64,000 nucleotides of DNA. It comes from Clostridia bacterium. Lineage in GTDB: Bacteria > Bacillota > Clostridia > Christensenellales > Borkfalkiaceae. How positions within the stretch are numbered: position 1 is the first letter of the stretch; each line of letters opens with the position of its first letter. Positions 1-64,000 of this stretch are shown in pieces. Both the position numbers and the translations under genes were made by a program. The stretch covers positions 93,872-157,871 of the forward strand of contig JAFTKC010000010.1 of NCBI GenBank assembly GCA_017456055.1. The letters are read 5' to 3'. The notes under the pieces were generated by a model that saw only the letters and a list, made by a program, of their open reading frames with translations, was not told the origin of the DNA and did no database searches.

Positions 1-219
1 TATCACCACGTCAATAGACTTAAAAATCTCTTCGTCGATTGGATTTTCTAACGTGATTGCGCCTAAAGATTTTAGTTCTTCTATCGCCTCTTTGCTTTTT
101 TGGCTTAGGTTCTCTTCATATAGGTAGCATTTGCCTTTATTGTTAAGCAAATATTTCCCCACCGAATAACCACTCTTCGACACCCCTAATATTAAAAAAG
201 TTTGCGTTTTTATATACAT
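1..219 (-). CDS. murD: UDP-N-acetylmuramoylalanine--D-glutamate ligase, N-terminal part (cut by window edge)
   Basis: Only the first 73 codons lie in the window; the reading frame is open to base 1. The ATG is at 217-219, 9 bases past the mraY stop. The start MYIKTQTFLILGVSKSG has the Rossmann-like glycine-rich loop (LGVSKSGYSVGKYL) expected at the N-terminus of MurD, which adds D-Glu to UDP-MurNAc-L-Ala in the cytoplasm. The identity rests mainly on position: it follows murE and mraY on the same strand, the usual dcw order. The ATP-binding and catalytic centre is outside the window, so completeness cannot be judged. Confidence 0.8.
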   Translation of the reverse strand, partial: MYIKTQTFLILGVSKSGYSVGKYLLNNKGKCYLYEENLSQKSKEAIEELKSLGAITLENPIDEEIFKSIDVVI

Positions 220-228
220 ATTTCACCT

Positions 229-1218
229 CTACAAATAGAATATGACGAGCGTCAATCCCATTATGCAAGTTAATAGAGAATAAAAATAAGATATTTGCGT
301 TTCGGTGTAGCCTTTCATTTGTAAGTGATGATGGTAGGGGCTCATCAAAAATATTCTCTTCCCTTTTGTTTTCTTAAAGTATAACACTTGAATAATTACG
401 CTTAAACAAGAAATCACGAAAGGTATTCCTAAAAGTGGAATAAATAAAGAGTTAGAAGAAAATATGCTTATCGCCCCCAAAAACCCACCTAGAGAGAGCG
501 AACCCGTGTCCCCCATAAACACCTTGGCTTTAGGCACGTTAAAGGCAAGAAAGCCTAGGATTCCACCCATAAGACAAGACGATAATAAAATTAACCCCTT
601 ACTTTCTTCTTGATTTATATAATTGGAAGACAAAATGAAGTTTTCGGCATATATTATTAAAACTAAAAATAGCAGATAAAAAAACGAAACCCCAGACGCT
701 AGCGAATCTAAGCCGTCCGTTAAATTCACGCCGTTAGTTATCGCTAGAAATATAAAGGAGGAAAATGGGATAATTAAATACCCCACTTCAATAGTTTTCT
801 TAACAAAAGGAAGATATAGGGTTGTTATTCCATTAATATAACAAAACACTCCCGAAAAGACGGCTATGGTTAATTGAAATATTATTTTTTGATAGGCTTT
901 TAAGCCTTCGTTTTTTCTTAATTTTATCTTGATAAAATCATCTATAAAGCCGACTATTAAATACGCTAATCCTATGCTTAAAGAAACGGTGGAACTTCTT
1001 CTACTAAATCCAAAGACGAGATAAAAAACGACGACTGCAGGAAGTATAAAAAATAGCCCGCCAAGTGTTGGCGTTCCGTTTTTTTCTCTATGCTCAGCAA
1101 CGTAGTTTAGTATGGTTTGTCCCGCCTTAAACTTCCTTAATAACGGCAAGACTAAAATTCCCGAAATTAAGGTAAAAATTAAAGATAAAAGAATAGTTAA
1201 TAAAAGGTTTTTTAGCAC
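229..1218 (-). CDS. mraY: Phospho-N-acetylmuramoyl-pentapeptide-transferase
   Basis: A 329-residue polytopic membrane protein, the normal length for Gram-positive MraY. It transfers phospho-MurNAc-pentapeptide from UDP to undecaprenyl phosphate, making lipid I at the inner face of the membrane. Family motifs are clear: NGVNLTDGLDSLASG (Mg-binding aspartates), VFMGDTGSLSLGG, and the histidine motif SPYHHHLQMKG near the C-terminus. The start codon directly abuts the murE stop at 1219, so the two are co-transcribed and probably translationally coupled. murF, usually between murE and mraY, is absent here. Confidence 0.97.
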   Translation of the reverse strand: MLKNLLLTILLSLIFTLISGILVLPLLRKFKAGQTILNYVAEHREKNGTPTLGGLFFILPAVVVFYLVFGFSRRSSTVSLSIGLAYLIVGFIDDFIKIKLRKNEGLKAYQKIIFQLTIAVFSGVFCYINGITTLYLPFVKKTIEVGYLIIPFSSFIFLAITNGVNLTDGLDSLASGVSFFYLLFLVLIIYAENFILSSNYINQEESKGLILLSSCLMGGILGFLAFNVPKAKVFMGDTGSLSLGGFLGAISIFSSNSLFIPLLGIPFVISCLSVIIQVLYFKKTKGKRIFLMSPYHHHLQMKGYTETQISYFYSLLTCIMGLTLVIFYL

Positions 1219-2658
1219 TTATTTTCTCCGCGTTAATTCTATAACCGTATCTTTATCATTAAATAAATTTTTTATACCGTATACTTCCTGAAATCTTTCA
1301 CACCCCTTTCCACAAATTACGATTAAATCGTCCTTTTTTGCCTTAGAGAGCGCGTACTTTATAGCCTCGTATCTATCTTGAACTATCATGTAATCCTTTT
1401 TTAATGGAAGTATTCCGTTTTCAATTTGATTTATTATATCCATTGGCTCTTCAAAGCGTGGATTGTCGCTAGTTATTATCGTAAAGTCTGCTTTTTCTCC
1501 ACTTATTTTGCCCATTATTTCTCTTTTTCCTTTATCCCTATTTCCCCCACAACCAAATACGCAAATTAGTTTATTTTTACATACTCTTTTTAAGGTCGTT
1601 AAGGTCTTAGATAAGCCGTCTGGCGTATGGGCGTAATCAACGAATACCGAAAAGTTTTGGTCATACACTTTTTCGAGTCTCCCCGATACGCCTTTTAGGT
1701 TTTCTAATCCCTCTACCACTTTATCTATTTTTACACCCATCAAAGCACAAGCAGATGCCGCAGCAAGAGCGTTTGAAACGTTAAATTTTCCTATTAGATT
1801 TATTTTCACGTCGTAAATGCAATCGAATAAGTTTAGTAAAAATGACGAGCCTTTTATATCTTCTACTACGTTTAATGCAAACACGTCTGCAGGATTATCT
1901 AAACCGAAAGTGACGGCGTTTTTGCATTTACTTAGAATTTCCATGCCAAAACTATCGTCACTATTTATCACCGAATACTTAGGTTTATTGCATGTAAATA
2001 GTTTTAATTTTGCATTTTTATAAGTCTGCATATCATTAAAAAAATCAAGATGATCTTGAGATAGATTAGTAAATACGGCAATTTCAAAATCTATGCCGTA
2101 AACCTTGCTTAACTCTAGGGCGTGAGCGGAGACTTCCATTACTACTACGCTTACCCCCGACTCATACATTTCTAAAAATATTTTGTGAAGTTCAATTGGG
2201 TCTGGCGTAGTTAAATCTGCTTCGATAAATTTATTTTGATAGAAAACTCCTAACGTTCCAATTAACCCGCATTTGATTCCTGCGCCCGTTAAAATTGAAG
2301 TTGTAAAGTGAGTGGTCGTTGTTTTTCCGTTTGTTCCCGTCACTCCTATTATCTTCATTTTTTTATGCGCGTGGTGAGTAAATATAGACGCTATTTCGCT
2401 CATAGCCTTTCTAGTATCTTCCACTATAATTTGAGTTAACGAAGTATCTAATTCTCTCTCGGTGACTACACAAACTCCCCCGTAATTTTCCACTTGTCTA
2501 ACATATTCGTGTCCGTCAAAATCTCTTCCCGATAGACAAAAAAACATACTCCCTTTAGTCACCGAATTAGAGTCGATTTTAAGTTCTAATATATTGAGAT
2601 CTAGATTTCCAATTGTTTTTATAGTTTTAATTTCACTTAAGATTTTTCTTAACTTCAT
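1219..2658 (-). CDS. murE: UDP-MurNAc-L-Ala-D-Glu:meso-diaminopimelate ligase
   Basis: A 479-residue cytoplasmic Mur ligase that adds the third stem-peptide residue. The ATP-binding loop GVTGTNGKTTTTHF is present, as are the middle-domain motif TTPDPIELH and the C-terminal specificity motif DNPRFEEP. In this family DNPR marks the meso-DAP enzymes, whereas Lys-adding enzymes carry a different sequence there; DAP-type peptidoglycan is therefore inferred. It is first in the murE-mraY-murD unit. A moderate Shine-Dalgarno (aagagg) lies about 8 bases upstream. The roughly 120 bases between it and the terminator at 2777-2802 must hold its promoter, but several TATAAT-like boxes there lack a convincing -35 partner. 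Confidence 0.97.
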   Translation of the reverse strand: MKLRKILSEIKTIKTIGNLDLNILELKIDSNSVTKGSMFFCLSGRDFDGHEYVRQVENYGGVCVVTERELDTSLTQIIVEDTRKAMSEIASIFTHHAHKKMKIIGVTGTNGKTTTTHFTTSILTGAGIKCGLIGTLGVFYQNKFIEADLTTPDPIELHKIFLEMYESGVSVVVMEVSAHALELSKVYGIDFEIAVFTNLSQDHLDFFNDMQTYKNAKLKLFTCNKPKYSVINSDDSFGMEILSKCKNAVTFGLDNPADVFALNVVEDIKGSSFLLNLFDCIYDVKINLIGKFNVSNALAAASACALMGVKIDKVVEGLENLKGVSGRLEKVYDQNFSVFVDYAHTPDGLSKTLTTLKRVCKNKLICVFGCGGNRDKGKREIMGKISGEKADFTIITSDNPRFEEPMDIINQIENGILPLKKDYMIVQDRYEAIKYALSKAKKDDLIVICGKGCERFQEVYGIKNLFNDKDTVIELTRRK

Positions 2659-2776
2659 ATAACTCGTCCTCTTTTATCATTATATAAATAATATATGACT
2701 TATAATAAATTATATGAAGAGAAGAGTTATATCTCTTTGTGCCGAATTTTGCTTAAATTTGTCTTTGAAAAAAATA

Positions 2777-2802
2777 TTCGCCGTGGCTTTTGCCACGGCG
2801 AA
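2777..2802 (-). terminator. Intrinsic terminator after the YgjV-like gene
   Basis: An 11-bp perfect stem (ttcgccgtggc / gccacggcgaa) with a 4-base loop, followed on the minus strand by a T-rich tract. It closes the transcript of the membrane protein at 2813-3376 and separates it from murE. Confidence 0.85.
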
Positions 2803-2812
2803 TTAAATTTAG

Positions 2813-3376
2813 TTATTCATCAATTTTTTTTGATTCTTTTTTTACGTCGTATCTAATTATAGATATAATTATCGAACATATCATAAATATATTTCCAACA
2901 GCAGGAAAAATTGACAACGTAAAGACGTTATAAATTAACCAAAGTGGAGCGCCTGCTAGCGAAACAATACGCATAATCTTTTCGTTTTTCATCCAAAAGG
3001 CGCTAGTTTGCGCCGTATTTGCGATTATCGGTACAATCCCAAACGCCACGTTAATTAACGTTATTTCCTTAGTCGTAAATATTACGATTAAACCGCCTAC
3101 AAAGAATAGCACGTAAAGCATAAAAATAATTAGTTTTTTATGCTTTTTAATAAATTCTTTCGTTTGATATCCAGCAACGATTGAAATTAATACTGCAAAT
3201 ATTTCCGTATAAACGCCCTCAAACGCACCTAAAAAGAAATACTGAAATATATATAACGTCGTAGACGTTGCGTAAAAGAATATTACCTTATTCTTAGAAT
3301 TAAATTGATAACTTATAATAAGTAATGCCACGGCTACAAAGCCTATGATATTACCTATTATTTGCATAGTAGTCAT
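2813..3376 (-). CDS. YgjV-family inner membrane protein
   Basis: A 187-residue, very hydrophobic protein with about six predicted membrane segments and a short basic/acidic C-terminal tail. Overall pattern and length fit the YgjV (Imp-YgjV) family, whose function is not established. It starts 17 bases after the phosphohexomutase stop on the same strand, so it probably shares that transcript, and it ends just before a strong terminator. Its place beside fucose isomerase and mutarotase suggests a role with sugars, perhaps transport, but nothing in the sequence proves it. Confidence is good for the family, low for function. Confidence 0.7.
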   Translation of the reverse strand: MTTMQIIGNIIGFVAVALLIISYQFNSKNKVIFFYATSTTLYIFQYFFLGAFEGVYTEIFAVLISIVAGYQTKEFIKKHKKLIIFMLYVLFFVGGLIVIFTTKEITLINVAFGIVPIIANTAQTSAFWMKNEKIMRIVSLAGAPLWLIYNVFTLSIFPAVGNIFMICSIIISIIRYDVKKESKKIDE

Positions 3377-3392
3377 TATTTCACCTTTGTTA

Positions 3393-4898
3393 TTATTTTA
3401 CAAAGTCCATAAGTTTAGTGCAATCTAGTTTATCATAATTTTTAATAAATTCTGCTAATTCTTTAGCAATTTTCTTTGCTCCACCAATCTCGTTGCTTTC
3501 AATATTTAACGGCAACAATGGATCGTGCAAGGATAATCTTAATAAGAACCAACCGTTTCCATGCTCTTTATCAAGATTTACTCTAACACCCTCGTAATTT
3601 TCTTTTTCTAAAGTCCAACCATTTTTATTTTTAGCGTATTCAGTTAACTCGTCAATAACCTTTTGTCCGTATTCTTTGAAGTCTTCGAGCATTATGTTCA
3701 TTCTAAACTCTACGCTCTCTATTGGTTCTTCTAAGGTGCTTATTAATGATTCTAAAGTATAACCCTCTTTTTTGCCACGAGCAAGTTCTATTAGTAGTTT
3801 GGTCACTAGGTATGCACCATCGTCTAGGAAATAGTTTTCCTTTAACGCGCCGTGACCTGAAGTTTCAATTGCAAGTTGACTATCTTGTCCTAAATTATTT
3901 AGGCGAATTGATTCGTTAATAACGTTTCTATAACCTCTTTTGAATCTATGATGTACTCCGCCCTTTTCTTTAATAAATTTTGCAAGTCCCGTTGAAGTAA
4001 TTGAGTCGGTGACGATAGTCGTTCCCGGATGCTCTCTAAGTAAAATTGCAGAAAGCATTGCTATTATTCTATTTCTATTGAGTTCGCTTCCGTCTTTTAG
4101 AACAGCACCCGCTCTATCAACGTCGGTATCAAAGATAATGCCTAAATCTGCGTTATTTTCTTTAACGGCTAAGGTTATGCTTTCCATAGCAGTCTTGTCT
4201 TCTGGATTTGGAATATGGTTAGGGAAACTTCCGTCAGGATCAAGATATTTACTGCCCGTAGTATCTGCTCCTAAAGGCTTTAATACCTTATCAACGTAAA
4301 ATCCTCCTGCTCCGTTGCCTGCGTCAACGACTATCCTAAAGCCCTTTAATGGCTCTTCTTCTCCTGTTGCCTTTCTAATTTTATCTGCGAGAATTTTTGA
4401 ATAGGTATCCATAAATTCACCACTCTTTAACTCGCCCTTTTTTGTAGAGAGAATCTTTTCACTTTTGGCGTATTCTAAAATCTTCTTAATGTCGCCTTTT
4501 TCTAAGCCTCCGTCTGCCGTGAAAAACTTAAACCCGTTTCTATTAAACGGCAAATGACTTGCGGTGACCATAATAGTTCCGTCAAAATTAAAGCCTTCGG
4601 TTATTGTAGCCATAAACATTGCAGGGGTACTTGCCATCTTAAAATCAGTCACTTCAAGACCTTGATTTACCATCTCTTCGCATATCCACTCGGTTAACTT
4701 TTCGCCCGACAATCTTGAATCTCTACCGATAGCAACTCTTAAGTTATCTTTTCTTCCCTTTTTATCAGCAAGCCATAATGCAAAGCCTCTTCCTATATCT
4801 TTGCAAACCTTTTCAGTTAAGTTTACGCTTTGTCCTTCAATACCTTCTAAGGCAACTCCACGAATATCGCTTCCATTTTGCAACTTTTTGTAGTCCAT
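3393..4898 (-). CDS. Alpha-D-phosphohexomutase (phosphomannomutase/phosphoglucomutase)
   Basis: A 501-residue four-domain phosphohexomutase that moves phosphate between C6 and C1 of hexoses. The catalytic serine loop reads TASHLPFNRNGFK (TASHNP in most relatives, so Leu replaces Asn). The Mg-binding loop is DTDVDRAGAV, and ETSGHGALKEN matches the sugar-binding segment. It has its own promoter at 4928-4956 and a good Shine-Dalgarno (aaggagag), and is followed by the YgjV-like gene. Glucose versus mannose versus glucosamine phosphate cannot be decided from motifs. It could supply sugar-1-phosphates for the polysaccharide operon at 10-30 kb. Confidence 0.9.
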   Translation of the reverse strand: MDYKKLQNGSDIRGVALEGIEGQSVNLTEKVCKDIGRGFALWLADKKGRKDNLRVAIGRDSRLSGEKLTEWICEEMVNQGLEVTDFKMASTPAMFMATITEGFNFDGTIMVTASHLPFNRNGFKFFTADGGLEKGDIKKILEYAKSEKILSTKKGELKSGEFMDTYSKILADKIRKATGEEEPLKGFRIVVDAGNGAGGFYVDKVLKPLGADTTGSKYLDPDGSFPNHIPNPEDKTAMESITLAVKENNADLGIIFDTDVDRAGAVLKDGSELNRNRIIAMLSAILLREHPGTTIVTDSITSTGLAKFIKEKGGVHHRFKRGYRNVINESIRLNNLGQDSQLAIETSGHGALKENYFLDDGAYLVTKLLIELARGKKEGYTLESLISTLEEPIESVEFRMNIMLEDFKEYGQKVIDELTEYAKNKNGWTLEKENYEGVRVNLDKEHGNGWFLLRLSLHDPLLPLNIESNEIGGAKKIAKELAEFIKNYDKLDCTKLMDFVK

Positions 4899-4927
4899 TT
4901 ACTCTCTCCTTTATATAACACCCTTAA

Positions 4928-4956
4928 ATTGTAGCACAATTTTTTATTTTTTTCAA
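4928..4956 (-). promoter_or_regulatory. Sigma-A-type promoter for the phosphohexomutase gene
   Basis: On the minus strand TTGAAA (4951-4956), a 17-base spacer and TACAAT (4928-4933). It lies between the fucI terminator and the mutase start, so the mutase/ygjV pair can be expressed independently of the fucose genes. Confidence 0.7.
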
Positions 4957-4959
4957 CAT

Positions 4960-4986
4960 AAAAGCCACTCTTTGTGAGTGGCTTTT
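4960..4986 (-). terminator. Hairpin terminator after fucI
   Basis: An 11-bp perfect stem (aaaagccactc / gagtggctttt) with a 5-base loop just past the fucI stop. The T-tract is only 4 T on the minus strand, longer on the plus strand, so its minus-strand strength is uncertain. Confidence 0.65.
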
Positions 4987-4996
4987 TATAAATTTT

Positions 4997-6799
4997 TTAT
5001 CTAACGTTCTTATACATTGGTCCATACGCTGCGCAAGCCCTATAATCTTGCCCTTCTTTATCCGATCCGAACGCATTAAAACTTGCAGGACGATAAATAT
5101 CTTTATCGTCAATATTGTGTAGCGACACGGGAATTCTAAGCATCGAACACATAGTTATTATATCTGCGCCTATATGTCCATAGGAAATCGCTCCGTGGTT
5201 TGCTCCCCAATTATTCATAAGTTCGTATGCCGAAGTAAATGCACCTTTTCCTGTAATTCTCGGTGTAAACCAAGTGCACGGCCACGTGTAGTCCGTTCTC
5301 TTCCAAAGTTTATCTGTCACTTGGTCTGGAAGTTTAACCGTCCATCCCTCTGCAATTTGCATAGTAGGTCCTAGACCTTTTACAAGGTTTAATCTCATCA
5401 TAGTGACTGGCATTTCTGCTTTAGTTATAAATCTACTTGAATATCCACCACCGCGGAAATATCCAAGGTCAGCGTACGGCCAAGTGGTTGCTTTCATCAT
5501 AGTATCAATATCACTATCGGTCACTTCCCACCACTTTTTCATAACGGCGTTTCCGTTTTCATCTTCAACTTCACCACAAGCGTCAACGCAACAAGCCCCC
5601 GAATTTATTAAATGAATAAATCCGTCTGCCTCTAAGGCTTTTCCTTCTATATCGTAGTCGGTCACTCTCTTAACTGCATCTTTTGACCAATATGTTCTAA
5701 CGTCGGCAAATATTTGCGCTCTTCCCGTCAAGAGTTTACCAAAAAGCATAGTTATTCCGTTTAGAACATCGTTTTCCGTTGCGAGAATATAAGGCTCTCT
5801 TGCTCCGTTCCAATCAAAAGAAGAATTTAATATGCTCTCTGGAAAATCGCAGTTTGGATAAAAGTCCGTCCATTGACGTTGTCCTTGGAATCCGCCCGCA
5901 ATTGCGTTATGTCCTACAGCCTCTTCCTCTGCACCTTTTGGAAGATTAGAATTTCCATTAAACAAGTCTTTAATAATGCACGCCATTTTTGCCGTAAATT
6001 CCCAATCTTGTTCCTTTTTTTCTTCCGTTCTTTGAAGTTCTTTTGGATTTTTATCGAAATCTTGATTGCATTTTTCCTTTATCCACTTTAATGCTTTTTG
6101 ATATTCATTTTCGTCGTAAATACCCTCAGTCATTCTTCTAATTATTTCCACTTCGTCCACCGATTCAACTCTCATACCGAGATATTCTTCTATAAACTCA
6201 GGGCTAATAATTGATCCACCAATACCCATACATACAGAGCCAATTTGTAGATATGATTTTCCCCTCATAGTTGCAACGGCAACTGCGCATCTAGCAAATC
6301 TTAGCAATTTATTAGAAACGTCACCAGGTATTGAAGTGTCGTCCATATCTTGAACTTCGTGTCCGTAAATTCCAAATGCAGGCAAACCTTTTTGTGCGTG
6401 AGTTGCTAATACTGAAGCAAGATATACTGCTCCAGGTCTTTCCGTTCCATTAAATCCCCATACACCCTTAATGGTCATAGGGTCCATATCCATAGTTTCA
6501 GCGCCGTAGCACCAACAAGGCGTGACGGTTAACGTAATATCCACCCCTGCTTTTTTAAATTTATCGGCACATGCAGCAGACTCAGCAACTCTGCCGATAG
6601 TGGTATCGGCAATTATTACTTTTACCTTTTCTCCGTTTGAATAAAAAACGTTATCTTCTATTAGTTTTTTGGCTGACTTTGCCATATTCATAGTTTGCAC
6701 TTCAAGAGATTCTCTAACTTTTAACGGACCTCTTCTACCATCGATAGTCGGTCTAATGCCAATTACCGGATAGTCTCCTATTAGTCTTGATTTTGCCAT
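4997..6799 (-). CDS. fucI: L-fucose isomerase
   Basis: A 600-residue cytoplasmic enzyme converting L-fucose to L-fuculose (it may also accept D-arabinose), close to the E. coli length of about 591. Active-site segments seen in FucI are all present: [10 protein letters not shown] with the catalytic Glu, FADVRTYW with the catalytic Asp, and [18 protein letters not shown] with the metal-binding His. The N-terminus [20 protein letters not shown] is also typical. It follows fucU by 18 bases in the same operon. The next pathway enzymes are not adjacent: a kinase of the RhaB/FucK superfamily sits at 49.8 kb and no aldolase of the FucA type is seen. Confidence 0.97.
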
Positions 6800-6817
6800 A
6801 ATTTATCTCCTTATTAA

Positions 6818-7249
6818 TTATTTTATAACACCTTTTTTAATTATAACGTTAGCATATATAGCCTCTTCACCCGTCGCTATCACGGCATAGGCAGTTTTCG
6901 CTCTTTCATAAAAGGCAAATCTTTCTAAATGCCCTATACTAACGTTATCGTCGTTTTCTATCGCCGTATTTTTATACACATCCCAAATTTCAGGATTAAC
7001 TTTTCCCACGTCCGAATCTACTAGTTGCATTAAAATTAAATTTTTACTAGCGTACGTATCTAAAGGAATAAGTTTTAATACGGCTTCTAAAACTTCATTA
7101 CCCGACAATCCGTCTGCACGGACAACTCTCTTTCCAAACGTTTCCGCAGGAAAGTTTGCGTCGGCAATTACTATTTCGTCACCATGCCCCATTTCGCATA
7201 AAATTTTAAGAAGTTCAGGGCTACATATTTTAGGAACACCTTTTAACAT
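6818..7249 (-). CDS. fucU: L-fucose mutarotase
   Basis: A 143-residue member of the RbsD/FucU family that interconverts alpha and beta anomers of L-fucose to feed the isomerase. EMGHGDEIVIADANFPAET carries the catalytic His and Asp, and RFAFYERAKTAYAVIATGE the conserved Tyr; both match FucU rather than RbsD. A strong Shine-Dalgarno (aaggagataaa) precedes the ATG. It is first in the fucU-fucI operon and is divergent from the AraC regulator, with overlapping promoters between them. Confidence 0.96.
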   Translation of the reverse strand: MLKGVPKICSPELLKILCEMGHGDEIVIADANFPAETFGKRVVRADGLSGNEVLEAVLKLIPLDTYASKNLILMQLVDSDVGKVNPEIWDVYKNTAIENDDNVSIGHLERFAFYERAKTAYAVIATGEEAIYANVIIKKGVIK

Positions 7250-7272
7250 TTTATCTCCTTTTAAATTATCCT

Positions 7273-7301
7273 TGATTTTTCCTTGTGGATAAATTATAAT
7301 A
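7273..7301 (+). promoter_or_regulatory. Promoter for the araC-type regulator
   Basis: TTGATT (7273-7278), 17-base spacer, TATAAT (7296-7301), about 50 bases before the regulator's ATG. The spacer contains TGTGGATAA, a perfect match to the DnaA-box consensus read on the other strand (TTATCCACA). Confidence 0.7.
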
Positions 7302-7322
7302 TATTAAATAATACAAATAAAT
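7294..7322 (-). promoter_or_regulatory. Divergent promoter for fucU-fucI
   Basis: On the minus strand a perfect TATAAT (7294-7299) and a weak -35 TTTATT (7317-7322) at 17-base spacing. Its -10 shares bases with the -10 of the divergent regulator promoter, so the two units likely compete or are co-regulated. A weak -35 fits an activator-dependent promoter. Confidence 0.55.
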
Positions 7323-7350
7323 ATATAAAATTATTAAAAAGGTTAAGAAT

Positions 7351-8187
7351 ATGAGCAAAAACGAAAAAACGCCAATAGGCTTAAAAATTGAATATCCTTC
7401 CCAAGAAGAAGCGAGGTTTTTTACAAACTCTCTTAATTTTCCCATAAAAGATATTCTTATTGGCATAACCTATCCCTTTCCAACCTATTCAGTGACTAGA
7501 AAGGCAAGTAAAAAATACTTCCTTTTTGAATACGTTTTAAGTGGTGAAGGAAGAGTCTATCTAAACGGCAAGTGGCAAAAAATTAAAAAAGGCGACGTTT
7601 TGTTCTTTGATAAAAACGACGACCAAGATTTTCACTCTCTTAAGAGCACCCCCCTAAAAAAGATATGGCTTTCTTTTTCAAGCGAGTATATTGATAATAT
7701 GATTAAGGCTTTTTCCTTAAAAACGGGAATATATTCAGTTGATTTATCTTCTCTTTTTATAAATTTATACGAAATCTCAAAAAACAACTCCCTATTCAAC
7801 GAGTCTTTCTTTTTGATTTGCGACAACTTACATAAAATTATAACTGAACTCTCTTCAACGGGTTTTGAGCAAAATTCCACCACTCAAATTAAACTAAAAA
7901 ACGAACTCTCTGGCTATATCTATAAAAACACTTCTCTAGATGATATCGCCAGTGAACTTGGCGTTTCAAAAACGACTTTAATTAGAAATTTTTCAAAAGA
8001 GTGTGGTATTACACCCTATCAATTTTTGCTATTAGAGAGAATAAAAATTTCAAAATCTCTATTGAAAACAACCACTATGAGCGTTAAGGAAATTGCTTAC
8101 TTGCTTTGTTTTACAGACGAACATTATTTTTCATTTTATTTTAAAAAACACGTTGGCCTTTCCCCCACACAATATAGAAGAAAATAA
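7351..8187 (+). CDS. AraC-family transcriptional regulator, probably of the fucose operon
   Basis: A 278-residue protein with an N-terminal cupin-like sensor (roughly residues 45-130; GEGRVYLNGKWQKIKKGDVL is typical) and a C-terminal pair of helix-turn-helix motifs (about 180-278). The second helix region ends KKHVGLSPTQYRRK, the AraC signature. It is divergent from fucU-fucI, the usual arrangement for a local activator, so control of fucose use is inferred; the ligand is unknown. It has its own promoter and ends in a bidirectional terminator shared with ftsI. Confidence 0.88.
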   Translation: MSKNEKTPIGLKIEYPSQEEARFFTNSLNFPIKDILIGITYPFPTYSVTRKASKKYFLFEYVLSGEGRVYLNGKWQKIKKGDVLFFDKNDDQDFHSLKSTPLKKIWLSFSSEYIDNMIKAFSLKTGIYSVDLSSLFINLYEISKNNSLFNESFFLICDNLHKIITELSSTGFEQNSTTQIKLKNELSGYIYKNTSLDDIASELGVSKTTLIRNFSKECGITPYQFLLLERIKISKSLLKTTTMSVKEIAYLLCFTDEHYFSFYFKKHVGLSPTQYRRK

Positions 8188-8188
8188 T

Positions 8189-8216
8189 AAAAGTCGTAGA
8201 ATTTTCCACGACTTTT
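8189..8216. terminator. Bidirectional terminator between the regulator and ftsI
   Basis: A 9-bp stem (aaaagtcgt / acgactttt) with a 10-base loop. T-runs follow on both strands, serving the convergent regulator (plus) and ftsI (minus) genes. Confidence 0.8.
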
Positions 8217-8223
8217 TTACTTT

Positions 8224-9951
8224 TTATGGTTTGATGTTTTTCAAATCTATTATTCCTTGAAATACTTGTTTTGCGTAAGGTGCTGCAACAGTCGAGCCGT
8301 AGTATTCGCCAACGGGCTCGTCGATAATTACAAGAGCAAGATATTTAGGGTTGTTTGCGGGAAAATATCCTATAAAACTTGAAACGTATTTTCCTTGTGC
8401 GATTACTCCGTTCTCGTATTTTTGTGCCGTTCCAGTTTTGCCTGCCACTCTATACCCTTCAATATACGCATGTTTTCCAGAGCCCTCGCTTACTACCTTT
8501 TCAAGCATTTCGGATAATATGCTGGAAGCCTTTTCACTCACCACTTTGCCCTTTAAGGTAGGGTAGATTTTTTGAGCAAGTATTCCCGAATTATCGTATA
8601 TCTCGCTTACTAAATAGGGCGTGTATAAATTTCCTCCATTTATTGCTGCAGCAGTTGCCGATGCCAACTGAAGCCCCGTCACCGCTATCGTTTGTCCAAA
8701 GCCAATTCTTGCTATCTCTACGTTATTTACTGCAAAGTATGGTAAAAGCATGCCTGAAGCCTCTCCGCTGATATCTACTCCCGTAGTTTTACCAAAACCA
8801 AAGGCCTCTATGTATTCGTACATTGTTTCTTTTCCCAAACTCATTGCAATATCTACAAAAATCGGATTGCAACTATTATTTAGCGCTCCAGACAAATTAA
8901 GATTTGCGTGTTTTCCGTTTTGGTGATTGCTCCAACACTTTACCCTTTGCCCATCCACGTATCTATACCTAGAAGAATTAAATATATGCGTCGGTGAATA
9001 AGCCTTACTATTTCCCTTAAGGTATTCTTCAATATTTGCGCAAGAAGTTATTATCTTAAAGGTTGAACCCGGCTCGAATATATCACTAACGAGTCTATTC
9101 CTACTAAGAGAATTTAACGTGTCTAAATCGTCTCTTGGAATCTCGTTTAGATTATACGAAGGCTTGGTAGTCATTGCTAAAATTTCACCCGTATTTGGCT
9201 CTAAAACGAGCATTTGACAAGATTTAGCTGAGTGAACTTGCATGGCTTCACTCATAGCCGTTTCTACTAGTCTTTGAATATCGTAGTCTATAGTTAGTTT
9301 TAAATTAAGTCCGTCGGTCGCTTTTATATAACTAGCGTTTCCTCCGTCAATTTCCACACCAACTATATCCGTTTCATAAAGAATTTGTCCGTCAGTTCCA
9401 CTTAAATATTTATCATAGTAAAGTTCTAACCCAGACTGCCCTTTTCCGTCCGTAGAAGTAAAACCTAAAGTTGAACTTAAAAAATCACCGTACGGATAAA
9501 TTCTAGAATTATCTCTTGCGTAATATACTCCATCAAAATTATATTCTATAAGTTGGTTGATTTTTTCTTTTTCAACTTGCTTTTTTATGGTGACTTCGCT
9601 CGATATGGTAGTGGTCAATCTATTATAAACGTAGTTATAGTCCATTTCTAAAATCTGCGATAGCGTTTTAGAAAGTTTATCCATATCTTTTACCGCTTTC
9701 TTGCGCACAAAAATAGAATAAGTATCGTCGTTTCCTACTAACACTACACCATTTCTATCGAGTATTTCCCCACGAGACGCTATAACGGGTATTTCTCTAG
9801 TCCACTGGTCAATGGCTTTTTCTTGAATCTCTTCACCCCATATAATTTGAACGTAAAAAAGTCTACCTATTATACATAAAAATAAAAATGCAACTATAAC
9901 GGCAACTGCAAAAAGTCTTCTTCTTAATATCGTAATCGAATAATCTTTAAT
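8224..9951 (-). CDS. ftsI: Division-specific class B penicillin-binding protein (FtsI/SpoVD type)
   Basis: A septal transpeptidase crosslinking peptidoglycan at division. The first standard start codon (GTG at 9742-9744) would cut off essential parts: the frame stays open upstream to a TAA at 9973-9975 and encodes a basic stretch, a membrane helix (FAVAVIVAFLFLCIIGRLFY) and the dimerisation motif ASRGEILDRNG. The catalytic motifs are GSTFK (Ser nucleophile), SCN and KTGTAQK. No PASTA domains. No ATG, GTG or TTG exists in the upstream part; an ATT at 9949-9951 lies 7 bases past an excellent Shine-Dalgarno, giving about 575 residues. The start is thus inferred; an undetected indel is the alternative. 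It lies between two inserted gene blocks in the dcw cluster. Confidence 0.9.
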   Translation of the reverse strand: MKDYSITILRRRLFAVAVIVAFLFLCIIGRLFYVQIIWGEEIQEKAIDQWTREIPVIASRGEILDRNGVVLVGNDDTYSIFVRKKAVKDMDKLSKTLSQILEMDYNYVYNRLTTTISSEVTIKKQVEKEKINQLIEYNFDGVYYARDNSRIYPYGDFLSSTLGFTSTDGKGQSGLELYYDKYLSGTDGQILYETDIVGVEIDGGNASYIKATDGLNLKLTIDYDIQRLVETAMSEAMQVHSAKSCQMLVLEPNTGEILAMTTKPSYNLNEIPRDDLDTLNSLSRNRLVSDIFEPGSTFKIITSCANIEEYLKGNSKAYSPTHIFNSSRYRYVDGQRVKCWSNHQNGKHANLNLSGALNNSCNPIFVDIAMSLGKETMYEYIEAFGFGKTTGVDISGEASGMLLPYFAVNNVEIARIGFGQTIAVTGLQLASATAAAINGGNLYTPYLVSEIYDNSGILAQKIYPTLKGKVVSEKASSILSEMLEKVVSEGSGKHAYIEGYRVAGKTGTAQKYENGVIAQGKYVSSFIGYFPANNPKYLALVIIDEPVGEYYGSTVAAPYAKQVFQGIIDLKNIKP

Positions 9952-9954
9952 AAA

Positions 9955-9967
9955 ATCACCACCACCT
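9955..9967 (-). promoter_or_regulatory. Strong Shine-Dalgarno that decides the ftsI start
   Basis: The minus strand reads AGGTGGTGGTGAT, close to the full anti-16S complement (AAGGAGGTGAT). The only in-frame codon at proper distance is ATT (9949-9951). In another frame GTG codons overlap this site but that frame stops after 13 codons. Confidence 0.6.
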
Positions 9968-10030
9968 ACGTTTTATATATCTTTATTCGATTTTTTTACT
10001 TTTAATTACTCTATTTTGAGCATAAAAAAA

Positions 10031-10056
10031 GTAGATAGTAATCTTTTTCTATCTAC
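10031..10056 (-). terminator. Terminator at the end of the polysaccharide operon
   Basis: An 8-bp stem (gtagatag / ctatctac) flanked by A and T runs, followed on the minus strand by seven T. It ends the 20-kb polysaccharide transcript and insulates it from ftsI. Confidence 0.8.
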
Positions 10057-10068
10057 CTTTTATTTTTA

Positions 10069-11235
10069 TTAAAACTCGTCTAGTCCTAACGTGGAACGAA
10101 TTTTCTTCATTTGGCTTAGCGAATCCTTATCAACTTCGCTAATTCCCTTTATTTTTTTAATATTTTTGGGGCGAGTAAACAAAACGTGCACCCAGCGTAT
10201 TGGATAAAAGAACGGCAATAAAAATCCTGCTTTTTTTAGTACGGGATAAGTAAATTGCATATGACTTTTCGGTGGAAACAAAGTTTTCCACAAGGTCTTT
10301 CTCTTGGCGTTCTTTGCTCCCCCTTCTTCCATATTGGAAGCCACTTCCGACGCACCTTGCATCTTCTTGTTTGCCAATACGGAAGATTCAATAACGTGTT
10401 CTACTAGAGTTAAGGTTTCATCATCAACTTTTGCGTCGTCAAAAAGATAATCTGCCATAAGTTCAAATTTATCTTTGAACTTTTTAAGTCCACATTTTTG
10501 AAGTTCTCTATCTAGGTATTCGTAATCTAATTTATAAGCGTTTTTATAAAGATATACGTCAGTTAAATGCCTTATTCCAACACCTGCATCTTCAGCAAAA
10601 TGATATGCCGAGTGGGCTAGAATTGAAATGTAAAAATCTTCTTTATTTAATTCGTAAAACGCCTTAGTTCCCTCTCTTAAATGGGCTCTCTCAAACCCTA
10701 CGCCAAAATACTTTTGCAATCTTCCAACGAATAAGATTTTATGCAATTCAAAAATAGTCTTAGTTTGAGGATTATAAAAAACGTCGTGATGCTCGTCGTA
10801 TTTCATAACTTTTAGCCCTAAATTATTTGATAATTCTCGAACTTTATTTAACTCTTTAGCGTCAATCAACACGTCAAAGTCAGAAGCATAACGCATATCT
10901 GTAGACGGGTATAACTTTTTAAGATAATACCCCTTTAACGGCATATATTTTAACCCTTTTTCTTCTAGCGCTGACAAAAACTTTTCTTTGTCGTACTCAC
11001 TTTGAACGTCTAACGCTACGTGTCGACGAACGTAAGCTTCCAAAATGGCTAAAAAATCTTTGTTTAATTGCGTTCTCACTTTTTCAAGGGCTTTATATAC
11101 CACAACACTCATAGAATGTGAAGTGCAAAGTTTATGAAATTTTTTATACTCTAGTTCTTGTGGAATTTGCTCTACTACTTGACTTTTAATTCCCTTTTTA
11201 ACGCATTCCACAAAAAATTTCTCTGTTAAAGTCAC
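10069..11235 (-). CDS. Nucleotidyltransferase-family protein (NTP_transf_5 type)
   Basis: A 388-residue protein with the pattern of the uncharacterised nucleotidyltransferase family often found in capsule loci. YMPLKGYYLKKLYPSTDMRY is followed by ASDFDVLIDA, whose spaced aspartates fit metal-binding residues of a polymerase-beta fold. There is no signal peptide; the C-terminal third carries basic segments (FPPKSHMQFTYPVLKKAGFL). It is the last gene of the polysaccharide operon, 18 bases after capG. The modification it makes, perhaps nucleotidyl or phosphate transfer to the glycan, is unknown. Confidence 0.75.
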   Translation of the reverse strand: MTLTEKFFVECVKKGIKSQVVEQIPQELEYKKFHKLCTSHSMSVVVYKALEKVRTQLNKDFLAILEAYVRRHVALDVQSEYDKEKFLSALEEKGLKYMPLKGYYLKKLYPSTDMRYASDFDVLIDAKELNKVRELSNNLGLKVMKYDEHHDVFYNPQTKTIFELHKILFVGRLQKYFGVGFERAHLREGTKAFYELNKEDFYISILAHSAYHFAEDAGVGIRHLTDVYLYKNAYKLDYEYLDRELQKCGLKKFKDKFELMADYLFDDAKVDDETLTLVEHVIESSVLANKKMQGASEVASNMEEGGAKNAKRKTLWKTLFPPKSHMQFTYPVLKKAGFLLPFFYPIRWVHVLFTRPKNIKKIKGISEVDKDSLSQMKKIRSTLGLDEF

Positions 11236-11252
11236 TATCTACCTGCCAAAAA

Positions 11253-12443
11253 TTAGTATTTTCTCCAAACCATCTTATCCACGATTCCCGTATACGACTG
11301 AATTATTTTTACTACCTTTGTAGAAACGTTTTCTTCTACGTAATCAGGAACGGGTATTCCGTGATTATTATCCATAGTTAAGTCTACAGCAGTTGAAACT
11401 GCTTGAAGTAAATGCACCTCGTCAATACCTGCAAGAAGGAAACAAGCCTTATCTAAAGCCTCAGGTCTTTCGGTGCTAGTTCTAATGCAAACTGCAGGGA
11501 AAGGCTTGCCAACGCTAGTAAAGAAACTGCTTTCTTCAGGTAGCGTTCCACTATCAGACACAACTACGAAAGCGTTCATTTGTAGTTTATTGTAATCGTG
11601 GAAGCCTAAAGGTTGTTGACAAATTACTCTCTTGTCTAGCTTAAATCCACTCTTTTCTAAACGATTTTTACTTCTTGGGTGGCAACTATATAAAATTGGC
11701 ATATCGTACTTTTCAGCCAATTTATTGATGGCTGTAAATAGAGATATGAAATTCTTTTCCGTATCGATGTTTTCTTCTCTATGGGCAGAGAGCAGTATAT
11801 ACTTTTTGGGCTCTAAACCTAGTCTAGTTAAAACGTCGCTTTCTTCAATATCTTTAAGATTTTGACTTAATACTTCTGCCATTGGAGAGCCCGTCACGTA
11901 CGTTCTCTCTTTAGGAAGTCCACAATCCGCCAAATATCTTCTTGCATGCTCCGAGTAGGCTAAATTAACGTCCGAGATAATATCTACTATTCTTCTATTC
12001 GTTTCCTCTGGCAAGCACTCGTCCTTACATCTATTCCCCGCTTCCATGTGGAAAATTGGAATATGTAAACGTTTAGCCGATATTGCCGAAAGGCAACTAT
12101 TTGTATCGCCTAAAATTAATAGTGCGTCAGGTTTAATTGCCGTCATAAGTTTATAAGAACAATTTATAATATTGCCAACCGTTTCCCCAAGATCATCGCC
12201 AACTGCGTCCATATACACTTCGGGATCGGCTAGTTTTAAGTCCTTAAAGAATACGCCGTTTAGGTTATAATCGTAATTTTGACCAGTATGAGCCAAAATA
12301 CAATCAAAATATTTACGGCACTTATTTATAACTGCCGAAAGTCTAATAATTTCCGGACGGGTTCCAACTATAATCAATAGTTTTAACTTGCCGTTTTCCT
12401 TAAATTTTACATCTTGATAATCTAATTCAATTTTCTTTTCCAT
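11253..12443 (-). CDS. capG: UDP-L-FucNAc-forming 2-epimerase (CapG/WbjD type)
   Basis: A 396-residue non-hydrolysing UDP-sugar 2-epimerase of the WecB superfamily. It has IIVGTRPEIIRLSAV at the N-terminus, HTGQNYD, GDTNSCLSA and HMEAGNRC, plus the catalytic-site region SDSGTLPEESSF. With CapE and CapF upstream in the same operon it most likely does the third step of UDP-L-FucNAc synthesis (C2 epimerisation of UDP-N-acetyl-L-pneumosamine), rather than UDP-GlcNAc to UDP-ManNAc. Its start overlaps the upstream acyltransferase stop by 17 bases. Confidence 0.88.
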   Translation of the reverse strand: MEKKIELDYQDVKFKENGKLKLLIIVGTRPEIIRLSAVINKCRKYFDCILAHTGQNYDYNLNGVFFKDLKLADPEVYMDAVGDDLGETVGNIINCSYKLMTAIKPDALLILGDTNSCLSAISAKRLHIPIFHMEAGNRCKDECLPEETNRRIVDIISDVNLAYSEHARRYLADCGLPKERTYVTGSPMAEVLSQNLKDIEESDVLTRLGLEPKKYILLSAHREENIDTEKNFISLFTAINKLAEKYDMPILYSCHPRSKNRLEKSGFKLDKRVICQQPLGFHDYNKLQMNAFVVVSDSGTLPEESSFFTSVGKPFPAVCIRTSTERPEALDKACFLLAGIDEVHLLQAVSTAVDLTMDNNHGIPVPDYVEENVSTKVVKIIQSYTGIVDKMVWRKY

Positions 12444-13476
12444 ATTTTTTCACCTTTATTTTATTACCGAGTCCTAAAATTATTTTTACCCCTGGATGTA
12501 TTAAAAACGCCAAAATCAAAGTACTTACTAGCACTAGCACCCCATATAACCAAGGATTGTTTATCTCTATAAATTTTGAAAAATACAAACTCAAGAAAAA
12601 TCCGTGTAATAAGTAAATTTCGAGATATAAATTACCTAAGAATCTTGTTAATAAATTATTTATAGGCAATAATTTCATTATTAGCACTACTAGTACAACA
12701 AACGTACACGCTGAAATACACTTAGAAATAATTCCAATTGCATTTTGCAGTATTGAAAAATTTCCAAATATTAATGTAATTAAAAATGCAATTAGTGTAA
12801 AAAACAAGAATAATAGATATTTTTTCATTGATAAGAAATTATCAATTTTATCCTTAAATTTTGCCCAAAGCACCCCAATAATTATACAAAAACACCCTTC
12901 ATACCACGTGCTAGGCAATTTCATTACTAAACATAACGCTAGATAGAAAACAAAAGAAACAATTAGTAGCATTATTTTAACATTATCTTTCTTCACAAAT
13001 CTAAACGAAAAATAAAACAAAACGTACCAAACTAATATTGCTTGAAAATACCATCTTTTACTTATAATCGTTTCTCCAAACAAAAAGGATTGTAATAACT
13101 GCTTAGTACTAACCGTTTGTCCAAGTAAAGTATTTGCTCCCCAATAAAAGAATACGAAAACAATATATACCAAATATAAAGGTAAAACTCGCGTCAGTAA
13201 AAATCCCTTTAGATAGTTATTTCCCCTTTTTTGATATTGAGTCATTAGACCATATCCCGATAAAAAGAAAAATAAAGCGACAGACAAATAACCTAATAAG
13301 GTACAAACTCTACCAAAAGTTTGCCAAAAAACTCCCTGTGTGTCTAAATTGCTAGCAGCTAAAACGCCCCAAAAATGCGATAAAAATACACAAATTGCAA
13401 GAACACCTTTTAGACTCTTGGTATTATCTAGAGAAAGATAATCTATTTTGCCGAAAAATTTTCTTTCAATACTCAT
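12427..13476 (-). CDS. Membrane O-acyltransferase (acyltransferase 3 family)
   Basis: A 349-residue integral membrane protein with about ten hydrophobic segments and the family start LKGVLAICVFLSHFWG, whose His follows a Ser in the first helix as in O-acetyltransferases of polysaccharides. It sits between capF and capG, which argues for acetylation of this operon's glycan. It is one of three such genes in the operon. Acceptor sugar unknown. Confidence 0.85.
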   Translation of the reverse strand: MSIERKFFGKIDYLSLDNTKSLKGVLAICVFLSHFWGVLAASNLDTQGVFWQTFGRVCTLLGYLSVALFFFLSGYGLMTQYQKRGNNYLKGFLLTRVLPLYLVYIVFVFFYWGANTLLGQTVSTKQLLQSFLFGETIISKRWYFQAILVWYVLFYFSFRFVKKDNVKIMLLIVSFVFYLALCLVMKLPSTWYEGCFCIIIGVLWAKFKDKIDNFLSMKKYLLFLFFTLIAFLITLIFGNFSILQNAIGIISKCISACTFVVLVVLIMKLLPINNLLTRFLGNLYLEIYLLHGFFLSLYFSKFIEINNPWLYGVLVLVSTLILAFLIHPGVKIILGLGNKIKVKKYGKEN

Positions 13477-13496
13477 CTTAGTAGTTCCCTAAATTT

Positions 13497-14699
13497 CTAT
13501 TCTACGATTTCAAAGAAAGTATCTGGGTGATTTGGATCAAACTGCTCGTTAGCCCACATTACCGTGACTAAATTTTCCGTATTAGATAGGTTTATTATAT
13601 TGTGAGTGTAGCCAGGTAGCATATGTACGGCTTGAATTTTATCACCACTCACCTCAAAGTTTAATACTTCTTCCGTTCCAATTTTTCTTTGTTGAATTAA
13701 GCCTTTTCCCGAAACGACGATAAAAAACTCCCACTTTGAGTGATGCCAATGCTGACCTTTGGTAATTCCTGGCTTAGATATATTTATTGAAACTTGTCCG
13801 CATTTTTCGGTTTTTAATAGTTCTGTAAAACTACCACGGTCGTCAACGTTCATTTTTAAATCAAAAGCCACTTTTTCTTTCGGCAAATATGAAAGATAAG
13901 TAGAGTATAGTTTTTTTGCAAAACTATCGTTTGGTATTTCTGGGATAGTAAGCGTTTGACTTTGCTCTTTGAATTTGTAAAGCAAATCAACGATTTCGCC
14001 CAAAGTCACCTTGTGAGTCGTTGGAACAAAATAATATCTTCCATTTTCACTTTCGATAGGCAACAATCCATCGTAATCACATTGGTGACCTTTATTTTCT
14101 AATAAATTAAGCATTTCGTTAACTAAATCGTCTATATATAAGAGTTCTAACTCCACGCTCCTATCGTTTACGGTGATTGGCAAATCGTTAGCAATATTAT
14201 TTGAAAAGGTAGCAACGGCACTATTATAATTAGGTCTACACCACTTTCCAAAAAGATTTGGAAAACGATACACCATCACCCTTGCTCCCGTCTCTCTTGC
14301 ATATTCGAAAAAGAGTTCTTCGCCTGCTTTTTTACTCTTGCCGTATTCCCCGTCAGCATATCTACCGATAAGCGTTGCTTGAATTGACGATGAAAGCATT
14401 ACAGGACAGTTGTTCTTGTGTTTTTTGAGCATATCAAGTAGAGTTGACGCAAAACCAAAATTACCTTGCATAAACTCCTCTTGATTTTGTGGACGATTTA
14501 CACCTGCAAGATTAAACACAAAATCTGCCTCTTTGCAATATTCTTCTAATTGCTCGGTAGTGCTATCGATATCGTATTCAAAAAAATCTTCAATTTTTAA
14601 ATTGGGGCGAGTTCTATCTTTTCCCTCTTTTAAGTTGGCTAAGGCTACGCATAGGTTTTTACCGACGAATCCTTTAGCCCCTGTCACTAGAATTTTCAT
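13497..14699 (-). CDS. capF: UDP-sugar reductase of the L-FucNAc pathway (CapF/WbjC type)
   Basis: A 400-residue two-domain protein. The N-terminal half is a short-chain dehydrogenase fold (MKILVTGAKGFVGKNL; YGKSKKAGE holds the YxxxK pair). The C-terminal 110 residues form a cupin (KGQHWHHSKWEFFIVVSGKG, with metal-binding histidines). This fusion is diagnostic of CapF, which epimerises and reduces the CapE product to UDP-6-deoxy-L-talose-type N-acetyl sugar. It lies 7 bases after capE and before capG with one acyltransferase between. Confidence 0.94.
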   Translation of the reverse strand: MKILVTGAKGFVGKNLCVALANLKEGKDRTRPNLKIEDFFEYDIDSTTEQLEEYCKEADFVFNLAGVNRPQNQEEFMQGNFGFASTLLDMLKKHKNNCPVMLSSSIQATLIGRYADGEYGKSKKAGEELFFEYARETGARVMVYRFPNLFGKWCRPNYNSAVATFSNNIANDLPITVNDRSVELELLYIDDLVNEMLNLLENKGHQCDYDGLLPIESENGRYYFVPTTHKVTLGEIVDLLYKFKEQSQTLTIPEIPNDSFAKKLYSTYLSYLPKEKVAFDLKMNVDDRGSFTELLKTEKCGQVSINISKPGITKGQHWHHSKWEFFIVVSGKGLIQQRKIGTEEVLNFEVSGDKIQAVHMLPGYTHNIINLSNTENLVTVMWANEQFDPNHPDTFFEIVE

Positions 14700-14706
14700 A
14701 TTTATC

Positions 14707-15744
14707 CTACTTTTTTAATTCTTCTTGAATATATGAAAGCGCTTCAATTTTTGTCTTTGTCTCTTCTACGGTTAAAAGTTTAGTATTATTAGAGTTAAAT
14801 TCGGTTAAGGTGTTTCTTTCCACGTCGCCATCTTTAAAATACTTGTCGTAATTTAAACCACGTTTATCACAAGGCACACGATAGAAGTTGCCTAAGTCGA
14901 TTGCATTTGCGCACTCTTCGTTAGTTAATAGAGTTTCGTACATTTTTTCGCCGTGGCGAATACCTATAACTTTGATATTATCCTTATCTCCACCAAATAA
15001 CTCGCAAACGGCTTCTGCTTGAGTCTTAATAGTACAAGCCGGCGCTTTTTGTACGAGAATATCTCCACTTTCGCCGTGTTCAAATGCAAATAATACAAGA
15101 TCCACAGCCTCTTCTAACGACATAATAAATCTAGTCATTGTTGGATCAGTTATGGTGATAGGCTTTCCTTGCCTAATTTGCTCTATCCATAGTGGAATTA
15201 CCGAGCCACGAGAACACATAACGTTTCCATATCTAGTACAACAAATCTTGGTTTTTTCAGGTGATACGGTACGAGATTTAGCAACTATAACTTTTTCCAT
15301 CATAGCCTTGCTCGTTCCCATAGCGTTAACAGGGTATGCAGCCTTGTCCGTCGATAAACAAACGATATTCTTTACCCCTGCCTCAATTGCCGCCGTAAGC
15401 ACGTTTTCCGTTCCTAAAACGTTAGTTTTAACCGCCTCTATTGGAAAGAACTCGCAAGATGGAACTTGCTTTAATGCTGCTGCGTGGAATATGTAGTCAA
15501 CACCGTGCATTGCGTTCTTTACGCTTGCCAAATCTCTAACGTCACCGATATAAAATTTAATTTTATCGGCAACCTCTGGCATTTTTGATTGGAATTCGTG
15601 ACGCATATCGTCTTGTTTTTTCTCGTCACGAGAAAAAATACGAATTTCTCCAATATCCGTTTGTAAAAATCTATTGAGAACGGCGTTTCCAAAACTACCC
15701 GTTCCACCCGTTATAAGTAATGTTTTATTTGTAAAAAGTGACAT
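14707..15744 (-). CDS. capE: UDP-GlcNAc 4,6-dehydratase/5-epimerase (CapE/WbjB type)
   Basis: A 345-residue SDR enzyme starting the UDP-L-FucNAc pathway from UDP-GlcNAc. LLITGGTGSFGNAVLNRF is the NAD(P)-binding loop. The catalytic segment is MGTSKAMMEK, with Met in place of the usual Tyr of YxxxK, the known feature of the inverting CapE/FlaA1 group. LSTDKAAYPVNAM matches too. It is followed closely by capF. The protein is soluble, without the membrane part found in CapD-like enzymes. Confidence 0.94.
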   Translation of the reverse strand: MSLFTNKTLLITGGTGSFGNAVLNRFLQTDIGEIRIFSRDEKKQDDMRHEFQSKMPEVADKIKFYIGDVRDLASVKNAMHGVDYIFHAAALKQVPSCEFFPIEAVKTNVLGTENVLTAAIEAGVKNIVCLSTDKAAYPVNAMGTSKAMMEKVIVAKSRTVSPEKTKICCTRYGNVMCSRGSVIPLWIEQIRQGKPITITDPTMTRFIMSLEEAVDLVLFAFEHGESGDILVQKAPACTIKTQAEAVCELFGGDKDNIKVIGIRHGEKMYETLLTNEECANAIDLGNFYRVPCDKRGLNYDKYFKDGDVERNTLTEFNSNNTKLLTVEETKTKIEALSYIQEELKK

Positions 15745-15746
15745 AT

Positions 15747-16835
15747 CTATTCTCCTCTTTTGTTATATACTTCGTCTAAAATCTTTTTTGTATCCTCTTT
15801 AAATAAAGGGCCATTACATAGTTGGTGCAAATCTAATTGTCCATCTGCTAAGTTTGCCTCTATCAATATTGGAGTGCCGTCCTTTTCAATAGCAACATCC
15901 CAAGAAACCATTCTAAAATGTGGAACGTATACGTGCGCTTGTTTTACTAATTCTTTTGCTTTTTCAATCGACGGTACATAATATCCCTTAAATGCAATTT
16001 TTGTTAGTGGGTGTGCCGTAATTCTATTGCCGTTAAGATAATATCCATACTCTCTCAATGAGCCGTCGTCATCAATTCCAACAGCCATTCCACCGGCGCA
16101 GAAATTGTCTACCTTTTCTTTCCCCCCACCTATTCTTAGTAATGAAGAATAAACCTTTGCAGTCCCATCTCTTTGAAGAATTGTTAAAATTCTTACTGTA
16201 TTTACCGAATCAGGATTAAGTTTTGCAACGTCTTGATGCTGTACAACTAGTTTTTGCACGGCTATATCTGTTGGAATTTTTTTTACTTTTAACAGGAAAT
16301 CTCTTCTAAATTGCTCTTCCGTTTGATTCTCCACATAAAAAACGCCACTCGCTCCACCACAATCAGTCGCTCTTTTAACAAAAACGGCAGGTTCATTTAA
16401 CAAAATTTCAATTGCCTTATCTACTGATACTATTTCGTCTTGAATAAACCAATATCCATTTTTTCTAGAAACTAAAATTTTCGGTTGATTTATTTTTGGG
16501 AATAGTTTGTCGTAATTTGTCTTATTGTCAATAAACTTAAACGCGGCAAAATCATTAAAATAATAATTAATATCATTAAAATACATTTCGTCGGTTATAT
16601 AGTTTACGTGATATTCGCCCGTTTTTTCAGTGTAAAAATTATGAAACAATGTTGGAACTTTTTTATATTCTTTATAGAAGTTAACTATTTCCTTTTTTTG
16701 CTTGCTAGTTAATACGTTAGCCTTAGTATATGACTTCTTTTGCTTTCGAACAAAATTCTTCATATGCTTTTTTCTCAAAAAAGTAAAGAGCGAAGAATAT
16801 AGGTTTCTAAAATTAAGTATTACTTTAGTTTTCAT
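15747..16835 (-). CDS. Sugar-transfer-associated ATP-grasp protein
   Basis: A 362-residue protein with an ATP-grasp fold. FVKRATDCGGASGVFYV resembles the glycine-rich ATP loop, and the C-terminal part HFRMVSWDVAIEKDGTPILI followed by EANLADGQLDLHQ carries the metal-binding Glu/Asn residues. The family is found in capsule and teichoic-type loci; its reaction is not settled, but ATP-grasp enzymes join a carboxylate to an amine or similar nucleophile. The N-terminus is very basic. Its context suggests decoration of the glycan with an amino acid or other carboxylate. Confidence 0.8.
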   Translation of the reverse strand: MKTKVILNFRNLYSSLFTFLRKKHMKNFVRKQKKSYTKANVLTSKQKKEIVNFYKEYKKVPTLFHNFYTEKTGEYHVNYITDEMYFNDINYYFNDFAAFKFIDNKTNYDKLFPKINQPKILVSRKNGYWFIQDEIVSVDKAIEILLNEPAVFVKRATDCGGASGVFYVENQTEEQFRRDFLLKVKKIPTDIAVQKLVVQHQDVAKLNPDSVNTVRILTILQRDGTAKVYSSLLRIGGGKEKVDNFCAGGMAVGIDDDGSLREYGYYLNGNRITAHPLTKIAFKGYYVPSIEKAKELVKQAHVYVPHFRMVSWDVAIEKDGTPILIEANLADGQLDLHQLCNGPLFKEDTKKILDEVYNKRGE

Positions 16836-16837
16836 CT

Positions 16838-17866
16838 TTAATTTCCTTTTATTTTTCTTTCAAAATAGTTAGATAAGTTATATGCACAGCAAGTTAAAAT
16901 TAAAGTCACTATAATCACTAAGCAGTAAATTAAGTAATTATTTGTTAAATACTTTGTAAAAATTATTTGCGAAATTCCCTGCAACGTAAAGTTAAAAAAC
17001 GTGGTTTTGCCAAGCCAGATAAGAGGTTTGTTTGCAACTTTAATCTTCATCGTGATTAACAATATGCTTAGCATACCAAAACCACACCAAACAGGATAAA
17101 ATATTACGGTTTTGTCAACTAATTTTTTTAGAAATGCAAAACCTAAAATTGCCAATACCAAGAAAATAAAATAAACGATATTATTTTTCATTACTATTTT
17201 ATCAAACGTTTCTTTTATAAACGAAAAGAACATTCCAACTGCAAAGAATATTGTAGTCGAATAATAATATGATGGAAAATCTAAAATCATTTCAACAACC
17301 ATAAGAGCAACAAGACACGCCGTAACGCCTATCGTTGCTAATATCTTGCTTTTTCTAAACAAATTAAAGCAAAGAATTATTGAAATGTAAAACACGAAAG
17401 TTGATAATATGTACCAATTACCATTTCCTATGGTCGTGACTCCAGTAAACGATAATAAAACATGTGGAATAGAATATTTATTACCTAAGCAAAGATTAAG
17501 TATTATGTAAACAACCGTAATTATTGCAAATTCTATTACGATTCTTAGAAAACGCTTTCTTGGAAAGGTTTTAATATAATCGTTTTTACGCTTGATAGAC
17601 TCCATTACTCCATAGCCCGAATAAAATAAAAACGGAACTACTACAAACTGACCGAGAAAAATTCTCATCGGTTCGTAAATCTCATCTAAAACTCCGTTTG
17701 GACTAATCCTAGCAAATGTATGGCTTAACAGTATAAGCATAATGCAAATGCCGTTTATTGAACGAGTTTGTTCAATTGAAGCATAGTCCGTATAAAAACT
17801 TTTATTAAATTTAGGATTAATTTTATATAATGCCAAAATTAAAAGTAATCCAATAAATATAATCAT
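16838..17866 (-). CDS. Membrane O-acyltransferase (second of three)
   Basis: A 342-residue polytopic protein with the acyltransferase-3 pattern: TRSINGICIMLILLSHTFAR in the first conserved helix, then about nine more hydrophobic segments and a basic C-terminus. It is 3 bases from the Wzx-like gene, so tightly coupled. Likely adds acetyl or another acyl group to a sugar hydroxyl on the outer face of the membrane. Confidence 0.83.
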   Translation of the reverse strand: MIIFIGLLLILALYKINPKFNKSFYTDYASIEQTRSINGICIMLILLSHTFARISPNGVLDEIYEPMRIFLGQFVVVPFLFYSGYGVMESIKRKNDYIKTFPRKRFLRIVIEFAIITVVYIILNLCLGNKYSIPHVLLSFTGVTTIGNGNWYILSTFVFYISIILCFNLFRKSKILATIGVTACLVALMVVEMILDFPSYYYSTTIFFAVGMFFSFIKETFDKIVMKNNIVYFIFLVLAILGFAFLKKLVDKTVIFYPVWCGFGMLSILLITMKIKVANKPLIWLGKTTFFNFTLQGISQIIFTKYLTNNYLIYCLVIIVTLILTCCAYNLSNYFERKIKGN

Positions 17867-17869
17867 TTG

Positions 17870-19414
17870 TTAATTTCCTTTTACTTTAAGTTTTCTTTTA
17901 ATAAAATTAAATATACTTTGCTTTTCTGCCCCACTTAACCCAATAATGAACGTAAAAATCAAATAGATGGATATAATAATTATAACTTTTATCGCAAATA
18001 TTAACCAACCACTACCAACTAGTAGATAATTTAAGCCAATTCCTAAAACCACCGTCAGCATACAAGAAATTATCATTTTTAAATAACATTTTTTAATAAA
18101 TTTCCACATATTTAGCTTTAGTATCTTTTGGTATAACACCATAAATAAAACATTTCTAACGCTATAAACGATACAAATTGCAATACAAGCGCCAACTACA
18201 CCCCAAAGCAACGTTAATACCGTCACTAAAATTACGCCCAAGACTGCTTTAATTATATTTATTATGGAAGTTTCTTTAACCCTACCCATTACTATTAGAC
18301 CATTTTTACCTATTTGTTGAGATAGATAAAATGGTGCTGGAAGTATCAAAAATAAGGCGCACCAATAAACGATATCCGTGCCACCCGTCAACCTACCTGC
18401 AAGCCATAGTCCCATAAAATCTTGACCAACACATGCAAAGCCGACAACGATTAAACCAATCAATACAAACTGAAATCTGCCGACCTTTATCATTAGGTCA
18501 AGCAACTTGTCCGGTTGCTGTTCTTTATAAACGATTCTCGCAATTTTTGGCATAAACATTCCGTCTATTGCGTTTGCAAAAATATAGGTGTATCCCTCTA
18601 TGGTGGAAGCAAAACTAAATATAGTGATAGCAAGCGTTCCCGCAGATGGAATAATGCCTAAAATGTTTGGACATAAGTTCATAATTAGTCTACCACAAAT
18701 AGAGTTAACGAGAATCCATATGGAAAAACTAAAAATTTCTTTTAGTAAATTTTTATCAAAATACTTAAACCTAATTTTTATTGGGGTTAAAGATTTTATA
18801 ATTATAAACTTGATAACGAGTGTTAATAAATTACCACCCGCCGTTATAATTACAAAAGCATAAAGACCTTGATTTAATAAAATTGCACCTACAATAAGCC
18901 CAACGTTTATTATTTTATGTAAAACGTCGCAAACCTTTAGTGGTATAAATTTTTCGTAGGAAGTTAAAATGCCGTTAACCGTTCCAGATAACGGAAAGGA
19001 AACTACCGAAAATATACCAGATATTATAAATACGTATTTAAACTTAACGATTTCTTGTGGCGTTAATCCAGCGTATATGTTATCTAAGAAGAAGTATAAA
19101 ACGAATAAGACAACAAAAATTATTGCCGATATAATTATGAATAATTTATATACGACTCCTAAGAATTGATTTACTTTCTCTTGTTCGCCCTCTGCTTTAT
19201 ACTTAGATATAAACCTTGTGACTGCAGAACTAATTCCAAAATCTAGTAAAAATAGCGTGATAACCGAGTGGGCAAGCGTAAATAGTCCATAGTCACTTTC
19301 TCCAATATGAGAAAGCATCCACGGAGTATAAACCAACGCTGATACGATATTTATAAATATTGCCATATACGATAATACAGCACCAATTTTTATTTGCTTA
19401 CCACTACTAGACAT
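17870..19414 (-). CDS. Wzx-type polysaccharide flippase
   Basis: A 514-residue membrane protein with 12-14 hydrophobic helices and the start GAVLSYMAIFINIVSALVYT, typical of the polysaccharide-transport branch of the MOP exporter superfamily. It should flip the undecaprenyl-linked repeat unit made by the operon's glycosyltransferases to the outside for polymerisation by the EpsG-like protein at 23488-24552. No ATPase genes of an ABC export system are seen, which supports a Wzx/Wzy-type route. Confidence 0.9.
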   Translation of the reverse strand: MSSSGKQIKIGAVLSYMAIFINIVSALVYTPWMLSHIGESDYGLFTLAHSVITLFLLDFGISSAVTRFISKYKAEGEQEKVNQFLGVVYKLFIIISAIIFVVLFVLYFFLDNIYAGLTPQEIVKFKYVFIISGIFSVVSFPLSGTVNGILTSYEKFIPLKVCDVLHKIINVGLIVGAILLNQGLYAFVIITAGGNLLTLVIKFIIIKSLTPIKIRFKYFDKNLLKEIFSFSIWILVNSICGRLIMNLCPNILGIIPSAGTLAITIFSFASTIEGYTYIFANAIDGMFMPKIARIVYKEQQPDKLLDLMIKVGRFQFVLIGLIVVGFACVGQDFMGLWLAGRLTGGTDIVYWCALFLILPAPFYLSQQIGKNGLIVMGRVKETSIINIIKAVLGVILVTVLTLLWGVVGACIAICIVYSVRNVLFMVLYQKILKLNMWKFIKKCYLKMIISCMLTVVLGIGLNYLLVGSGWLIFAIKVIIIISIYLIFTFIIGLSGAEKQSIFNFIKRKLKVKGN

Positions 19415-19427
19415 TTCTACCCTAATT

Positions 19428-20231
19428 TTATTCGTTAATTATTATGTTTGAACAATGTGATGGTTTTCTTTTTTCTTCCGGTGGAAGAGTATTCATATAG
19501 TCTTTACCAAAACGAGAAATTAAAAATTCATCGTAATCTTTTACCGCCATAAAGGTTTTATCTCTAAATTTAAGTTCAATAAGATTATGATAAATATCAC
19601 TCTCTAAAGGCTTAAATTTTTTATTAGAGTTGCACACTTCGTAGCAATAACCCGTTTTTTTCTTATTATATTTAGAACACTCTTTGGTTATCTTCTTGCA
19701 AAGAGTTTTCATTGGCAATAGTGATAAAAGTTTATATACTACCCTTTTATAAAAGCGAACTCTACCAAAATTTACTTTTAACTTAATTTTTCTTGCGCTA
19801 GTGAGCACCCCTACTCTACTACAATGCCCTCTTAATTTATCTAGCCTTACGTTATCTATTGGGAAAATATCAATAAATATACCGTGATTCATATTCTTTA
19901 GATGAGAATAATCGTAGTCGTATATTTTAGACTTATTGTAGCAAAGTTTTGCATAGTTTAATGGAAATTCGCTAACGTTATTATACGACTGAACGAAAAA
20001 ATCTTCTCCCACTTCACTTGGGGCAATTTTTAAGAACTTTTCGTAATCTTCACGTAGCATTATTACGTCTATATCGTCGTCCCAAGGTACGAAATTTTGA
20101 TATTTTACCGCACCTAGTAGCGTTCCCCCCTCCATTGAGTACTTAAGATTGTGCTTTCTGCACACTCTATCAAACTCAACAAAGATTTTATAAACGTAAT
20201 CTTGTAGTTTTGTTAATTCCACCTTTTCCAT
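19428..20231 (-). CDS. LicD-family phosphotransferase
   Basis: A 267-residue cytoplasmic protein with the LicD signature MEGGTLLGAVKYQNFVPWDD followed by DIDVIMLREDYE, carrying the metal-binding aspartates of the nucleotidyltransferase fold. LicD proteins move phosphocholine or other phospho-groups from a CDP-activated donor to a glycan. No choline uptake or activation genes (LicA, LicB, LicC) are nearby, so the donor is uncertain and may not be CDP-choline. The C-terminus contains a run of Cys/Lys residues (KKTGYCYEVCNSNKKFK). Confidence 0.88.
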   Translation of the reverse strand: MEKVELTKLQDYVYKIFVEFDRVCRKHNLKYSMEGGTLLGAVKYQNFVPWDDDIDVIMLREDYEKFLKIAPSEVGEDFFVQSYNNVSEFPLNYAKLCYNKSKIYDYDYSHLKNMNHGIFIDIFPIDNVRLDKLRGHCSRVGVLTSARKIKLKVNFGRVRFYKRVVYKLLSLLPMKTLCKKITKECSKYNKKKTGYCYEVCNSNKKFKPLESDIYHNLIELKFRDKTFMAVKDYDEFLISRFGKDYMNTLPPEEKRKPSHCSNIIINE

Positions 20232-20238
20232 ATAACAC

Positions 20239-21273
20239 CTAATATACTAATTTTAAAAATTTGATTTTCTTTGATAAGAATATTACCCCATAAGAAATCA
20301 ATAACGTAGCCGTTAGCACTACAATAAAATACAAAATTGAATTTGTAGCCACTAATGAATTTTGGAAAAACATATCTATAATACTTAACGGTATTCTTTG
20401 GGTTAAAAACATCAAAATACTATATTTTCTAAATGCAGTACAAACTTTCTCACTTAAATTTAGGTTTATACTTAAAACTAATCTTAAAGCAAAGAAAGTA
20501 AAAGGAACTAAAAATATAATGGTATCAACGCCTTTGTGGTTGATATTGAAGTAAGCAATTAAAAATTCTTCTGCTGCATAAAGTACGCCAAATATTAAAG
20601 TAAAAATTAAATTGCTTACTACTTTTTCGTTATTTCTTTTAGAAGTGGCAATAATTCCACCAATAAGCACGTAAATAAAACCAAATAAAACTGCGTTTTT
20701 AACCGAATCAAAAAAACTATAGTAAACGTCGTAAATGCTTTTTAAAAATGGAATTTTAATAGTTAAACCATAATATGAACTTCCAAGCAAGGTGAAAACG
20801 TATACGACGCAAGCAATGATAAATATCTTCTTTAACGATAATTTCTTATTAAGTAAATAAATCAAAAGGATTGCACCAAAAAGTGCAGGTAAAAACCAAA
20901 TAGTTTGATAACTTCCCTCAAAAAAGAAGTCCTTAACGTATTCTAGAACGCCATAAAAGGTCACCCCCCCCCTCATCCATTTAATAATAACAAAAATAAG
21001 GTATATGGCACTCCAGAAAAGATACATTATTACAATTCGTTTTAAGTAATTAAAAACGTATTTATTTCTTTCATTAACGTCTACTGTTTCTAATTTCTTA
21101 AAAAACAAAAAACCACTTATTGCAAAAAACAATGGTACGGCAAACACCGTCACAATATTTCTTATACCAAATGTTAGCGCTTTACTATAACTTGAAAATG
21201 GCGCAGTATGTAAAATGATAATTAGAAGCGCACAAATAAATTTTGCTAAGTCGATAGATTTATATTGCTTCAT
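20239..21273 (-). CDS. Membrane O-acyltransferase (third of three)
   Basis: A 344-residue polytopic acyltransferase-3 protein with the family start IDLAKFICALLIIILHTAPF (conserved His in the first helix) and nine or ten further hydrophobic segments. Its start overlaps the stop of the upstream glycosyltransferase by 4 bases. Substrate unknown. Confidence 0.84.
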   Translation of the reverse strand: MKQYKSIDLAKFICALLIIILHTAPFSSYSKALTFGIRNIVTVFAVPLFFAISGFLFFKKLETVDVNERNKYVFNYLKRIVIMYLFWSAIYLIFVIIKWMRGGVTFYGVLEYVKDFFFEGSYQTIWFLPALFGAILLIYLLNKKLSLKKIFIIACVVYVFTLLGSSYYGLTIKIPFLKSIYDVYYSFFDSVKNAVLFGFIYVLIGGIIATSKRNNEKVVSNLIFTLIFGVLYAAEEFLIAYFNINHKGVDTIIFLVPFTFFALRLVLSINLNLSEKVCTAFRKYSILMFLTQRIPLSIIDMFFQNSLVATNSILYFIVVLTATLLISYGVIFLSKKIKFLKLVY

Positions 21274-22217
21274 TTTTTAATCATTCTCCCTATCTTTCTT
21301 ATAATTCTTTTAATTTTTGACGGAAAAACAATCTTGAACACCTTATTGTCATAGTCTTTATTACAAGCAACTATTTCAGGATGAACAATTGGAAATTCTA
21401 AAGACTCTGTAGGCATAAATAATATTTTACCTGGTTTCCATTTTGTATATTTTGTATTTTCTGTATGTGTAGAGCCTGCACCGATTCCAATATTATAAAT
21501 CAAGTTGTTTTTAGGTACGATAGTTAAAAAAGATTGCGAATATTTGAGAAATCCAAATTGCACGTCCCAATAATTAACTTTTTTTACTAAAGTTTCTCTT
21601 GATGCTTGAATCCAACTTCCTACCCTTTGTTTAGCCACTTTTTTATCATCAAATTGATCTAAAAGCAATTGCTTGTTATAATCTTTTGTTATATTTTTTA
21701 CGTTAAAATCGTACATGTCCCAAACGCGTTTCCATGTACCCCAGCCTAGAGTTGCACCCGTTTTAGTAAAACAATAACTATCTTTGCCACAATCAACGTT
21801 CTTTAAGTGATTAAAGCCACTAATCGCCCCTATTCTAGTATCGTCTTTATACTTTTCGAGCATTTCTTCCATAAAAGGAAATAACGAATCGTCTGCAACG
21901 CAGTCGTCTTCTAAAATAAGTAATCTATCAACATGAGAAAAAGCCCAAGTAATCGCGCTAGACGGCCCTCTTCCACAACCTTGATTTTCAGTAGAGTAAT
22001 TTTTATATACGTCGCACTCCCAATCAATATCTTCTACTATTTTTTTGCATTTTTCAATGCTCTCTGTGTCTCTTTCGTTCCCCTCTCTTGCCCCATCACA
22101 AGCCAAAAATAGTTTTGAAGGTCTTGCCTTTTTTACCTTTTCAAAAACTTTTTCTAACGTGTCAGGTCTTGCAAAGAATATTAAAAGTACGGGTAGATCT
22201 ATATTACATTTTTTCAT
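21270..22217 (-). CDS. Glycosyltransferase, GT-A fold (HlpA/GNT-I-like)
   Basis: The protein starts with MKKCNIDLPVLLIFFARPD. LLILEDDCVADDSLFPFMEE provides the DxD-like metal site, and GATLGWGTWKRVWDMYDF is typical of a family often annotated as hemolytic protein HlpA-like that in fact is a nucleotide-sugar transferase. I chose the ATG at 22217 (315 residues) over a TTG seven codons upstream because a GAGGAG Shine-Dalgarno precedes it. It overlaps the upstream gene by 14 bases. Confidence 0.8.
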   Translation of the reverse strand: MKKCNIDLPVLLIFFARPDTLEKVFEKVKKARPSKLFLACDGAREGNERDTESIEKCKKIVEDIDWECDVYKNYSTENQGCGRGPSSAITWAFSHVDRLLILEDDCVADDSLFPFMEEMLEKYKDDTRIGAISGFNHLKNVDCGKDSYCFTKTGATLGWGTWKRVWDMYDFNVKNITKDYNKQLLLDQFDDKKVAKQRVGSWIQASRETLVKKVNYWDVQFGFLKYSQSFLTIVPKNNLIYNIGIGAGSTHTENTKYTKWKPGKILFMPTESLEFPIVHPEIVACNKDYDNKVFKIVFPSKIKRIIRKIGRMIKK

Positions 22218-23478
22218 TTTTACTTTCTTTCTCCTCAACTTCTTTGTAAATTGATTTAAGAACTAAAATATTTTTTTCTCGATTATGTCTTTCTTCTGCA
22301 TCTTTGATCGTTTCTTTTGAAAATTTCTCACACAAATTTCTATCTTCAAAAAGTGTTTTAACTCTCTCGGCAAGAACGGGATATTCGGGGAAATCATAGC
22401 AAAATCCACTTTCTCTGTCTCTCAATAGTTCCGTCATACCTCCACGAAAAGCACATATACATGGAGTGCCAACCATCATAGCCTCACAAACGGTTGCAGA
22501 CGCCCCCTCCATAGCAGAAGTGACAACACAAACGTTAGCCTTTAATAATTCTTTTGATACTTCAGTTGCACTCTTTCTACCAATAAACTCGACGTTTTCT
22601 TCAAGACCATATCTACTTATCTTTTTTAAGATAAATTTTTCATAGCTATTAGGTTTTACGAGTTTACCATCCTTGGCGTTTCCACCTACAACCCTTAACA
22701 ACACGTTAGGATAGTCGTTTTTAATAATTCTTAAAGCATCTATTAAAACGTGTAAGCCCTTTAATGGATAAGATGAAGCGCCTGCCAAAATGGTATATTT
22801 ATCTATGTTTGCATAATTCCATTTTTCAGCGCTATAAAATTCTTCACGCAAATTATAATTTAATCTATAATACTTGAGATCGCTATTTATTGAAAGCATA
22901 GTCGCCTTATCCCAAGTAGTCCGTCCCGTCACGTATTTAACGTTTTTCAAAACGTACCTTTCACGCTTCGCATTTTTTATAAATAACTTTTTTGCAAAAA
23001 ATGGAGTTTTTAATTTTAATAAGTCCTTTATTTTCGACATTGAACGAATATCGGAACTTTTTAATCCACCATAGTATTCTTCAGATATCCTTGAAAGAAC
23101 ACCCTGAATAGTTAATAAGGTCGGCTCGTTTTCCTTAACTCTTAACATAGAATAACCCACGGCATACTCCGTACCATGAATATGTATTAAATCAGGCCTA
23201 AACTCTTCTAAAACTTTTTTACAATCTTTTAAGCATTGTTTTGAGTTAAAAAGCAGTCTTTTCCCTGCCCCTGGAAATATAAAATTTCTTATATTGTTAA
23301 CTACTTTGTCAATTGGCTCTTTCACGTTCGCGTACGTCATTGTTGCAAGTTCAAATTCTGGATCACTCGAAAGTTTATTCGAATAATCAACAAGCCACCC
23401 ACCACTTGCCGACGTCTTTATATTTAATTCTTTTGCCACACTTGGCAAAACCATATTTAATATCCAAAGTACTCTCAT
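22204..23478 (-). CDS. GT4-type glycosyltransferase
   Basis: A 424-residue GT-B enzyme. The C-terminal donor domain has GASSYPLKGLHVLIDALRII, VEFIGRKSATEVSKELLKA and the GT4 EX7E-type element EGASATVCEAMMVGTPCICA. The N-terminal acceptor domain contains LIHIHGTEYAVG. It should add one sugar of the repeat unit from a nucleotide-sugar. It is located between the polymerase and the HlpA-like transferase. Confidence 0.88.
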   Translation of the reverse strand: MRVLWILNMVLPSVAKELNIKTSASGGWLVDYSNKLSSDPEFELATMTYANVKEPIDKVVNNIRNFIFPGAGKRLLFNSKQCLKDCKKVLEEFRPDLIHIHGTEYAVGYSMLRVKENEPTLLTIQGVLSRISEEYYGGLKSSDIRSMSKIKDLLKLKTPFFAKKLFIKNAKRERYVLKNVKYVTGRTTWDKATMLSINSDLKYYRLNYNLREEFYSAEKWNYANIDKYTILAGASSYPLKGLHVLIDALRIIKNDYPNVLLRVVGGNAKDGKLVKPNSYEKFILKKISRYGLEENVEFIGRKSATEVSKELLKANVCVVTSAMEGASATVCEAMMVGTPCICAFRGGMTELLRDRESGFCYDFPEYPVLAERVKTLFEDRNLCEKFSKETIKDAEERHNREKNILVLKSIYKEVEEKESKNEKM

Positions 23479-23487
23479 ATTTCACCT

Positions 23488-24552
23488 CTAGAGAACTAAA
23501 GTAAAATCACTAAACGCACCGCCTTGAATTCTATACACAAACAAGGCTATTGATAAAATTATTACGACTGTATTTATAAGCGTTTGACTTTTTATTTCAT
23601 AAGTATTTATCGCTGATGGCAACAGTAAAATTACAAAGTAATAAAAATAATAACTAACTCTTTCGTAAATTTGAACGGAGAAAAATCGTGCCAAATAAAG
23701 TATTAAGCCTACAAGACTAAGAAGTATGCAATTAAACGCAGTTCCCTTCCTTATTTTATCCTTTGAAATTAACGCAAAGACTATAACTGAAGTATAAATT
23801 AGAATAGTGACAACTCCGCCCGAGTCAAAACTTTCTGCTCCTGAGTAATCTTCTGACGTAAGTGCGTCGTATATTATCGTTAAATTATCTGCAAAAAGTA
23901 CGAATAAAACTAATAAACCAACAAAGAACATAGTATAGTTCCATTTCGGCTTCATAAAGATAATAAAATAAGTTAACGCAAAGAATATTGCCGACTTATG
24001 AAAGGACATTGCAAGTATCACAACTAGTAAAAACGGAATAAACTTTTTCTTCTCAATAAAATCGTAGGCAAGCAAACATATTGACATTGCAATACATTGT
24101 CTAAGTCCGTTCATATTAAAGGTAAAAAGACCTAAACATACAAACATTATAACTGACAATAAAGCATTTTTAGAGTACTTATATATAAATCTCATAGTTA
24201 ATGAAATATTCATAATCGCCGTAAAAATCAGCAAGTATCTATAGGAAGGAAAAACCTTTGCTATCACCCATATATACGCACTAAATCCTAGTTCTGAAAA
24301 AACAACATTTGTCCCCATAGATTGTCTTAAATATTCAATTAACCCTACATTACTCCATTTAAGGCTATCAAAGGTAATACCGTACATTTCCGTATCCCTA
24401 GTTCCAGTATATCTACTGCGAAAACCCATTACGAACGCTATTGCTATTCCACAAAGAATAAGAAAAATCTTTTTTCTTTTGGCGTTATTCATATTACCCA
24501 TAAAAATTTCTAGTATCAATGGGAATATTGTGAGTGAAATTAGTGCAATCAT
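23488..24552 (-). CDS. EpsG-family polysaccharide polymerase (Wzy role)
   Basis: A 354-residue membrane protein with about ten hydrophobic helices. Early it has GFRSRYTGTRDTEMYGITF and later ARFFSVQIYERVSYYF; this charged-loop pattern is typical of EpsG-like proteins, which take the Wzy role in many Firmicutes exopolysaccharide loci. It is the only polymerase candidate in the operon and pairs with the flippase at 17870-19414. Confidence 0.8.
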   Translation of the reverse strand: MIALISLTIFPLILEIFMGNMNNAKRKKIFLILCGIAIAFVMGFRSRYTGTRDTEMYGITFDSLKWSNVGLIEYLRQSMGTNVVFSELGFSAYIWVIAKVFPSYRYLLIFTAIMNISLTMRFIYKYSKNALLSVIMFVCLGLFTFNMNGLRQCIAMSICLLAYDFIEKKKFIPFLLVVILAMSFHKSAIFFALTYFIIFMKPKWNYTMFFVGLLVLFVLFADNLTIIYDALTSEDYSGAESFDSGGVVTILIYTSVIVFALISKDKIRKGTAFNCILLSLVGLILYLARFFSVQIYERVSYYFYYFVILLLPSAINTYEIKSQTLINTVVIILSIALFVYRIQGGAFSDFTLVL

Positions 24553-24581
24553 TTAACCTTTTTCTAACCTTTTATCTTCTT

Positions 24582-25499
24582 TTACTTTAATTTGTGATAA
24601 ATCTTTTTTAATATCTTTCTAAATTTAATCTTAAAACTTAATTTTGCTTTGGTAAGACAATTAAGTTTTATTTTGTTTTCTCTTAAATATTTTTTTAATT
24701 CTCTGCAATCTCCACGCCCTGTGGCAATAGAAAAATAATAAAGTTGTTTTACGTAAAAATCATCTTGCTTTCGCTTTGCTAACTCTATTTGACTATTTAG
24801 AGTTTCTAGCGCTTCTTTTGAGTGAAGTTCACTTTGCTTTACCGTAATTTGCGCTTGATGGCGACGATTACTTACCAAAATTCTTTTATCAAGGTAAACG
24901 CACGCGCCACATAAAGTAAATCTTAGCCACAATTCCCAATCGAGAACAAATCTCATACTCTCGTTAAAAAAACCTATTTCAAAAAATAAATTCTTAGGGA
25001 TTAAAAGCCCACACCCGTTAAAGCACTTATTAAAAAGTAAATGCTTATACGCCTTTTTATTGTCTAGAAAACCACTTTTCTTTGCCGTAGGGTGAAACTG
25101 CTTATTGCCGTTTCCATCAATCACGTCGGCGTTGCTACTTATAATAACTTTCTTTACGTCTAAATTTTTGACTTTATATAATTCAACTTGTTTTTCAATT
25201 TTATCTGGATAATATAAGTCGTCGTGCGAAAGCCAAGAGATAAATTCTCCGTTTGCTTTACGAATACCATAATTAAGAGCAGATGAACAACCGCCGTTTT
25301 CTTTTTCGTAATATGAAATTTTATCAAAATATTTTTCGCAAACTTTTTTACCTGCTCCGTCGTCTCTAGATCCGTCGTTAACGACTATTATCTCAACGTT
25401 CTTATAAGTTTGTTCTATTGCGCATTTTAGCGCCTCCTCAACGTAATTTGCGCCGTTATATAAGGGAATTACTATTGAAACTAATGGATTAAACTCCAT
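24582..25499 (-). CDS. GT2-family glycosyltransferase
   Basis: A 305-residue GT-A enzyme. PLVSIVIPLYNGANYVEEAL is the family start, VVNDGSRDDG the first nucleotide-binding Asp motif and WLSHDDLYYP the DxD-like metal site. The segment after it (FVLDWELWLRFTLCG) is the acceptor-side region with a likely catalytic Asp/Glu. It is soluble apart from a basic C-terminus that may touch the membrane. Confidence 0.9.
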   Translation of the reverse strand: MEFNPLVSIVIPLYNGANYVEEALKCAIEQTYKNVEIIVVNDGSRDDGAGKKVCEKYFDKISYYEKENGGCSSALNYGIRKANGEFISWLSHDDLYYPDKIEKQVELYKVKNLDVKKVIISSNADVIDGNGNKQFHPTAKKSGFLDNKKAYKHLLFNKCFNGCGLLIPKNLFFEIGFFNESMRFVLDWELWLRFTLCGACVYLDKRILVSNRRHQAQITVKQSELHSKEALETLNSQIELAKRKQDDFYVKQLYYFSIATGRGDCRELKKYLRENKIKLNCLTKAKLSFKIKFRKILKKIYHKLK

Positions 25500-25500
25500 A

Positions 25501-26550
25501 TTATCCTCTCTTTTTAAGTTTATAAATTATTTTAGTTAATTTCGTAATGACAAAAGCATTTTTTAGTTTAATAAATAAGTAAAAACCTTTCCATTTAAGT
25601 GGTAAATATTTTAGTTTGAAATGCTTTACTCCACTTCTATATAATTTATTTTTTAATACCTTTTTTATTGCCTTACGCTTAACGCTACTTTTACAATCTC
25701 TTTTCGTTTCGTTTAGACAAATTTCTAAAACTGAATATGCAATTCTATTGTGGTAAGCGCCCAAAAAGTCTTTATCGTCAAAATAAGGCTCTACTAAATT
25801 CTTAATTTTTCCTAGAAGTACTTGATTTTTATCAAAAAAACCTTCCCTATAATTACTAGTGCATGAGCCAACGTTAGTTTTTCTATAGTGGTAAAAATAC
25901 TCGTCAACGTAATAAAAACTTTTTGCTTTTAGAAAAAACTCTAAATTAAAAAGTCCATCCGAGAAAGTGCCAATCTCTCTCATGCTAGTAAATTTAACTT
26001 CATTATCTACGATAGTTTTTCTTTTGTACATACAAAAACAAACGGATGCCAAAAAGTTAAAGTTTTGAATATTTTTTAACTCTTTTTTTATTAAGCCTAA
26101 CGTTTTTCTTGCAATTTCTAAACACTCTTCCCCTTCATAAAGTTTTTCTTCTAATAAAGAATTTGTAGTTTTTTCCGAAACTCCGTCAAATTCCTTTACG
26201 TAGTTAAATCTAATTGCATCGGCGTTAGTTTCCTCTATTTTTTGCACCAACTTTTCTACGGTATCAATATCAAACCAATCGTCTGGGTCGATAAACATAC
26301 AATAATCTCCCAACGCCTTTTCTATGCCTAGATTTCTAGCCGAGTGAGTTCCTCCGTTTTCTTTATGTATTACGACTATTCTATCGTCTCTTTCTCCCCA
26401 AACGTCGCATAAATTTTCCGATCCGTCGTTAGAGCCGTCGTCAACGAGCAATATTTCTATATCCTTATATGTTTGATTCACTAGCGAACTAACACATTCG
26501 TCAAAATAATCTATTACGTTGTAGATTGGAACTATTATACTAACTTTCAA
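25501..26550 (-). CDS. GT2-family glycosyltransferase
   Basis: A 349-residue GT-A enzyme starting MKVSIIVPIYNVIDYFDECV, with LLVDDGSNDGS and the DxD-type CMFIDPDDWFD. The C-terminal 60 residues are basic and hydrophobic, typical of capsule transferases bound to the membrane face. It is separated by 1-2 bases from its neighbours on both sides. Confidence 0.9.
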   Translation of the reverse strand: MKVSIIVPIYNVIDYFDECVSSLVNQTYKDIEILLVDDGSNDGSENLCDVWGERDDRIVVIHKENGGTHSARNLGIEKALGDYCMFIDPDDWFDIDTVEKLVQKIEETNADAIRFNYVKEFDGVSEKTTNSLLEEKLYEGEECLEIARKTLGLIKKELKNIQNFNFLASVCFCMYKRKTIVDNEVKFTSMREIGTFSDGLFNLEFFLKAKSFYYVDEYFYHYRKTNVGSCTSNYREGFFDKNQVLLGKIKNLVEPYFDDKDFLGAYHNRIAYSVLEICLNETKRDCKSSVKRKAIKKVLKNKLYRSGVKHFKLKYLPLKWKGFYLFIKLKNAFVITKLTKIIYKLKKRG

Positions 26551-26551
26551 T

Positions 26552-27682
26552 CTAATTTTCTCCTAATAACGAATCGTAAACTTCGTTCATAATTTTTAGA
26601 TAGGTTTCAAGCGAAAAACTTTGTGCCGTTTCTTTATTCCTTTCGCCCATTTGTTTTTTAAGTTCTTCGTCGTAAACGATTTTTCTTATTCCGTCCGCAA
26701 AGCCTTTATAATCGTTTGGCTCGTACTTATATCCCGATACTCCATCTTCTGAATAATCGTTAATTCCGTGTTTATTTGAAGTGATAATAGGCAAACCGAA
26801 ACTCATAGCCTCAATTGACGCTAGCCCTAACCCCTCTCTATAAGACGGAAGCATAAAAACGTCAACTTGTTTATAAATTGCAGGTAAATCTCTGCGATAG
26901 CCTAAGAAGTGTACTTGATTTTCAACTCCTAGTTTTTTTGCTTGTTGTTCCAGTTTATCTCTTAAAGGACCGTTGCCCGCAAGAAAATAATGGATTTTTT
27001 CGTCTTTTAAGTGTGCAATAGCGTTGATTATAACCTTTTGATTTTTATTCTCGTTAAGTTCTCCAACCGATAAGACCATTTTGGTATCAGCGTCTAGATT
27101 AAATTCTTTTTTTAGGTCAACGTCAATATTCTCATTTCTAAATTGGTTAAGATTTACCCCTACTCCAGGAACACGAACTACGTTTTTAGCGTTAAATTTA
27201 CTTTTTGCTAGTTCGTAGTCCATTTTATTTATAACAACCATAGTATCCGTCAACTTTGAAAAGGCTTTCTCAATAGGATACCAAAGCATAAAATTCTTTT
27301 TTGAGCCACCCTTAAAGAAGTGAAATCCGTGAGCGTGATATAACACTTTAATCTTGCCTTTCTTTCTTAATTTACGGCAAGCAAGTCTTGTTAAAATGCC
27401 ACCAACCGGCGTATTGCAATGAACTACGTCGTATTCCCCCTTTTCGATTACTGCCTTTAATTTTTTGTAAGCCTTAAGGTTTTTTGGACTGAAAGGCGAA
27501 CGTGAAAATGGAACTTCAATAATCTCATCAGGCTCTGTTAAAGTTAAATTCTTCTTTATGGCGAGATTATTTTTAGCACACGCCGTCACGTGGACACCTT
27601 TTTCCTTTAGCATATTTATAAGTGGCTTATGAAATTGTGCTATGTGGCTTTGCACCGTTGCCACAATCAATACTTTTTTCAT
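26552..27682 (-). CDS. GT4-type glycosyltransferase (EpsD-like)
   Basis: A 376-residue GT-B enzyme beginning MKKVLIVATVQSHIAQFHKP, the EpsD/WbpH-like start. Key elements: HGFHFFKGGSKKN, LSVGELNENKNQKVIINAI, VHFLGYRRDLPAIYKQVDVF and the donor-site motif REGLGLASIEAMSFGLPIIT. Probably the second sugar-adding step after the initiating transferase, given that it lies near the start of the operon; the order is an inference. Confidence 0.88.
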   Translation of the reverse strand: MKKVLIVATVQSHIAQFHKPLINMLKEKGVHVTACAKNNLAIKKNLTLTEPDEIIEVPFSRSPFSPKNLKAYKKLKAVIEKGEYDVVHCNTPVGGILTRLACRKLRKKGKIKVLYHAHGFHFFKGGSKKNFMLWYPIEKAFSKLTDTMVVINKMDYELAKSKFNAKNVVRVPGVGVNLNQFRNENIDVDLKKEFNLDADTKMVLSVGELNENKNQKVIINAIAHLKDEKIHYFLAGNGPLRDKLEQQAKKLGVENQVHFLGYRRDLPAIYKQVDVFMLPSYREGLGLASIEAMSFGLPIITSNKHGINDYSEDGVSGYKYEPNDYKGFADGIRKIVYDEELKKQMGERNKETAQSFSLETYLKIMNEVYDSLLGEN

Positions 27683-27684
27683 TT

Positions 27685-28587
27685 CTAATCCTTATATTTG
27701 CTTAAATTACCTAAAATAACTTTGAATAGTCTTTGATTATTTCCGTCGCCAACGAAACTATTGTGTGGCGTTATGATTGCGTTTTTCTTTTTCCAAAGTG
27801 GATTATCGCTTGATAACGGCTCTTCTTCAAAAACGTCTAACACTGCGCCTAATAATTTGTTATCTAGTGCGTTTATTAGTGCTTTTTCTTCTACCACTGC
27901 GCCCCTTGCTATATTTATTAGAACTGAATTATCTTTCATCTTAGCAAAGGTCTTTGTATTCATAAGCCCTTTCGTTTGTTCGGTTAGCGGAAGAGTTAAA
28001 ACAACCACGTTTGAAATTGACAAGCGCTCTTCTAACTCGCTAAGTGGATAAATTTTTTCGTAATTTATATCTTCTCTAACAAATAAATCTACTCCAATTA
28101 CATTTGCCCCGAAAGCGTTAAATCGTTTAGCGCATTCCGTTCCAACGTTGCCACAACCAACTATGCAAACGGTTTTGCCGTTTAACTCTAGTAGTTCTCT
28201 ATTTTTCTCCCACTTCCCATCTTTTTGATTATCGCAAAAGAACCTAGACTGCTTATAAATTTGCAAAACGCCACAAATAGCGAACTCTGCCATTGGAATA
28301 CTATAAACGCCACGAGCATTAAATACTTCGATATTATTTTTCTTCGCGTAATCCATTGGAACTCTATCAAACCCTGCGCTCGTTAGTTGAATAAGTTTTA
28401 GATTAACAAACTTCTCAATAGGGTGATACAAAAACAAGCCGTTGCATACAACCCCTTCTACTTCAGCGTAATCGCAAGGAAGATTGTCCTTTTCATTTTG
28501 CATAAAGATAACTTTATGCCCGATTTTCTCTATTTGATTGATTTGTTCGCTACTAAAATTCCAAGCGCCCGTAATCAATAATTTCAT
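27685..28587 (-). CDS. D-isomer-specific 2-hydroxyacid dehydrogenase
   Basis: A 300-residue NAD-dependent oxidoreductase. VCIVGCGNVGTECAKRFNAF is the nucleotide-binding loop; INIARGAVVEEKAL contains the substrate Arg, DVFEEEPL the catalytic-site Glu and ITPHNS the catalytic His. It reduces a 2-oxo acid (or oxidises a D-2-hydroxy acid). Finding it 1 base after a gene whose product ends in an HpcH/HpaI aldolase domain suggests the two act on the same 2-oxo or 2-hydroxy acid, possibly a lactyl- or glyceryl-like substituent; this is inference. Confidence 0.88.
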   Translation of the reverse strand: MKLLITGAWNFSSEQINQIEKIGHKVIFMQNEKDNLPCDYAEVEGVVCNGLFLYHPIEKFVNLKLIQLTSAGFDRVPMDYAKKNNIEVFNARGVYSIPMAEFAICGVLQIYKQSRFFCDNQKDGKWEKNRELLELNGKTVCIVGCGNVGTECAKRFNAFGANVIGVDLFVREDINYEKIYPLSELEERLSISNVVVLTLPLTEQTKGLMNTKTFAKMKDNSVLINIARGAVVEEKALINALDNKLLGAVLDVFEEEPLSSDNPLWKKKNAIITPHNSFVGDGNNQRLFKVILGNLSKYKD

Positions 28588-28588
28588 A

Positions 28589-30091
28589 CTAATTTAATCC
28601 TTTAACGATTTTTTTAACAATATTTTCTACTTCTTCTCTATTTTTTGCAAAATCTACAAGCCCTGATTGACATTGTTTTTCCCAATCTCTTATAGCCTTT
28701 AAGTCCACGTCGAATACTTTGCGAATTTCACCTAAATCGGTAATAACGCTCGTATTACAGAAACTTCTAGATAGTATTGCACAAGTCGAACCTATTCTAT
28801 AGTGCTCGGCAATAACCTTTTCAGCACAAAGCATTCCTTTACCTAAAGCGGCAATTCCTCCAAAACCAAACGGAATACCTTTCTTTTTGAACTTATCACA
28901 TAACCCTTCTAGAGTTCCGTCAACTAAAAGTTCAAACATAAATTTCATTCCATACCCTAAACTCAAGTCGTTTAAGCCCACGAAAATCTCGTCTAGTCCG
29001 TCTAATTCAAGTATTTCGTCAATACAAGCCACGGCTTCCGGCGTTTCTACTAAAGGAAGCGTTTTTGCTCTACCACCAACAAGCGAGATAAACTCTTTAA
29101 CTTCACTTGCCGTCTTAAAATACGGTAGCATTATTACGTCTGCCCCACTTTCCACGATAGCGTCGATCTCTTCTTTTGAAGAAGAATACTCTTCGGTAGT
29201 CTCGTGAATAGGATTGCAACGCACCATAACCTCAGCCTTACTTATAACCTTGCGGATATTTTTTATATCTTCTATCGTGTGATGTGACTGAACGGTATCC
29301 ATACCACCTTGTCTAACGGATTTTCCAATATATTCCATATCGATAAAAATTCGCTCTACTCCAGCGTCTTCTACAATCTTAGCAACGTCTACGTTGTTTG
29401 TTATGTACATCAATTTTAGATTTTTCGCATCTACTTGGTCTTTCGTCACGGCAACTTCTTGAGCCAACGATTCTTCCGTTTCAGGAAGAGAAACTACCGT
29501 CTTTCCCTTATTTTCGTTATCGGCGTTAGAGAACACCTTAAACACCGTCTTAAATAAAATCTTAATATCTAGCCACATTGTGAGGTTGTCCACGTACCAA
29601 ACGTTAAGTTTTATTCTCTTGTTCCACTCCACGTCCTTTCTTCCGTTTATTTGCGCCCAACCTGTGATACCCGGTCTAACTTCAAACATTCTATTTTGCT
29701 CTTCGGTGTACTTTTCTAGTGGCCAAGGATGATAAGTTAGTGGAGGTCTAGGTCCAATAAAACTCATATCTCCCTTAAGAACCGAAAGTAATTGTGGAAT
29801 TTCATCAAGACTGGTCGCTCTCAATATTTTACCAATCTTTGTGACTCTCGCATCTCCCTTACCAGAGTAAACGCCACTGCCTTGTTGCTCTGCCCCAACG
29901 CACATTGAGCGAAATTTTAAAATATTAAAGGTCCTTCCATTTTTTCCAAGACGTTGTTGCTTGAAAATAACGGGACCTTTAGAATCTATTTTTATTAAAA
30001 TTGCAATTATAAGCATAGGTATTGATGCAATTATCAAGCCAAAAATAGAAAAGAAAATATCAAATACCCTTTTTAAAAAATGTCTGTACAT
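28589..30091 (-). CDS. Initiating sugar transferase fused to an HpcH/HpaI-family aldolase
   Basis: A 500-residue two-domain protein, first in the operon. Residues about 1-195 are a small monotopic phosphoglycosyl transferase: a membrane helix (IFFSIFGLIIASIPMLIIA), the FKQQRLGKNG loop, the catalytic Asp-Glu in TSLDEIPQLL and GDMSFIGPRP. This part should start repeat-unit synthesis on undecaprenyl phosphate. After a linker, residues about 226-470 match the HpcH/HpaI aldolase family: RIFIDMEYIG, VMVRCNP, LPLVETPEAVACIDEIL (metal Glu) and FVGLNDLSLGYG (metal Asp). Aldolases of this type split or make 2-keto acids with pyruvate. One continuous frame supports a real fusion. Why the two activities are joined is unknown. 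Confidence 0.9.
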   Translation of the reverse strand: MYRHFLKRVFDIFFSIFGLIIASIPMLIIAILIKIDSKGPVIFKQQRLGKNGRTFNILKFRSMCVGAEQQGSGVYSGKGDARVTKIGKILRATSLDEIPQLLSVLKGDMSFIGPRPPLTYHPWPLEKYTEEQNRMFEVRPGITGWAQINGRKDVEWNKRIKLNVWYVDNLTMWLDIKILFKTVFKVFSNADNENKGKTVVSLPETEESLAQEVAVTKDQVDAKNLKLMYITNNVDVAKIVEDAGVERIFIDMEYIGKSVRQGGMDTVQSHHTIEDIKNIRKVISKAEVMVRCNPIHETTEEYSSSKEEIDAIVESGADVIMLPYFKTASEVKEFISLVGGRAKTLPLVETPEAVACIDEILELDGLDEIFVGLNDLSLGYGMKFMFELLVDGTLEGLCDKFKKKGIPFGFGGIAALGKGMLCAEKVIAEHYRIGSTCAILSRSFCNTSVITDLGEIRKVFDVDLKAIRDWEKQCQSGLVDFAKNREEVENIVKKIVKGLN

Positions 30092-30115
30092 ATAAAACCC
30101 CTACGTTTTTATGTG

Positions 30116-30174
30116 TTTAACTTTTTGTTAAAGGAGTGTTCTAGTGAAACAATTTATGAAAGTATACTACTCCT
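30116..30174 (-). promoter_or_regulatory. Structured leader of the polysaccharide operon
   Basis: Within the roughly 85-base leader the minus strand has AGGAGT (30169-30174) able to pair with ACTCCT (30132-30137), then a 6-bp hairpin TTTAAC/GTTAAA with 5-base loop (30116-30132). It might be a processing or antitermination site; no known class recognised. Confidence 0.35.
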
Positions 30175-30182
30175 ACCTTAAA

Positions 30183-30211
30183 ATTTTAACACAACACCCC
30201 CAAATAGTCAA
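30183..30211 (-). promoter_or_regulatory. Sigma-A promoter of the polysaccharide operon
   Basis: Minus strand TTGACT (30206-30211), exactly 17 bases, TAAAAT (30183-30188). Transcription should begin near 30176, leaving a leader of about 85 bases before the ATG at 30091, which has an AGGGG Shine-Dalgarno. Confidence 0.8.
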
Positions 30212-30318
30212 GGCCATATTTAAATTTATATTATATTATATAAATATATTTTACTAAATTTTTAAACAGAAACGACAAAAACAAACAAATTTCGACTATT
30301 TTTTAGAATAAAGAAAAA

Positions 30319-30345
30319 AGGTCATCCAACCAAGTTAGATAACCT
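30319..30345 (-). terminator. Intrinsic terminator after ftsL
   Basis: A 12-bp stem with two G-U pairs and a 3-base loop, followed on the minus strand by six T. It ends the mraZ-rsmH-ftsL transcript and cuts the dcw cluster off from the polysaccharide operon. The 80 bases between it and the ftsL stop also hold an interrupted GGCGC/GCGCC hairpin (30388-30416) without a T-run. Confidence 0.85.
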
Positions 30346-30425
30346 ATTTTCTAAAAAAAGTTTTAAGAATGTTTTAATATAACGATTTTTGGGCGCAACT
30401 ATAGATAGCGCCTAAAAATTAAAGT

Positions 30426-31085
30426 CTAATTTCCTTTAACCATGCCTAACCCTTCTGCTTGCTCGATAACGTAAGCATCAGAAGATACAGAGTCGATTTC
30501 TTGACTTAACACGCTGTATTCAGCTACTTTTTGATTTAAAATCTCAGTTTTAGCAGCACTTTGACTCTTTAATGAAGTTAAAACACCCGTGTTAAGCACG
30601 ATAAGTGCCAAAATTACGGTGACAGCCAAAGAGTATAGCACTAGAACTAATTTTCCCTTGCCGTTTAGTTGATAGCCTTGTTTTTGAGATTCTTTTTGTT
30701 TTTCCATGTCACTGTAAACCAAATCTACTTCACCATCACCAAACTGCAAGGTGGTAGAAGTCGGTTTAATATCTTCATCAGACAAGGATACTTCTTCAAT
30801 AGATTGGTCCACAACTGAAGTTTCTACAACGCTTTCAACCGTTTCAGTCTTAGCAACTTCAATCTCTTCCATATAACCACTTTCTGCATATCTATCGTAG
30901 TTTAAGAGTTTATCGAGATTTCTCTGCATTCTTTCTCTTGCTTCTTCGGTGGTTTCACCCCTTTTTTCGTCTTGGGTAAACTCAGTATAAGACGCCGGAA
31001 CTTTTCTCTCTAAAAGAGCGATTCCCGAGCCTTTTTGCTCATCATAATAACTTGTTCTACTTTCTTCGCGTCTAGTCGTTACCAT
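30426..31085 (-). CDS. ftsL: FtsL-like division protein with long cytoplasmic N-terminus
   Basis: A 219-residue bitopic protein. Residues about 1-143 are polar, acidic and probably disordered. One membrane helix (LVLVLYSLAVTVILALIVLN, about 146-166) is followed by a 50-residue outside coiled coil with the FtsL/DivIC-type ending EQAEGLGMVKGN. It would scaffold FtsI-FtsW at the septum. The assignment rests on this layout and on its place right after rsmH; sequence conservation in FtsL is always poor. The extended N-terminus is longer than in B. subtilis FtsL. A good Shine-Dalgarno (aaggag) precedes the start. Confidence 0.85.
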   Translation of the reverse strand: MVTTRREESRTSYYDEQKGSGIALLERKVPASYTEFTQDEKRGETTEEARERMQRNLDKLLNYDRYAESGYMEEIEVAKTETVESVVETSVVDQSIEEVSLSDEDIKPTSTTLQFGDGEVDLVYSDMEKQKESQKQGYQLNGKGKLVLVLYSLAVTVILALIVLNTGVLTSLKSQSAAKTEILNQKVAEYSVLSQEIDSVSSDAYVIEQAEGLGMVKGN

Positions 31086-31104
31086 TTGATTTCTCCTTAT
31101 CTTT

Positions 31105-32037
31105 TTATATCTTTTCCGCTATTCTAAGTTTTGCGCTTCTCGAACGAGAGTTTTTACTTAATTCCTCTTCGCTCGGAAGTATTGGATGTTTCGTAATTAT
31201 GTTTATTTCTTTCTTTTTTCCACATACGCATACGGGTAAACTTTTATCGCATATGCAGTCGGTTTCAAGTTCCTTAAAAGCCCTTTTTACAATCCTATCT
31301 TCTAAAGAATGAAAGGTCAATATAGCAAGTCTGCCTCCTTTTTTTAAGCCCCTCGCCATATCTAAAATCGTTTCATATAAACCGTCTAACTCGCCGTTAA
31401 CTTCTATTCTCAAAGCCTGAAACGTACGCTTAGACGGATGCCCGTCTTTTTTGAATTTAGCAGGAATACTCTTTTCGATTATCGCATTGAGTTCTCCTAC
31501 CGTTTCGATAGTTTTTCTCTGCCTTTCTAGACAAATGTTTTTTGCTATCGAATTTGAAAATCTTTCTTCGCCGTAAAGAGAAAAAATATTCTTTAACTCT
31601 TCTTGGCTATAAGTGTTTACAATTACTTTGGCTGACAAAGGATTATTTCTATCCATTCGCATATCAAGTTCTTCTTCAGCCGAGAGATAGGAAAAACCCC
31701 TACTTCTATCGTCTAGTTGAAAACTTGATACTCCCAAGTCTAATAATATTCCGTCAAAGCCTTCTATATGATACTCTTCTTTAATTTGCTTAAAATTTTT
31801 GAAGTTGCTTTTTATCGGCGTAAACCTTTCTCCAAATTCTTTTAGCCTCTCACCCGCTCTTTGCAAAGCGTAGTCGTCTAAATCAGTTGCAAAAAGTCTA
31901 CCATTTGGCGAACTTTTTTTTAATATCTCGCAAGAGTGACCACCGCCACCTAGAGTTCCATCAAAATAAATTCCACCATCTACTACCTTGAGTGCGTCTA
32001 AACACTCTTCAAGCATAACCGAAACGTGACTAAGCAT
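31105..32037 (-). CDS. rsmH: 16S rRNA (cytosine-1402-N4)-methyltransferase
   Basis: A 310-residue SAM-dependent enzyme. SHVSVMLEECLDAL is the typical start, YFDGTLGGGGHSCEIL the SAM motif, DGILLDLGVSSFQLD and RGFSYLSAEEELDMRMD family hallmarks, and LTFHSLEDRIVKRAF closes the fold. It methylates N4 of C1402 in 16S rRNA. It overlaps the mraZ stop by 8 bases and precedes ftsL, the classic order. Confidence 0.97.
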   Translation of the reverse strand: MLSHVSVMLEECLDALKVVDGGIYFDGTLGGGGHSCEILKKSSPNGRLFATDLDDYALQRAGERLKEFGERFTPIKSNFKNFKQIKEEYHIEGFDGILLDLGVSSFQLDDRSRGFSYLSAEEELDMRMDRNNPLSAKVIVNTYSQEELKNIFSLYGEERFSNSIAKNICLERQRKTIETVGELNAIIEKSIPAKFKKDGHPSKRTFQALRIEVNGELDGLYETILDMARGLKKGGRLAILTFHSLEDRIVKRAFKELETDCICDKSLPVCVCGKKKEINIITKHPILPSEEELSKNSRSRSAKLRIAEKI

Positions 32038-32461
32038 TGTTCTTTAACTCGTCTAACGCATCTGCTAAATCTAAGAAGTTAACGTCGTTAAAGTAATCGT
32101 TCCAAACTTCTTCACTCCATATTTCTACGCAGTTAGGACCTTTGAAAACAACTATATTTTTTTCAATCTTAGCGTATTTTCTAAGATTCTCTGGAAGAAG
32201 TATTCTACCTTGCTTGTCCTCTTCTGCTTGCCAAGTGTTATACAAAATGAAACGCGCTGCCTTAAGTTGATTCTCTCTATATCTGTTGATATTGTTTAAG
32301 GTCGCTTTTACTTCTTGCATTTCCTCTTCCGAGTAAACGTAAAGGCAGTTGCCCGAACCAACGGTGATATAGTAATTACTTCCAAGTTCTTCTCTTAACT
32401 TGGACGGAATACGCATTCTATTTTTAGCATCTAATTGATGTAAATAATTCTTGCCAGACAC
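32030..32461 (-). CDS. mraZ: Transcriptional regulator MraZ
   Basis: A 143-residue protein with two SpoVT/AbrB-like domains. The first carries LDAKNRMRIPSKLREEL and the second DKQGRILLPENLRKYA, the paired DxxGRxxxP motifs that define MraZ. MraZ binds repeats upstream of its own gene and controls the dcw operon. Three GTGGTCAAA repeats lie upstream here. It is the first gene of mraZ-rsmH-ftsL, with the Shine-Dalgarno GGGAGGAG. Confidence 0.97.
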   Translation of the reverse strand: MSGKNYLHQLDAKNRMRIPSKLREELGSNYYITVGSGNCLYVYSEEEMQEVKATLNNINRYRENQLKAARFILYNTWQAEEDKQGRILLPENLRKYAKIEKNIVVFKGPNCVEIWSEEVWNDYFNDVNFLDLADALDELKNNA

Positions 32462-32496
32462 CGTTTGAGACTCCTCCCTTTCTATTTTGCATTAGA

Positions 32497-32525
32497 ATTA
32501 TAACACAACTTTTGACCACCGTCAA
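32497..32525 (-). promoter_or_regulatory. Promoter of the mraZ-rsmH-ftsL operon
   Basis: Minus strand TTGACG (32520-32525), a 17-base spacer, TATAAT (32497-32502). One GTGGTCAAA repeat occupies the spacer, so a protein bound there would block RNA polymerase. Confidence 0.85.
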
Positions 32526-32592
32526 CCATTTTTTACAAATTTTTTTATGTTTTTGACCACTTTTTTTGTTTTTATAACAATATTTTGACCAC
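32511..32592 (-). promoter_or_regulatory. Three MraZ-box-like direct repeats
   Basis: GTGGTCAAA on the minus strand at 32511-32519, 32552-32560 and 32584-32592, two of them as AAAGTGGTCAAAA. They resemble the AAAGTGG-type MraZ boxes known from Firmicutes and mycoplasmas. Centre spacings are 41 and 32 bases. The distal copy is inside the murI coding end (Lys-Val-Val-Lys). Confidence 0.75.
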
Positions 32593-33300
32593 TTTTTTAT
32601 AAAATTTCTGATTTAATTCTCTAGATTTTCCAATAAACAATATCTCGTTTTCCCTTTTATTTCCTAGTGATTTTGTGATTTTAAGCGTTTTTAAGGTTTG
32701 GTTGATGGCAAAGTCTACTCCACTTGAAATTTTTTTGGGTTGAAAGTGGTTAAAAATTTGATTTTTCAAAAATTCGTAGTGGGTACAGCCCAAAATCACC
32801 ACGTCAAAGTAGTTTTTTTCGCTAATTAAACTTCTAAAATGCTCTCTTAAATTTATTTTATCGAGATTAAAAAGTTTTGCTTCAATATCCCCTGCAAGAT
32901 TTTCTAAGCCACATATCGTTAAGTTGTTTAAGTTTGAAAATTTTTTTGCCGTTGCCACGGTTGATAGTAAAAGTGTTTTTTCTCCATTTATCAACGAAGA
33001 TTCTACTGGTGGAAAAGTACCAATGGTTTTTACCGATAAATAATCTTCTATCCTATCTATCAAGTTTACGCTTAGAGTATTGCATCCTAACACCAACAAA
33101 CTAGCGTTATATTCCTTTATAAGTTCTAAATTATCTATGCTTAAACTCCAAAGTTCACGAACACTCTTGTTTCCGTATGGAGCGTTTAGATTATCGCCTA
33201 AATAAATAAGAGTTGTATTTGATAAAGCCTTGTCTAGTTCTCTTAAAACTGAAAGCCCACCTATTCCACTATCAAGCACGACTATTTTCTTTTTTTCCAT
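32572..33300 (-). CDS. murI: Glutamate racemase
   Basis: Makes D-glutamate for peptidoglycan. I chose the ATG at 33300 (242 residues, MEKKKIVVLDSGIGGLS) over a TTG 12 codons earlier because the family starts here. Catalytic motifs: VLDSGIGGLSVL, LGDNLNAPYGNKS, LGCNTLSV (first Cys) and LGCTHYEFL (second Cys). The protein is slightly short for the family. Its last codons contain the distal MraZ-box repeat, and it lies upstream of mraZ on the same strand without a clear terminator between. Confidence 0.93.
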   Translation of the reverse strand: MEKKKIVVLDSGIGGLSVLRELDKALSNTTLIYLGDNLNAPYGNKSVRELWSLSIDNLELIKEYNASLLVLGCNTLSVNLIDRIEDYLSVKTIGTFPPVESSLINGEKTLLLSTVATAKKFSNLNNLTICGLENLAGDIEAKLFNLDKINLREHFRSLISEKNYFDVVILGCTHYEFLKNQIFNHFQPKKISSGVDFAINQTLKTLKITKSLGNKRENEILFIGKSRELNQKFYKKVVKILL

Positions 33301-33372
33301 AGTAGATAATATGATTAAAATAAAAAAATTTGCCAAAAAACGATAAAATCAAAAAAAGTAGGCAAAATGTAG

Positions 33373-33401
33373 TTGCTTTTAATAATTTTTTATGTTAAAA
33401 T
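33373..33401 (+). promoter_or_regulatory. Promoter of rpsT
   Basis: TTGCTT (33373-33378), 17 bases, TAAAAT (33396-33401), followed by a strong Shine-Dalgarno AAGGAG 10 bases before the ATG. Confidence 0.65.
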
Positions 33402-33439
33402 AATTACCGAATTAAAATGAACTAAGGAGTGCATAGAAA

Positions 33440-33850
33440 ATGCCAAACATTAAATCAGCTAAAAAAAGAGTATTAGTAAACAACAAAAAAACTGAACAAA
33501 ACAAAATTATTCGTTCTGAAATGAGAACTGCAATCAAAAAGGTTGACCTTTTGATTAAGGAAAATAAATTAGAAGAACTTAACTGTGCTTTAAGTGCTGC
33601 TTTCAAGGCTATCGACGTTGCTCAATCTAAAAACATTATTCACGCAAACAATGCTAGCAACAAAAAAGCAAAACTTGCTAAAAAGGTTTTCGTTGCTACC
33701 AAGGGCGCTGCTGAAGTAAAGGTTGAAGTTAAAGAAGAAGTTAAGGCTGAACCTGTAGTTGAAGAAGTTAAGGAAGAAGTTGCTCCAGTTAAAAAGCCAA
33801 GAGCAAAAAAGGCTACTGCTAAAAAAGAAGAAGTAGCAGATAAAGAATAA
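33440..33850 (+). CDS. rpsT: 30S ribosomal protein S20 with a charged C-terminal extension
   Basis: The first 85 or so residues match S20: MPNIKSAKKRVLVNNKKTE, the internal helices, and the end NNASNKKAKLAKKV. S20 is normally 85-90 residues, but this protein has 136. The extra 48 residues are low-complexity, alternating acidic (VEVKEEVKAEPVVEEVKEEV) and basic (KKPRAKKATAKK) blocks. S20 binds 16S rRNA at the base of the body of the small subunit. The extension is in frame, has the same codon style and ends at a proper terminator, so it is probably real. Confidence 0.95.
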   Translation: MPNIKSAKKRVLVNNKKTEQNKIIRSEMRTAIKKVDLLIKENKLEELNCALSAAFKAIDVAQSKNIIHANNASNKKAKLAKKVFVATKGAAEVKVEVKEEVKAEPVVEEVKEEVAPVKKPRAKKATAKKEEVADKE

Positions 33851-33884
33851 TTTTTAGTTTTTTAGTTATTGATTTAAAATTAAA

Positions 33885-33911
33885 AACTTCGCTTTAGATT
33901 AAAGCGAAGTT
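33885..33911. terminator. Bidirectional terminator between rpsT and lgt
   Basis: A perfect 12-bp stem (aacttcgcttta / taaagcgaagtt) with a 3-base loop; seven T on the plus strand, five T on the minus strand. Confidence 0.9.
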
Positions 33912-33935
33912 TTTTTCGTTTAAATTTTTTTGATT

Positions 33936-34817
33936 TTATTCTTTTATTGGCTTTTTACCGTAAATTTCTATCATTTGCTCTTTTGACAAAATTTTATCTT
34001 TTTCAAAGAAAGGTGCTTTCTTTAGGAAAATTATTAGTATATACGCAACGCCACCCAAAATAAAGAATATCGATTGCCATTGAGAAGGTGTTAAGCCGAG
34101 AGCAAGATTTTCCACCCTTGCAGCGTCCCCCCTAAATATTTCGATTATCATACGCCATACGCCGTAGGAAATAAGGTAGGCAGGCATAGTAAACGTCGCT
34201 CCCTTCTTTTCGTATAAATACCACAATACACCGAAGGCGATAAACAAAAATAGCGCTTCATAAAGTTGAGTTGGAATATAGTAGCCCCATTGATGATAAC
34301 CATTAAGCGTGCCGTACATATAAATTCCACCCACAACGTAGTCACTACCTAAATAAGTTCCGTGACAACAACCTGCCATCAAGCAACCTATTCTTCCAAA
34401 AGCGTGAGCAATTAGTATGCACATAGGAGCAACTAATACTATTGTGTAGAAGTGCTTAACGTGTACGCCCTTTATATTTCCCTTAAAGAATATTTTACCA
34501 CCAACAAAATATGATAAAATAAACATTGCAGCGCCACCAATCAAACCACCCATAACGGTTATGCCAGCACTATAAAAGTCAAACTCACCCGTCTCCATCC
34601 ACACGTAAACGGCCTGATATAATTTAGCGAACAAAAATCCTACTGCTATTGCTATGATAGTGACGAAAAATGCAAACTCTTGAACGTTTTCCGGCATTCC
34701 CCTTCTTTTAGTAAAGTAGAAGAAGAACATTATGCACGCCACTAAGCCGATTGCAATACATATTCCGTATAAATATACTCCGTTTCCAAAAAGTTTAAAT
34801 AAAGCGTTTGGAACCAT
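33936..34817 (-). CDS. lgt: Prolipoprotein diacylglyceryl transferase
   Basis: A 293-residue membrane protein with about seven helices that attaches diacylglycerol to the lipobox Cys of prelipoproteins. HAFGRIGCLMAGCCHG is the Firmicutes form of the Lgt signature with the catalytic Arg region, and PTQLYEALFLF is also typical. Shine-Dalgarno AGGAGG. It follows the AEC transporter by 15 bases, so is co-transcribed from the promoter at 35860-35888. One likely client is the lipoprotein at 58383-61472. Confidence 0.95.
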   Translation of the reverse strand: MVPNALFKLFGNGVYLYGICIAIGLVACIMFFFYFTKRRGMPENVQEFAFFVTIIAIAVGFLFAKLYQAVYVWMETGEFDFYSAGITVMGGLIGGAAMFILSYFVGGKIFFKGNIKGVHVKHFYTIVLVAPMCILIAHAFGRIGCLMAGCCHGTYLGSDYVVGGIYMYGTLNGYHQWGYYIPTQLYEALFLFIAFGVLWYLYEKKGATFTMPAYLISYGVWRMIIEIFRGDAARVENLALGLTPSQWQSIFFILGGVAYILIIFLKKAPFFEKDKILSKEQMIEIYGKKPIKE

Positions 34818-34832
34818 AAAAACCTCCTATCG

Positions 34833-35831
34833 TTAAATAACCACTATTGTCGAAAACAATAAAAACATTAGTGGAATTGTTAAAATGCACGATACGGTGC
34901 AAAAGAGAACGGACAACGTAGCCGTGTCTCCGTCTGATCCAAATTTAATAGCAAACATTGCCGAACTCGTTGCGCAAGGCATTGAGAATAAAAAGAATAA
35001 TACGTATTTTATATGAACGTCGATTGGCAAGAAAGCAACGACTAACGTAGTCAAAAGCGACATAACTATAAGCTTGAAAAAGGCTACTACGTAAACGGCT
35101 TTTTCGGTAAATAATCTAGTTAAGTTGATGTATGCTAATCTTATTCCAATAACCGTCATAGAAAGGGGTGTGACCATATCCCCTATAAAGTTTACGCTTT
35201 GCATTAGTTTTTCAACTAGATTATCGGCAAATTTGCCTTCGGGCAATAGATCTACTAAAGGTTTTTTGAATATCATAAAACAAATAAAACCTAAAATTAC
35301 GGCAATTATAGTTGGGTTTAAGATTATTTTTCTAAACGAAATACTCTTTTTATCCCCCGAAACTGTATATACTCCAAGCGTCCAATTGAGAATATTAAAT
35401 ATTGCAACTATAACGGCTGCATATATCATAACGTTTCCAAGCGCAGTGGTATCCCCCGAAAATAAAAGTTGCAAAAACGGGAGCCCCATAAACCCACAAT
35501 TGCTAAATATAGATGCATATTTTATTACGTTTAGTTTTGCCGTCTTGCTTGCTTTTATCGTGCATAGTTGCATAACGCCGAACATTATAAAATGCATAAG
35601 CACGCCGAGAAGCGCAACTATAATCATATTTAAGCCTATTTGCGAGTTATATTCCGCCTTTTGAAAGCCCATAAACACAAGCGCAGGTTGACAACCATAT
35701 AACACTATAGAAGAACACACTTCCCCTGCCGATTGGTTAATCAATTTTCCCTTTACTAGCAAATAACCTGGAACAACCAAAACTATTAATGATAAAACGG
35801 CTAAAAGCACGTCTAAAAATCCTACGCTCAA
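34833..35831 (-). CDS. AEC-family transporter
   Basis: A protein with ten hydrophobic helices in the 5+5 pattern of auxin efflux carrier family permeases, starting with a helix ending VVPGYLLVKGKL. The central SNCGFMGLPFLQLLF and the C-terminal CATSSAMFAIKFGSDGDTAT are typical. I chose the TTG at 35829-35831 (332 residues) since a GGAG Shine-Dalgarno lies 7 bases before it; a start 19 codons upstream would overlap the promoter. The substrate is probably a small organic anion such as malate, but is not determinable. Confidence 0.85.
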   Translation of the reverse strand: MSVGFLDVLLAVLSLIVLVVPGYLLVKGKLINQSAGEVCSSIVLYGCQPALVFMGFQKAEYNSQIGLNMIIVALLGVLMHFIMFGVMQLCTIKASKTAKLNVIKYASIFSNCGFMGLPFLQLLFSGDTTALGNVMIYAAVIVAIFNILNWTLGVYTVSGDKKSISFRKIILNPTIIAVILGFICFMIFKKPLVDLLPEGKFADNLVEKLMQSVNFIGDMVTPLSMTVIGIRLAYINLTRLFTEKAVYVVAFFKLIVMSLLTTLVVAFLPIDVHIKYVLFFLFSMPCATSSAMFAIKFGSDGDTATLSVLFCTVSCILTIPLMFLLFSTIVVI

Positions 35832-35859
35832 AACAATTCTCCTAAATCTAGATAATTTG

Positions 35860-35888
35860 ATTATACAACGAGCACGAAAAAAAATCAA
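35860..35888 (-). promoter_or_regulatory. Promoter of the AEC transporter-lgt operon
   Basis: Minus strand TTGATT (35883-35888), 17 bases, TATAAT (35860-35865), about 30 bases before the TTG start. Confidence 0.75.
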
Positions 35889-35916
35889 CCAAAAAACTTT
35901 TTATTTGCGTTTTTAT

Positions 35917-35945
35917 TTGCAATTAATTACCCTTTTGTGTATAAT
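35917..35945 (+). promoter_or_regulatory. Promoter of tRNA-Ser(CGA)
   Basis: TTGCAA (35917-35922), 17 bases, TATAAT (35940-35945), 26 bases before the tRNA 5' end. Confidence 0.75.
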
Positions 35946-35971
35946 GTTAAAGTAAATACACTAAATTGAGT

Positions 35972-36062
35972 GGAAAGATATCGAAGTGGTCATAACGAGC
36001 CGCACTCGAAATGCGGTTGTCGAGTTCTCGACACATGGGTTCGAATCCCATTCTTTCCGCCA
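35972..36062 (+). tRNA. tRNA-Ser (anticodon CGA)
   Basis: A full cloverleaf with a long variable arm (TTGTCGAGTTCTCGACA). The acceptor stem GGAAAGA pairs with TCTTTCC, the anticodon loop is CTCGAAA (CGA, reads UCG), the T-arm is ATGGGTTCGAATCCCAT, and CCA is encoded at 36060-36062. An inverted-repeat element copying its 3' part follows. Confidence 0.97.
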
Positions 36063-36065
36063 AAT

Positions 36066-36101
36066 AAAACCTAAAGCGAACGCAAGTTTGCTTTAGGTTT
36101 T
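36066..36101 (+). terminator. Terminator of tRNA-Ser(CGA)
   Basis: A long stem (aaaacctaaagc / gctttaggtttt, extended inside by AAC/GTT) followed by TTTTGTTTTT, directly after the tRNA CCA. Confidence 0.85.
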
Positions 36102-36117
36102 GTTTTTGTTAGTTAAT

Positions 36118-36251
36118 ATGGGATTCGAACGGGTAGGTATCGATGACTTATAACTAAAGTGTTTTTACCTTAGTCGGCGACAAAAGGTGGTCACCCACCT
36201 TTTGCTACCCAGGCGTGATAGTAAGGCAAAGCCTTACGGAGCGAATCCCAT
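36118..36251 (+). repeat. 134-nt inverted-repeat element 3' of tRNA-Ser(CGA)
   Basis: Ends are ATGGGATTCG (36118-36127) and its perfect complement CGAATCCCAT (36242-36251); both copy the T-arm of the adjacent tRNA. Inside are GGGTAG/CTACCC, a hairpin AAAAGGTGG/CCACCTTTT and a hairpin GTAAGGC/GCCTTAC, which together could fold as a branched RNA. No open reading frame. A same-size, same-layout element lies next to tRNA-Ser(UGA) at 43620-43754. Confidence 0.75.
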
Positions 36252-36264
36252 TCTTTCCGCCAAA
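36242..36264 (+). repeat. Second copy of the tRNA-Ser(CGA) 3' end
   Basis: These 23 bases, from CGAATCCC through the acceptor strand and CCA to AAA, are identical to 36042-36064 and exactly 200 bases downstream of them. Such a duplicated tRNA 3' end is what site-specific integration into a tRNA leaves behind, although the enclosed segment is tiny. Confidence 0.85.
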
Positions 36265-36269
36265 ACAAG

Positions 36270-36291
36270 AATAGCACCCATCGGTGCTATT
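36270..36291 (+). terminator. Hairpin with T-run after the tRNA-linked element
   Basis: A 9-bp stem (aatagcacc / ggtgctatt), 4-base loop, then TTTTG. It could be the original tRNA terminator, displaced by the inserted element. Confidence 0.7.
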
Positions 36292-36325
36292 TTTTGTTTT
36301 GAAAAAATTTCGTGAACGAATAGTT

Positions 36326-36353
36326 TTGTATTTTTGTTTTTTTATGATACAAT
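36326..36353 (+). promoter_or_regulatory. Promoter for the YczE-like membrane protein
   Basis: TTGTAT (36326-36331), 16 bases, TACAAT (36348-36353), 34 bases before the ATG. Confidence 0.5.
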
Positions 36354-36387
36354 ATATTAGTTGTTATTTTAACTTAAGGAAACACTT

Positions 36388-37110
36388 ATGAAAAAAATTC
36401 AAAAAACCTCCGAATTATTATGGCTTTTAGGCACGATTTTCGTGGCGCTTGGCGTGACTATTTGCAGTAAGGCCAACCTAGGCGTATCCATGATTGCCGC
36501 GCCTGCTTTTGTTATTCAAGAAGCGCTTTCAAACTCTTGGACGTGGCTTAGCGTTGGTATGACTGAATACGTTATTCAAGGAATACTTTTAATTCTTTTA
36601 TGTGTAATCATAAAAAAATTCAATTGGCGATTTATCTTTGCCTTTTTAGTTGCATTTATCTACGGATACGTTTTAGACTTCTTTTTATGGGTTTTCTCTA
36701 GCGTTAACTTTAACGAAATTTGGCTACGCTGGGTTATGCTTATTGTGGGAGATTGTTGCACTGCTTTTGGCGTTGCGTGTTTTTTTAGAACTAGTTGGCC
36801 TTTGCAAGTTTACGAATTGTTCGTTTCAAAAGTATCTTCTACCTACAAGTTAAACATAAACAAGGTTAAGTGGTTTTTTGATATATCTCTTCTTATCATC
36901 TCAATCGTTTTAGCCTTTACTTTGTTTGGCGACGTTAAAACGTTTGACTGGACTTCTATTTACTATAATAGTTTCCACTTTATAGGCTTAGGTACTTTAG
37001 TGACTACCCTTATTAACTCGCCAATTATTACTGCTATGGGAAAAATAATTGATAAAATTTTTATGCCGTCACCCCTATTCCCTAAAATCGACGCTTGGCT
37101 AAACAAATAA
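36388..37110 (+). CDS. YczE/YitT-like (DUF6198-type) membrane protein
   Basis: A 240-residue protein with five or six membrane helices, starting KTSELLWLLGTIFVALGVTI then CSKANLGVSMIAAPA. That early G-V and SKANLGVS pattern is shared by the YczE and DUF6198 membrane families of Firmicutes. No enzyme motif. Monocistronic on the plus strand, with an AAGGAA Shine-Dalgarno. Function unknown; a transporter-like role is possible. Confidence 0.65.
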   Translation: MKKIQKTSELLWLLGTIFVALGVTICSKANLGVSMIAAPAFVIQEALSNSWTWLSVGMTEYVIQGILLILLCVIIKKFNWRFIFAFLVAFIYGYVLDFFLWVFSSVNFNEIWLRWVMLIVGDCCTAFGVACFFRTSWPLQVYELFVSKVSSTYKLNINKVKWFFDISLLIISIVLAFTLFGDVKTFDWTSIYYNSFHFIGLGTLVTTLINSPIITAMGKIIDKIFMPSPLFPKIDAWLNK

Positions 37111-37187
37111 ATCTAATAACTTATTTTATTAAAATTTTTGAACTAAAAAAATTACACGTAAAACTTTTGATTTTTTAGGTTTTATGT

Positions 37188-37193
37188 TATAAT
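37188..37193 (+). promoter_or_regulatory. Likely -10 box for the TSCPD gene
   Basis: A perfect TATAAT, with TTTTGATT-like -35 bases 15-16 positions upstream. The mRNA leader would be about 50 bases. Confidence 0.5.
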
Positions 37194-37248
37194 GAAAAAG
37201 TAAAAAATTTAACTCTAAAAGGAGGTATGGGACTTAGCCCTTAAAATT

Positions 37249-37515
37249 ATGAGAATTATGAATTATAAATATAAAACTAAGTCGGTTTGCTCTAGTGAAA
37301 TTACTTTTGACATCGACGGAGACGTTGTAAGCAACATTAAATTTACTGGTGGGTGCAACGGAAACCTAAAGGCTATTGCTAAAATTTTAGACGGATATAC
37401 GGTGAGCGAAATAGAAAAAAAACTTAAAGGCAATACTTGTGGATTTAGGTCCACTTCCTGCGCCGACCAACTTGCTATCGCCGTTAGAAAAGCATACGAC
37501 GAAATAAACAAATAG
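37249..37515 (+). CDS. TSCPD-domain protein
   Basis: An 88-residue small protein with the motif FTGGCNGNLKAIAKILDG and a second Cys cluster CGFRSTSCADQLAIAVRKA. This TSCPD domain also occurs at the C-terminus of some ribonucleotide reductases and may bind metal or nucleotide. Function as a stand-alone protein is unknown. Start codon is unclear: ATGs at 37249 and 37258 both lack a nearby Shine-Dalgarno, while a perfect AAGGAGGT lies 22 bases upstream followed at once by a five-codon ORF (MGLSP). Confidence 0.82.
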   Translation: MRIMNYKYKTKSVCSSEITFDIDGDVVSNIKFTGGCNGNLKAIAKILDGYTVSEIEKKLKGNTCGFRSTSCADQLAIAVRKAYDEINK

Positions 37516-37517
37516 CA

Positions 37518-37546
37518 AAAAAGGTGAGAAATTTTCTCACCTTTTT
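37518..37546. terminator. Bidirectional terminator, TSCPD gene / GH28 gene
   Basis: A 12-bp stem (aaaaaggtgaga / tctcaccttttt) with a 5-base loop and T-runs on both strands, lying between convergent genes. Its left arm recurs at 63851-63868. Confidence 0.88.
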
Positions 37547-37552
37547 CTTTTT

Positions 37553-38854
37553 TTATTTTACTATAATTTCTTCTCTTTCGTCTGGACTTATCGGCTCTAT
37601 TTTAACGTTATCAAGTTTAATATCTTCTACGTTTTCCACGTATAGTCCATAACAAGGCAACGAGAATTTAGTGCTTTCAGGATATTCGCTTTTAGATGGA
37701 AATTTAACTTCCATATCCTTTTTGCCACCACCTAGAACCTTAAATTTAACATTAGTTAAACTAATGTTTTTGAGTGGGTTTTCTTTATCGCAACTCATAA
37801 CCACACTAGTATGCGACGGGTTGGTAAAATAATGAAGGTCAAACGGCTCGCCACTAGTTGGACACCAACTATTTATAATTGGAAACTTATCGCCGTGAAC
37901 GTCAGCGTAGACGTTTGAAATATTAACGTCGCTTATGCTTCCAATTTTAGTTCCTTCAGGACCTCTTAATCTTTCTCCTAGATAGATAAATAGTGGGTTT
38001 GCAACGTTTTGCATAGTTATATTAGATATATTTACTGCTAGAATATTAGCACCGTCTACACTCTCGATTGCAATTCCTGAGTGCCAAGTATTTACTACTA
38101 CGCAGTTCGTCACGTTAATATACTTAAAATCCCCGTACGATTCAGTGCCGAACTTGATTGCGTTTGCCAAACTACTCAATACACAGTTTGCTATAGTTAT
38201 TCTTTCGCAATTATGTTTTTGTCTATCAAAATATGAAGTCTTAAGCACTAGCGCATCGTCACCCGTCTTGATAATACAATCCGAGATAACCACGTCTTGA
38301 CAACCGTCTGGACTAATTCCATCAATATGCGATTTTATAAAAACTCTACTTATAATAACGTCTTTACAAGCACCCATCAAAACGGCAATATCAGTAGCAT
38401 TTAAAATCTTTACGTCGTAAAGTCTTAATCCCTCTACCTTTCTTAGCGCAAAAACTTTTACGCCACGATAATATCCGTCTTTAGCACGCTTATTATCATC
38501 GTCCCATAAAGAGTGCATATCAATAGTTGCAAGTCCCTTTATGCTTATGTTTTTAACGTTATTCGCGTAAAACATAGCACAAGTATAAGAACTATGCGAA
38601 AGGTCTTGATATCTAACTTCATCTAAAGGCTCGTCAGCGTTAAAATCGCTAATTTTTTCTGCTGAGCGAATAACTACGCCGTCTTCAAAAACTATATTGG
38701 TGTTATCCTTAAGTATTACGCTTGAAAGCGTGTAAGTTCCAAATGGAACGAATATGGTTTCGCCACCCCTTTGAGAACCTAAATCAATCGCTTGTTGGAA
38801 GGCAAGCGTATCGTACTTGTTTTCTTTATTTAAAAAATCTTTTAAGTTAATCAT
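37553..38854 (-). CDS. Glycoside hydrolase family 28 (polygalacturonase-like)
   Basis: A 433-residue right-handed beta-helix protein without signal peptide, so probably cytoplasmic. The GH28 catalytic region is KSHIDGISPDGCQDVVISDC then IIKTGDDALVLKTS, containing the aspartates; later GTESYGDFKYI and SGIAIESVDG fit the conserved His/Gly-Arg regions only loosely. It may cleave galacturonide- or rhamnogalacturonan-type oligosaccharides. Last gene of the operon headed by the TIR-methyltransferase; its start overlaps the serine hydrolase stop by 8 bases. Confidence 0.85.
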   Translation of the reverse strand: MINLKDFLNKENKYDTLAFQQAIDLGSQRGGETIFVPFGTYTLSSVILKDNTNIVFEDGVVIRSAEKISDFNADEPLDEVRYQDLSHSSYTCAMFYANNVKNISIKGLATIDMHSLWDDDNKRAKDGYYRGVKVFALRKVEGLRLYDVKILNATDIAVLMGACKDVIISRVFIKSHIDGISPDGCQDVVISDCIIKTGDDALVLKTSYFDRQKHNCERITIANCVLSSLANAIKFGTESYGDFKYINVTNCVVVNTWHSGIAIESVDGANILAVNISNITMQNVANPLFIYLGERLRGPEGTKIGSISDVNISNVYADVHGDKFPIINSWCPTSGEPFDLHYFTNPSHTSVVMSCDKENPLKNISLTNVKFKVLGGGKKDMEVKFPSKSEYPESTKFSLPCYGLYVENVEDIKLDNVKIEPISPDEREEIIVK

Positions 38855-40346
38855 TTTCCATTTTCCCTACTGCAGTGCCAAAATATTCGTACAAGAAAAA
38901 CTCAGTATTATTGTCCATTTCTAAAACGAGAACGTCGCCCTTAAACCTAAGTAGCATATTCACGTGCCCGATGTACATATCAACTACGTTTATTTTTAGA
39001 AACAAGCAATCTTCCATAACCCAACTGCCAAGCCCCATACTATCGTAGCCCCTATCCATCATCTCACCAAGTTTTATGCCACTATAAATTTCGGGAAGTT
39101 CAAACTTAACGTACTCTTCTCTTCCGAATAAAAATTCCTTTACGCCTCGCTCGTTTTCGTAGATAAATTTTCCGCCGTCCCTATCAAAGCAAACTTTTAC
39201 CCAATTTATACCCATTGGGTTTTCTTTTAACTTAAATTTTTTGCCGTTTATATTCTCTTCAGTTTTAGAATACTTTTCGCCGTATCCTTTACCCAAGGTC
39301 ATTTCCCCAAGTGCCTTTTGCATTTGAGAATATTCACTAAGATTTTCTACGATTGGCTCTTTTTCAATATTCTTATAAATTCTAAGCAATTTATCGTATA
39401 TTGAAACCTTGGCAACTTGATTGTCTACACCACCTTGATATGCTATAATCACGTCTTTTTCTGGGAAACAATGCACGCTATTGCTATTCATTCCGTGAAG
39501 TCCAAACCCATAAGGCTCTACCCATATTTGATAGCCGTAGCCACAACTATTATTCATTCTAAGCCCACTTATGCAGTTTTCCGTATGCTTAGAAACGGCT
39601 TTTTCCATAAAATCACGTGGAATTAATTGCTTGCCGTTAATTTCACCTTTATTTATAAGTAGCATACCTATTTTAGCAAAGTCACGAAGAGTGGTTAAAA
39701 CACCACTTCCTCCCCAGCTGATTCCGTCTGGCGATTGAACGCAATCTATCTCTTTTGAAATACCCATTTCGTCAAATTCCGGTCTTAAATATTCTAGAAA
39801 GTTTAAGCCCGTCACCTTATAAACGATAACATTTAATAGATAACTTGCCGCCGTATTATATCTAAATTTCATTCCGTTAGGAAGATTTCCTTTAGTTCCT
39901 ACGAAAAATGATTTTGCCCATCCACTCGGCTTATAAGTATAATTTATATTACCAGCAAATTTTACGTTTACGTCTGCGTAAGAAACGGTCGGCAACGAAA
40001 CTTGCATAGTTAAAGCATCTTCAAGTGTGGTTTCGGCAATTAGTGAATCACAATCTTTTTTATACTCAGGGAAGAAATCAATTAGTTTATCGGTAAGTTT
40101 TGCCTTTCCTTCACCTATTAATTTTCCTATTGCTATTGCACTATAAGTCTTGCTAGAAGAATATACTCTATGGTGATAATCCTTATCAAAAGGCTTACTA
40201 TACCCTTCGGCAAGCACCTTGTTCCCTTTAAGTATTATAAAGCCGTGCAAGTCAAATCTTTGCTCTTTAATCTCTTGCAAAAACTCGGTTATATATTTTG
40301 ATGAAAGCCCTTGGCTTTCAGGCGTCACGTTTATTAGGTCAATCAT
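38847..40346 (-). CDS. Serine hydrolase of the class C beta-lactamase fold
   Basis: A 499-residue protein. VYSSSKTYSAIAIGKLIGEG holds the SxxK nucleophile (S-S-S-K); YNTAASYLLNVIVYK provides the Tyr of the YxN-like motif; GLHGMNSNSVHCFPEKDV fits the third motif with His in place of Lys. About 150 C-terminal residues form an extra domain. No signal peptide, so it is likely cytoplasmic and acts as an esterase or peptidase rather than a resistance enzyme. Being translationally coupled to a GH28, it may remove ester groups from plant-type oligosaccharides; this is inference. Confidence 0.82.
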   Translation of the reverse strand: MIDLINVTPESQGLSSKYITEFLQEIKEQRFDLHGFIILKGNKVLAEGYSKPFDKDYHHRVYSSSKTYSAIAIGKLIGEGKAKLTDKLIDFFPEYKKDCDSLIAETTLEDALTMQVSLPTVSYADVNVKFAGNINYTYKPSGWAKSFFVGTKGNLPNGMKFRYNTAASYLLNVIVYKVTGLNFLEYLRPEFDEMGISKEIDCVQSPDGISWGGSGVLTTLRDFAKIGMLLINKGEINGKQLIPRDFMEKAVSKHTENCISGLRMNNSCGYGYQIWVEPYGFGLHGMNSNSVHCFPEKDVIIAYQGGVDNQVAKVSIYDKLLRIYKNIEKEPIVENLSEYSQMQKALGEMTLGKGYGEKYSKTEENINGKKFKLKENPMGINWVKVCFDRDGGKFIYENERGVKEFLFGREEYVKFELPEIYSGIKLGEMMDRGYDSMGLGSWVMEDCLFLKINVVDMYIGHVNMLLRFKGDVLVLEMDNNTEFFLYEYFGTAVGKMEND

Positions 40347-40369
40347 TTTTGCTCACTTTTCCTCTATTT

Positions 40370-40675
40370 TTAAAATCTAGCGCCAAGATAACTGCTCCAG
40401 AATATATCTAGAAATCTTGCGGCGTATTCTCCCATTACGCATTCAACGGTTAGTCTAATATTTTTTAATTCTCTAACTCCCCATTTTTCATAAACCTTAT
40501 CGCCAACTTCTTGGCAAATTTCTTTTATAACGTTTCCGTTCCACGATTCGTATTCTTCGTCTGCAAAGTCTGGATAATGGTGAAGAGTTTCTAGCACGAT
40601 ATCTTCTATATCACACCAATCGTCTTCTTCTAACGCTACGTCTATTGCTTTTAACAATTCTTCTCTATTTCTCAT
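40370..40675 (-). CDS. Small acidic protein of unknown function
   Basis: A 101-residue acidic protein, predicted all-helical, with no signal peptide or membrane segment. Trp and aromatic residues are frequent (DDWCDIEDIVLETLHHYPDF; FLDIFWSSYLGARF). I do not recognise the family. It lies 2 bases after the stop of the broken yhcH gene and 23 bases before the serine hydrolase, so it belongs to the same transcript; a Shine-Dalgarno (AAGGAGATAG) overlaps the upstream stop. Confidence 0.7.
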   Translation of the reverse strand: MRNREELLKAIDVALEEDDWCDIEDIVLETLHHYPDFADEEYESWNGNVIKEICQEVGDKVYEKWGVRELKNIRLTVECVMGEYAARFLDIFWSSYLGARF

Positions 40676-40677
40676 AT

Positions 40678-41158
40678 CTATCTCCTTACCTTTACTACTA
40701 TTTTCTTTACGGGAATTTGCTCTCCGTTTATCGCTAAGCCTGGTCTATGTATATCGTGTGGAAATAATATTGCATACTCCCCTTACTCTAATACACACGT
40801 GGTTGGATTTTCAGCGTTAAAATAAAATTCAACGTCTTTCTCTGCGTTATATAACGTCTTTCTCTGCGTTATATTCGGTTTTGGTTTTAATAGAGTTTAT
40901 ATCACAAACTTCTATTATCTCTTTGCCTGACACTACGTATTGAACGTCTATATAGTTTCTATGCCCTTCGTTTTTAGCATCTGCAGATAGTTTTGAATTA
41001 TATTCTTGAACGGATGCGTAAACGTCCTTTCCGTCAATTTCGTACTTTCCAACGGGCAAGTTTTCTTTTACTGCCTTTTTTATAAAATCAAACGCCTTAA
41101 TAAAATTTTTGTGATTAGCAAAATACAACTCGCAATTATTTATATTGTCTTTAATCAT
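40678..41158 (-). pseudogene. YhcH/YjgK/YiaL-family gene, disrupted
   Basis: The first 99 residues (ending KTEYNAEKDV) match the YhcH/YiaL family of small cupin-like sugar-metabolism proteins, including GHRNYIDVQYVVSGKE. A perfect 22-base tandem duplication at 40831-40874 then shifts the frame and creates a stop. If one copy is removed the frame goes on with EFYFNAENPTTCVLE, meets a second lesion (TAA at 40783-40785 where relatives have a Glu-like codon) and resumes with GEYAILFPHDIHRPG to a TAG at 40678. The intact product would be about 152 residues, the family norm. Two independent lesions argue for true decay. Confidence 0.9.
40831..40874. repeat. Perfect 22-base tandem duplication
   Basis: Two adjacent identical 22-base units (40831-40852 and 40853-40874; unit begins aacgtctttctctgcg). 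Because 22 is not a multiple of three it breaks the yhcH-family frame. Confidence 0.95.
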
Positions 41159-41177
41159 AATTTTATCTCCATATAAT

Positions 41178-42572
41178 TTATTTTATATCCGTTTTTCTAG
41201 CAACTGAAACAAGCATGGTTTCACCAAACCAAAAGGAAGGGCTACCAAATACTTCTTGAAGTTTATCAAGCGCCGAATTCATCCATTCCATATCGTTTTT
41301 TACTATGGTGTTATTCGGGTTTTTGGCAAGTTCTTTTTGATAATACATAGTTCTAAGAGAAAATCGCATTTTATATAATGCCATACGATCGTCATAACCC
41401 ATACTAGATGTATTTATAAAAGTTCCAAACACTTTAATATTTTTATAACCCGTAGCCTCTAGATAGTGAAACATTTTTCTACCGATAAATCTATCGTCAA
41501 TGCCCGGTGCATTTAAGTATCTTTCGCAAATCTTTCTAACTAATCCGTCGTCCCCATAAGCGATATACGTTCCCTCGTCCGATTGACGAAAGATTACGTA
41601 TCCGTCTTCACTTAGGCAAGTTCTTAGATTTCTCAAAGCTTTTAGCGGGTCCTTTATATGTTGCAAAACGTACGCTCCAAACACTACGTCGAATTTCTTT
41701 ATTTTGTATTTACCCATTATCATTTCGATTTCTTCATCAAAATTGCTTGATAATAAATCTACTTTTTCATAATGGGCGTTTTCATCGTCGTTAAGTTCTC
41801 TCGCTTTCTCTAAAACGGCGTCTGATATGTCTATACCTATTATAACCTTGTTGGAAAAATCCGCAAAGCGATCTCTTCCCACGACTCCATAGCCACAACC
41901 TGCGTCTAATATATAGACGGTTTCTGTGTCCTTTAATTGCTCTTTTACGTAATTTACACCTTTCATATCGCTAGGACGCATTGCTTCGCCTTGTATCTTA
42001 AGGCGTTTATACTCCCCACTAAACGTGGAGTCGTAATAAGACGCTTTCTTTTCGCCAAATTCATTGACTAACCCTAAATTGTTTTTGGCAGGTATTCCCT
42101 TTTGAACTTGTGAATTTTTACCTTCTACAAACTGTCCTTTTCCGTTAACTGCACGTACAACGAACTCGCCTATAACTTCAATTGAAGATTGATTAAGTTT
42201 GAAGGACTGATAGTGTCTTAGCCCAGTGGGAACTTCTGAAATTTCCATATCACCAAGATAGGTGACGATTGAGCCTTCTACAATGTTAGAAAGTATATTT
42301 TGTTGATATGTGTGCCACTCGTATTTGCACCATTTAGAAGTTATGTATTCTTTCTTGCTACCAACTACCACCATTACTTTTACTTCATCTAAAACGTCGT
42401 CAATAACTTCTTTATATTGCGCCTCGCCGTAATCTAATAAGGTGACGTTGCTATAAAAGGTCTTTATTCCCCTAGACTCAAGGTAGTTATACAATTCTTC
42501 GCTTACTTGCCTATCTTGAGTAAATTCATTATTTTCGGTGTTTTTAAATGATATAAAAACTTGATAACCCAT
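41178..42572 (-). CDS. TIR domain fused to a SAM-dependent methyltransferase
   Basis: A 464-residue protein with no signal peptide or membrane segment. Residues 1-130 are a TIR domain: YQVFISFKN at the start and TSKWCKYEWHTYQQ with Glu85 in the WCxxEW motif, the catalytic position of NAD-cleaving TIRs. After a linker, residues about 206-460 form a class I methyltransferase: VYILDAGCGYGVVG (SAM loop), IIGIDIS (acidic ribose-binding Asp), VVFGAYVLQHIKDPLKALRN (motif IV/V). It starts the five-gene run ending with GH28 and has its own promoter. Targets of either activity are unknown; neither a known Thoeris-type partner nor a phage defence gene is adjacent. Confidence 0.88.
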   Translation of the reverse strand: MGYQVFISFKNTENNEFTQDRQVSEELYNYLESRGIKTFYSNVTLLDYGEAQYKEVIDDVLDEVKVMVVVGSKKEYITSKWCKYEWHTYQQNILSNIVEGSIVTYLGDMEISEVPTGLRHYQSFKLNQSSIEVIGEFVVRAVNGKGQFVEGKNSQVQKGIPAKNNLGLVNEFGEKKASYYDSTFSGEYKRLKIQGEAMRPSDMKGVNYVKEQLKDTETVYILDAGCGYGVVGRDRFADFSNKVIIGIDISDAVLEKARELNDDENAHYEKVDLLSSNFDEEIEMIMGKYKIKKFDVVFGAYVLQHIKDPLKALRNLRTCLSEDGYVIFRQSDEGTYIAYGDDGLVRKICERYLNAPGIDDRFIGRKMFHYLEATGYKNIKVFGTFINTSSMGYDDRMALYKMRFSLRTMYYQKELAKNPNNTIVKNDMEWMNSALDKLQEVFGSPSFWFGETMLVSVARKTDIK

Positions 42573-42605
42573 TACTTATCTCCACGTAAATCTCTTATCT
42601 TTTTA

Positions 42606-42634
42606 AGTATACCATATCATTTTGCAAAAATAAA
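42606..42634 (-). promoter_or_regulatory. Promoter of the TIR-methyltransferase operon
   Basis: Minus strand TTTATT (42629-42634), 17 bases, TATACT (42606-42611) with an extended -10 TGG. The start codon has a GGAGAT Shine-Dalgarno. Confidence 0.5.
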
Positions 42635-42771
42635 GAGTTTTTTAATTTTTTAACGTTAAAAAAGATACCTATTTAGCACATTTTATCTTCCATAAATGCT
42701 CATTTCATTAAACTCTTGATGGAATTATTATCACTTTGCCTTGCTAATAAAAGCAAAGTTTGTCAGTTAAA

Positions 42772-42780
42772 CATATTATA
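42772..42780 (+). promoter_or_regulatory. Possible sporulation-sigma -10 (CATANNNTA) before the collagen-like gene
   Basis: CATATTATA matches the -10 consensus of SigK/SigE-type promoters and is 30 bases before the ATG. A matching -35 (AC or ATA-rich) was not convincing, and no clear sigma-A pair was found. Confidence 0.3.
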
Positions 42781-42809
42781 TACTAACACAAACAAATGAG
42801 GTAAATATT

Positions 42810-43523
42810 ATGTGTTTCAAAGACTATAATGAAAATGAATATAATTGTTTTAAGGGATGGAATAATCCTAAAAATTGCCTTAAAAAAGATTCTCAACCTT
42901 GTCCTTGTTATGCAATAGTTTCAAACGTACAGGGCGTTCGTGGTCCTATTGGTCCGCAAGGTCCTCAAGGGATTCAAGGTGAAGTAGGTCCTACTGGTCC
43001 GCAAGGTCCTCAAGGAATTCAAGGTGAAGTAGGTCCCGCTGGTCCGCAAGGTCCTCAAGGAATTCAAGGTGAAGTAGGTCCCGCTGGTCCCGCGGGAAGC
43101 GTGTTAGGTTATGCAGACTTTTTTGCCCTAATGCCACCAGATAATTCTTCTACCATTGGAGCGGGAGCAAACGTTAGTTTTCCACAAGACGGACCAAATA
43201 GCAACACTAGTATAAGTAGACTAAGTGATTCGTCTTTTAATTTAGAGAGTATTGGCGTTTATCAAATTACGTTTCAGGTAAGCGTGACGGAAGCAGGACA
43301 ATTAATTATAACGTTAAATGGAGAAGATATCCCATCTTCTGTTGTTGGGAGAGCGACTGGAACTTCTCAAATCGTAGGAATGGCAATTATAGAAACGACT
43401 GAAATAAATTCCGTTCTTACTATACAAAATCCTACTGGCTCTACTACAGCTCTAACTATTACTCCTCTTGCTGGTGGAACTCGCTCCGTGTCTGCTCACC
43501 TCATCATTACTCAACTCGCATAA
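42810..43523 (+). CDS. Collagen-like surface protein with BclA-type C-terminal domain
   Basis: A 237-residue protein. A 50-residue N-terminus rich in Asn and Cys (including PCPCYAI) is followed by about 20 Gly-X-Y triplets (about residues 45-97, mostly [15 protein letters not shown] units), then a 135-residue beta-rich domain ([12 protein letters not shown] ... HLIITQLA) resembling the trimeric C1q/TNF-like heads of BclA exosporium proteins. It lacks a standard signal peptide, as does BclA. A spore-surface or cell-surface fibre is inferred. Shine-Dalgarno GAGGT; own terminator at 43528-43554. Confidence 0.88.
42951..43085 (+). repeat. Three 45-base tandem repeats coding the collagen triplets
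   Basis: Units at 42951-42995, 42996-43040 and 43041-43085, each coding five Gly-X-Y triplets. Units two and three are identical; unit one differs at three third-position or adjacent bases. In-frame expansion or contraction by slippage is expected. Confidence 0.92.
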
Positions 43524-43527
43524 AATT

Positions 43528-43554
43528 AAAAGCAAGTCTAAGTGGCTTGCTTTT
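43528..43554 (+). terminator. Terminator of the collagen-like gene
   Basis: A 9-bp stem (aaaagcaag / cttgctttt) with a 9-base loop and a following T-rich stretch. Confidence 0.8.
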
Positions 43555-43619
43555 TAATTAAAATTTTTCTCGTTCGAGATACTCGTCCGTGACTTGCACT
43601 ACCGAGCCCTCCTTTTGTT

Positions 43620-43754
43620 GTGAGGGATTCGCTCTTGTATTTTGCAAAGCAAATTACTATTACCCCTTTTTTACGCTTTGCAAAATACTTCGGTCAGCCG
43701 CTAAAAACAGTGGATTACCACTGTTTTTTTAACGCTCTCGTTCGAATCCCTCAC
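43620..43754 (-). repeat. 135-nt inverted-repeat element 3' of tRNA-Ser(UGA)
   Basis: Ends GTGAGGGATTCG (43620-43631) and CGAATCCCTCAC (43743-43754) are perfect 12-base inverted repeats and copy the T-arm/acceptor side of the neighbouring tRNA. Inside are a 14-bp stem GTATTTTGCAAAGC/GCTTTGCAAAATAC (43637-43688) and an 11-bp hairpin AAAAACAGTGG/CCACTGTTTTT (43703-43728). The layout matches the element at 36118-36251. On the side away from the tRNA, the bases after CGAATCCCTCAC (AACAAAAGG) again resemble the tRNA's 3' flank, with part of the acceptor strand missing. Confidence 0.75.
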
Positions 43755-43773
43755 ACTTACTTTTTCATACAAC

Positions 43774-43808
43774 AAAAAAAGGACTATCAAAAAGATAGTC
43801 CTTTTTTT
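43774..43808 (-). terminator. Terminator of tRNA-Ser(UGA)
   Basis: A 15-bp perfect stem (aaaaaaaggactatc / gatagtccttttttt) with a 5-base loop, immediately 3' of the tRNA on the minus strand. Confidence 0.88.
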
Positions 43809-43810
43809 GT

Positions 43811-43899
43811 TGGCGGAGAGTGAGGGATTCGAACCCCCGTGGGCTTTCACCCAAACGGTTTTCAAGACCGCCTCGTTATGACCACTTCGATAACTCTCC
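43811..43899 (-). tRNA. tRNA-Ser (anticodon UGA)
   Basis: A full cloverleaf on the minus strand: acceptor GGAGAGT/ACTCTCC, anticodon loop CTTGAAA (TGA), long variable arm, T-arm GGGGGTTCGAATCCCTC and an encoded CCA (43811-43813). Confidence 0.97.
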
Positions 43900-43903
43900 A
43901 CTT

Positions 43904-43924
43904 GGTCGCAGAAATTTGCGACCT
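43904..43924. other. Hairpin just upstream of tRNA-Ser(UGA)
   Basis: GGTCGCA/TGCGACC 7-bp stem with 6-base loop, between the promoter and the tRNA 5' end; no T-run. It may guide 5' processing or be a leftover. Confidence 0.4.
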
Positions 43925-43945
43925 ATTAATTTTTCAAGCCTACTT

Positions 43946-43974
43946 ATTTTAACCTATTTCTAAAAAAAAATCAA
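43946..43974 (-). promoter_or_regulatory. Promoter of tRNA-Ser(UGA)
   Basis: Minus strand TTGATT (43969-43974), 17 bases, TAAAAT (43946-43951), 46 bases before the tRNA. Confidence 0.65.
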
Positions 43975-43980
43975 GTGTTT

Positions 43981-44445
43981 TTATTGCTCTTTTTCTAAAT
44001 CTTCAAATTTTATTAACTTAACGTCCGATTGACGAAATAGTTCAAGTGCAAATTCATCGGGATAGCCGTTTTTATATATAACTTTTTTTACCCCCGAATT
44101 TAAAATCATTCTAGTACAAATTACACAAGGTTGATGCGTCACGTACATTGTTGCGCCCTCTAAACTAATACCTAGTTTTGCAGCCTGAATTATTGCGTTT
44201 TGTTCGGCATGAACAGCGTAGCATACTTCTTGCATAGTTCCACTTGCAATATTTTTTACTCTTCTTAAGCATTCCCCACGCTCTGCACAACTCTCTATTC
44301 CACTTGAAGCGCCGTTATATCCCGTAGTTAAAATTCTCTTATCCTTTACTACCACTGCTCCAACGTGTCTATTTTGTTGATAACAACTTGACCACTCGGC
44401 AACGGTTTCCGCTAGGTCCATAAACCTTTTATCCCACTTATCCAT
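43981..44445 (-). CDS. comEB: dCMP deaminase (ComEB family)
   Basis: A 154-residue zinc enzyme. YAVHAEQNAIIQAA carries the zinc His and catalytic Glu; THQPCVICTRMILNSG the two zinc cysteines; NGASSGIESCAERGECLRR is the family's extra loop. It deaminates dCMP to dUMP for thymidylate synthesis. It is the last gene of the run from the kinase at 51 kb, 11 bases after nrdR, which fits a shared deoxynucleotide role. Confidence 0.94.
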   Translation of the reverse strand: MDKWDKRFMDLAETVAEWSSCYQQNRHVGAVVVKDKRILTTGYNGASSGIESCAERGECLRRVKNIASGTMQEVCYAVHAEQNAIIQAAKLGISLEGATMYVTHQPCVICTRMILNSGVKKVIYKNGYPDEFALELFRQSDVKLIKFEDLEKEQ

Positions 44446-44455
44446 AGTTTTTCTC

Positions 44456-44917
44456 CTATTTTTTATCCTTTTTTACCATTTTTTCTAGTTCTTTCATAAA
44501 GGAAGTAGTATCCGTAAACGAACGATACACAGATGCAAAGCGAACGTACGCAACTTCATCGATATCCTTTAAGCCTTCGCAAACCATTTCGCCTAGTTCT
44601 TTACTAGTGATCTCTTGAGCCAACGAATTATATACTTTCTTTTGAATAGAATCAACTAACTTTTCAATATCTTGAACTGAAACGGGACGTTTTTCACAAG
44701 CCTTAATAATGCCCGTCTTTAACTTGTTCGCATCAAAAACTTGTCTTGCGCCGTTGCTTTTTATTACGAAGATTGGCGTGTTTTCCACCGTTTCATACGT
44801 GGTGAAACGCTTTCCACATTGAATACATTCACGTCTTCTTCTAATAATAGTGCCGTCTTCTGCAGACCTTGAGTCGATTACCTTGCTATCAAGACAACCA
44901 CAGTACATACATTTCAT
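44456..44917 (-). CDS. nrdR: Transcriptional repressor NrdR
   Basis: A 153-residue protein with an N-terminal zinc ribbon ([17 protein letters not shown] and [12 protein letters not shown]) and an ATP-cone domain ([20 protein letters not shown]). It senses ATP/dATP and represses ribonucleotide reductase genes. Located next to a dCMP deaminase, as expected for dNTP control. Confidence 0.97.
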
Positions 44918-44953
44918 ATCGCTTTCATCCTTTTATTTATTTTTTTTGAAGAC

Positions 44954-45829
44954 TTATTTTGCCTCGTCTTCTTTGTTCCAACGGAAATTTCCCCTTACCC
45001 CAGAAACGTCTGAATAATAGACGAAAGTATCGGGGTATTTTTTTATTATATTTAAAAACTCTGGAATTTGCCTTACGTTTACTACGGATATAATTATTTC
45101 GGAGTTTTGCCCTGTATACATTCCCTTTGACTCTACTATCGTTGCGCCGTGCTTAAGCCCTAAAATTATTTCATTTGTTATCTCTTCGTGATACTTAGTT
45201 ATAATCTTAAATTCAACGGCGTTTCTAGTATCTTTCATTAATACTGCCGCCGTCTTTTCAAACACGAACATTTGTACGATTGACAATAGTATACTATTTA
45301 AATCTTTATATAGAAAATATGAAACGGCTATTATTGAGTAGCAAATTACCGAAATTATTCTCTCTATATTTCCGTAAGAGCGTTTCTTTTGCACCATTGC
45401 GGCAATCACATCTACACCACCTGTAGACGCACCTATCTTAAGCATCAAGCCCGTTCTAAATCCTAAAATCAATCCCGAAAACACGGCTGGAATAAGCCTA
45501 TCCGTTTCAGTCACGTATTGTGGAAAATTAACCATTTCAAGTACTACCAATAATACTGATGATAATACGCTAAATATTATAGTATAAACTACGAATTTCC
45601 TTTTAAGCAAAAACCAAGCCACGATTAACAATGGCAAGTTAAACATTAAAGAAAAATAACCTGCTGAAAAACCTGAAATTTCTTGCAACATTGTCGCAAT
45701 ACCATCTACTCCTGCCGGAGCAAAGTTTGCAGGATAAACGAAAAAATATAAACCAAATGCTGATAACATAGACGCAAATATAGTTATTATTACGTTTACA
45801 ATTTCCTTTTTTACCACAACTTCTTTCAT
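44954..45829 (-). CDS. YitT-family membrane protein (DUF2179 C-terminus)
   Basis: About five N-terminal membrane helices (GLYFFVYPANFAPAGVDGIA; LKIGASTGGVDVIAAMVQKK are typical) followed by a cytosolic DUF2179 domain (about residues 205-290, GMYTGQNSEIIISVVNVRQI). I chose the ATG at 45829 (291 residues) with AGAGGAAAA before it, rather than a TTG nine codons earlier. Function of YitT proteins is not established. It starts 31 bases after the nnrD/E stop. Confidence 0.9.
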   Translation of the reverse strand: MKEVVVKKEIVNVIITIFASMLSAFGLYFFVYPANFAPAGVDGIATMLQEISGFSAGYFSLMFNLPLLIVAWFLLKRKFVVYTIIFSVLSSVLLVVLEMVNFPQYVTETDRLIPAVFSGLILGFRTGLMLKIGASTGGVDVIAAMVQKKRSYGNIERIISVICYSIIAVSYFLYKDLNSILLSIVQMFVFEKTAAVLMKDTRNAVEFKIITKYHEEITNEIILGLKHGATIVESKGMYTGQNSEIIISVVNVRQIPEFLNIIKKYPDTFVYYSDVSGVRGNFRWNKEDEAK

Positions 45830-45859
45830 TGAACTTTTTCCTCTATAGTAAAGCAATAT

Positions 45860-47302
45860 CTACGCGTTAATTGTTCCGTTAATCGCTTTAGGTATTGCTT
45901 TAATTACGTCGCTTGCCGTGAGTGAATATTGGTTGCTATCTTCTAGCGCTATATCCCCTGCTCTTCCAAACAAATATGCCGATACTGCCGAGCCGAACGC
46001 CGTTTCAACGTCCTTTGCTAACACCCCCGCCGTCATACCGGAAAGAACGTCACCACTGCCCGCTTTAGCCATTCCACTATTTCCCGTGGTATTTATATAC
46101 GTTTCCGTGCCATCCGTTATAATGCTTACGGCGTTTTTTAATATAATGGTCACTCCATATTCTCTTGCAAAGTTCTCGGCGTACTCAACCTGATTATCTA
46201 GTATAATCTCTTTATCTACGCCAATAAGCCTACTAAATTCCTTTACGTGTGGAGTTAAAACTACTTGGCAATTTTTATTTTTTAGAATTTTTTTGCCGTA
46301 TTTCGATATGGCGTTTATTCCGTCGGCATCTATAATTAACTTTCCCTTATAATTTAATAGTAGATACTCGATAATTTTAAAAATTTGTTCGTTAACGCCC
46401 ACGCCCATTCCAAAGGCTATGCTATCTAAATTTAATAATTTATCTATATTTTCCTTATCAAAAATAAAGTTTTCTCCGTCATCATCTATTCTAATCAGCA
46501 CGCACTCGGGACAAACCTTTAACGCTACTTCATATAGATTTTCGGGAACTGCCAAATACACGTAGCCTAGCCCCATCCTAAAAGCCGACAAGGCGTTGTA
46601 CGCTAGCGTCACGCTACCAGGGTAGTTTTTACTGCCACCAAAAACGCACGCTTTTTTGAAGTTCCCTTTATTTACGTTTCTATCTAGTTTTGGAAAGAGT
46701 GGCTGAATAGATTTCTCATTTAATCTTTTAGCGTAATCATCCCCCCAAATACTAATTCCAATATCTTTTACTATAACTTGACCAGAGTAATCTACGCCCT
46801 CGTTTAAAAAGTGCCCTAACTTTAATTCTTGAATAGCCACCGTCATATCTGATTTAACGGCAACGCCCATAACTTTGCCGTTATCTGCGTTAATTCCACT
46901 TGGAATATCGCAAGACACTACGTAAGCGCCACTTTTATTGATTTTTTCGATAACTTCGGCATAAGTGCCCTTAACTTCTCTATTTAGCCCAGTTCCAAAA
47001 ATGCAGTCTACAATAATATCAAACTTTCTTTCAAAAAGTTTTAATATGCCGTTAGACACCACCAACTTTGCCACGCTAAAGCCGTGAATTTCCGATAGAT
47101 ATTTAGCGATTATCTTTCCGTCTTCTCCGTTGTTGCCCTTGCCGATACATACTAAAACTCTGCCACCCATAAATTTTTTTGAAATTTCTTTGGCAACGGC
47201 TATTCCCGCTCTATGCACTAATTCTTCCTCGGGAATTTTTAGCGTGTTTATCGTATACTCATCTGCCGAACGCATTTGACTTGAAGTTAAAAGCCTTTCC
47301 AT
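45860..47302 (-). CDS. nnrD: Bifunctional NAD(P)H-hydrate epimerase/ADP-dependent dehydratase
   Basis: A 480-residue fusion. Residues 1-205 are the epimerase (YjeF_N; VCIGKGNNGEDGKIIAKYL, CDIPSGINADNGKV) and 210-480 the dehydratase (carbohydrate-kinase fold; KKACVFGGSKNYPGSVTLA, AKAGSGDVLSGMTAGVLA). Together they repair damaged NADH and NADPH hydrates. Its start coincides with the last base of recX, a coupled arrangement. Confidence 0.96.
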   Translation of the reverse strand: MERLLTSSQMRSADEYTINTLKIPEEELVHRAGIAVAKEISKKFMGGRVLVCIGKGNNGEDGKIIAKYLSEIHGFSVAKLVVSNGILKLFERKFDIIVDCIFGTGLNREVKGTYAEVIEKINKSGAYVVSCDIPSGINADNGKVMGVAVKSDMTVAIQELKLGHFLNEGVDYSGQVIVKDIGISIWGDDYAKRLNEKSIQPLFPKLDRNVNKGNFKKACVFGGSKNYPGSVTLAYNALSAFRMGLGYVYLAVPENLYEVALKVCPECVLIRIDDDGENFIFDKENIDKLLNLDSIAFGMGVGVNEQIFKIIEYLLLNYKGKLIIDADGINAISKYGKKILKNKNCQVVLTPHVKEFSRLIGVDKEIILDNQVEYAENFAREYGVTIILKNAVSIITDGTETYINTTGNSGMAKAGSGDVLSGMTAGVLAKDVETAFGSAVSAYLFGRAGDIALEDSNQYSLTASDVIKAIPKAINGTINA

Positions 47303-47919
47303 TAATCTTCCTCTTCTTTAATTCTCGACATAGCCCTATCTATTTCTTCAAACAAAAAGCCTTTTCCTACTAAGTATTTGTAGGTTTTGCCTAAGTTTTC
47401 TCTCGTTCTCTCTTTGTTTTTTAAGTGCTTTATGGCAAGGTTATAAACGCCGTCTTCGTCAGTTTCTTCAATACTTTCGTAGGCTTTTTCTATATCTTGC
47501 TTTTTTACGCCCTTTGACATGAGTTTAAACTCTATGAGTTTTTTTCCTTGCTTTTTAGAAGTGCTTTCAATATATCTTCTTGAAAACTCCACGTCGTCAA
47601 TAAGCCCATATTCTAGCATTTTTGATATGGTGATATTTATAACTTCCGTAGAGTATTCTTTTCTCTCTAAATACTCTATTACTTGCCTTTTGGTTTTGAG
47701 TGCTTTAGAAATATAATCTATTGCTTTTTTTAGCGCCTTTTCTTTTTCTTGAGTAAAGATTATTTCGCCTAGTTTGTTTTTGTCTAGTTCCTTACCCTCT
47801 TTAAGACCTTCTTTTATTGCCGTTTCAAGTGAAACGCCTGCAAAAAACTCGCCGTCTAGAAATAAATTACAGCGATTTTTATCCTTTTTTTGCACTTCTA
47901 TCTTAGTGATTTTTGCCAT
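47302..47919 (-). CDS. recX: Regulatory protein RecX
   Basis: A protein of three-helix repeats; SKALKTKRQVIEYLERKEYS and GLIDDVEFSRRYIESTSKKQ are the RecX hallmarks. It modulates RecA filaments in the cytoplasm. I chose the ATG at 47919 (205 residues, MAKITKIEVQKKDK), with AAGGTG overlapping the end of yigZ. The N-terminal 50 residues form the usual RecX beta extension. Confidence 0.92.
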   Translation of the reverse strand: MAKITKIEVQKKDKNRCNLFLDGEFFAGVSLETAIKEGLKEGKELDKNKLGEIIFTQEKEKALKKAIDYISKALKTKRQVIEYLERKEYSTEVINITISKMLEYGLIDDVEFSRRYIESTSKKQGKKLIEFKLMSKGVKKQDIEKAYESIEETDEDGVYNLAIKHLKNKERTRENLGKTYKYLVGKGFLFEEIDRAMSRIKEEED

Positions 47920-47920
47920 T

Positions 47921-48559
47921 TTACACCTTAAACGCAAAATATCCGTATTCTTTAGATTTTACAATGTCTTTTCCCTTAAAAACGTCTAGAAGTTTATCGG
48001 TAAACCCTTTTTCACTATCTTCACTTTCTTTTTTTATTGCGACCTTAACCTTTACGTCGTTATCGAATACTAAATCCACCTTTGGAACGTCTAACTTAGT
48101 TAGCAAATTATCAAGTTTAGAATATCCTTCGTAATCGGTTTGAAGTTCTAAAAAAGCAACCTTTGTCATCTCGAAAATTTGAGCGTTTTTTACGCAGTCG
48201 CTAACAGCCCCAGAGTATGCTCTAACAAGCCCGCCTGCGCCGAGTTTTATTCCACCAAAATATCTAGTGACAACGCAAGCAACCTTTTTTAAGCCGACGT
48301 TTTTTAACACGTTAAGCATTGGAAGTCCCGCCGTCCCCTGTGGCTCGCCGTCGTCCGAAAACTTTTGAATTAGCCCCAATTCGTCCGCCACGTAGGCGTA
48401 GCAGTTGTGAGTAGCAAGGGAGTGTTTTTTACGAATTTCTTCGATAAACTCCTTTGCTTCTTCTTCATTTTCCACGCTCTTTATGGTGCAAATAAACTTA
48501 GAACGCTCTATTACGTTGGTTATTTCCGTTTGACCTTTTAAGGTTAAATATCCACTCAT
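47921..48559 (-). CDS. yigZ: YigZ/IMPACT-family protein
   Basis: A 212-residue protein with the IMPACT signature [19 protein letters not shown] and [20 protein letters not shown], and a C-terminal DUF1949-like half. Bacterial members may act in translation or peptide metabolism, but the role is not settled. It overlaps tyrS by 4 bases. Confidence 0.93.
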
Positions 48560-49770
48560 TTTAATATGATTTTTATATGAACTTTCTTGCCCTTATGAAG
48601 TATAAATTCGCCTTTTTCTTTTAAGGTTTCTTGGATTTTAGCAAATGCGTCTACAATCTTGTCTTGGTTGATAGAAACGCCACCACCTTCAATCAATCTC
48701 TTTGCTTCGCCTTTTGATTTTGCTTGACCTGCTAATACTAGTACGTCCGAAACGTATTTGGTTGCCTTGTCAATTTCTACGGTTGGCATATTGCTTTCGT
48801 CTCCACCACCAAAAGCGGCTTTGGCTTGGCGTTCTGCCTCTAATGCCTTTTCTTCGCCGTGAACAAGTTTCGTCACTTCAAAAGCAAGTCTTTCTTTAGC
48901 CTTGTTCATACGCTCGTCGTTATACTTGGTGAGTTCTTTGATTTCTTCCATATCCATAAAGGTTAGAAGTCTCATACACTCTTCTACCTTAACGTCTTCT
49001 ACGTTTCTAAAATATTGATAGAAATCGTAAACTGAACACTTATTTTCGTCTAACCACAAAGCGCCTTTTTGAGTTTTACCCATCTTCTTGCCTTCGCTAT
49101 TAAGTAGTAGCGTACAAGTTAGACAAAATGCGCTCTTTCTTTCCTTTCTTCTAATTAAATCAACGCCTGCGAGCATATTGCTCCATTGGTCGTCGCCACC
49201 GAGTTCAAGAACGCAACCGTAGTTTTGGTTGAGATACAAGAAGTCGTACCCTTGCATTAACATATAGTTAAACTCTAAGAAAGTTAAGCCCTTTTCCATT
49301 CTTTGCTTAAAGCACTCTGCAGTGAGCATTTTGTTTACTGAAAAGTACGCGCCGATATCTCTTAAAAAGTCTACGTAATTAAGGTTTAATAGCCAATCTG
49401 CGTTGTTTGCGATTATTGCGGCGTTTTCCCCCTCGAACTTAATAAATCTAGACATTTGCTTTTTAAAGCAGTCGATATTGTGTTCAATAGTTTCTCTAGT
49501 TAACATTTGGCGCATATCGCTTCTACCAGATGGATCGCCAATCATACCCGTTCCACCACCGAAAAGGGCTATCGGTTTATGCCCAAATCTTTGCATCCAC
49601 GCCATTGCCATTATTGGAATATAGTGACCGATATGCAAACTATCTGCCGTTGGGTCAAATCCAATGTAGAAGGGAACGCTTTCTTCCCCTAGCATTTTAT
49701 ATAATTCATCTTCGTATATCGTTTGTTTAATAAAGCCACGTTCTTTTAATACGTCAAATACGTTTTTCAT
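48556..49770 (-). CDS. tyrS: Tyrosyl-tRNA synthetase
   Basis: A 404-residue class I synthetase: [20 protein letters not shown] is the HIGH region, [20 protein letters not shown] the Tyr pocket, and [13 protein letters not shown] the KMSKS-type loop in the KMGKT form. The C-terminal 60 residues are an S4-like RNA-binding domain ([17 protein letters not shown]). Nine bases after the kinase gene; there is no room for a T-box leader, so control by tRNA charging is not expected at this site. Confidence 0.97.
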
Positions 49771-49779
49771 TTACTTATC

Positions 49780-51174
49780 CTATCCTTCTATTTTTATATC
49801 AAATGATTTTCTTATTAATTCTTTGCCCTCTTTTAAGCCACTAACTTCGCCACACGCAACCATTTGCGAAATTAGGTTGCCCGTTGCCGTTGCTTCTACA
49901 GGCCCTGCTACCACTTTTCTTCCCGTTGCTTTTGCTGTCAATTCGTTAAGTAGAACGTTTTGACATCCACCACCAACTATATGTATTTTATCAAACTTTT
50001 TGCCGGTTAGTTTTTCTATACTTTCTACCGTTTCAGCATAACTCTTAGCAAGGCTTGAATATATGCAAAGTACGATTTCACCTACCGTGTTTGGAACTTT
50101 TTGATTGGTCTTTTTGCAGTATTCTTTTACTGCGTTAATCATACTATCTGGCGCAAAGAAAGACATATCGTTTACTTCAACTAAACTATCAAAGTCTTTT
50201 ACCTTTCTCGCCTCGTCAACAAAATCAGTAAAACTATACTTGTCGTTATACTCTTTCTTAACGCATTGAATCATCCATAGCCCCATAATGTTTTTCAAAA
50301 ATCTTATGCTTCTATCGTAGCCACCTTCGTTTGTGAAGTTTAACTCCATTGCTTCTTTAGTGGTGCAAGCGTCTTTTGATTCAATACCCATAAGTGACCA
50401 AGTACCACTTGAAATATAAAGGGGTTGTCCTTCTTCTGGAACTGCCATTACGGCGCTTGCCGTGTCGTGCGTTGCAGGAAGATATACTTTAGCAGTATAT
50501 CCAACATCTTTTGCGATTTCTTCAGTTAATTCGCCAAGATATGCGCCCGGTTCACAAAGCGGGGTGAATAGAGATTTATCAAAGCCTAGTTTTTCGATAA
50601 TTTCATAGTCCCAATCTCTAGTTTGGGCGTTAAGCATACCCGAAGTAGATGCGATTGTATACTCGTTCTTCTTTACACCTGTCAAAAGATAACTTAAGTA
50701 GCAAGGCATAAATAGAAATGATTTTGCTTTTTCAATCTTACCCGTCATTTTGTCCGAGTATAGTTGATAAATGGTGTTATATACTTGCTTTTGCGTACCC
50801 GTTTTAGCATACGCTTGTTCTTGGGTTATAATTTTTTCAACTTCCGGGATAGATTTAGAAGTTCTTTCGTCTCTATAAGAATAAATTTCGCCAATCAACT
50901 GGTCGTTTTCGTCTAAAAGCGCGTAGTCAACACCCCAAGTATCTATGCCGATACTTACTGGAACTTTGCCTATTTCCTTACACTTTTTTAAGCCTTCAAC
51001 AATGCTAGAAAAAAGTGATTGGTGATTCCACACCAATTTATCGCCGTTTTTTATTGCGCCGTTTGGAAATCTATAAACTTCTTCTAAAACCATTTTGCCA
51101 TTTTCAATACTGCCAAGAAGATGTCTACCACTAGATGCACCTATATCAATTGCTAAAAAATATCTTTTTTCCAT
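49780..51174 (-). CDS. Carbohydrate kinase of the rhamnulokinase/fuculokinase family
   Basis: A FGGY-type kinase (464 residues from the ATG at 51174; an ATG four codons earlier lacks a Shine-Dalgarno). FLAIDIGASSGRHLLGSI is the N-terminal phosphate loop, IGIDTWGVDYALLD the RhaB-like segment, YISSGTWSLMGIE the second loop and IVGGGCQNVLLNELTAKAT the adenosine motif. Closest in pattern to rhamnulokinase. Since fucI and fucU occur 44 kb away without a kinase, it may phosphorylate L-fuculose and/or L-rhamnulose. First gene of the tyrS-comEB run. Confidence 0.88.
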   Translation of the reverse strand: MEKRYFLAIDIGASSGRHLLGSIENGKMVLEEVYRFPNGAIKNGDKLVWNHQSLFSSIVEGLKKCKEIGKVPVSIGIDTWGVDYALLDENDQLIGEIYSYRDERTSKSIPEVEKIITQEQAYAKTGTQKQVYNTIYQLYSDKMTGKIEKAKSFLFMPCYLSYLLTGVKKNEYTIASTSGMLNAQTRDWDYEIIEKLGFDKSLFTPLCEPGAYLGELTEEIAKDVGYTAKVYLPATHDTASAVMAVPEEGQPLYISSGTWSLMGIESKDACTTKEAMELNFTNEGGYDRSIRFLKNIMGLWMIQCVKKEYNDKYSFTDFVDEARKVKDFDSLVEVNDMSFFAPDSMINAVKEYCKKTNQKVPNTVGEIVLCIYSSLAKSYAETVESIEKLTGKKFDKIHIVGGGCQNVLLNELTAKATGRKVVAGPVEATATGNLISQMVACGEVSGLKEGKELIRKSFDIKIEG

Positions 51175-51218
51175 ATAACACCCCATATTTTGTGCTCTAT
51201 TTATATTTATACCACTAT

Positions 51219-51247
51219 ATTATATACTATTAAGTTTTATTAGTCAA
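51219..51247 (-). promoter_or_regulatory. Promoter of the kinase-tyrS-comEB run
   Basis: Minus strand TTGACT (51242-51247), 17 bases, TATAAT (51219-51224), the best sigma-A match in the window, 45 bases before the kinase start. Confidence 0.85.
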
Positions 51248-51320
51248 CGATAAAAATGGAAAATGGAAAGGTAAAAAAATATTTTTTGATTAAAAATTTT
51301 TTACACAATAAAAAACTCTT

Positions 51321-51547
51321 TCTTTTTCTTGGCTAGAAAAAGAAACAAAAAGACGTGGGGAGTTGCGATTCTCCCCACACCCCTACAAACGCTTTCCAAT
51401 ACGTATTAAATATATTCTAAAATTCCCCCTTAAAGAGTAAGGGGAAAGAAAGGGGTTTTGAGGAGTTTGTGAAAGGGATTGTTAAGGGACGACTGCTCCT
51501 CCGTGTACACTACGGAGTCCTTACGGACGGAAAAGAGTTTCCCCTTA
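51321..51547. repeat. Structured noncoding region, probably dispersed repeat units
   Basis: Fills most of the 450-base gap between the kinase promoter and the TIR-LRR gene. It has a hairpin TCTTTTTCT/AGAAAAAGA (51321-51343), a GC-rich hairpin GTGGGGAG/CTCCCCAC (51355-51378), CTCCGT/ACGGAG near 51500, and a distant inverted pair TAAGGGGAAA (51438-51447) / TTTCCCCTTA (51538-51547). Base composition is richer in G+C than the flanks. No coding potential seen. Confidence 0.55.
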
Positions 51548-51585
51548 ACGTATAAAAAACATATTTTACAATTTTAAGTATAAAA

Positions 51586-51608
51586 AAGGCGAGAAAATTT
51601 CTCGCCTT
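51586..51608 (-). terminator. Terminator of the TIR-LRR gene
   Basis: Stem AAGGCGAG/CTCGCCTT with a 7-base loop, followed on the minus strand by six T. Confidence 0.85.
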
Positions 51609-51631
51609 CTTATGTTTTTTATATTGTTTTA

Positions 51632-53407
51632 CTATCTCTCATATCCCCAAACTACTGGGCGATTATCCGGATTCCAAACCCAAGCCCAACCACCTGGCTT
51701 GCTTTCCGCTTCGCAGTAGATTGTTAATGAACTGCAAGCAGAGAAAGCATAATCACCCATATATATCACGCTATTAGGAATTAATATACTTGTTAATGAA
51801 GTACAACCAGAGAACGCAAAATTACCTATACTTGTCACACTATTAGGAATATATACACCAGTTAATGAAGTGCAATCTTCGAACGCAGAATTACTTATAC
51901 TTGTCACGTTGTTTGGAATTATAAAAGAAGTATTTGTTTTACCGATTGCATATTGTATTAAAGTCTTTCCATCTTTACTATATAAGTTGCCGTTTATATC
52001 CTTATAACTAGCATTTCTTACATCAACTTCTATTTTTGCAAGAGAAGTACAACCAGAGAACGCATAACTACCTATACTTGTCACGCTATTTGGAATTACT
52101 ATGCTTGTTAATGAGCCGCAATTTTGGAACATTTTATCTTCTATTCTCTTCACACCATTAGGAATAGTATATTCAGTCAATTTATCTAACTTTACAAGTT
52201 CTCCATAGTCTCCCTTTAATATATAGGTTGACCTTTTTACCATTAAAGAAGAGTCTTTAAAATCTCCAAGTTGCGAGAACAATTCCTTAGCCTGCTCATA
52301 ATTCTTGCCAATATAATATTCTTGCGCTAACTCGTACTTTTCACTTTTCTTCGCTGTGTTGATAGAACAGATTATAATTGTGGCTATAATTACTAAACAT
52401 AAAACAACAACAGAAACTATCAAAATCTTTTTCTTGTTTTTCTTCCTGCGGAGTTCTTCTTCTCTCTGTTTCTTAAGTATTTCCTGTTTTTGCTTTCTCT
52501 TTCTCTCTTCCCTATCCTTCCAATCTTTTAAAAGTTTTTCTATTCTTATAATTTGCTCTTTAGAATCTTTAAAATCAATTATACTTTTTAAATCGACCAT
52601 ACTTTTTTTGTAATTTATTTCATTGGGAGATTTTTTTATACGAGATAAAGCCAAATTGTAAATCCCTTTCTTTCTCTCGTTTTCAAGAAATTCTTTGTTT
52701 TTATCCACGTACGATAAAAGGACGTTTTTATACTCTTCACTAGCAAAGCGAAGCGCCTTATTTAGATTAGCATTGCTCTCTATTGGTGTTTTAAAAGTAA
52801 ATAATTGCTCTAGTTTACTTAGCCTAAAATCTACTAAAGTCTTTATTAAGTACGCCTCTGCATATTCCATATCTAAATCTAACACTTTTTCCGCGTACTT
52901 ATCTGCCTCTGCAAATTTTCCTTCTTCCAAGAATAGATACGCTCTTTTAATTAGATTTTTTTCTTGTTTTTCAAATTGTATTTTTTCTTGGTCTAAAAAG
53001 GTTTCTTCGCTAGCCTCTTTACCCATTTGATTAAGCATTTCTTTTAAGCCTAATTCAAAATTATCAACGGCGTTCACCCATTGAGCCCTTTGTAAAAAAT
53101 AAGTGCTTGTTTTGGACAAGGTAAATTCTTGTATTTTTAAGGGAATTATCTTCTTTCTGCCACTAAATGCAAGCGACAATTCGTTTATACAGTGTGGTGA
53201 ATCATCTGAATTTTGACTCATTACAAACACAAAGCAATCACAACCGTTTACTGCGTTTGTAATTTCATTTGCAAAATCTTCGCCACCATGAATATCCTTG
53301 CTTGCTATCCAAGCGTTAATTCCGTTTTCTGTCAAAAAATCGTGAACTCTACTTGCTTTTTCTTGATCTTTTGTGGAATAACTTATAAATACGTATGGTT
53401 TTTCCAT
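51632..53407 (-). CDS. TIR - TPR - membrane helix - leucine-rich repeat receptor-like protein
   Basis: A 591-residue protein; the ATG at 53407 has a strong AAGGAG. Residues 1-130 are a TIR domain (KPYVFISYSTKDQEKASRV; SPHCINELSLAF with Glu76 at the likely catalytic position). Residues about 145-190 look like tetratricopeptide helices, 285-327 a charged coiled coil ending KKNKKK, 328-349 a membrane helix. A second TPR-like piece (YYIGKNYEQAKELFSQLGDF) follows, then BspA-type LRR_5 repeats (about 410-570: SIVIPNSVTSIGSYAFSGC and relatives). The positive-inside rule puts TIR in the cytoplasm and LRRs outside. Monocistronic, flanked by terminators. Function unknown; sensing with TIR signalling is inferred. 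Confidence 0.9.
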   Translation of the reverse strand: MEKPYVFISYSTKDQEKASRVHDFLTENGINAWIASKDIHGGEDFANEITNAVNGCDCFVFVMSQNSDDSPHCINELSLAFSGRKKIIPLKIQEFTLSKTSTYFLQRAQWVNAVDNFELGLKEMLNQMGKEASEETFLDQEKIQFEKQEKNLIKRAYLFLEEGKFAEADKYAEKVLDLDMEYAEAYLIKTLVDFRLSKLEQLFTFKTPIESNANLNKALRFASEEYKNVLLSYVDKNKEFLENERKKGIYNLALSRIKKSPNEINYKKSMVDLKSIIDFKDSKEQIIRIEKLLKDWKDREERKRKQKQEILKKQREEELRRKKNKKKILIVSVVVLCLVIIATIIICSINTAKKSEKYELAQEYYIGKNYEQAKELFSQLGDFKDSSLMVKRSTYILKGDYGELVKLDKLTEYTIPNGVKRIEDKMFQNCGSLTSIVIPNSVTSIGSYAFSGCTSLAKIEVDVRNASYKDINGNLYSKDGKTLIQYAIGKTNTSFIIPNNVTSISNSAFEDCTSLTGVYIPNSVTSIGNFAFSGCTSLTSILIPNSVIYMGDYAFSACSSLTIYCEAESKPGGWAWVWNPDNRPVVWGYER

Positions 53408-53508
53408 CTTTCTCCTTTTGTATGTGTCAAACAATAATAACGATAATCTTATTTTTTTTACTATATCACTTTTAAAGTTTTTATGCAAGTGTTTTTAATT
53501 ATATTAAA

Positions 53509-53532
53509 AAACTCTCCTTTTTTAGAGAGTTT
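53509..53532 (-). terminator. Terminator of the min operon
   Basis: Stem AAACTCTC/GAGAGTTT with an 8-base loop, followed on the minus strand by TTT after the stem; just past the minE stop. Confidence 0.75.
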
Positions 53533-53544
53533 AGTAGGTGATTT

Positions 53545-53781
53545 TTAATTTGGTATGTTTATAAAACTTTTTAGGTTGGAGCAGTCAAATTCTATGCTTA
53601 CTCCGTAGCCTTTTCCCTTTTTGACTATTTGAACTTGCGGACTACTAGATAAATAAAAATATTCTTGAAGTAAGCAGGTTAAATCTTTTTCAAGTAATCT
53701 TGAAAACTCTTCTTTTATCTTTAATCTATCGTTATTTATAACCCTTTCTACACGCATAATTTCGTCCGTTTGATTTTTCAT
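53545..53781 (-). CDS. minE: Cell division topological specificity factor MinE
   Basis: A 78-residue protein overlapping the minD stop by 4 bases. MRVERVINNDRLKIKEEFSR fits the MinE MinD-binding helix, followed by the dimerisation part LLEKDLTCLLQEYFYLSSSP and a beta strand. Sequence is diverged, and the call leans on its position after minD. It would drive MinD oscillation at the membrane. No minC is seen in this window. Confidence 0.78.
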   Translation of the reverse strand: MKNQTDEIMRVERVINNDRLKIKEEFSRLLEKDLTCLLQEYFYLSSSPQVQIVKKGKGYGVSIEFDCSNLKSFINIPN

Positions 53782-54566
53782 ATTCCTCTTTTTATACTCC
53801 TTCTTATACTTCCGAAAAAACCCGAATATTTATTTGTCACGTCGTATATTTTTTCGGTATTCTTTACTAAATTATTTGCTAAAACCTTGTAAGCCTTATA
53901 AGAGTCGCTCCCTTTACAGAGTCCGTAGCCACTAGATAAAAAAACTTCGTCTTCTTCTGGCAAAACGCCCAAAAGGTCAGTTTTTAATAGTTCGCTAATA
54001 TCTTTAGGATACATCATTTTATCGCTCATTATAAGGTCACCCCTTGCTCTATTGACAACCACTTTAATCTTATCGAGTTTATAACTTTTTAACACGGTTA
54101 TAACTTTGTCGGCATCACGTAAACTTGGCACGGACGGAGTTGCAACGACTATGGCTTCGTCACTGCAAGAAACTGCGCGATGGAATCCAACGTCTATCCC
54201 CGCAGGGCAATCAATTAAGATATAATCAAACACTCCGTCTAGTCCGTTAATCACGAGCCTTATTTGTTGACCACTTATCATACTGCTTGCGCTGACGTTT
54301 CCCGACGGAAGTATAAATAAATTGCATTTATGCTCGTCTTGAATTAATGCTTGTTTTATTCTACACCTACCCTCTACCACGTCGCATAAATCGTATACTA
54401 TTTTATTTTCTACTCCAAGCACCACGTCTAGATTATTTAGTCCAAAATCTACGTCGATTACTACCACTCTACAACCTAAATCGGCTAGCGCCCTACCTAG
54501 ATTTGCGGTTAAGGTCGTCTTTCCCACTCCACCTTTGCCAGAAGTAATTACTATTTTCCTTGCCAC
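53778..54566 (-). CDS. minD: Septum site-determining ATPase MinD
   Basis: A 262-residue ParA/MinD ATPase. ITSGKGGVGKTTLTANLG is the deviant Walker A with the signature Lys, VVVIDVDFGLNNLDVVLG switch I, YILIDCPAGIDVGFHRA Walker B region, and the C-terminus FFGSIRRSIKRGI forms the amphipathic membrane-binding helix. Directs division site choice with MinE. Shine-Dalgarno AAAGGAGAAAA. Confidence 0.96.
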   Translation of the reverse strand: MARKIVITSGKGGVGKTTLTANLGRALADLGCRVVVIDVDFGLNNLDVVLGVENKIVYDLCDVVEGRCRIKQALIQDEHKCNLFILPSGNVSASSMISGQQIRLVINGLDGVFDYILIDCPAGIDVGFHRAVSCSDEAIVVATPSVPSLRDADKVITVLKSYKLDKIKVVVNRARGDLIMSDKMMYPKDISELLKTDLLGVLPEEDEVFLSSGYGLCKGSDSYKAYKVLANNLVKNTEKIYDVTNKYSGFFGSIRRSIKRGI

Positions 54567-54599
54567 TTTTTTCTCCTTTAGTTAAAAATAGCAAAAAAA

Positions 54600-54640
54600 A
54601 TATCGTGTATTTTGAAAAAATTTCGTAAAATACACGATAT
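54600..54640 (-). terminator. Terminator after the mreB-like gene
   Basis: A 14-bp perfect stem (ATATCGTGTATTTT / AAAATACACGATAT) with a 13-base loop; eight T follow on the minus strand. Confidence 0.85.
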
Positions 54641-54660
54641 ATTGTCATTTTTATCTTTCT

Positions 54661-55665
54661 TTATAAATCTATGCACACTTTTTTAAGCGTTTCTTTATCG
54701 GCTATTGCTATTCCACCACCGATTGCCACTGAATACAATCCGTCTTCTGCAACCGAAACTTTTAATCCAAATTTGTCCGCATAATATTTTTCTAATCCGT
54801 ATGCTTTGGAACTTACGCCCGACACGTATATACCAGACCTTCTTATTTCCGCCGAAGTTTCTGGTGGCAATTTCTTTATTACTTCGCTTGCAATTTGATA
54901 GATTTTATCATAGTATTGCTTAATCGGTTGCATAATTGAATCCGACCTTATGGTTAGGGTTTTAACTTCGCCCGTCTTAACGTCTCTTCCACTAACGATT
55001 AAACTCAAGCCGTCGCCATCTTCTAGGCTACTGATTTCTCTTTTTAGTTTCTCCGCCGTTTGAAGTCCTATTTGCACACCGAATTTTTCGGCTACGTAGT
55101 CGATTATATCGGCGCTAATTTTGTTCGAGCCGTAGTTGATTGAAAGCCCCGATATTACGCCCGATAATGAGATTGCTGCAATAGAAGTCGTTCCACCCGA
55201 CATATCTATTACAAACCTTGCCGAAGAATCGGTTAGCGCTATTCTTTGTCCTAACGCAGATAGCAGTGGTTTTTCGGCAAAATACACCTTGCCAATACCA
55301 ACGACGTTAGCCACTCTTTTATACTTTTCTAGCATTTCTTGCGTTGCGCCACATGGCACTCCAAAAATAGCCGAACAACCTAATAATTTACTAGTATATC
55401 CAACCTTTGCTAAAAAGCCGAAAAGCATTTCGGCAGCTACCTTTTCGTTAACTATTTCCCCCTCAAAAACAGGAAACACTATCTTGGTGCTTTTAGTAGT
55501 TTTTCCAATGAGTTTATACGCGTCTTTCCCGAGCGCTTTTATCTTGAATCCCCCGTCGTCTTCAACGGCGCAAACGGTGGGCTCTGAAAGAACTAACCCT
55601 GCCCCTAGTTTATAAACGTTAGTATAAGAACTATCAAAGTCTATCGCAAATTTTATTTGAGACAT
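54661..55665 (-). CDS. Divergent MreB-like actin homologue
   Basis: A 334-residue actin-superfamily protein (start ATG 55665 behind AAGGAG). The phosphate-2 loop FVIDMSGGTTSIAAISLSG and the C-terminal VAEDGLYSVAIGGGIA match MreB/Mbl. The phosphate-1 loop, normally DLGTANT, reads DFDSSYTNVY, and the adenosine motif GG is SGVSSKAYG, so nucleotide binding may be weakened. It follows ppx and precedes minD. It may be a shape or polarity filament; a main MreB would be expected elsewhere. Confidence 0.82.
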   Translation of the reverse strand: MSQIKFAIDFDSSYTNVYKLGAGLVLSEPTVCAVEDDGGFKIKALGKDAYKLIGKTTKSTKIVFPVFEGEIVNEKVAAEMLFGFLAKVGYTSKLLGCSAIFGVPCGATQEMLEKYKRVANVVGIGKVYFAEKPLLSALGQRIALTDSSARFVIDMSGGTTSIAAISLSGVISGLSINYGSNKISADIIDYVAEKFGVQIGLQTAEKLKREISSLEDGDGLSLIVSGRDVKTGEVKTLTIRSDSIMQPIKQYYDKIYQIASEVIKKLPPETSAEIRRSGIYVSGVSSKAYGLEKYYADKFGLKVSVAEDGLYSVAIGGGIAIADKETLKKVCIDL

Positions 55666-55681
55666 ATTTCTCCTTAAAAAC

Positions 55682-55705
55682 AAACGCCGTGTAATCACGG
55701 CGTTT
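55682..55705 (-). terminator. Terminator between ppx and the mreB-like gene
   Basis: A 10-bp stem AAACGCCGTG/CACGGCGTTT, 4-base loop, then G plus five T on the minus strand. Confidence 0.8.
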
Positions 55706-55714
55706 GCCTATTTT

Positions 55715-57229
55715 TTATAGAATTTCGAGATTTTTCTTGAATACTTTTCTAAAGTCTGAGCCGACTTCCATACCAGATGCAATCTCTAAGTTAGCGTCCC
55801 CTTCAACTTCGGTTTTCATAATAACAGAGTCGCCTAAAATATCGCAGTTAACTCCCTTTATTACCGAAGAACAACTTCTATCAAAAGCAACGGCTATTCT
55901 TAAAATAATGCCCATCTTTCTAACCGAAACTAAATCTTCATCAGTAAGTAAATCGCCGTATCTACTCCACTCTATCATATTTACGTCGTCTATTCCCGTG
56001 CAAGACGCTACAAACGACGCCATTGCCAAATCTCTATGGCTTATTCCATATATATTAGAGTTTAGTATTACGTACGCACTATGCTTTTCAAAGTTGTAAA
56101 ATCCTACCTTCTTACCCGTTTCATATAGGTATGCGGCAACCTTTAAAATCTTTAGATATTGTCTAGGGAATTTATGCAATACTCTAAGTTGCTTAAATAG
56201 TTGAACGGATAGGTTTACTACTTGTTCTACGTGCGTTTGACTTAATCCGTAAAAGTCGGTTATAGTACTTAAACTATAAGTCAACACGTCCGATATAGGC
56301 TTATCGCAAGTGGTTGGAACGGCATAGTTAAACGTCACGCCCGTTCTTAATCCACTACCCGATATAACGATATCGCCTAAGTTCATATATTTTTTGAACG
56401 CAGAAATTACTGCAAATGCTGCCGGCAATATATCCGCTCTGCCTGAACTTAAGCCTTTTACCTTTTTCTTCTTATCTAAATCAATGGTCTTAATCAAGTT
56501 GTAAATATGGCAAAAATCTTCGTCGTGCACAACGTAATTATGCAAGGTTTTGAGTGGATATTTTCTCATAATCTTTGCCATTCTGCAAAGGTTTCTAAAC
56601 GACCCACCTACGCCTATTAGTTGCACTTCTGCATCTACTTCTTTTAGCCATTCCATTCTACTTAGTTGCTCGGTGAAAAACTCTTCTACTTTTTGCGCTT
56701 GCTCTTCTTGTGATAAGCCTTCTTGTGCAAAAAGTTCGGTTAACGTTATTGCGCCGAAAGGCAACGTTTCGTAGTTTAATAGGTTTCTTCTATTATAATA
56801 TATGATTTTAGTACTGCCACCACCGATTTCCAAAATTATTCCCTTTGGCAAATCCATAGTGTTTATTACGCCACGATATACGTACATAGCCTCTTCTTCT
56901 GCGCTAAGTACTCTCAACTTTATTCCACAAGTAGCCGATACTTCGTCTAAAAAACTACGTTGATTTTTTGCACGACGAACTGCCGCAGTAGCAACTGCTA
57001 TTATGCGTTCGATACCGTTTACGTCGCATAGTTTTCTAAACATTTTTAAAGTGTTAATAGTTTCTTTAATTCTTGCAGGCTTTAAAAACCCGTCCTTTTC
57101 CATACCCTCGCCTAGTCGTGGGGCTTCTTTTAATTGGTCAACAATTTGGAAATGTCCGTTCTCTAAAATGTCTATTAAAAGTAATCGCGCCGTATTTGAA
57201 CCTAGGTCTATCAATGCTATTCTTTCCAA
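55715..57229 (-). CDS. ppx: Ppx/GppA-family phosphatase (exopolyphosphatase)
   Basis: A 504-residue protein: ALIDLGSNTARLLLIDIL is the first phosphate loop, AVATAAVRRAKNQRSFLDEV and GIILEIGGGSTKIIYY complete the ASKHA active site (about residues 1-300), and the C-terminal 200 residues form an HD-like helical domain (LYETGKKVGFYNFEKHSAYV). It degrades polyphosphate and/or pppGpp; which one cannot be told. First of the ppx/mreB-like pair with its own promoter. A Shine-Dalgarno GGTGAAGAT precedes the ATG. Confidence 0.93.
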   Translation of the reverse strand: MERIALIDLGSNTARLLLIDILENGHFQIVDQLKEAPRLGEGMEKDGFLKPARIKETINTLKMFRKLCDVNGIERIIAVATAAVRRAKNQRSFLDEVSATCGIKLRVLSAEEEAMYVYRGVINTMDLPKGIILEIGGGSTKIIYYNRRNLLNYETLPFGAITLTELFAQEGLSQEEQAQKVEEFFTEQLSRMEWLKEVDAEVQLIGVGGSFRNLCRMAKIMRKYPLKTLHNYVVHDEDFCHIYNLIKTIDLDKKKKVKGLSSGRADILPAAFAVISAFKKYMNLGDIVISGSGLRTGVTFNYAVPTTCDKPISDVLTYSLSTITDFYGLSQTHVEQVVNLSVQLFKQLRVLHKFPRQYLKILKVAAYLYETGKKVGFYNFEKHSAYVILNSNIYGISHRDLAMASFVASCTGIDDVNMIEWSRYGDLLTDEDLVSVRKMGIILRIAVAFDRSCSSVIKGVNCDILGDSVIMKTEVEGDANLEIASGMEVGSDFRKVFKKNLEIL

Positions 57230-57263
57230 TTATCTTCACCATCTTTTAATTTATTTTTGCTTT

Positions 57264-57292
57264 ATTATATCACAAGATTTTGGTTTTGTATA
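57264..57292 (-). promoter_or_regulatory. Promoter of ppx
   Basis: Minus strand TATACA (57287-57292), 17 bases, TATAAT (57264-57269) with extended -10 TGA. Confidence 0.6.
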
Positions 57293-57360
57293 GACCTTTT
57301 TTAAAATTTTGTGCAATTTTTTCCGTTTTTTTTGTTTTCTACCCTTAATTACTTTTTTAA

Positions 57361-57795
57361 TTAGGTTTTATCTACCTTTTTTACTTGTTCATTTTTTTCA
57401 TTTTCTTTGATTTTTTTCACTTTACTATCTTTTTTCGCCCCTATTACGCTTACAAATTGAACGACGGACAAAATAGTTAAAAATCCACCGAAAAATCTTT
57501 GCAACAGGTTTGACGACATACTGCTTGCAAAATAATATCCCAAAAAGCAGGATAGTATTCCCGATATTATTATCAATAGTATTCCTCTAAATTCAACTAG
57601 TCCGTTCTTTAGGTGAATTATTAACGCTATCGTTGCCATTGGCAAAAAACTTATTAAGTTCGCCGCTTGAGCAGAGTGCTGTTTTACCGAAAAAAAGATG
57701 TTTAATAGCGGTATTAATATCGTTCCGCCGCCCATACCCATTCCACCGAGCAACCCGCCTAACACACCTGCAATTCCATACCAAACGTATTCCAT
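57361..57795 (-). CDS. TauE/SafE-family half transporter
   Basis: A 144-residue protein (ATG 57795 after a G-rich Shine-Dalgarno). VLGGLLGGMGMGGGTILIPL is the glycine-rich family motif, followed by three or four helices and a Lys/Glu-rich cytoplasmic tail. Full TauE/SafE permeases have two such halves in about 250 residues; here the other half is the gene just upstream, 12 bases away. Substrate probably an organosulfur or sulfite-type anion; unproven. Confidence 0.85.
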   Translation of the reverse strand: MEYVWYGIAGVLGGLLGGMGMGGGTILIPLLNIFFSVKQHSAQAANLISFLPMATIALIIHLKNGLVEFRGILLIIISGILSCFLGYYFASSMSSNLLQRFFGGFLTILSVVQFVSVIGAKKDSKVKKIKENEKNEQVKKVDKT

Positions 57796-57806
57796 CTTAC
57801 CCCCCC

Positions 57807-58214
57807 CTAAAACAACAACATTTTTAAACCTGCAGCCGCCATTGCAACCGAGAATATTATTCCCACCCATTTAGACGATAGTTTTTTTAGTGCTAACGCT
57901 CCTAGCACCCCTCCCGCCGTCACACCGATTGAAACGGGCAGGGCAACGCTAGGCTCTAGCGTCTTTCCACTTGCGTAAAGTAGTCCACTCACTATCGACA
58001 TCGGCAATATTATCAGTATTGCAGTTGCGTGTGCTTTTTTTTGCTCTCTCTTTAATAAAAAAGTGAGCATCGGCACAACTACCATTCCACCTCCGCCACC
58101 GAATAGTCCGTTCAAGAAGCCCGCCACTACTCCCGTGAATATACACTGCGCTATCTTTAGCCTTTTTTCTAAATTTTTATCTTCTTGAGAAATTCTAAGC
58201 GTTTGTTCTTTCAT
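57807..58214 (-). CDS. TauE/SafE-family half transporter
   Basis: A protein of 135 residues from the ATG at 58214; a TTG nine codons earlier is possible and neither has a clean Shine-Dalgarno. FTGVVAGFLNGLFGGGGGMV is the family motif, with ATAILIILPMSIVSGLLYA following. About four helices. Pairs with the gene at 57361-57795 to make a two-subunit permease. Confidence 0.83.
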   Translation of the reverse strand: MKEQTLRISQEDKNLEKRLKIAQCIFTGVVAGFLNGLFGGGGGMVVVPMLTFLLKREQKKAHATAILIILPMSIVSGLLYASGKTLEPSVALPVSIGVTAGGVLGALALKKLSSKWVGIIFSVAMAAAGLKMLLF

Positions 58215-58290
58215 ACCCTTTATTTTGAGCAAAATTCTCAAAAATTACAAAAGATTTTTAATTCTATTTGAAATTGATTGACGATTACGG

Positions 58291-58319
58291 TTGATTTTTA
58301 TTAAAAAATGTTTTATAAT
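58291..58319 (+). promoter_or_regulatory. Promoter of the large lipoprotein
   Basis: TTGATT (58291-58296), 17 bases, TATAAT (58314-58319). The gene has a 55-60 base leader and an AAAGGTG Shine-Dalgarno. Confidence 0.8.
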
Positions 58320-58382
58320 AGGTCTTGTATTTATTTAAATATTAGAAAAGAGGGCTTTTGCCCAATGATAAAAGGTGAATAT

Positions 58383-61300
58383 ATGACGAAAAAGATTTTT
58401 ACAAAAAGACTTAAAACCAACCTACTTTTATTCTTCACGATTATTTGCTTAGTCTGTACGTGTATGTTCGGGCTTTTCGCTTGCGAAGAGGAAGACGTTA
58501 ACGTTAACGACCCGACCATTTCAGTAGAAACGGAAAGTAGTGACGTTCTAATTAAAAATGCTACCTTCAAGGTTGACACTGCTAATAAAGAACTTAAAAG
58601 CTTCCCTTTAACCTCGCCTAACGGCTGGTCTAGGGCTACTACCGATAAATCTTCATCGTCGGCTGCAGTTAACTCAGGTACTATCAGCACTACCGATACT
58701 GCTTGGGAAACTTTGCTCAGCACCCTTTACGACGACACGGACTTCTTAAATTACGCAACCAAGGTTTTTGACTTTAAGGTTAGCGACGCCGAAGCAGCCA
58801 TTAAGGCGGAAAAAGGCGACTCTTACGTTGTCACCACCACCGAAGTTAAAGAATACTGCATCGAAAATTATCTTTCTGCTTTCGCAAACCCTAAAAAGAG
58901 TCCCGACGCTCAAGATGATTTCGTTTATATGCTAAACAATATCAGCAAACCTGCTAACTTAGGTTTTGGTACTGCTCAAAAGATTACCTCTTCTTCCTCT
59001 ATCACTATGGAGAAAGGTAAAACTTACGAACTTTCAGTTTGGGTTAAAACCGCCAACATTACCGGCTTAAATAGTGGAAACTACGGCGCTAATATCCGTT
59101 TAACCAATAGTATTAACGGAACTAGCCAAGCAGACTATCGCATTAGCAACATTATCGCTAACGATTGGACTAAGTATTCTTTCTATATTAAAGCCGACGC
59201 TGATTACACCTGTACTCTCACCTTAGTATTAGGTCTTGGCTACGGCAACGGCAACGCTAACGACGCTACCTACTTCACCGAAGGTACTGCGTATTTTGAC
59301 GAAATTTCTATTAAGACGGTTGACGATATTCCATCAACTATTACTTCAACCGATAAATTAGCATACAATAGCGAAGATCCTATCGAGGCTACTCTATTTG
59401 CTAACGCGTGCGCTTACGATATGAGTTTTAGCCATAGCGAAGGAACTTTCTTTACTGATGTCTTCTCTACTGCTACTTTAGACAATAAATTTACGACTTC
59501 TAATATTAAGGTTGACAACGGCTCTGGCACTTTAGTTCCTTTGACTAGCGCAATTAAAGTTGGAGCAAGCAGTACTCAAACCTTAACTAAAAACGCAGAC
59601 TCTGCAGTGGTTGAAGTAAATAAAGCATCTGCTACCTTAACCATTAAAGACGACTTGTTTAAGTTAGATAACGGCGAATACGCGCTCGTTTCCTTTGCAT
59701 TAAAGAATCAATTAGTTGGTCCTGCAAGCACCAACGTTTATATCGACGTGTTTGACGTTTGCGGAAACGAACTTATTAAAAATGCATCTGCTATCACCGT
59801 TAGTGACGTAGACGACGAATTCGTTGAATACGTATTCTTAATTAAAAACAATTTTGAAACAGGTTCAGTTAGAGAATTCTACTTCGACGTTGTAGTTGGA
59901 CCTAACGACGTTGCAAGCATCGTTTACGATTCCGACTTTGCAACCGGCTCTGTTTCAATTAAAGACTTAAAAATCAACAAGGGCAATCAAGACGACGAGA
60001 ACGATATGAAAACTTTCTTCTCTTCTCTTGCTAAATCTACCGTGGCTCTCCACGCAGGTTATGAAAACGACTTCACCGAAGAATCTAACACTGCTAACTA
60101 CGACTTCTCTTCTCAACCTGGAAACTTTGGCGACATCATTTTCAACCCTACTACCGCTAAAGAATATACCGGCGTAGTTCCTAACCACGCATATCTTTCT
60201 AACAAGACTGATGCTGAAACGGCTATAAATACTAGAATTAACCTTGGCACTGCAGACGGCGTTGCAGGTTTAATCAATACTAAGTATTTAAGCAATTACG
60301 CTAACGGCGCGGAAATCGCTTCTAAACTCGGCTATACTGCTGGTGACGAAGATTTCCAAGCAATTATGATTAACAATAAAACTGCTAACCACTACGGCTT
60401 TGTTGGAAGCAAAACAACCGTAGATGCTAGTGCAAACGGTCTCGTGACCGTCACCTTAAAAGTATTGGACAACGCAGTTGCTTACCTATACCTAGTAGAC
60501 GTTAGCACGGTTGAAAAAGAAGTTTTAACCTTTAACGATTTCACGGTTAATACCGACGTTGTTGACGGCGTTGCTAAGGGAACTGAAATTGACGGAAACA
60601 CCCTCAAATACGCTATCAAGGTTGATAGTAGCATGATGGATGCCGACGGTTGGGCTACCGTATCATTCTACGTTGGCGCAGGTAAAGAAAGTAAATCTTT
60701 CCGTTTGGAAGTTTGGAATGGCGATAGAAGTGGCGACACGGACAAGGCTAGTCAAGGCTACGTTTTCGTTAAGTCTGCACTAGTTTCTACAAGTTCAGCA
60801 TTTACTGAAGCGGAAAAATGGAATCAAACCTTTACCGTTTCCGGCAACCCATTATACGAGCATCACAAATCATCGTTCAACACCCTATACGCTTACCAAA
60901 GAGAATTAACCGATACGCAAATTGCTTTCAATAAAGAATATCCAGACGAAGCAATTTCTTATCAAACTAAGTACGTTTGGGCTCAAAGTGATAGAGTTAT
61001 CTACGGCGTTTATAACACCATCGACCCAGTTTACACCGACCCTTACGCAGATAAGACCGACGATACTACGACCGATTCTGGTTGCGCTGCCGAAACAGAC
61101 CCATCTACTTTCTGGTTGTCTTTCTCCTCAATTCTTCTCGCAGTAGTTTTAGTTGCCGCTATAATCGTATTGATTATTAAAAAGGTTAGAGCAAGAAGAA
61201 AGGCTAATAGAAGCGATGCTGTTTCTCACTACAAAGTGACTAGCCGTATTTCTAAAAAGCCTGCTAAGGTTAAGGAAGTAGTTGAAGAAGAAATCGTTGA

Positions 61301-61472
61301 ACCTATCCAAGAAACCGAAGACGTTAAAGAAGAGATAGAAGAAACTCCTGCTAAAGAATCTACTGAAGATGGCGACGAATACGTTTACGGCGAAGTTGAA
61401 AGTTTTGATTCTGTTATAGAAGAAACTCCTACTGAGGAAACTTCTACCGAAGATAAAACCGACAACGAATAA
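58383..61472 (+). CDS. Large cell-surface lipoprotein with C-terminal membrane anchor
   Basis: A 1029-residue protein from the ATG at 58383 (MTKKIFTKRL), chosen for its Shine-Dalgarno. A signal peptide ends in the lipobox GLFAC (Cys34). Next come beta-rich domains with Ser, Thr, Asn and Asp, including KTYELSVWVKTANITGLNSG and a similar later stretch, suggestive of carbohydrate-binding or adhesion modules. About 120 residues from the end is a membrane helix (ILLAVVLVAAIIVLIIKK), then a basic and a long acidic tail (EEEIVEPIQETEDVKEEIEE). Codons are richer in C-ending forms than in neighbours, consistent with high expression. I do not recognise a named family. Confidence 0.8.
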   Translation: MTKKIFTKRLKTNLLLFFTIICLVCTCMFGLFACEEEDVNVNDPTISVETESSDVLIKNATFKVDTANKELKSFPLTSPNGWSRATTDKSSSSAAVNSGTISTTDTAWETLLSTLYDDTDFLNYATKVFDFKVSDAEAAIKAEKGDSYVVTTTEVKEYCIENYLSAFANPKKSPDAQDDFVYMLNNISKPANLGFGTAQKITSSSSITMEKGKTYELSVWVKTANITGLNSGNYGANIRLTNSINGTSQADYRISNIIANDWTKYSFYIKADADYTCTLTLVLGLGYGNGNANDATYFTEGTAYFDEISIKTVDDIPSTITSTDKLAYNSEDPIEATLFANACAYDMSFSHSEGTFFTDVFSTATLDNKFTTSNIKVDNGSGTLVPLTSAIKVGASSTQTLTKNADSAVVEVNKASATLTIKDDLFKLDNGEYALVSFALKNQLVGPASTNVYIDVFDVCGNELIKNASAITVSDVDDEFVEYVFLIKNNFETGSVREFYFDVVVGPNDVASIVYDSDFATGSVSIKDLKINKGNQDDENDMKTFFSSLAKSTVALHAGYENDFTEESNTANYDFSSQPGNFGDIIFNPTTAKEYTGVVPNHAYLSNKTDAETAINTRINLGTADGVAGLINTKYLSNYANGAEIASKLGYTAGDEDFQAIMINNKTANHYGFVGSKTTVDASANGLVTVTLKVLDNAVAYLYLVDVSTVEKEVLTFNDFTVNTDVVDGVAKGTEIDGNTLKYAIKVDSSMMDADGWATVSFYVGAGKESKSFRLEVWNGDRSGDTDKASQGYVFVKSALVSTSSAFTEAEKWNQTFTVSGNPLYEHHKSSFNTLYAYQRELTDTQIAFNKEYPDEAISYQTKYVWAQSDRVIYGVYNTIDPVYTDPYADKTDDTTTDSGCAAETDPSTFWLSFSSILLAVVLVAAIIVLIIKKVRARRKANRSDAVSHYKVTSRISKKPAKVKEVVEEEIVEPIQETEDVKEEIEETPAKESTEDGDEYVYGEVESFDSVIEETPTEETSTEDKTDNE

Positions 61473-61487
61473 TCTAAATAATAAATT

Positions 61488-61516
61488 AAAACGGAACTTA
61501 TGTTAAGTTCCGTTTT
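61488..61516 (+). terminator. Terminator of the lipoprotein gene
   Basis: A 13-bp stem (aaaacggaactta / taagttccgtttt), 3-base loop, then six T. Confidence 0.9.
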
Positions 61517-61565
61517 TTATTTTACTTTGAATACCTTTTATTAAAAGTACGCATATATATAATGT

Positions 61566-62621
61566 ATGGCGACATTAGTTTTAACCGGTGGAGGTACGGC
61601 GGGACATTGTATTCCACACTTAGCACTTCTACCCTATTTATCAAACGACTTTGACAAAATTTATTATATCGGTAGTCCTAACGGTCTAGAAAAAAATATC
61701 GTTGAAAAGACTAACATAGAATATTATTCCGTGCCCTGCGTTAAACTTAAGAGAAGTTTTTCTTTCGACAACTTCTCTATTCCTTTTAAGTTGACTTCTT
61801 CTATAATTAAAGCGGGAAAACTTTTAGACAAGTTAAAACCCGACGTTATATTCTCTAAAGGCGGATACGTTTCTCTACCCACGGTTATCGCCGGTTCTAG
61901 ACGAAAAATACCCGTTATTTCACACGAAAGCGATTTAACTATGGGATTGGCTAATAAATTAAGTAGTAAGTATTCAAGGAAGATTTTAACCTCTTTCCCA
62001 GACACAGCAACTGAAAACAAAAAATTCGAGTACGTTGGTAGCCCAATTAGAAAGGAACTATTTAACCCAGACGATAGGGCTAGCATTTTAAAAAGTTATA
62101 ATTTCGACGGCAAAAAACCTATTTTACTAGTTATGGGCGGAAGCCTTGGGGCTAAAGCCATTAACGACGCCGTTAGAAACGCTCTACCCGAACTAACTAA
62201 AACTTTTGACGTTATCCACGCTTGTGGAAAAGGAAATCTCGCTGAAGATATTAAAATAAAAGGATATTTTCAAACGGAATTTATAAACAAAATTCAAAAC
62301 GCTTTTTCCGTTTGTTCCGTCGCTGTGACTAGAGCAGGCGCAAACTCTCTTTTTGAACTTCTTTGCCTTAATATACCTAGCCTCGTTATCCCTTTACCTA
62401 AAGGGGCATCTCGTGGCGACCAAATTGAAAACGCTGACTATTTTCTAAAAAAAGGCGTAATCAATTTATTAAGCCAAGAAAACTTAACCGAGAAATCCTT
62501 GCTTTTAGGAGTTTTATCTACCTACTCAAACAAGAAAATTATTGAAAAAAATCTATCCTCTAACCCGATTAGAGATTGCAGTAGAAAAATCTCAAGAATT
62601 ATTGCTGACTATAAACGGTAA
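61566..62621 (+). CDS. murG: UDP-GlcNAc--lipid I GlcNAc transferase
   Basis: A 351-residue GT-B enzyme making lipid II. LVLTGGGTAGHCIPHLALLP is the N-terminal glycine loop (GGTGGH in most), VIFSKGGYVSLPTVIAG the acceptor-side motif, LVMGGSLGAKAIND the third loop, and TRAGANSLFELLCLNIPSLV the UDP-GlcNAc site. In most bacteria it lies in the dcw cluster; here it is alone on the opposite strand. The ATG has no Shine-Dalgarno, and TATAAT ends 2 bases before it. Confidence 0.95.
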   Translation: MATLVLTGGGTAGHCIPHLALLPYLSNDFDKIYYIGSPNGLEKNIVEKTNIEYYSVPCVKLKRSFSFDNFSIPFKLTSSIIKAGKLLDKLKPDVIFSKGGYVSLPTVIAGSRRKIPVISHESDLTMGLANKLSSKYSRKILTSFPDTATENKKFEYVGSPIRKELFNPDDRASILKSYNFDGKKPILLVMGGSLGAKAINDAVRNALPELTKTFDVIHACGKGNLAEDIKIKGYFQTEFINKIQNAFSVCSVAVTRAGANSLFELLCLNIPSLVIPLPKGASRGDQIENADYFLKKGVINLLSQENLTEKSLLLGVLSTYSNKKIIEKNLSSNPIRDCSRKISRIIADYKR

Positions 62622-62665
62622 ACATTTGCTGATAAAACATCTCTCTTTCTCTAAAACTTCCATAT

Positions 62666-62694
62666 ACGCCACTCGTTTCTCGTGGCGTTTTTTT
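62666..62694 (+). terminator. Terminator of murG
   Basis: Stem ACGCCAC/GTGGCGT with a 9-base loop, then seven T. The rest of the 308-base gap to the WYL gene holds only its promoter. Confidence 0.82.
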
Positions 62695-62835
62695 AATCGT
62701 TTCTTGTTTTACTTCTCTACTCTCTTTACTTAAAATAGTCATTTTATTTTGGTTTTTCTTTTCAAAAAATAAGGCTATAATTTTATTTAGCATTTTTATT
62801 TCCTCCCTTTTACACCCCTATTTTAGCCTATCATT

Positions 62836-62851
62836 GTGACACACTCTTGTC
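62836..62851 (+). promoter_or_regulatory. Possible operator upstream of the WYL regulator
   Basis: TGACA-N6-TGTCA, a perfect 5-base inverted repeat about 27 bases upstream of the -35 box. Might bind the regulator itself; weak evidence. Confidence 0.3.
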
Positions 62852-62877
62852 ATATTTGAATATTTTTTTATAATTGA

Positions 62878-62906
62878 TTGACTTTTTTTTGCGTTTACTT
62901 TACAAT
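62878..62906 (+). promoter_or_regulatory. Promoter of the WYL regulator
   Basis: TTGACT (62878-62883), 17 bases, TACAAT (62901-62906), with a Shine-Dalgarno GGAAGGAA before the ATG. Confidence 0.75.
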
Positions 62907-62929
62907 ATGATTAAAGGAAGGAAATAATT

Positions 62930-63850
62930 ATGAAATTTGAAATTATGCTTGGCATTTTATTTGAACTTTTGTCGAAAAAATGCGTGACGGCAAAATATCT
63001 ATCCCAAAAATACGAAGTTAGCGTTAGAACTATTTATAGATACATATCCTCCTTAGAAATGGCAGGCGTACCCATTTACACTATTCGTGGAAATATGGGT
63101 GGTTTTTCTATAGTAGACACTTATAAACTATCTTCTACGTTTATGACCGTTTCTGAGTTTGAACACACGATAGCAACCCTTACTGCAATAAATAGTGGCG
63201 TTCCCGATAAAATTTTATCTGCCGTTATTCTCAAACTTAAGGCTAGCATTAAAAACGAATATTCAGGCTTTGACGTTAAGGGTGGCAATCTTATTATAGA
63301 TGGTGGTCCTTGGGGGGATACTTTGGGTTATAAAAGTAAACTTGCGCTCATCTCTCAAAGCATTGAAAGTAATTTAAGCCTAAGCATTTGCTATCACGAC
63401 AGAAACGGCGAAATTTCCGAGAGAATTATCGAGCCACACTTTATTGTATTTAAGCAAGGGCTTTGGTACGTATATGCTTACTGCAATCTAAGAAAGGAAT
63501 TTAGATTTTTTAAGACCGGGCGTATTCAAAGCGCAACACTACTTAAAACTCCTTTCTTTAGGCAAAATATTAAAAGAGAAGATATGCCACTTAACTGGCA
63601 CGAAAACACCCAAGTTGAGCCCGTTGAATTTATAGTCAATAAAGCCGTATTATCCGACGTGGAAGAGTGGATTGGCGTAGAAAACGTTAAACTCGTTAAT
63701 GGTAAACACGTTGCTCTAGCGCATCTTCCCTACGATAAGGGTTTAGTTAGCAAACTTATGAGTTATGGTAGCGACGTAATTATCCTTTCCCCTAAAAAAC
63801 TAAAAGAAGAAATTAAAAAAACTGCGCAAGATATTCTAAAAAATTATTAA
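62930..63850 (+). CDS. HTH-WYL transcriptional regulator (YafY type)
   Basis: A 306-residue protein with an N-terminal winged helix (residues 1-60: TAKYLSQKYEVSVRTIYRYI, then IYTIRGNMGGFSI) and a WYL domain (about 135-230; FKQGLWYVYAYCNLRKEFRF contains the W-Y-like core and the Arg used in ligand binding), plus a C-terminal WCX-like part. WYL regulators often sense nucleic acid or nucleotide ligands; the target is not evident. The repeat cluster at 63868 onward follows the stop. Confidence 0.9.
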   Translation: MKFEIMLGILFELLSKKCVTAKYLSQKYEVSVRTIYRYISSLEMAGVPIYTIRGNMGGFSIVDTYKLSSTFMTVSEFEHTIATLTAINSGVPDKILSAVILKLKASIKNEYSGFDVKGGNLIIDGGPWGDTLGYKSKLALISQSIESNLSLSICYHDRNGEISERIIEPHFIVFKQGLWYVYAYCNLRKEFRFFKTGRIQSATLLKTPFFRQNIKREDMPLNWHENTQVEPVEFIVNKAVLSDVEEWIGVENVKLVNGKHVALAHLPYDKGLVSKLMSYGSDVIILSPKKLKEEIKKTAQDILKNY

Positions 63851-63867
63851 AAAAGGTGAGAAATTTA

Positions 63868-64000
63868 GCGTGATACTCCAAGCGGAGTATCACGCAACTC
63901 TATTCGCCTTCGGCGAGTTCTATTGCTACGCAGTGATATTCGGCTTACGCCGAGTGATATTTGCTACGCAAGCTTAGGGCGAATAGAATATCACTGAAGC
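63868..64000. repeat. Palindromic repeat cluster, cut by the window edge
   Basis: A 12-bp perfect hairpin GCGTGATACTCC/GGAGTATCACGC (63868-63895); CGCC/GGCG (63905-63915); CGGC/GCCG (63941-63952); and outer pairs CTATTCGCC (63900-63908)/GGCGAATAG (63978-63986) and GTGATATTC (63933-63941)/GAATATCAC (63986-63994). The motif GTGATATT recurs three times. It looks like a short-unit palindromic intergenic repeat. It directly follows what appears to be the left arm of a terminator (63851-63867). Confidence 0.75.

What the first reader, a model, noticed from the sequence alone, without database searches (positions are those of the whole stretch)
41178..42572. TIR domain fused to a methyltransferase, heading a five-gene run
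Seen: one open frame has a TIR domain with WCxxEW (Glu85) and a class I methyltransferase with LDAGCGYG. Known: bacterial TIRs often cleave NAD to make signals or deplete NAD in antiphage defence. Inference: the methyltransferase could modify a small molecule or the TIR product, or be the effector. The gene is transcribed with yhcH-family, unknown, serine hydrolase and GH28 genes, which is an unusual partnership for defence and may indicate a glycan- or nucleoside-processing system.
Basis: partly seen in the sequence, partly recalled or inferred. Interest (0 to 1): 0.8.

Follow-up and report, generated by a model that had tools for sequence, protein, structure and literature searches.

The report
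TIR–methyltransferase fusion in gut Clostridia
One protein joins an immune-type NAD-cutting domain to a methyl-transferring enzyme; related two-part proteins are scattered through one order of bacteria, many of them from animal guts, and what the two parts do together is unknown.

Summary
In detail: the 464-aa minus-strand frame carries a TIR domain (Glu85 in WxxxE) and a class I methyltransferase. It is not unique: 41 full-length genes lie in 30 of 396 genomes of the order. I found no further full-length copy in class and phylum samples, phages, viral contigs (13, 31) or plasmids. Both active sites are kept: Glu85 46/46, SAM-site Asp223 46/46. Glu85 aligns with the RUN1 Glu, and the matching Glu of a sister fusion with the SARM1 Glu. 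The five-gene run is not a conserved unit: none of the other four genes lies near the fusion in 39 other loci, and yhcH is broken here. The gene barely follows host family, and its TIR seems to have been exchanged on a conserved methyltransferase, once for a SARM1-like one. Best reading: a mobile, self-contained NAD-cleaving defence or stress effector whose methyltransferase gates it or acts beside it. Function and substrate are unproven; an Asp needed for NAD cleavage in two other bacterial TIRs is Ser here. No paper listed by eight searches names the pair.

The parts
41178..42572 (-). TIR–methyltransferase fusion gene, 464 aa
   Evidence: full-length relatives
42153..42572 (-). TIR domain (residues 1-140), FISFKN type, W81-C-K-Y-E85; Ser41 where SARM1 has Asp
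42051..42152 (-). linker (residues 141-174), mostly predicted disordered (pLDDT under 50 at 145-174)
   Evidence: linker length varies across 46 relatives
41178..42050 (-). class I SAM-dependent methyltransferase domain (residues 175-464), motif I LDAGCGYG at 222
40847..41158 (-). open part (103 aa) of a broken yhcH-family gene (DUF386); it ends inside a 22-bp tandem duplication at 40831-40874; neighbour, not part of the system
40370..40675 (-). 101-aa orphan; neighbour, not conserved with the fusion
38847..40346 (-). beta-lactamase-fold serine hydrolase; neighbour, not conserved with the fusion
37553..38854 (-). GH28 (rhamnogalacturonidase-like); neighbour, not conserved with the fusion

Best explanation
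A stand-alone, horizontally moved, two-enzyme protein. SHOWN by sequence and predicted fold: an N-terminal TIR of the enzymatic kind, a flexible linker, and a C-terminal class I SAM methyltransferase; key residues of both active sites are kept across a diverse family; the TIR appears to have been exchanged on a conserved methyltransferase core; no partner gene is shared across the loci examined. INFERRED: on a trigger the TIR domains assemble and cleave NAD+ (or an NAD-like nucleotide), giving nicotinamide and ADP-ribose products and stopping growth, as a single-gene antiphage or stress effector would. The methyltransferase is an active enzyme that binds SAM and one conserved substrate, and most likely supplies the recognition or gating side (arrest released when substrate or SAM is altered by infection or stress), or acts in parallel on that substrate.
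Against: I saw no copy beside a recognised defence system in the neighbourhoods I read by eye (no systematic defence scan of neighbours, and one search was cut), and none in phages, viral contigs or plasmids. Many neighbours look like housekeeping genes. The beta-B Asp needed for NADase activity in AbTir and TcpC (PMC11374754, passages seen) is Ser41 here and Asp in only 7 of 46 members, so the chemistry may differ. W81 is kept in 25 of 46; the same paper found it needed in AbTir but not in TcpC. In the profile alignment the E85 column falls on an Asp of SARM1, not on its Glu, so the SARM1 equivalence rests on the sister L017. Over all 1035 pairs TIR and methyltransferase identities correlate (r 0.86), so exchange is occasional on a background of joint descent. 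The host carries other TIR proteins, one receptor-like, so signalling without antiphage function is open. Nothing here shows NAD turnover or methylation.
Confidence: 0.4

Rival explanations
1. Two steps of one signalling route: the TIR cleaves NAD+ and the fused methyltransferase methylates the product (an ADP-ribose isomer or nicotinamide), making or switching off a messenger.
For: Both active sites are kept in one polypeptide; fold neighbours of the methyltransferase include many small-molecule methyltransferases.
Against: No receptor or effector gene is shared by the neighbourhoods seen. The methyltransferase also occurs without a TIR (G076, G218, G751; L011 and L028), so its substrate need not come from the TIR. 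I know of no methylated ADP-ribose signal (recall). TIRs of different types sit on the same methyltransferase.
Confidence: 0.15
2. The methyltransferase is the effector or a metabolic enzyme, and the TIR is an assembly domain that recruits it to other TIR proteins of the cell, such as the TIR–TPR–LRR receptor-like protein.
For: The host genome has 5 TIR genes, this one included, one of them a TIR–TPR–LRR_5 protein 9 kb away in this window; sister TIRs elsewhere are fused to what look like membrane-anchored outside domains (read by eye).
Against: Glu85 is invariant, 46 of 46, which a pure scaffold would not need.
Confidence: 0.2
3. Part of a five-gene glycan- or nucleoside-processing operon with YhcH, the serine hydrolase and GH28.
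For: Same strand and short gaps in this genome; a terminator-like site after the last gene and none in the gaps.
Against: 0 of 39 other loci have any of the four genes nearby; yhcH is broken; the 4 same-genus genomes searched lack the hydrolase and the orphan.
Confidence: 0.04
4. A self-contained toxin–antidote pair in one chain: the methyltransferase domain keeps the TIR off by methylating it or by steric hold, and loss of SAM releases it.
For: Flexible linker of varying length; conserved SAM site.
Against: Residues outside motif I are as conserved as the SAM site, which a pure hold would not need; pTM 0.60 gives no firm interface.
Confidence: 0.1

Closest known systems
SARM1 TIR (animal NAD+ hydrolase)
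   Same: TIR fold and Glu; one TIR–methyltransferase (L017) carries a TIR that matches SARM1 at E 4e-32 over 133 residues
   Different: SARM1 joins its TIR to ARM and SAM (sterile alpha motif) domains (recall), not to a methyltransferase; the window TIR is a more distant type, 16-19% identical to the SARM1-like TIRs
AbTir and RUN1 TIR enzymes
   Different: the beta-B Asp needed in AbTir is Ser here by position; the second domain is a methyltransferase
SPARTA (TIR-APAZ with short Argonaute)
   Same: N-terminal TIR; among the tied best structural matches
   Different: residues 175-464 are a methyltransferase, not APAZ
SpbK (abstract start seen in a listing)
   Same: a TIR antiphage protein with NADase activity
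   Different: the second domain here is an active-looking methyltransferase; I know of no antiphage test of it
Methyltransferase of Methanosarcina mazei, PDB 3mgg (titled only as a methyltransferase)
   Different: about 20% identity, over the methyltransferase part only
Thoeris ThcB4 (NF058526)
   Same: weak TIR match
   Different: 19.7 bits against a cut-off of 220; no Thoeris protein named among the six window neighbours scanned with Pfam, apart from a sub-cut-off ThsB_TIR match of the TIR–LRR protein

Membership tests
TIR domain (Pfam TIR_2) | profile match over the curated cut-off | tested here: met
   38.7 bits against 28
TIR domain (Pfam TIR_2) | TIR fold | tested here: met
enzymatic TIR (NADase) | conserved Glu of the C-helix WxxxE motif | tested here: met
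   E85 on the RUN1 Glu; sister Glu on the SARM1 Glu, though the profile aligns SARM1 otherwise; 46/46
enzymatic TIR (NADase) | beta-B Asp (AbTir D167, TcpC D203) | tested here: not met
   Ser41 here, on the Asp of SARM1 in the alignment; Asp in 7 of 46. Needed in two bacterial TIRs (PMC11374754 passages); whether it defines the family is unsure
enzymatic TIR (NADase) | NAD+ cleavage | not testable with these tools
   needs an assay
class I SAM methyltransferase | motif I and profile match over cut-off | tested here: met
   59.3 bits against 30; D223 46/46, G225 45/46
class I SAM methyltransferase | Rossmann methyltransferase fold | tested here: met
class I SAM methyltransferase | methyl transfer | not testable with these tools
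   substrate unknown
Thoeris type III ThcB4 (NF058526) | score over the curated cut-off | tested here: not met
   19.7 bits against 220; 34.1 for the SARM1-like member
SPARTA TIR-APAZ | APAZ domain after the TIR | tested here: not met
   residues 175-464 are a methyltransferase
SPARTA TIR-APAZ | Argonaute partner gene | tested here: inconclusive
   none among the six window neighbours scanned; other loci read by eye only
MADS mad2 (PADLOC) | match over the whole mad2 profile | tested here: not met
   only profile positions 271-394 of 492 matched, by the methyltransferase part (35.9 bits); no cut-off is given for PADLOC there
   0 of 39 loci

The most novel reading that the evidence does not exclude
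A new kind of bifunctional immune enzyme in which an exchangeable TIR and a fixed methyltransferase act on one pathway: NAD-derived nucleotides or NAD-capped RNA ends are cleaved by the TIR and methylated by its partner, giving a methylated signal or a modified RNA end not seen before, with the TIR part swapped more than once, in one lineage for a SARM1-like one, as in an arms race.
Probability: 0.12. Interest if true: 0.88.

Novelty: new variant of a known kind. Interest (0 to 1): 0.6.

Why it matters
TIR enzymes usually come with a sensor, another effector or a partner gene (recall). Here TIRs of several types are paired with one family of apparently active methyltransferases, and no other gene was seen to go with them throughout. 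If the pair cleaves NAD and methylates something, it opens either a new trigger (SAM or substrate sensing) or a new product of TIR signalling, and both are testable with one purified protein. The SARM1-like TIR in some members adds bacterial relatives of the animal axon-death enzyme in a new setting; that SARM1's TIR branches within bacteria is already in print (PMC13142454, passages seen).

Tried and rejected
Conserved operon: rejected. Phage, plasmid or viral origin of the fusion: no match in phages, 4 and 29 pattern stretches in viral contigs but none confirmed, 29 plasmid records with partial matches and none covering 80% of the query. A fusion in Ottowia (L140, 33% over residues 3-328): rejected, since the TIR and methyltransferase pieces there do not lie in one frame. 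Mad2: only the methyltransferase part matches. Substrate from fold neighbours: below 3mgg the matches are tied among small-molecule, tRNA and lipid methyltransferases, so no substrate is named. Empty-site test in the genus: in 4 same-genus genomes nrdR and the gene at 33936-34817 lie on different contigs, two contigs end near the site, and the stretch after the dCMP deaminase differs between the other two, so it is a variable region but no clean empty site was seen. Compositional foreignness: GC 36.3% for the gene against 35.3% for the window, no signal. Promoter scan: 24 sites against 18.9 by chance, uninformative. My first neighbour caller missed four family members in three genomes (L036, L037, L039, L055), probably through long antisense frames; redid it, and the output was cut in the middle, so some neighbours were not seen there. 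A five-gene TIR/KGGVGR-ATPase/GNAT cassette beside the fusion was seen in 2 genomes of one genus and not pursued.

Limits on counts: one search scored at most four candidates per genome, so 41 genes is a lower bound. In one search the patterns came from the TIR half, so the 19 loci lean to the FISFKN type. The 39 loci have flanks of up to 6-10 kb where the contig allowed, and include at least four records fetched twice (L036/L104, L037/L122, L038/L114, L039/L120), so about 35 distinct places. The 46-row set came from loci in hand (47 with both domains, L109 dropped as a near-copy of L108); members without a fetched locus are not in it. Residue counts depend on one MAFFT alignment. The clades tested were named after seeing the trees, and long branches are present.

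Full report
OBSERVATION. The frame at 41178-42572 (minus strand, 464 aa) is real and reads as described. Pfam gives TIR_2 over residues 5-127 and several overlapping class I methyltransferase models, best over 222-325. WCKYEW sits at 81-86, LDAGCGYG starts at 222. The gene heads a same-strand run with short gaps: yhcH, a 101-aa unknown, a beta-lactamase-fold hydrolase and GH28, with a terminator-like site after GH28 and none in the gaps. The yhcH gene is broken: its open frame ends at 103 aa inside a 22-bp tandem duplication (40831-40874), and a later in-frame stop follows.

DISTRIBUTION. With a profile of 15 diverse members (A1), 36 of 396 genomes of the order have a match at E 1e-25; 41 of the 47 matched places span both domains, in 30 genomes; of the other six places five hold only methyltransferase sequence (two of them short pieces) and one only a TIR. 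The 3 same-genus genomes listed there have no match. In 391 genomes drawn from the class, 42 have some match at E 1e-15 but only the own genome a full-length one; in 398 drawn from the phylum, 1 of 398, the own, at E 1e-22. In the named genome collection, 101 stretches matched a pattern, 43 encode a relative and 19 of these are full-length (L104-L122), all titled MAG; 15 of the 19 titles name deer, buffalo, goat, yak, sheep or 'Lapin' (which I read as rabbit) samples. No match in phages, none confirmed in viral contigs, and 29 plasmid records match in part, none over 80% of the query. Four of the 19 carry the NCBI label Bacilli; I could not test whether these lie outside the order.

ACTIVE SITES. 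Across 46 members Glu85 is 46/46, Asp223 46/46, Gly225 45/46, Glu187 46/46, Asp332 46/46, Arg361 46/46, Gly364 46/46, His305 45/46; position 248 is Asp in 36 and Glu in 10. A profile of the window's TIR type aligns W81 and E85 with W and E of the plant TIR enzyme RUN1. One sister fusion (L017) has a TIR that matches SARM1 at E 4e-32 with Glu on Glu; that these Glu are catalytic is recalled. [quoted passage not shown] Against this: the beta-B Asp that the same paper found necessary in AbTir and TcpC is Ser41 here and Asp in only 7 of 46 members; W81 is present in 25 of 46, a residue needed in AbTir but not in TcpC; and the broader profile, whose best match is SARM1 (E 6.4e-14), lays the E85 column on an Asp of SARM1 instead of its Glu. 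A catalytic TIR is likely, but its products may differ.

NEIGHBOURHOOD. In 39 loci around other copies (about 35 distinct places) none of the four partner genes was found by tblastn at E 1e-3; of the genes upstream, the dCMP deaminase was found in 1 of 39. The immediate neighbours differ and many look like housekeeping genes, read by eye (the output was cut). Small shared contexts exist among few loci: a 923-958-aa unknown protein directly downstream in L107 and L108, a 178-aa gene directly upstream in L112 and L115, and a five-gene cassette (TIR, unknown, KGGVGR-type ATPase, unknown, GNAT) beside the fusion in two genomes of one genus. In the window's family the hydrolase was found in 5 of 61 genomes and the 101-aa gene in 1 of 61.

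EVOLUTION. On the methyltransferase tree, host family changes 18 times among 35 rows with known family codes, against a shuffled mean of 21.6 (minimum 17, 200 shuffles), so the gene scarcely follows host descent. Its nearest relative in the order sample (70% identity) is in another family. The TIR appears exchangeable: two groups share 44% methyltransferase but only 20% TIR identity, while inside each group the TIR is the more conserved part (72/55 and 69/50); L012 pairs a TIR nearer the SARM1-like group (34%) with a methyltransferase nearer the window's group (37%). TIR data reject the methyltransferase clade of 12 (p-AU 0.0098), and methyltransferase data reject L012 with the SARM1-like set (p-AU 1.7e-90); these groups were named after the trees were seen and long branches are present. 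On the other side, identities of the two domains correlate over all pairs (r 0.86, 1035 pairs), so most descent is joint and exchange occasional.

MECHANISM. What is shown: two conserved enzyme domains, a flexible linker, no shared partner gene in the loci seen, weak tracking of host descent, signs of TIR exchange. What is inferred: conditional NAD cleavage by the TIR, with the methyltransferase as the constant recognition, gating or second-enzyme part. The methyltransferase also exists without a TIR (G076, G218, G751), so it may have a substrate of its own. Antiphage defence is a common role of bacterial TIRs by recall, but I saw no copy with a recognised defence system, and the host carries other TIR proteins, one of receptor-like build.

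LITERATURE. Eight full-text searches asked for TIR with methyltransferase and two for other TIR matters. No title or abstract start that they listed names a TIR–methyltransferase protein; three hyphenated forms gave 0 papers. I saw passages of PMC13142454, PMC7159879, PMC8195603, PMC6299218, PMC10853773, PMC10937652 and PMC11374754, and none of these passages describes it; the other listed papers were not opened. Subscription papers are largely missing from the library.

VERDICT. It is a new variant of a known kind (TIR enzyme with a new fused partner), real and recurrent, function open. Interest 0.6.

Noticed in passing
window 51632-53488 (-): TIR, TPR, a predicted membrane span (by eye) and BspA-type LRR_5 in one 618-aa protein: like a Toll receptor turned round.
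   Followed up: partly
L130, L134, L139, L125: Sister TIRs of the FISFKN type are fused, by eye, to a membrane span plus outside domains (LRR_5-like, solute-binding-like, propeller-like) in other bacteria.
   Followed up: no
L017, L019, L022: TIR–methyltransferases with a SARM1-like type of TIR (grouped by identity); L017 matches SARM1 at E 4e-32.
   Followed up: partly
L044:10871-18038 and L049:11069-18344: Five-gene cassette beside the fusion: TIR, unknown, KGGVGR-type ATPase, unknown, GNAT. In L044 the two unknowns and the ATPase have no Pfam match; the ATPase has a sub-cut-off NCBIfam match (36.3 bits against 90; layout).
   Followed up: partly
L107:7354-11078 and L108: Large unknown protein (923-958 aa) 4-13 bp downstream of the fusion; the L107 copy and the 318-aa gene after it have no Pfam, NCBIfam or PADLOC match.
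   Followed up: partly
window 42810-43523 (+): Collagen-repeat protein with a BclA C-terminal domain, divergent from the fusion.
   Followed up: no
window 28589-30091 (-): By eye, a sugar-transferase-like N-terminal part joined to an aldolase-like C-terminal part in one frame; not tested.
   Followed up: no
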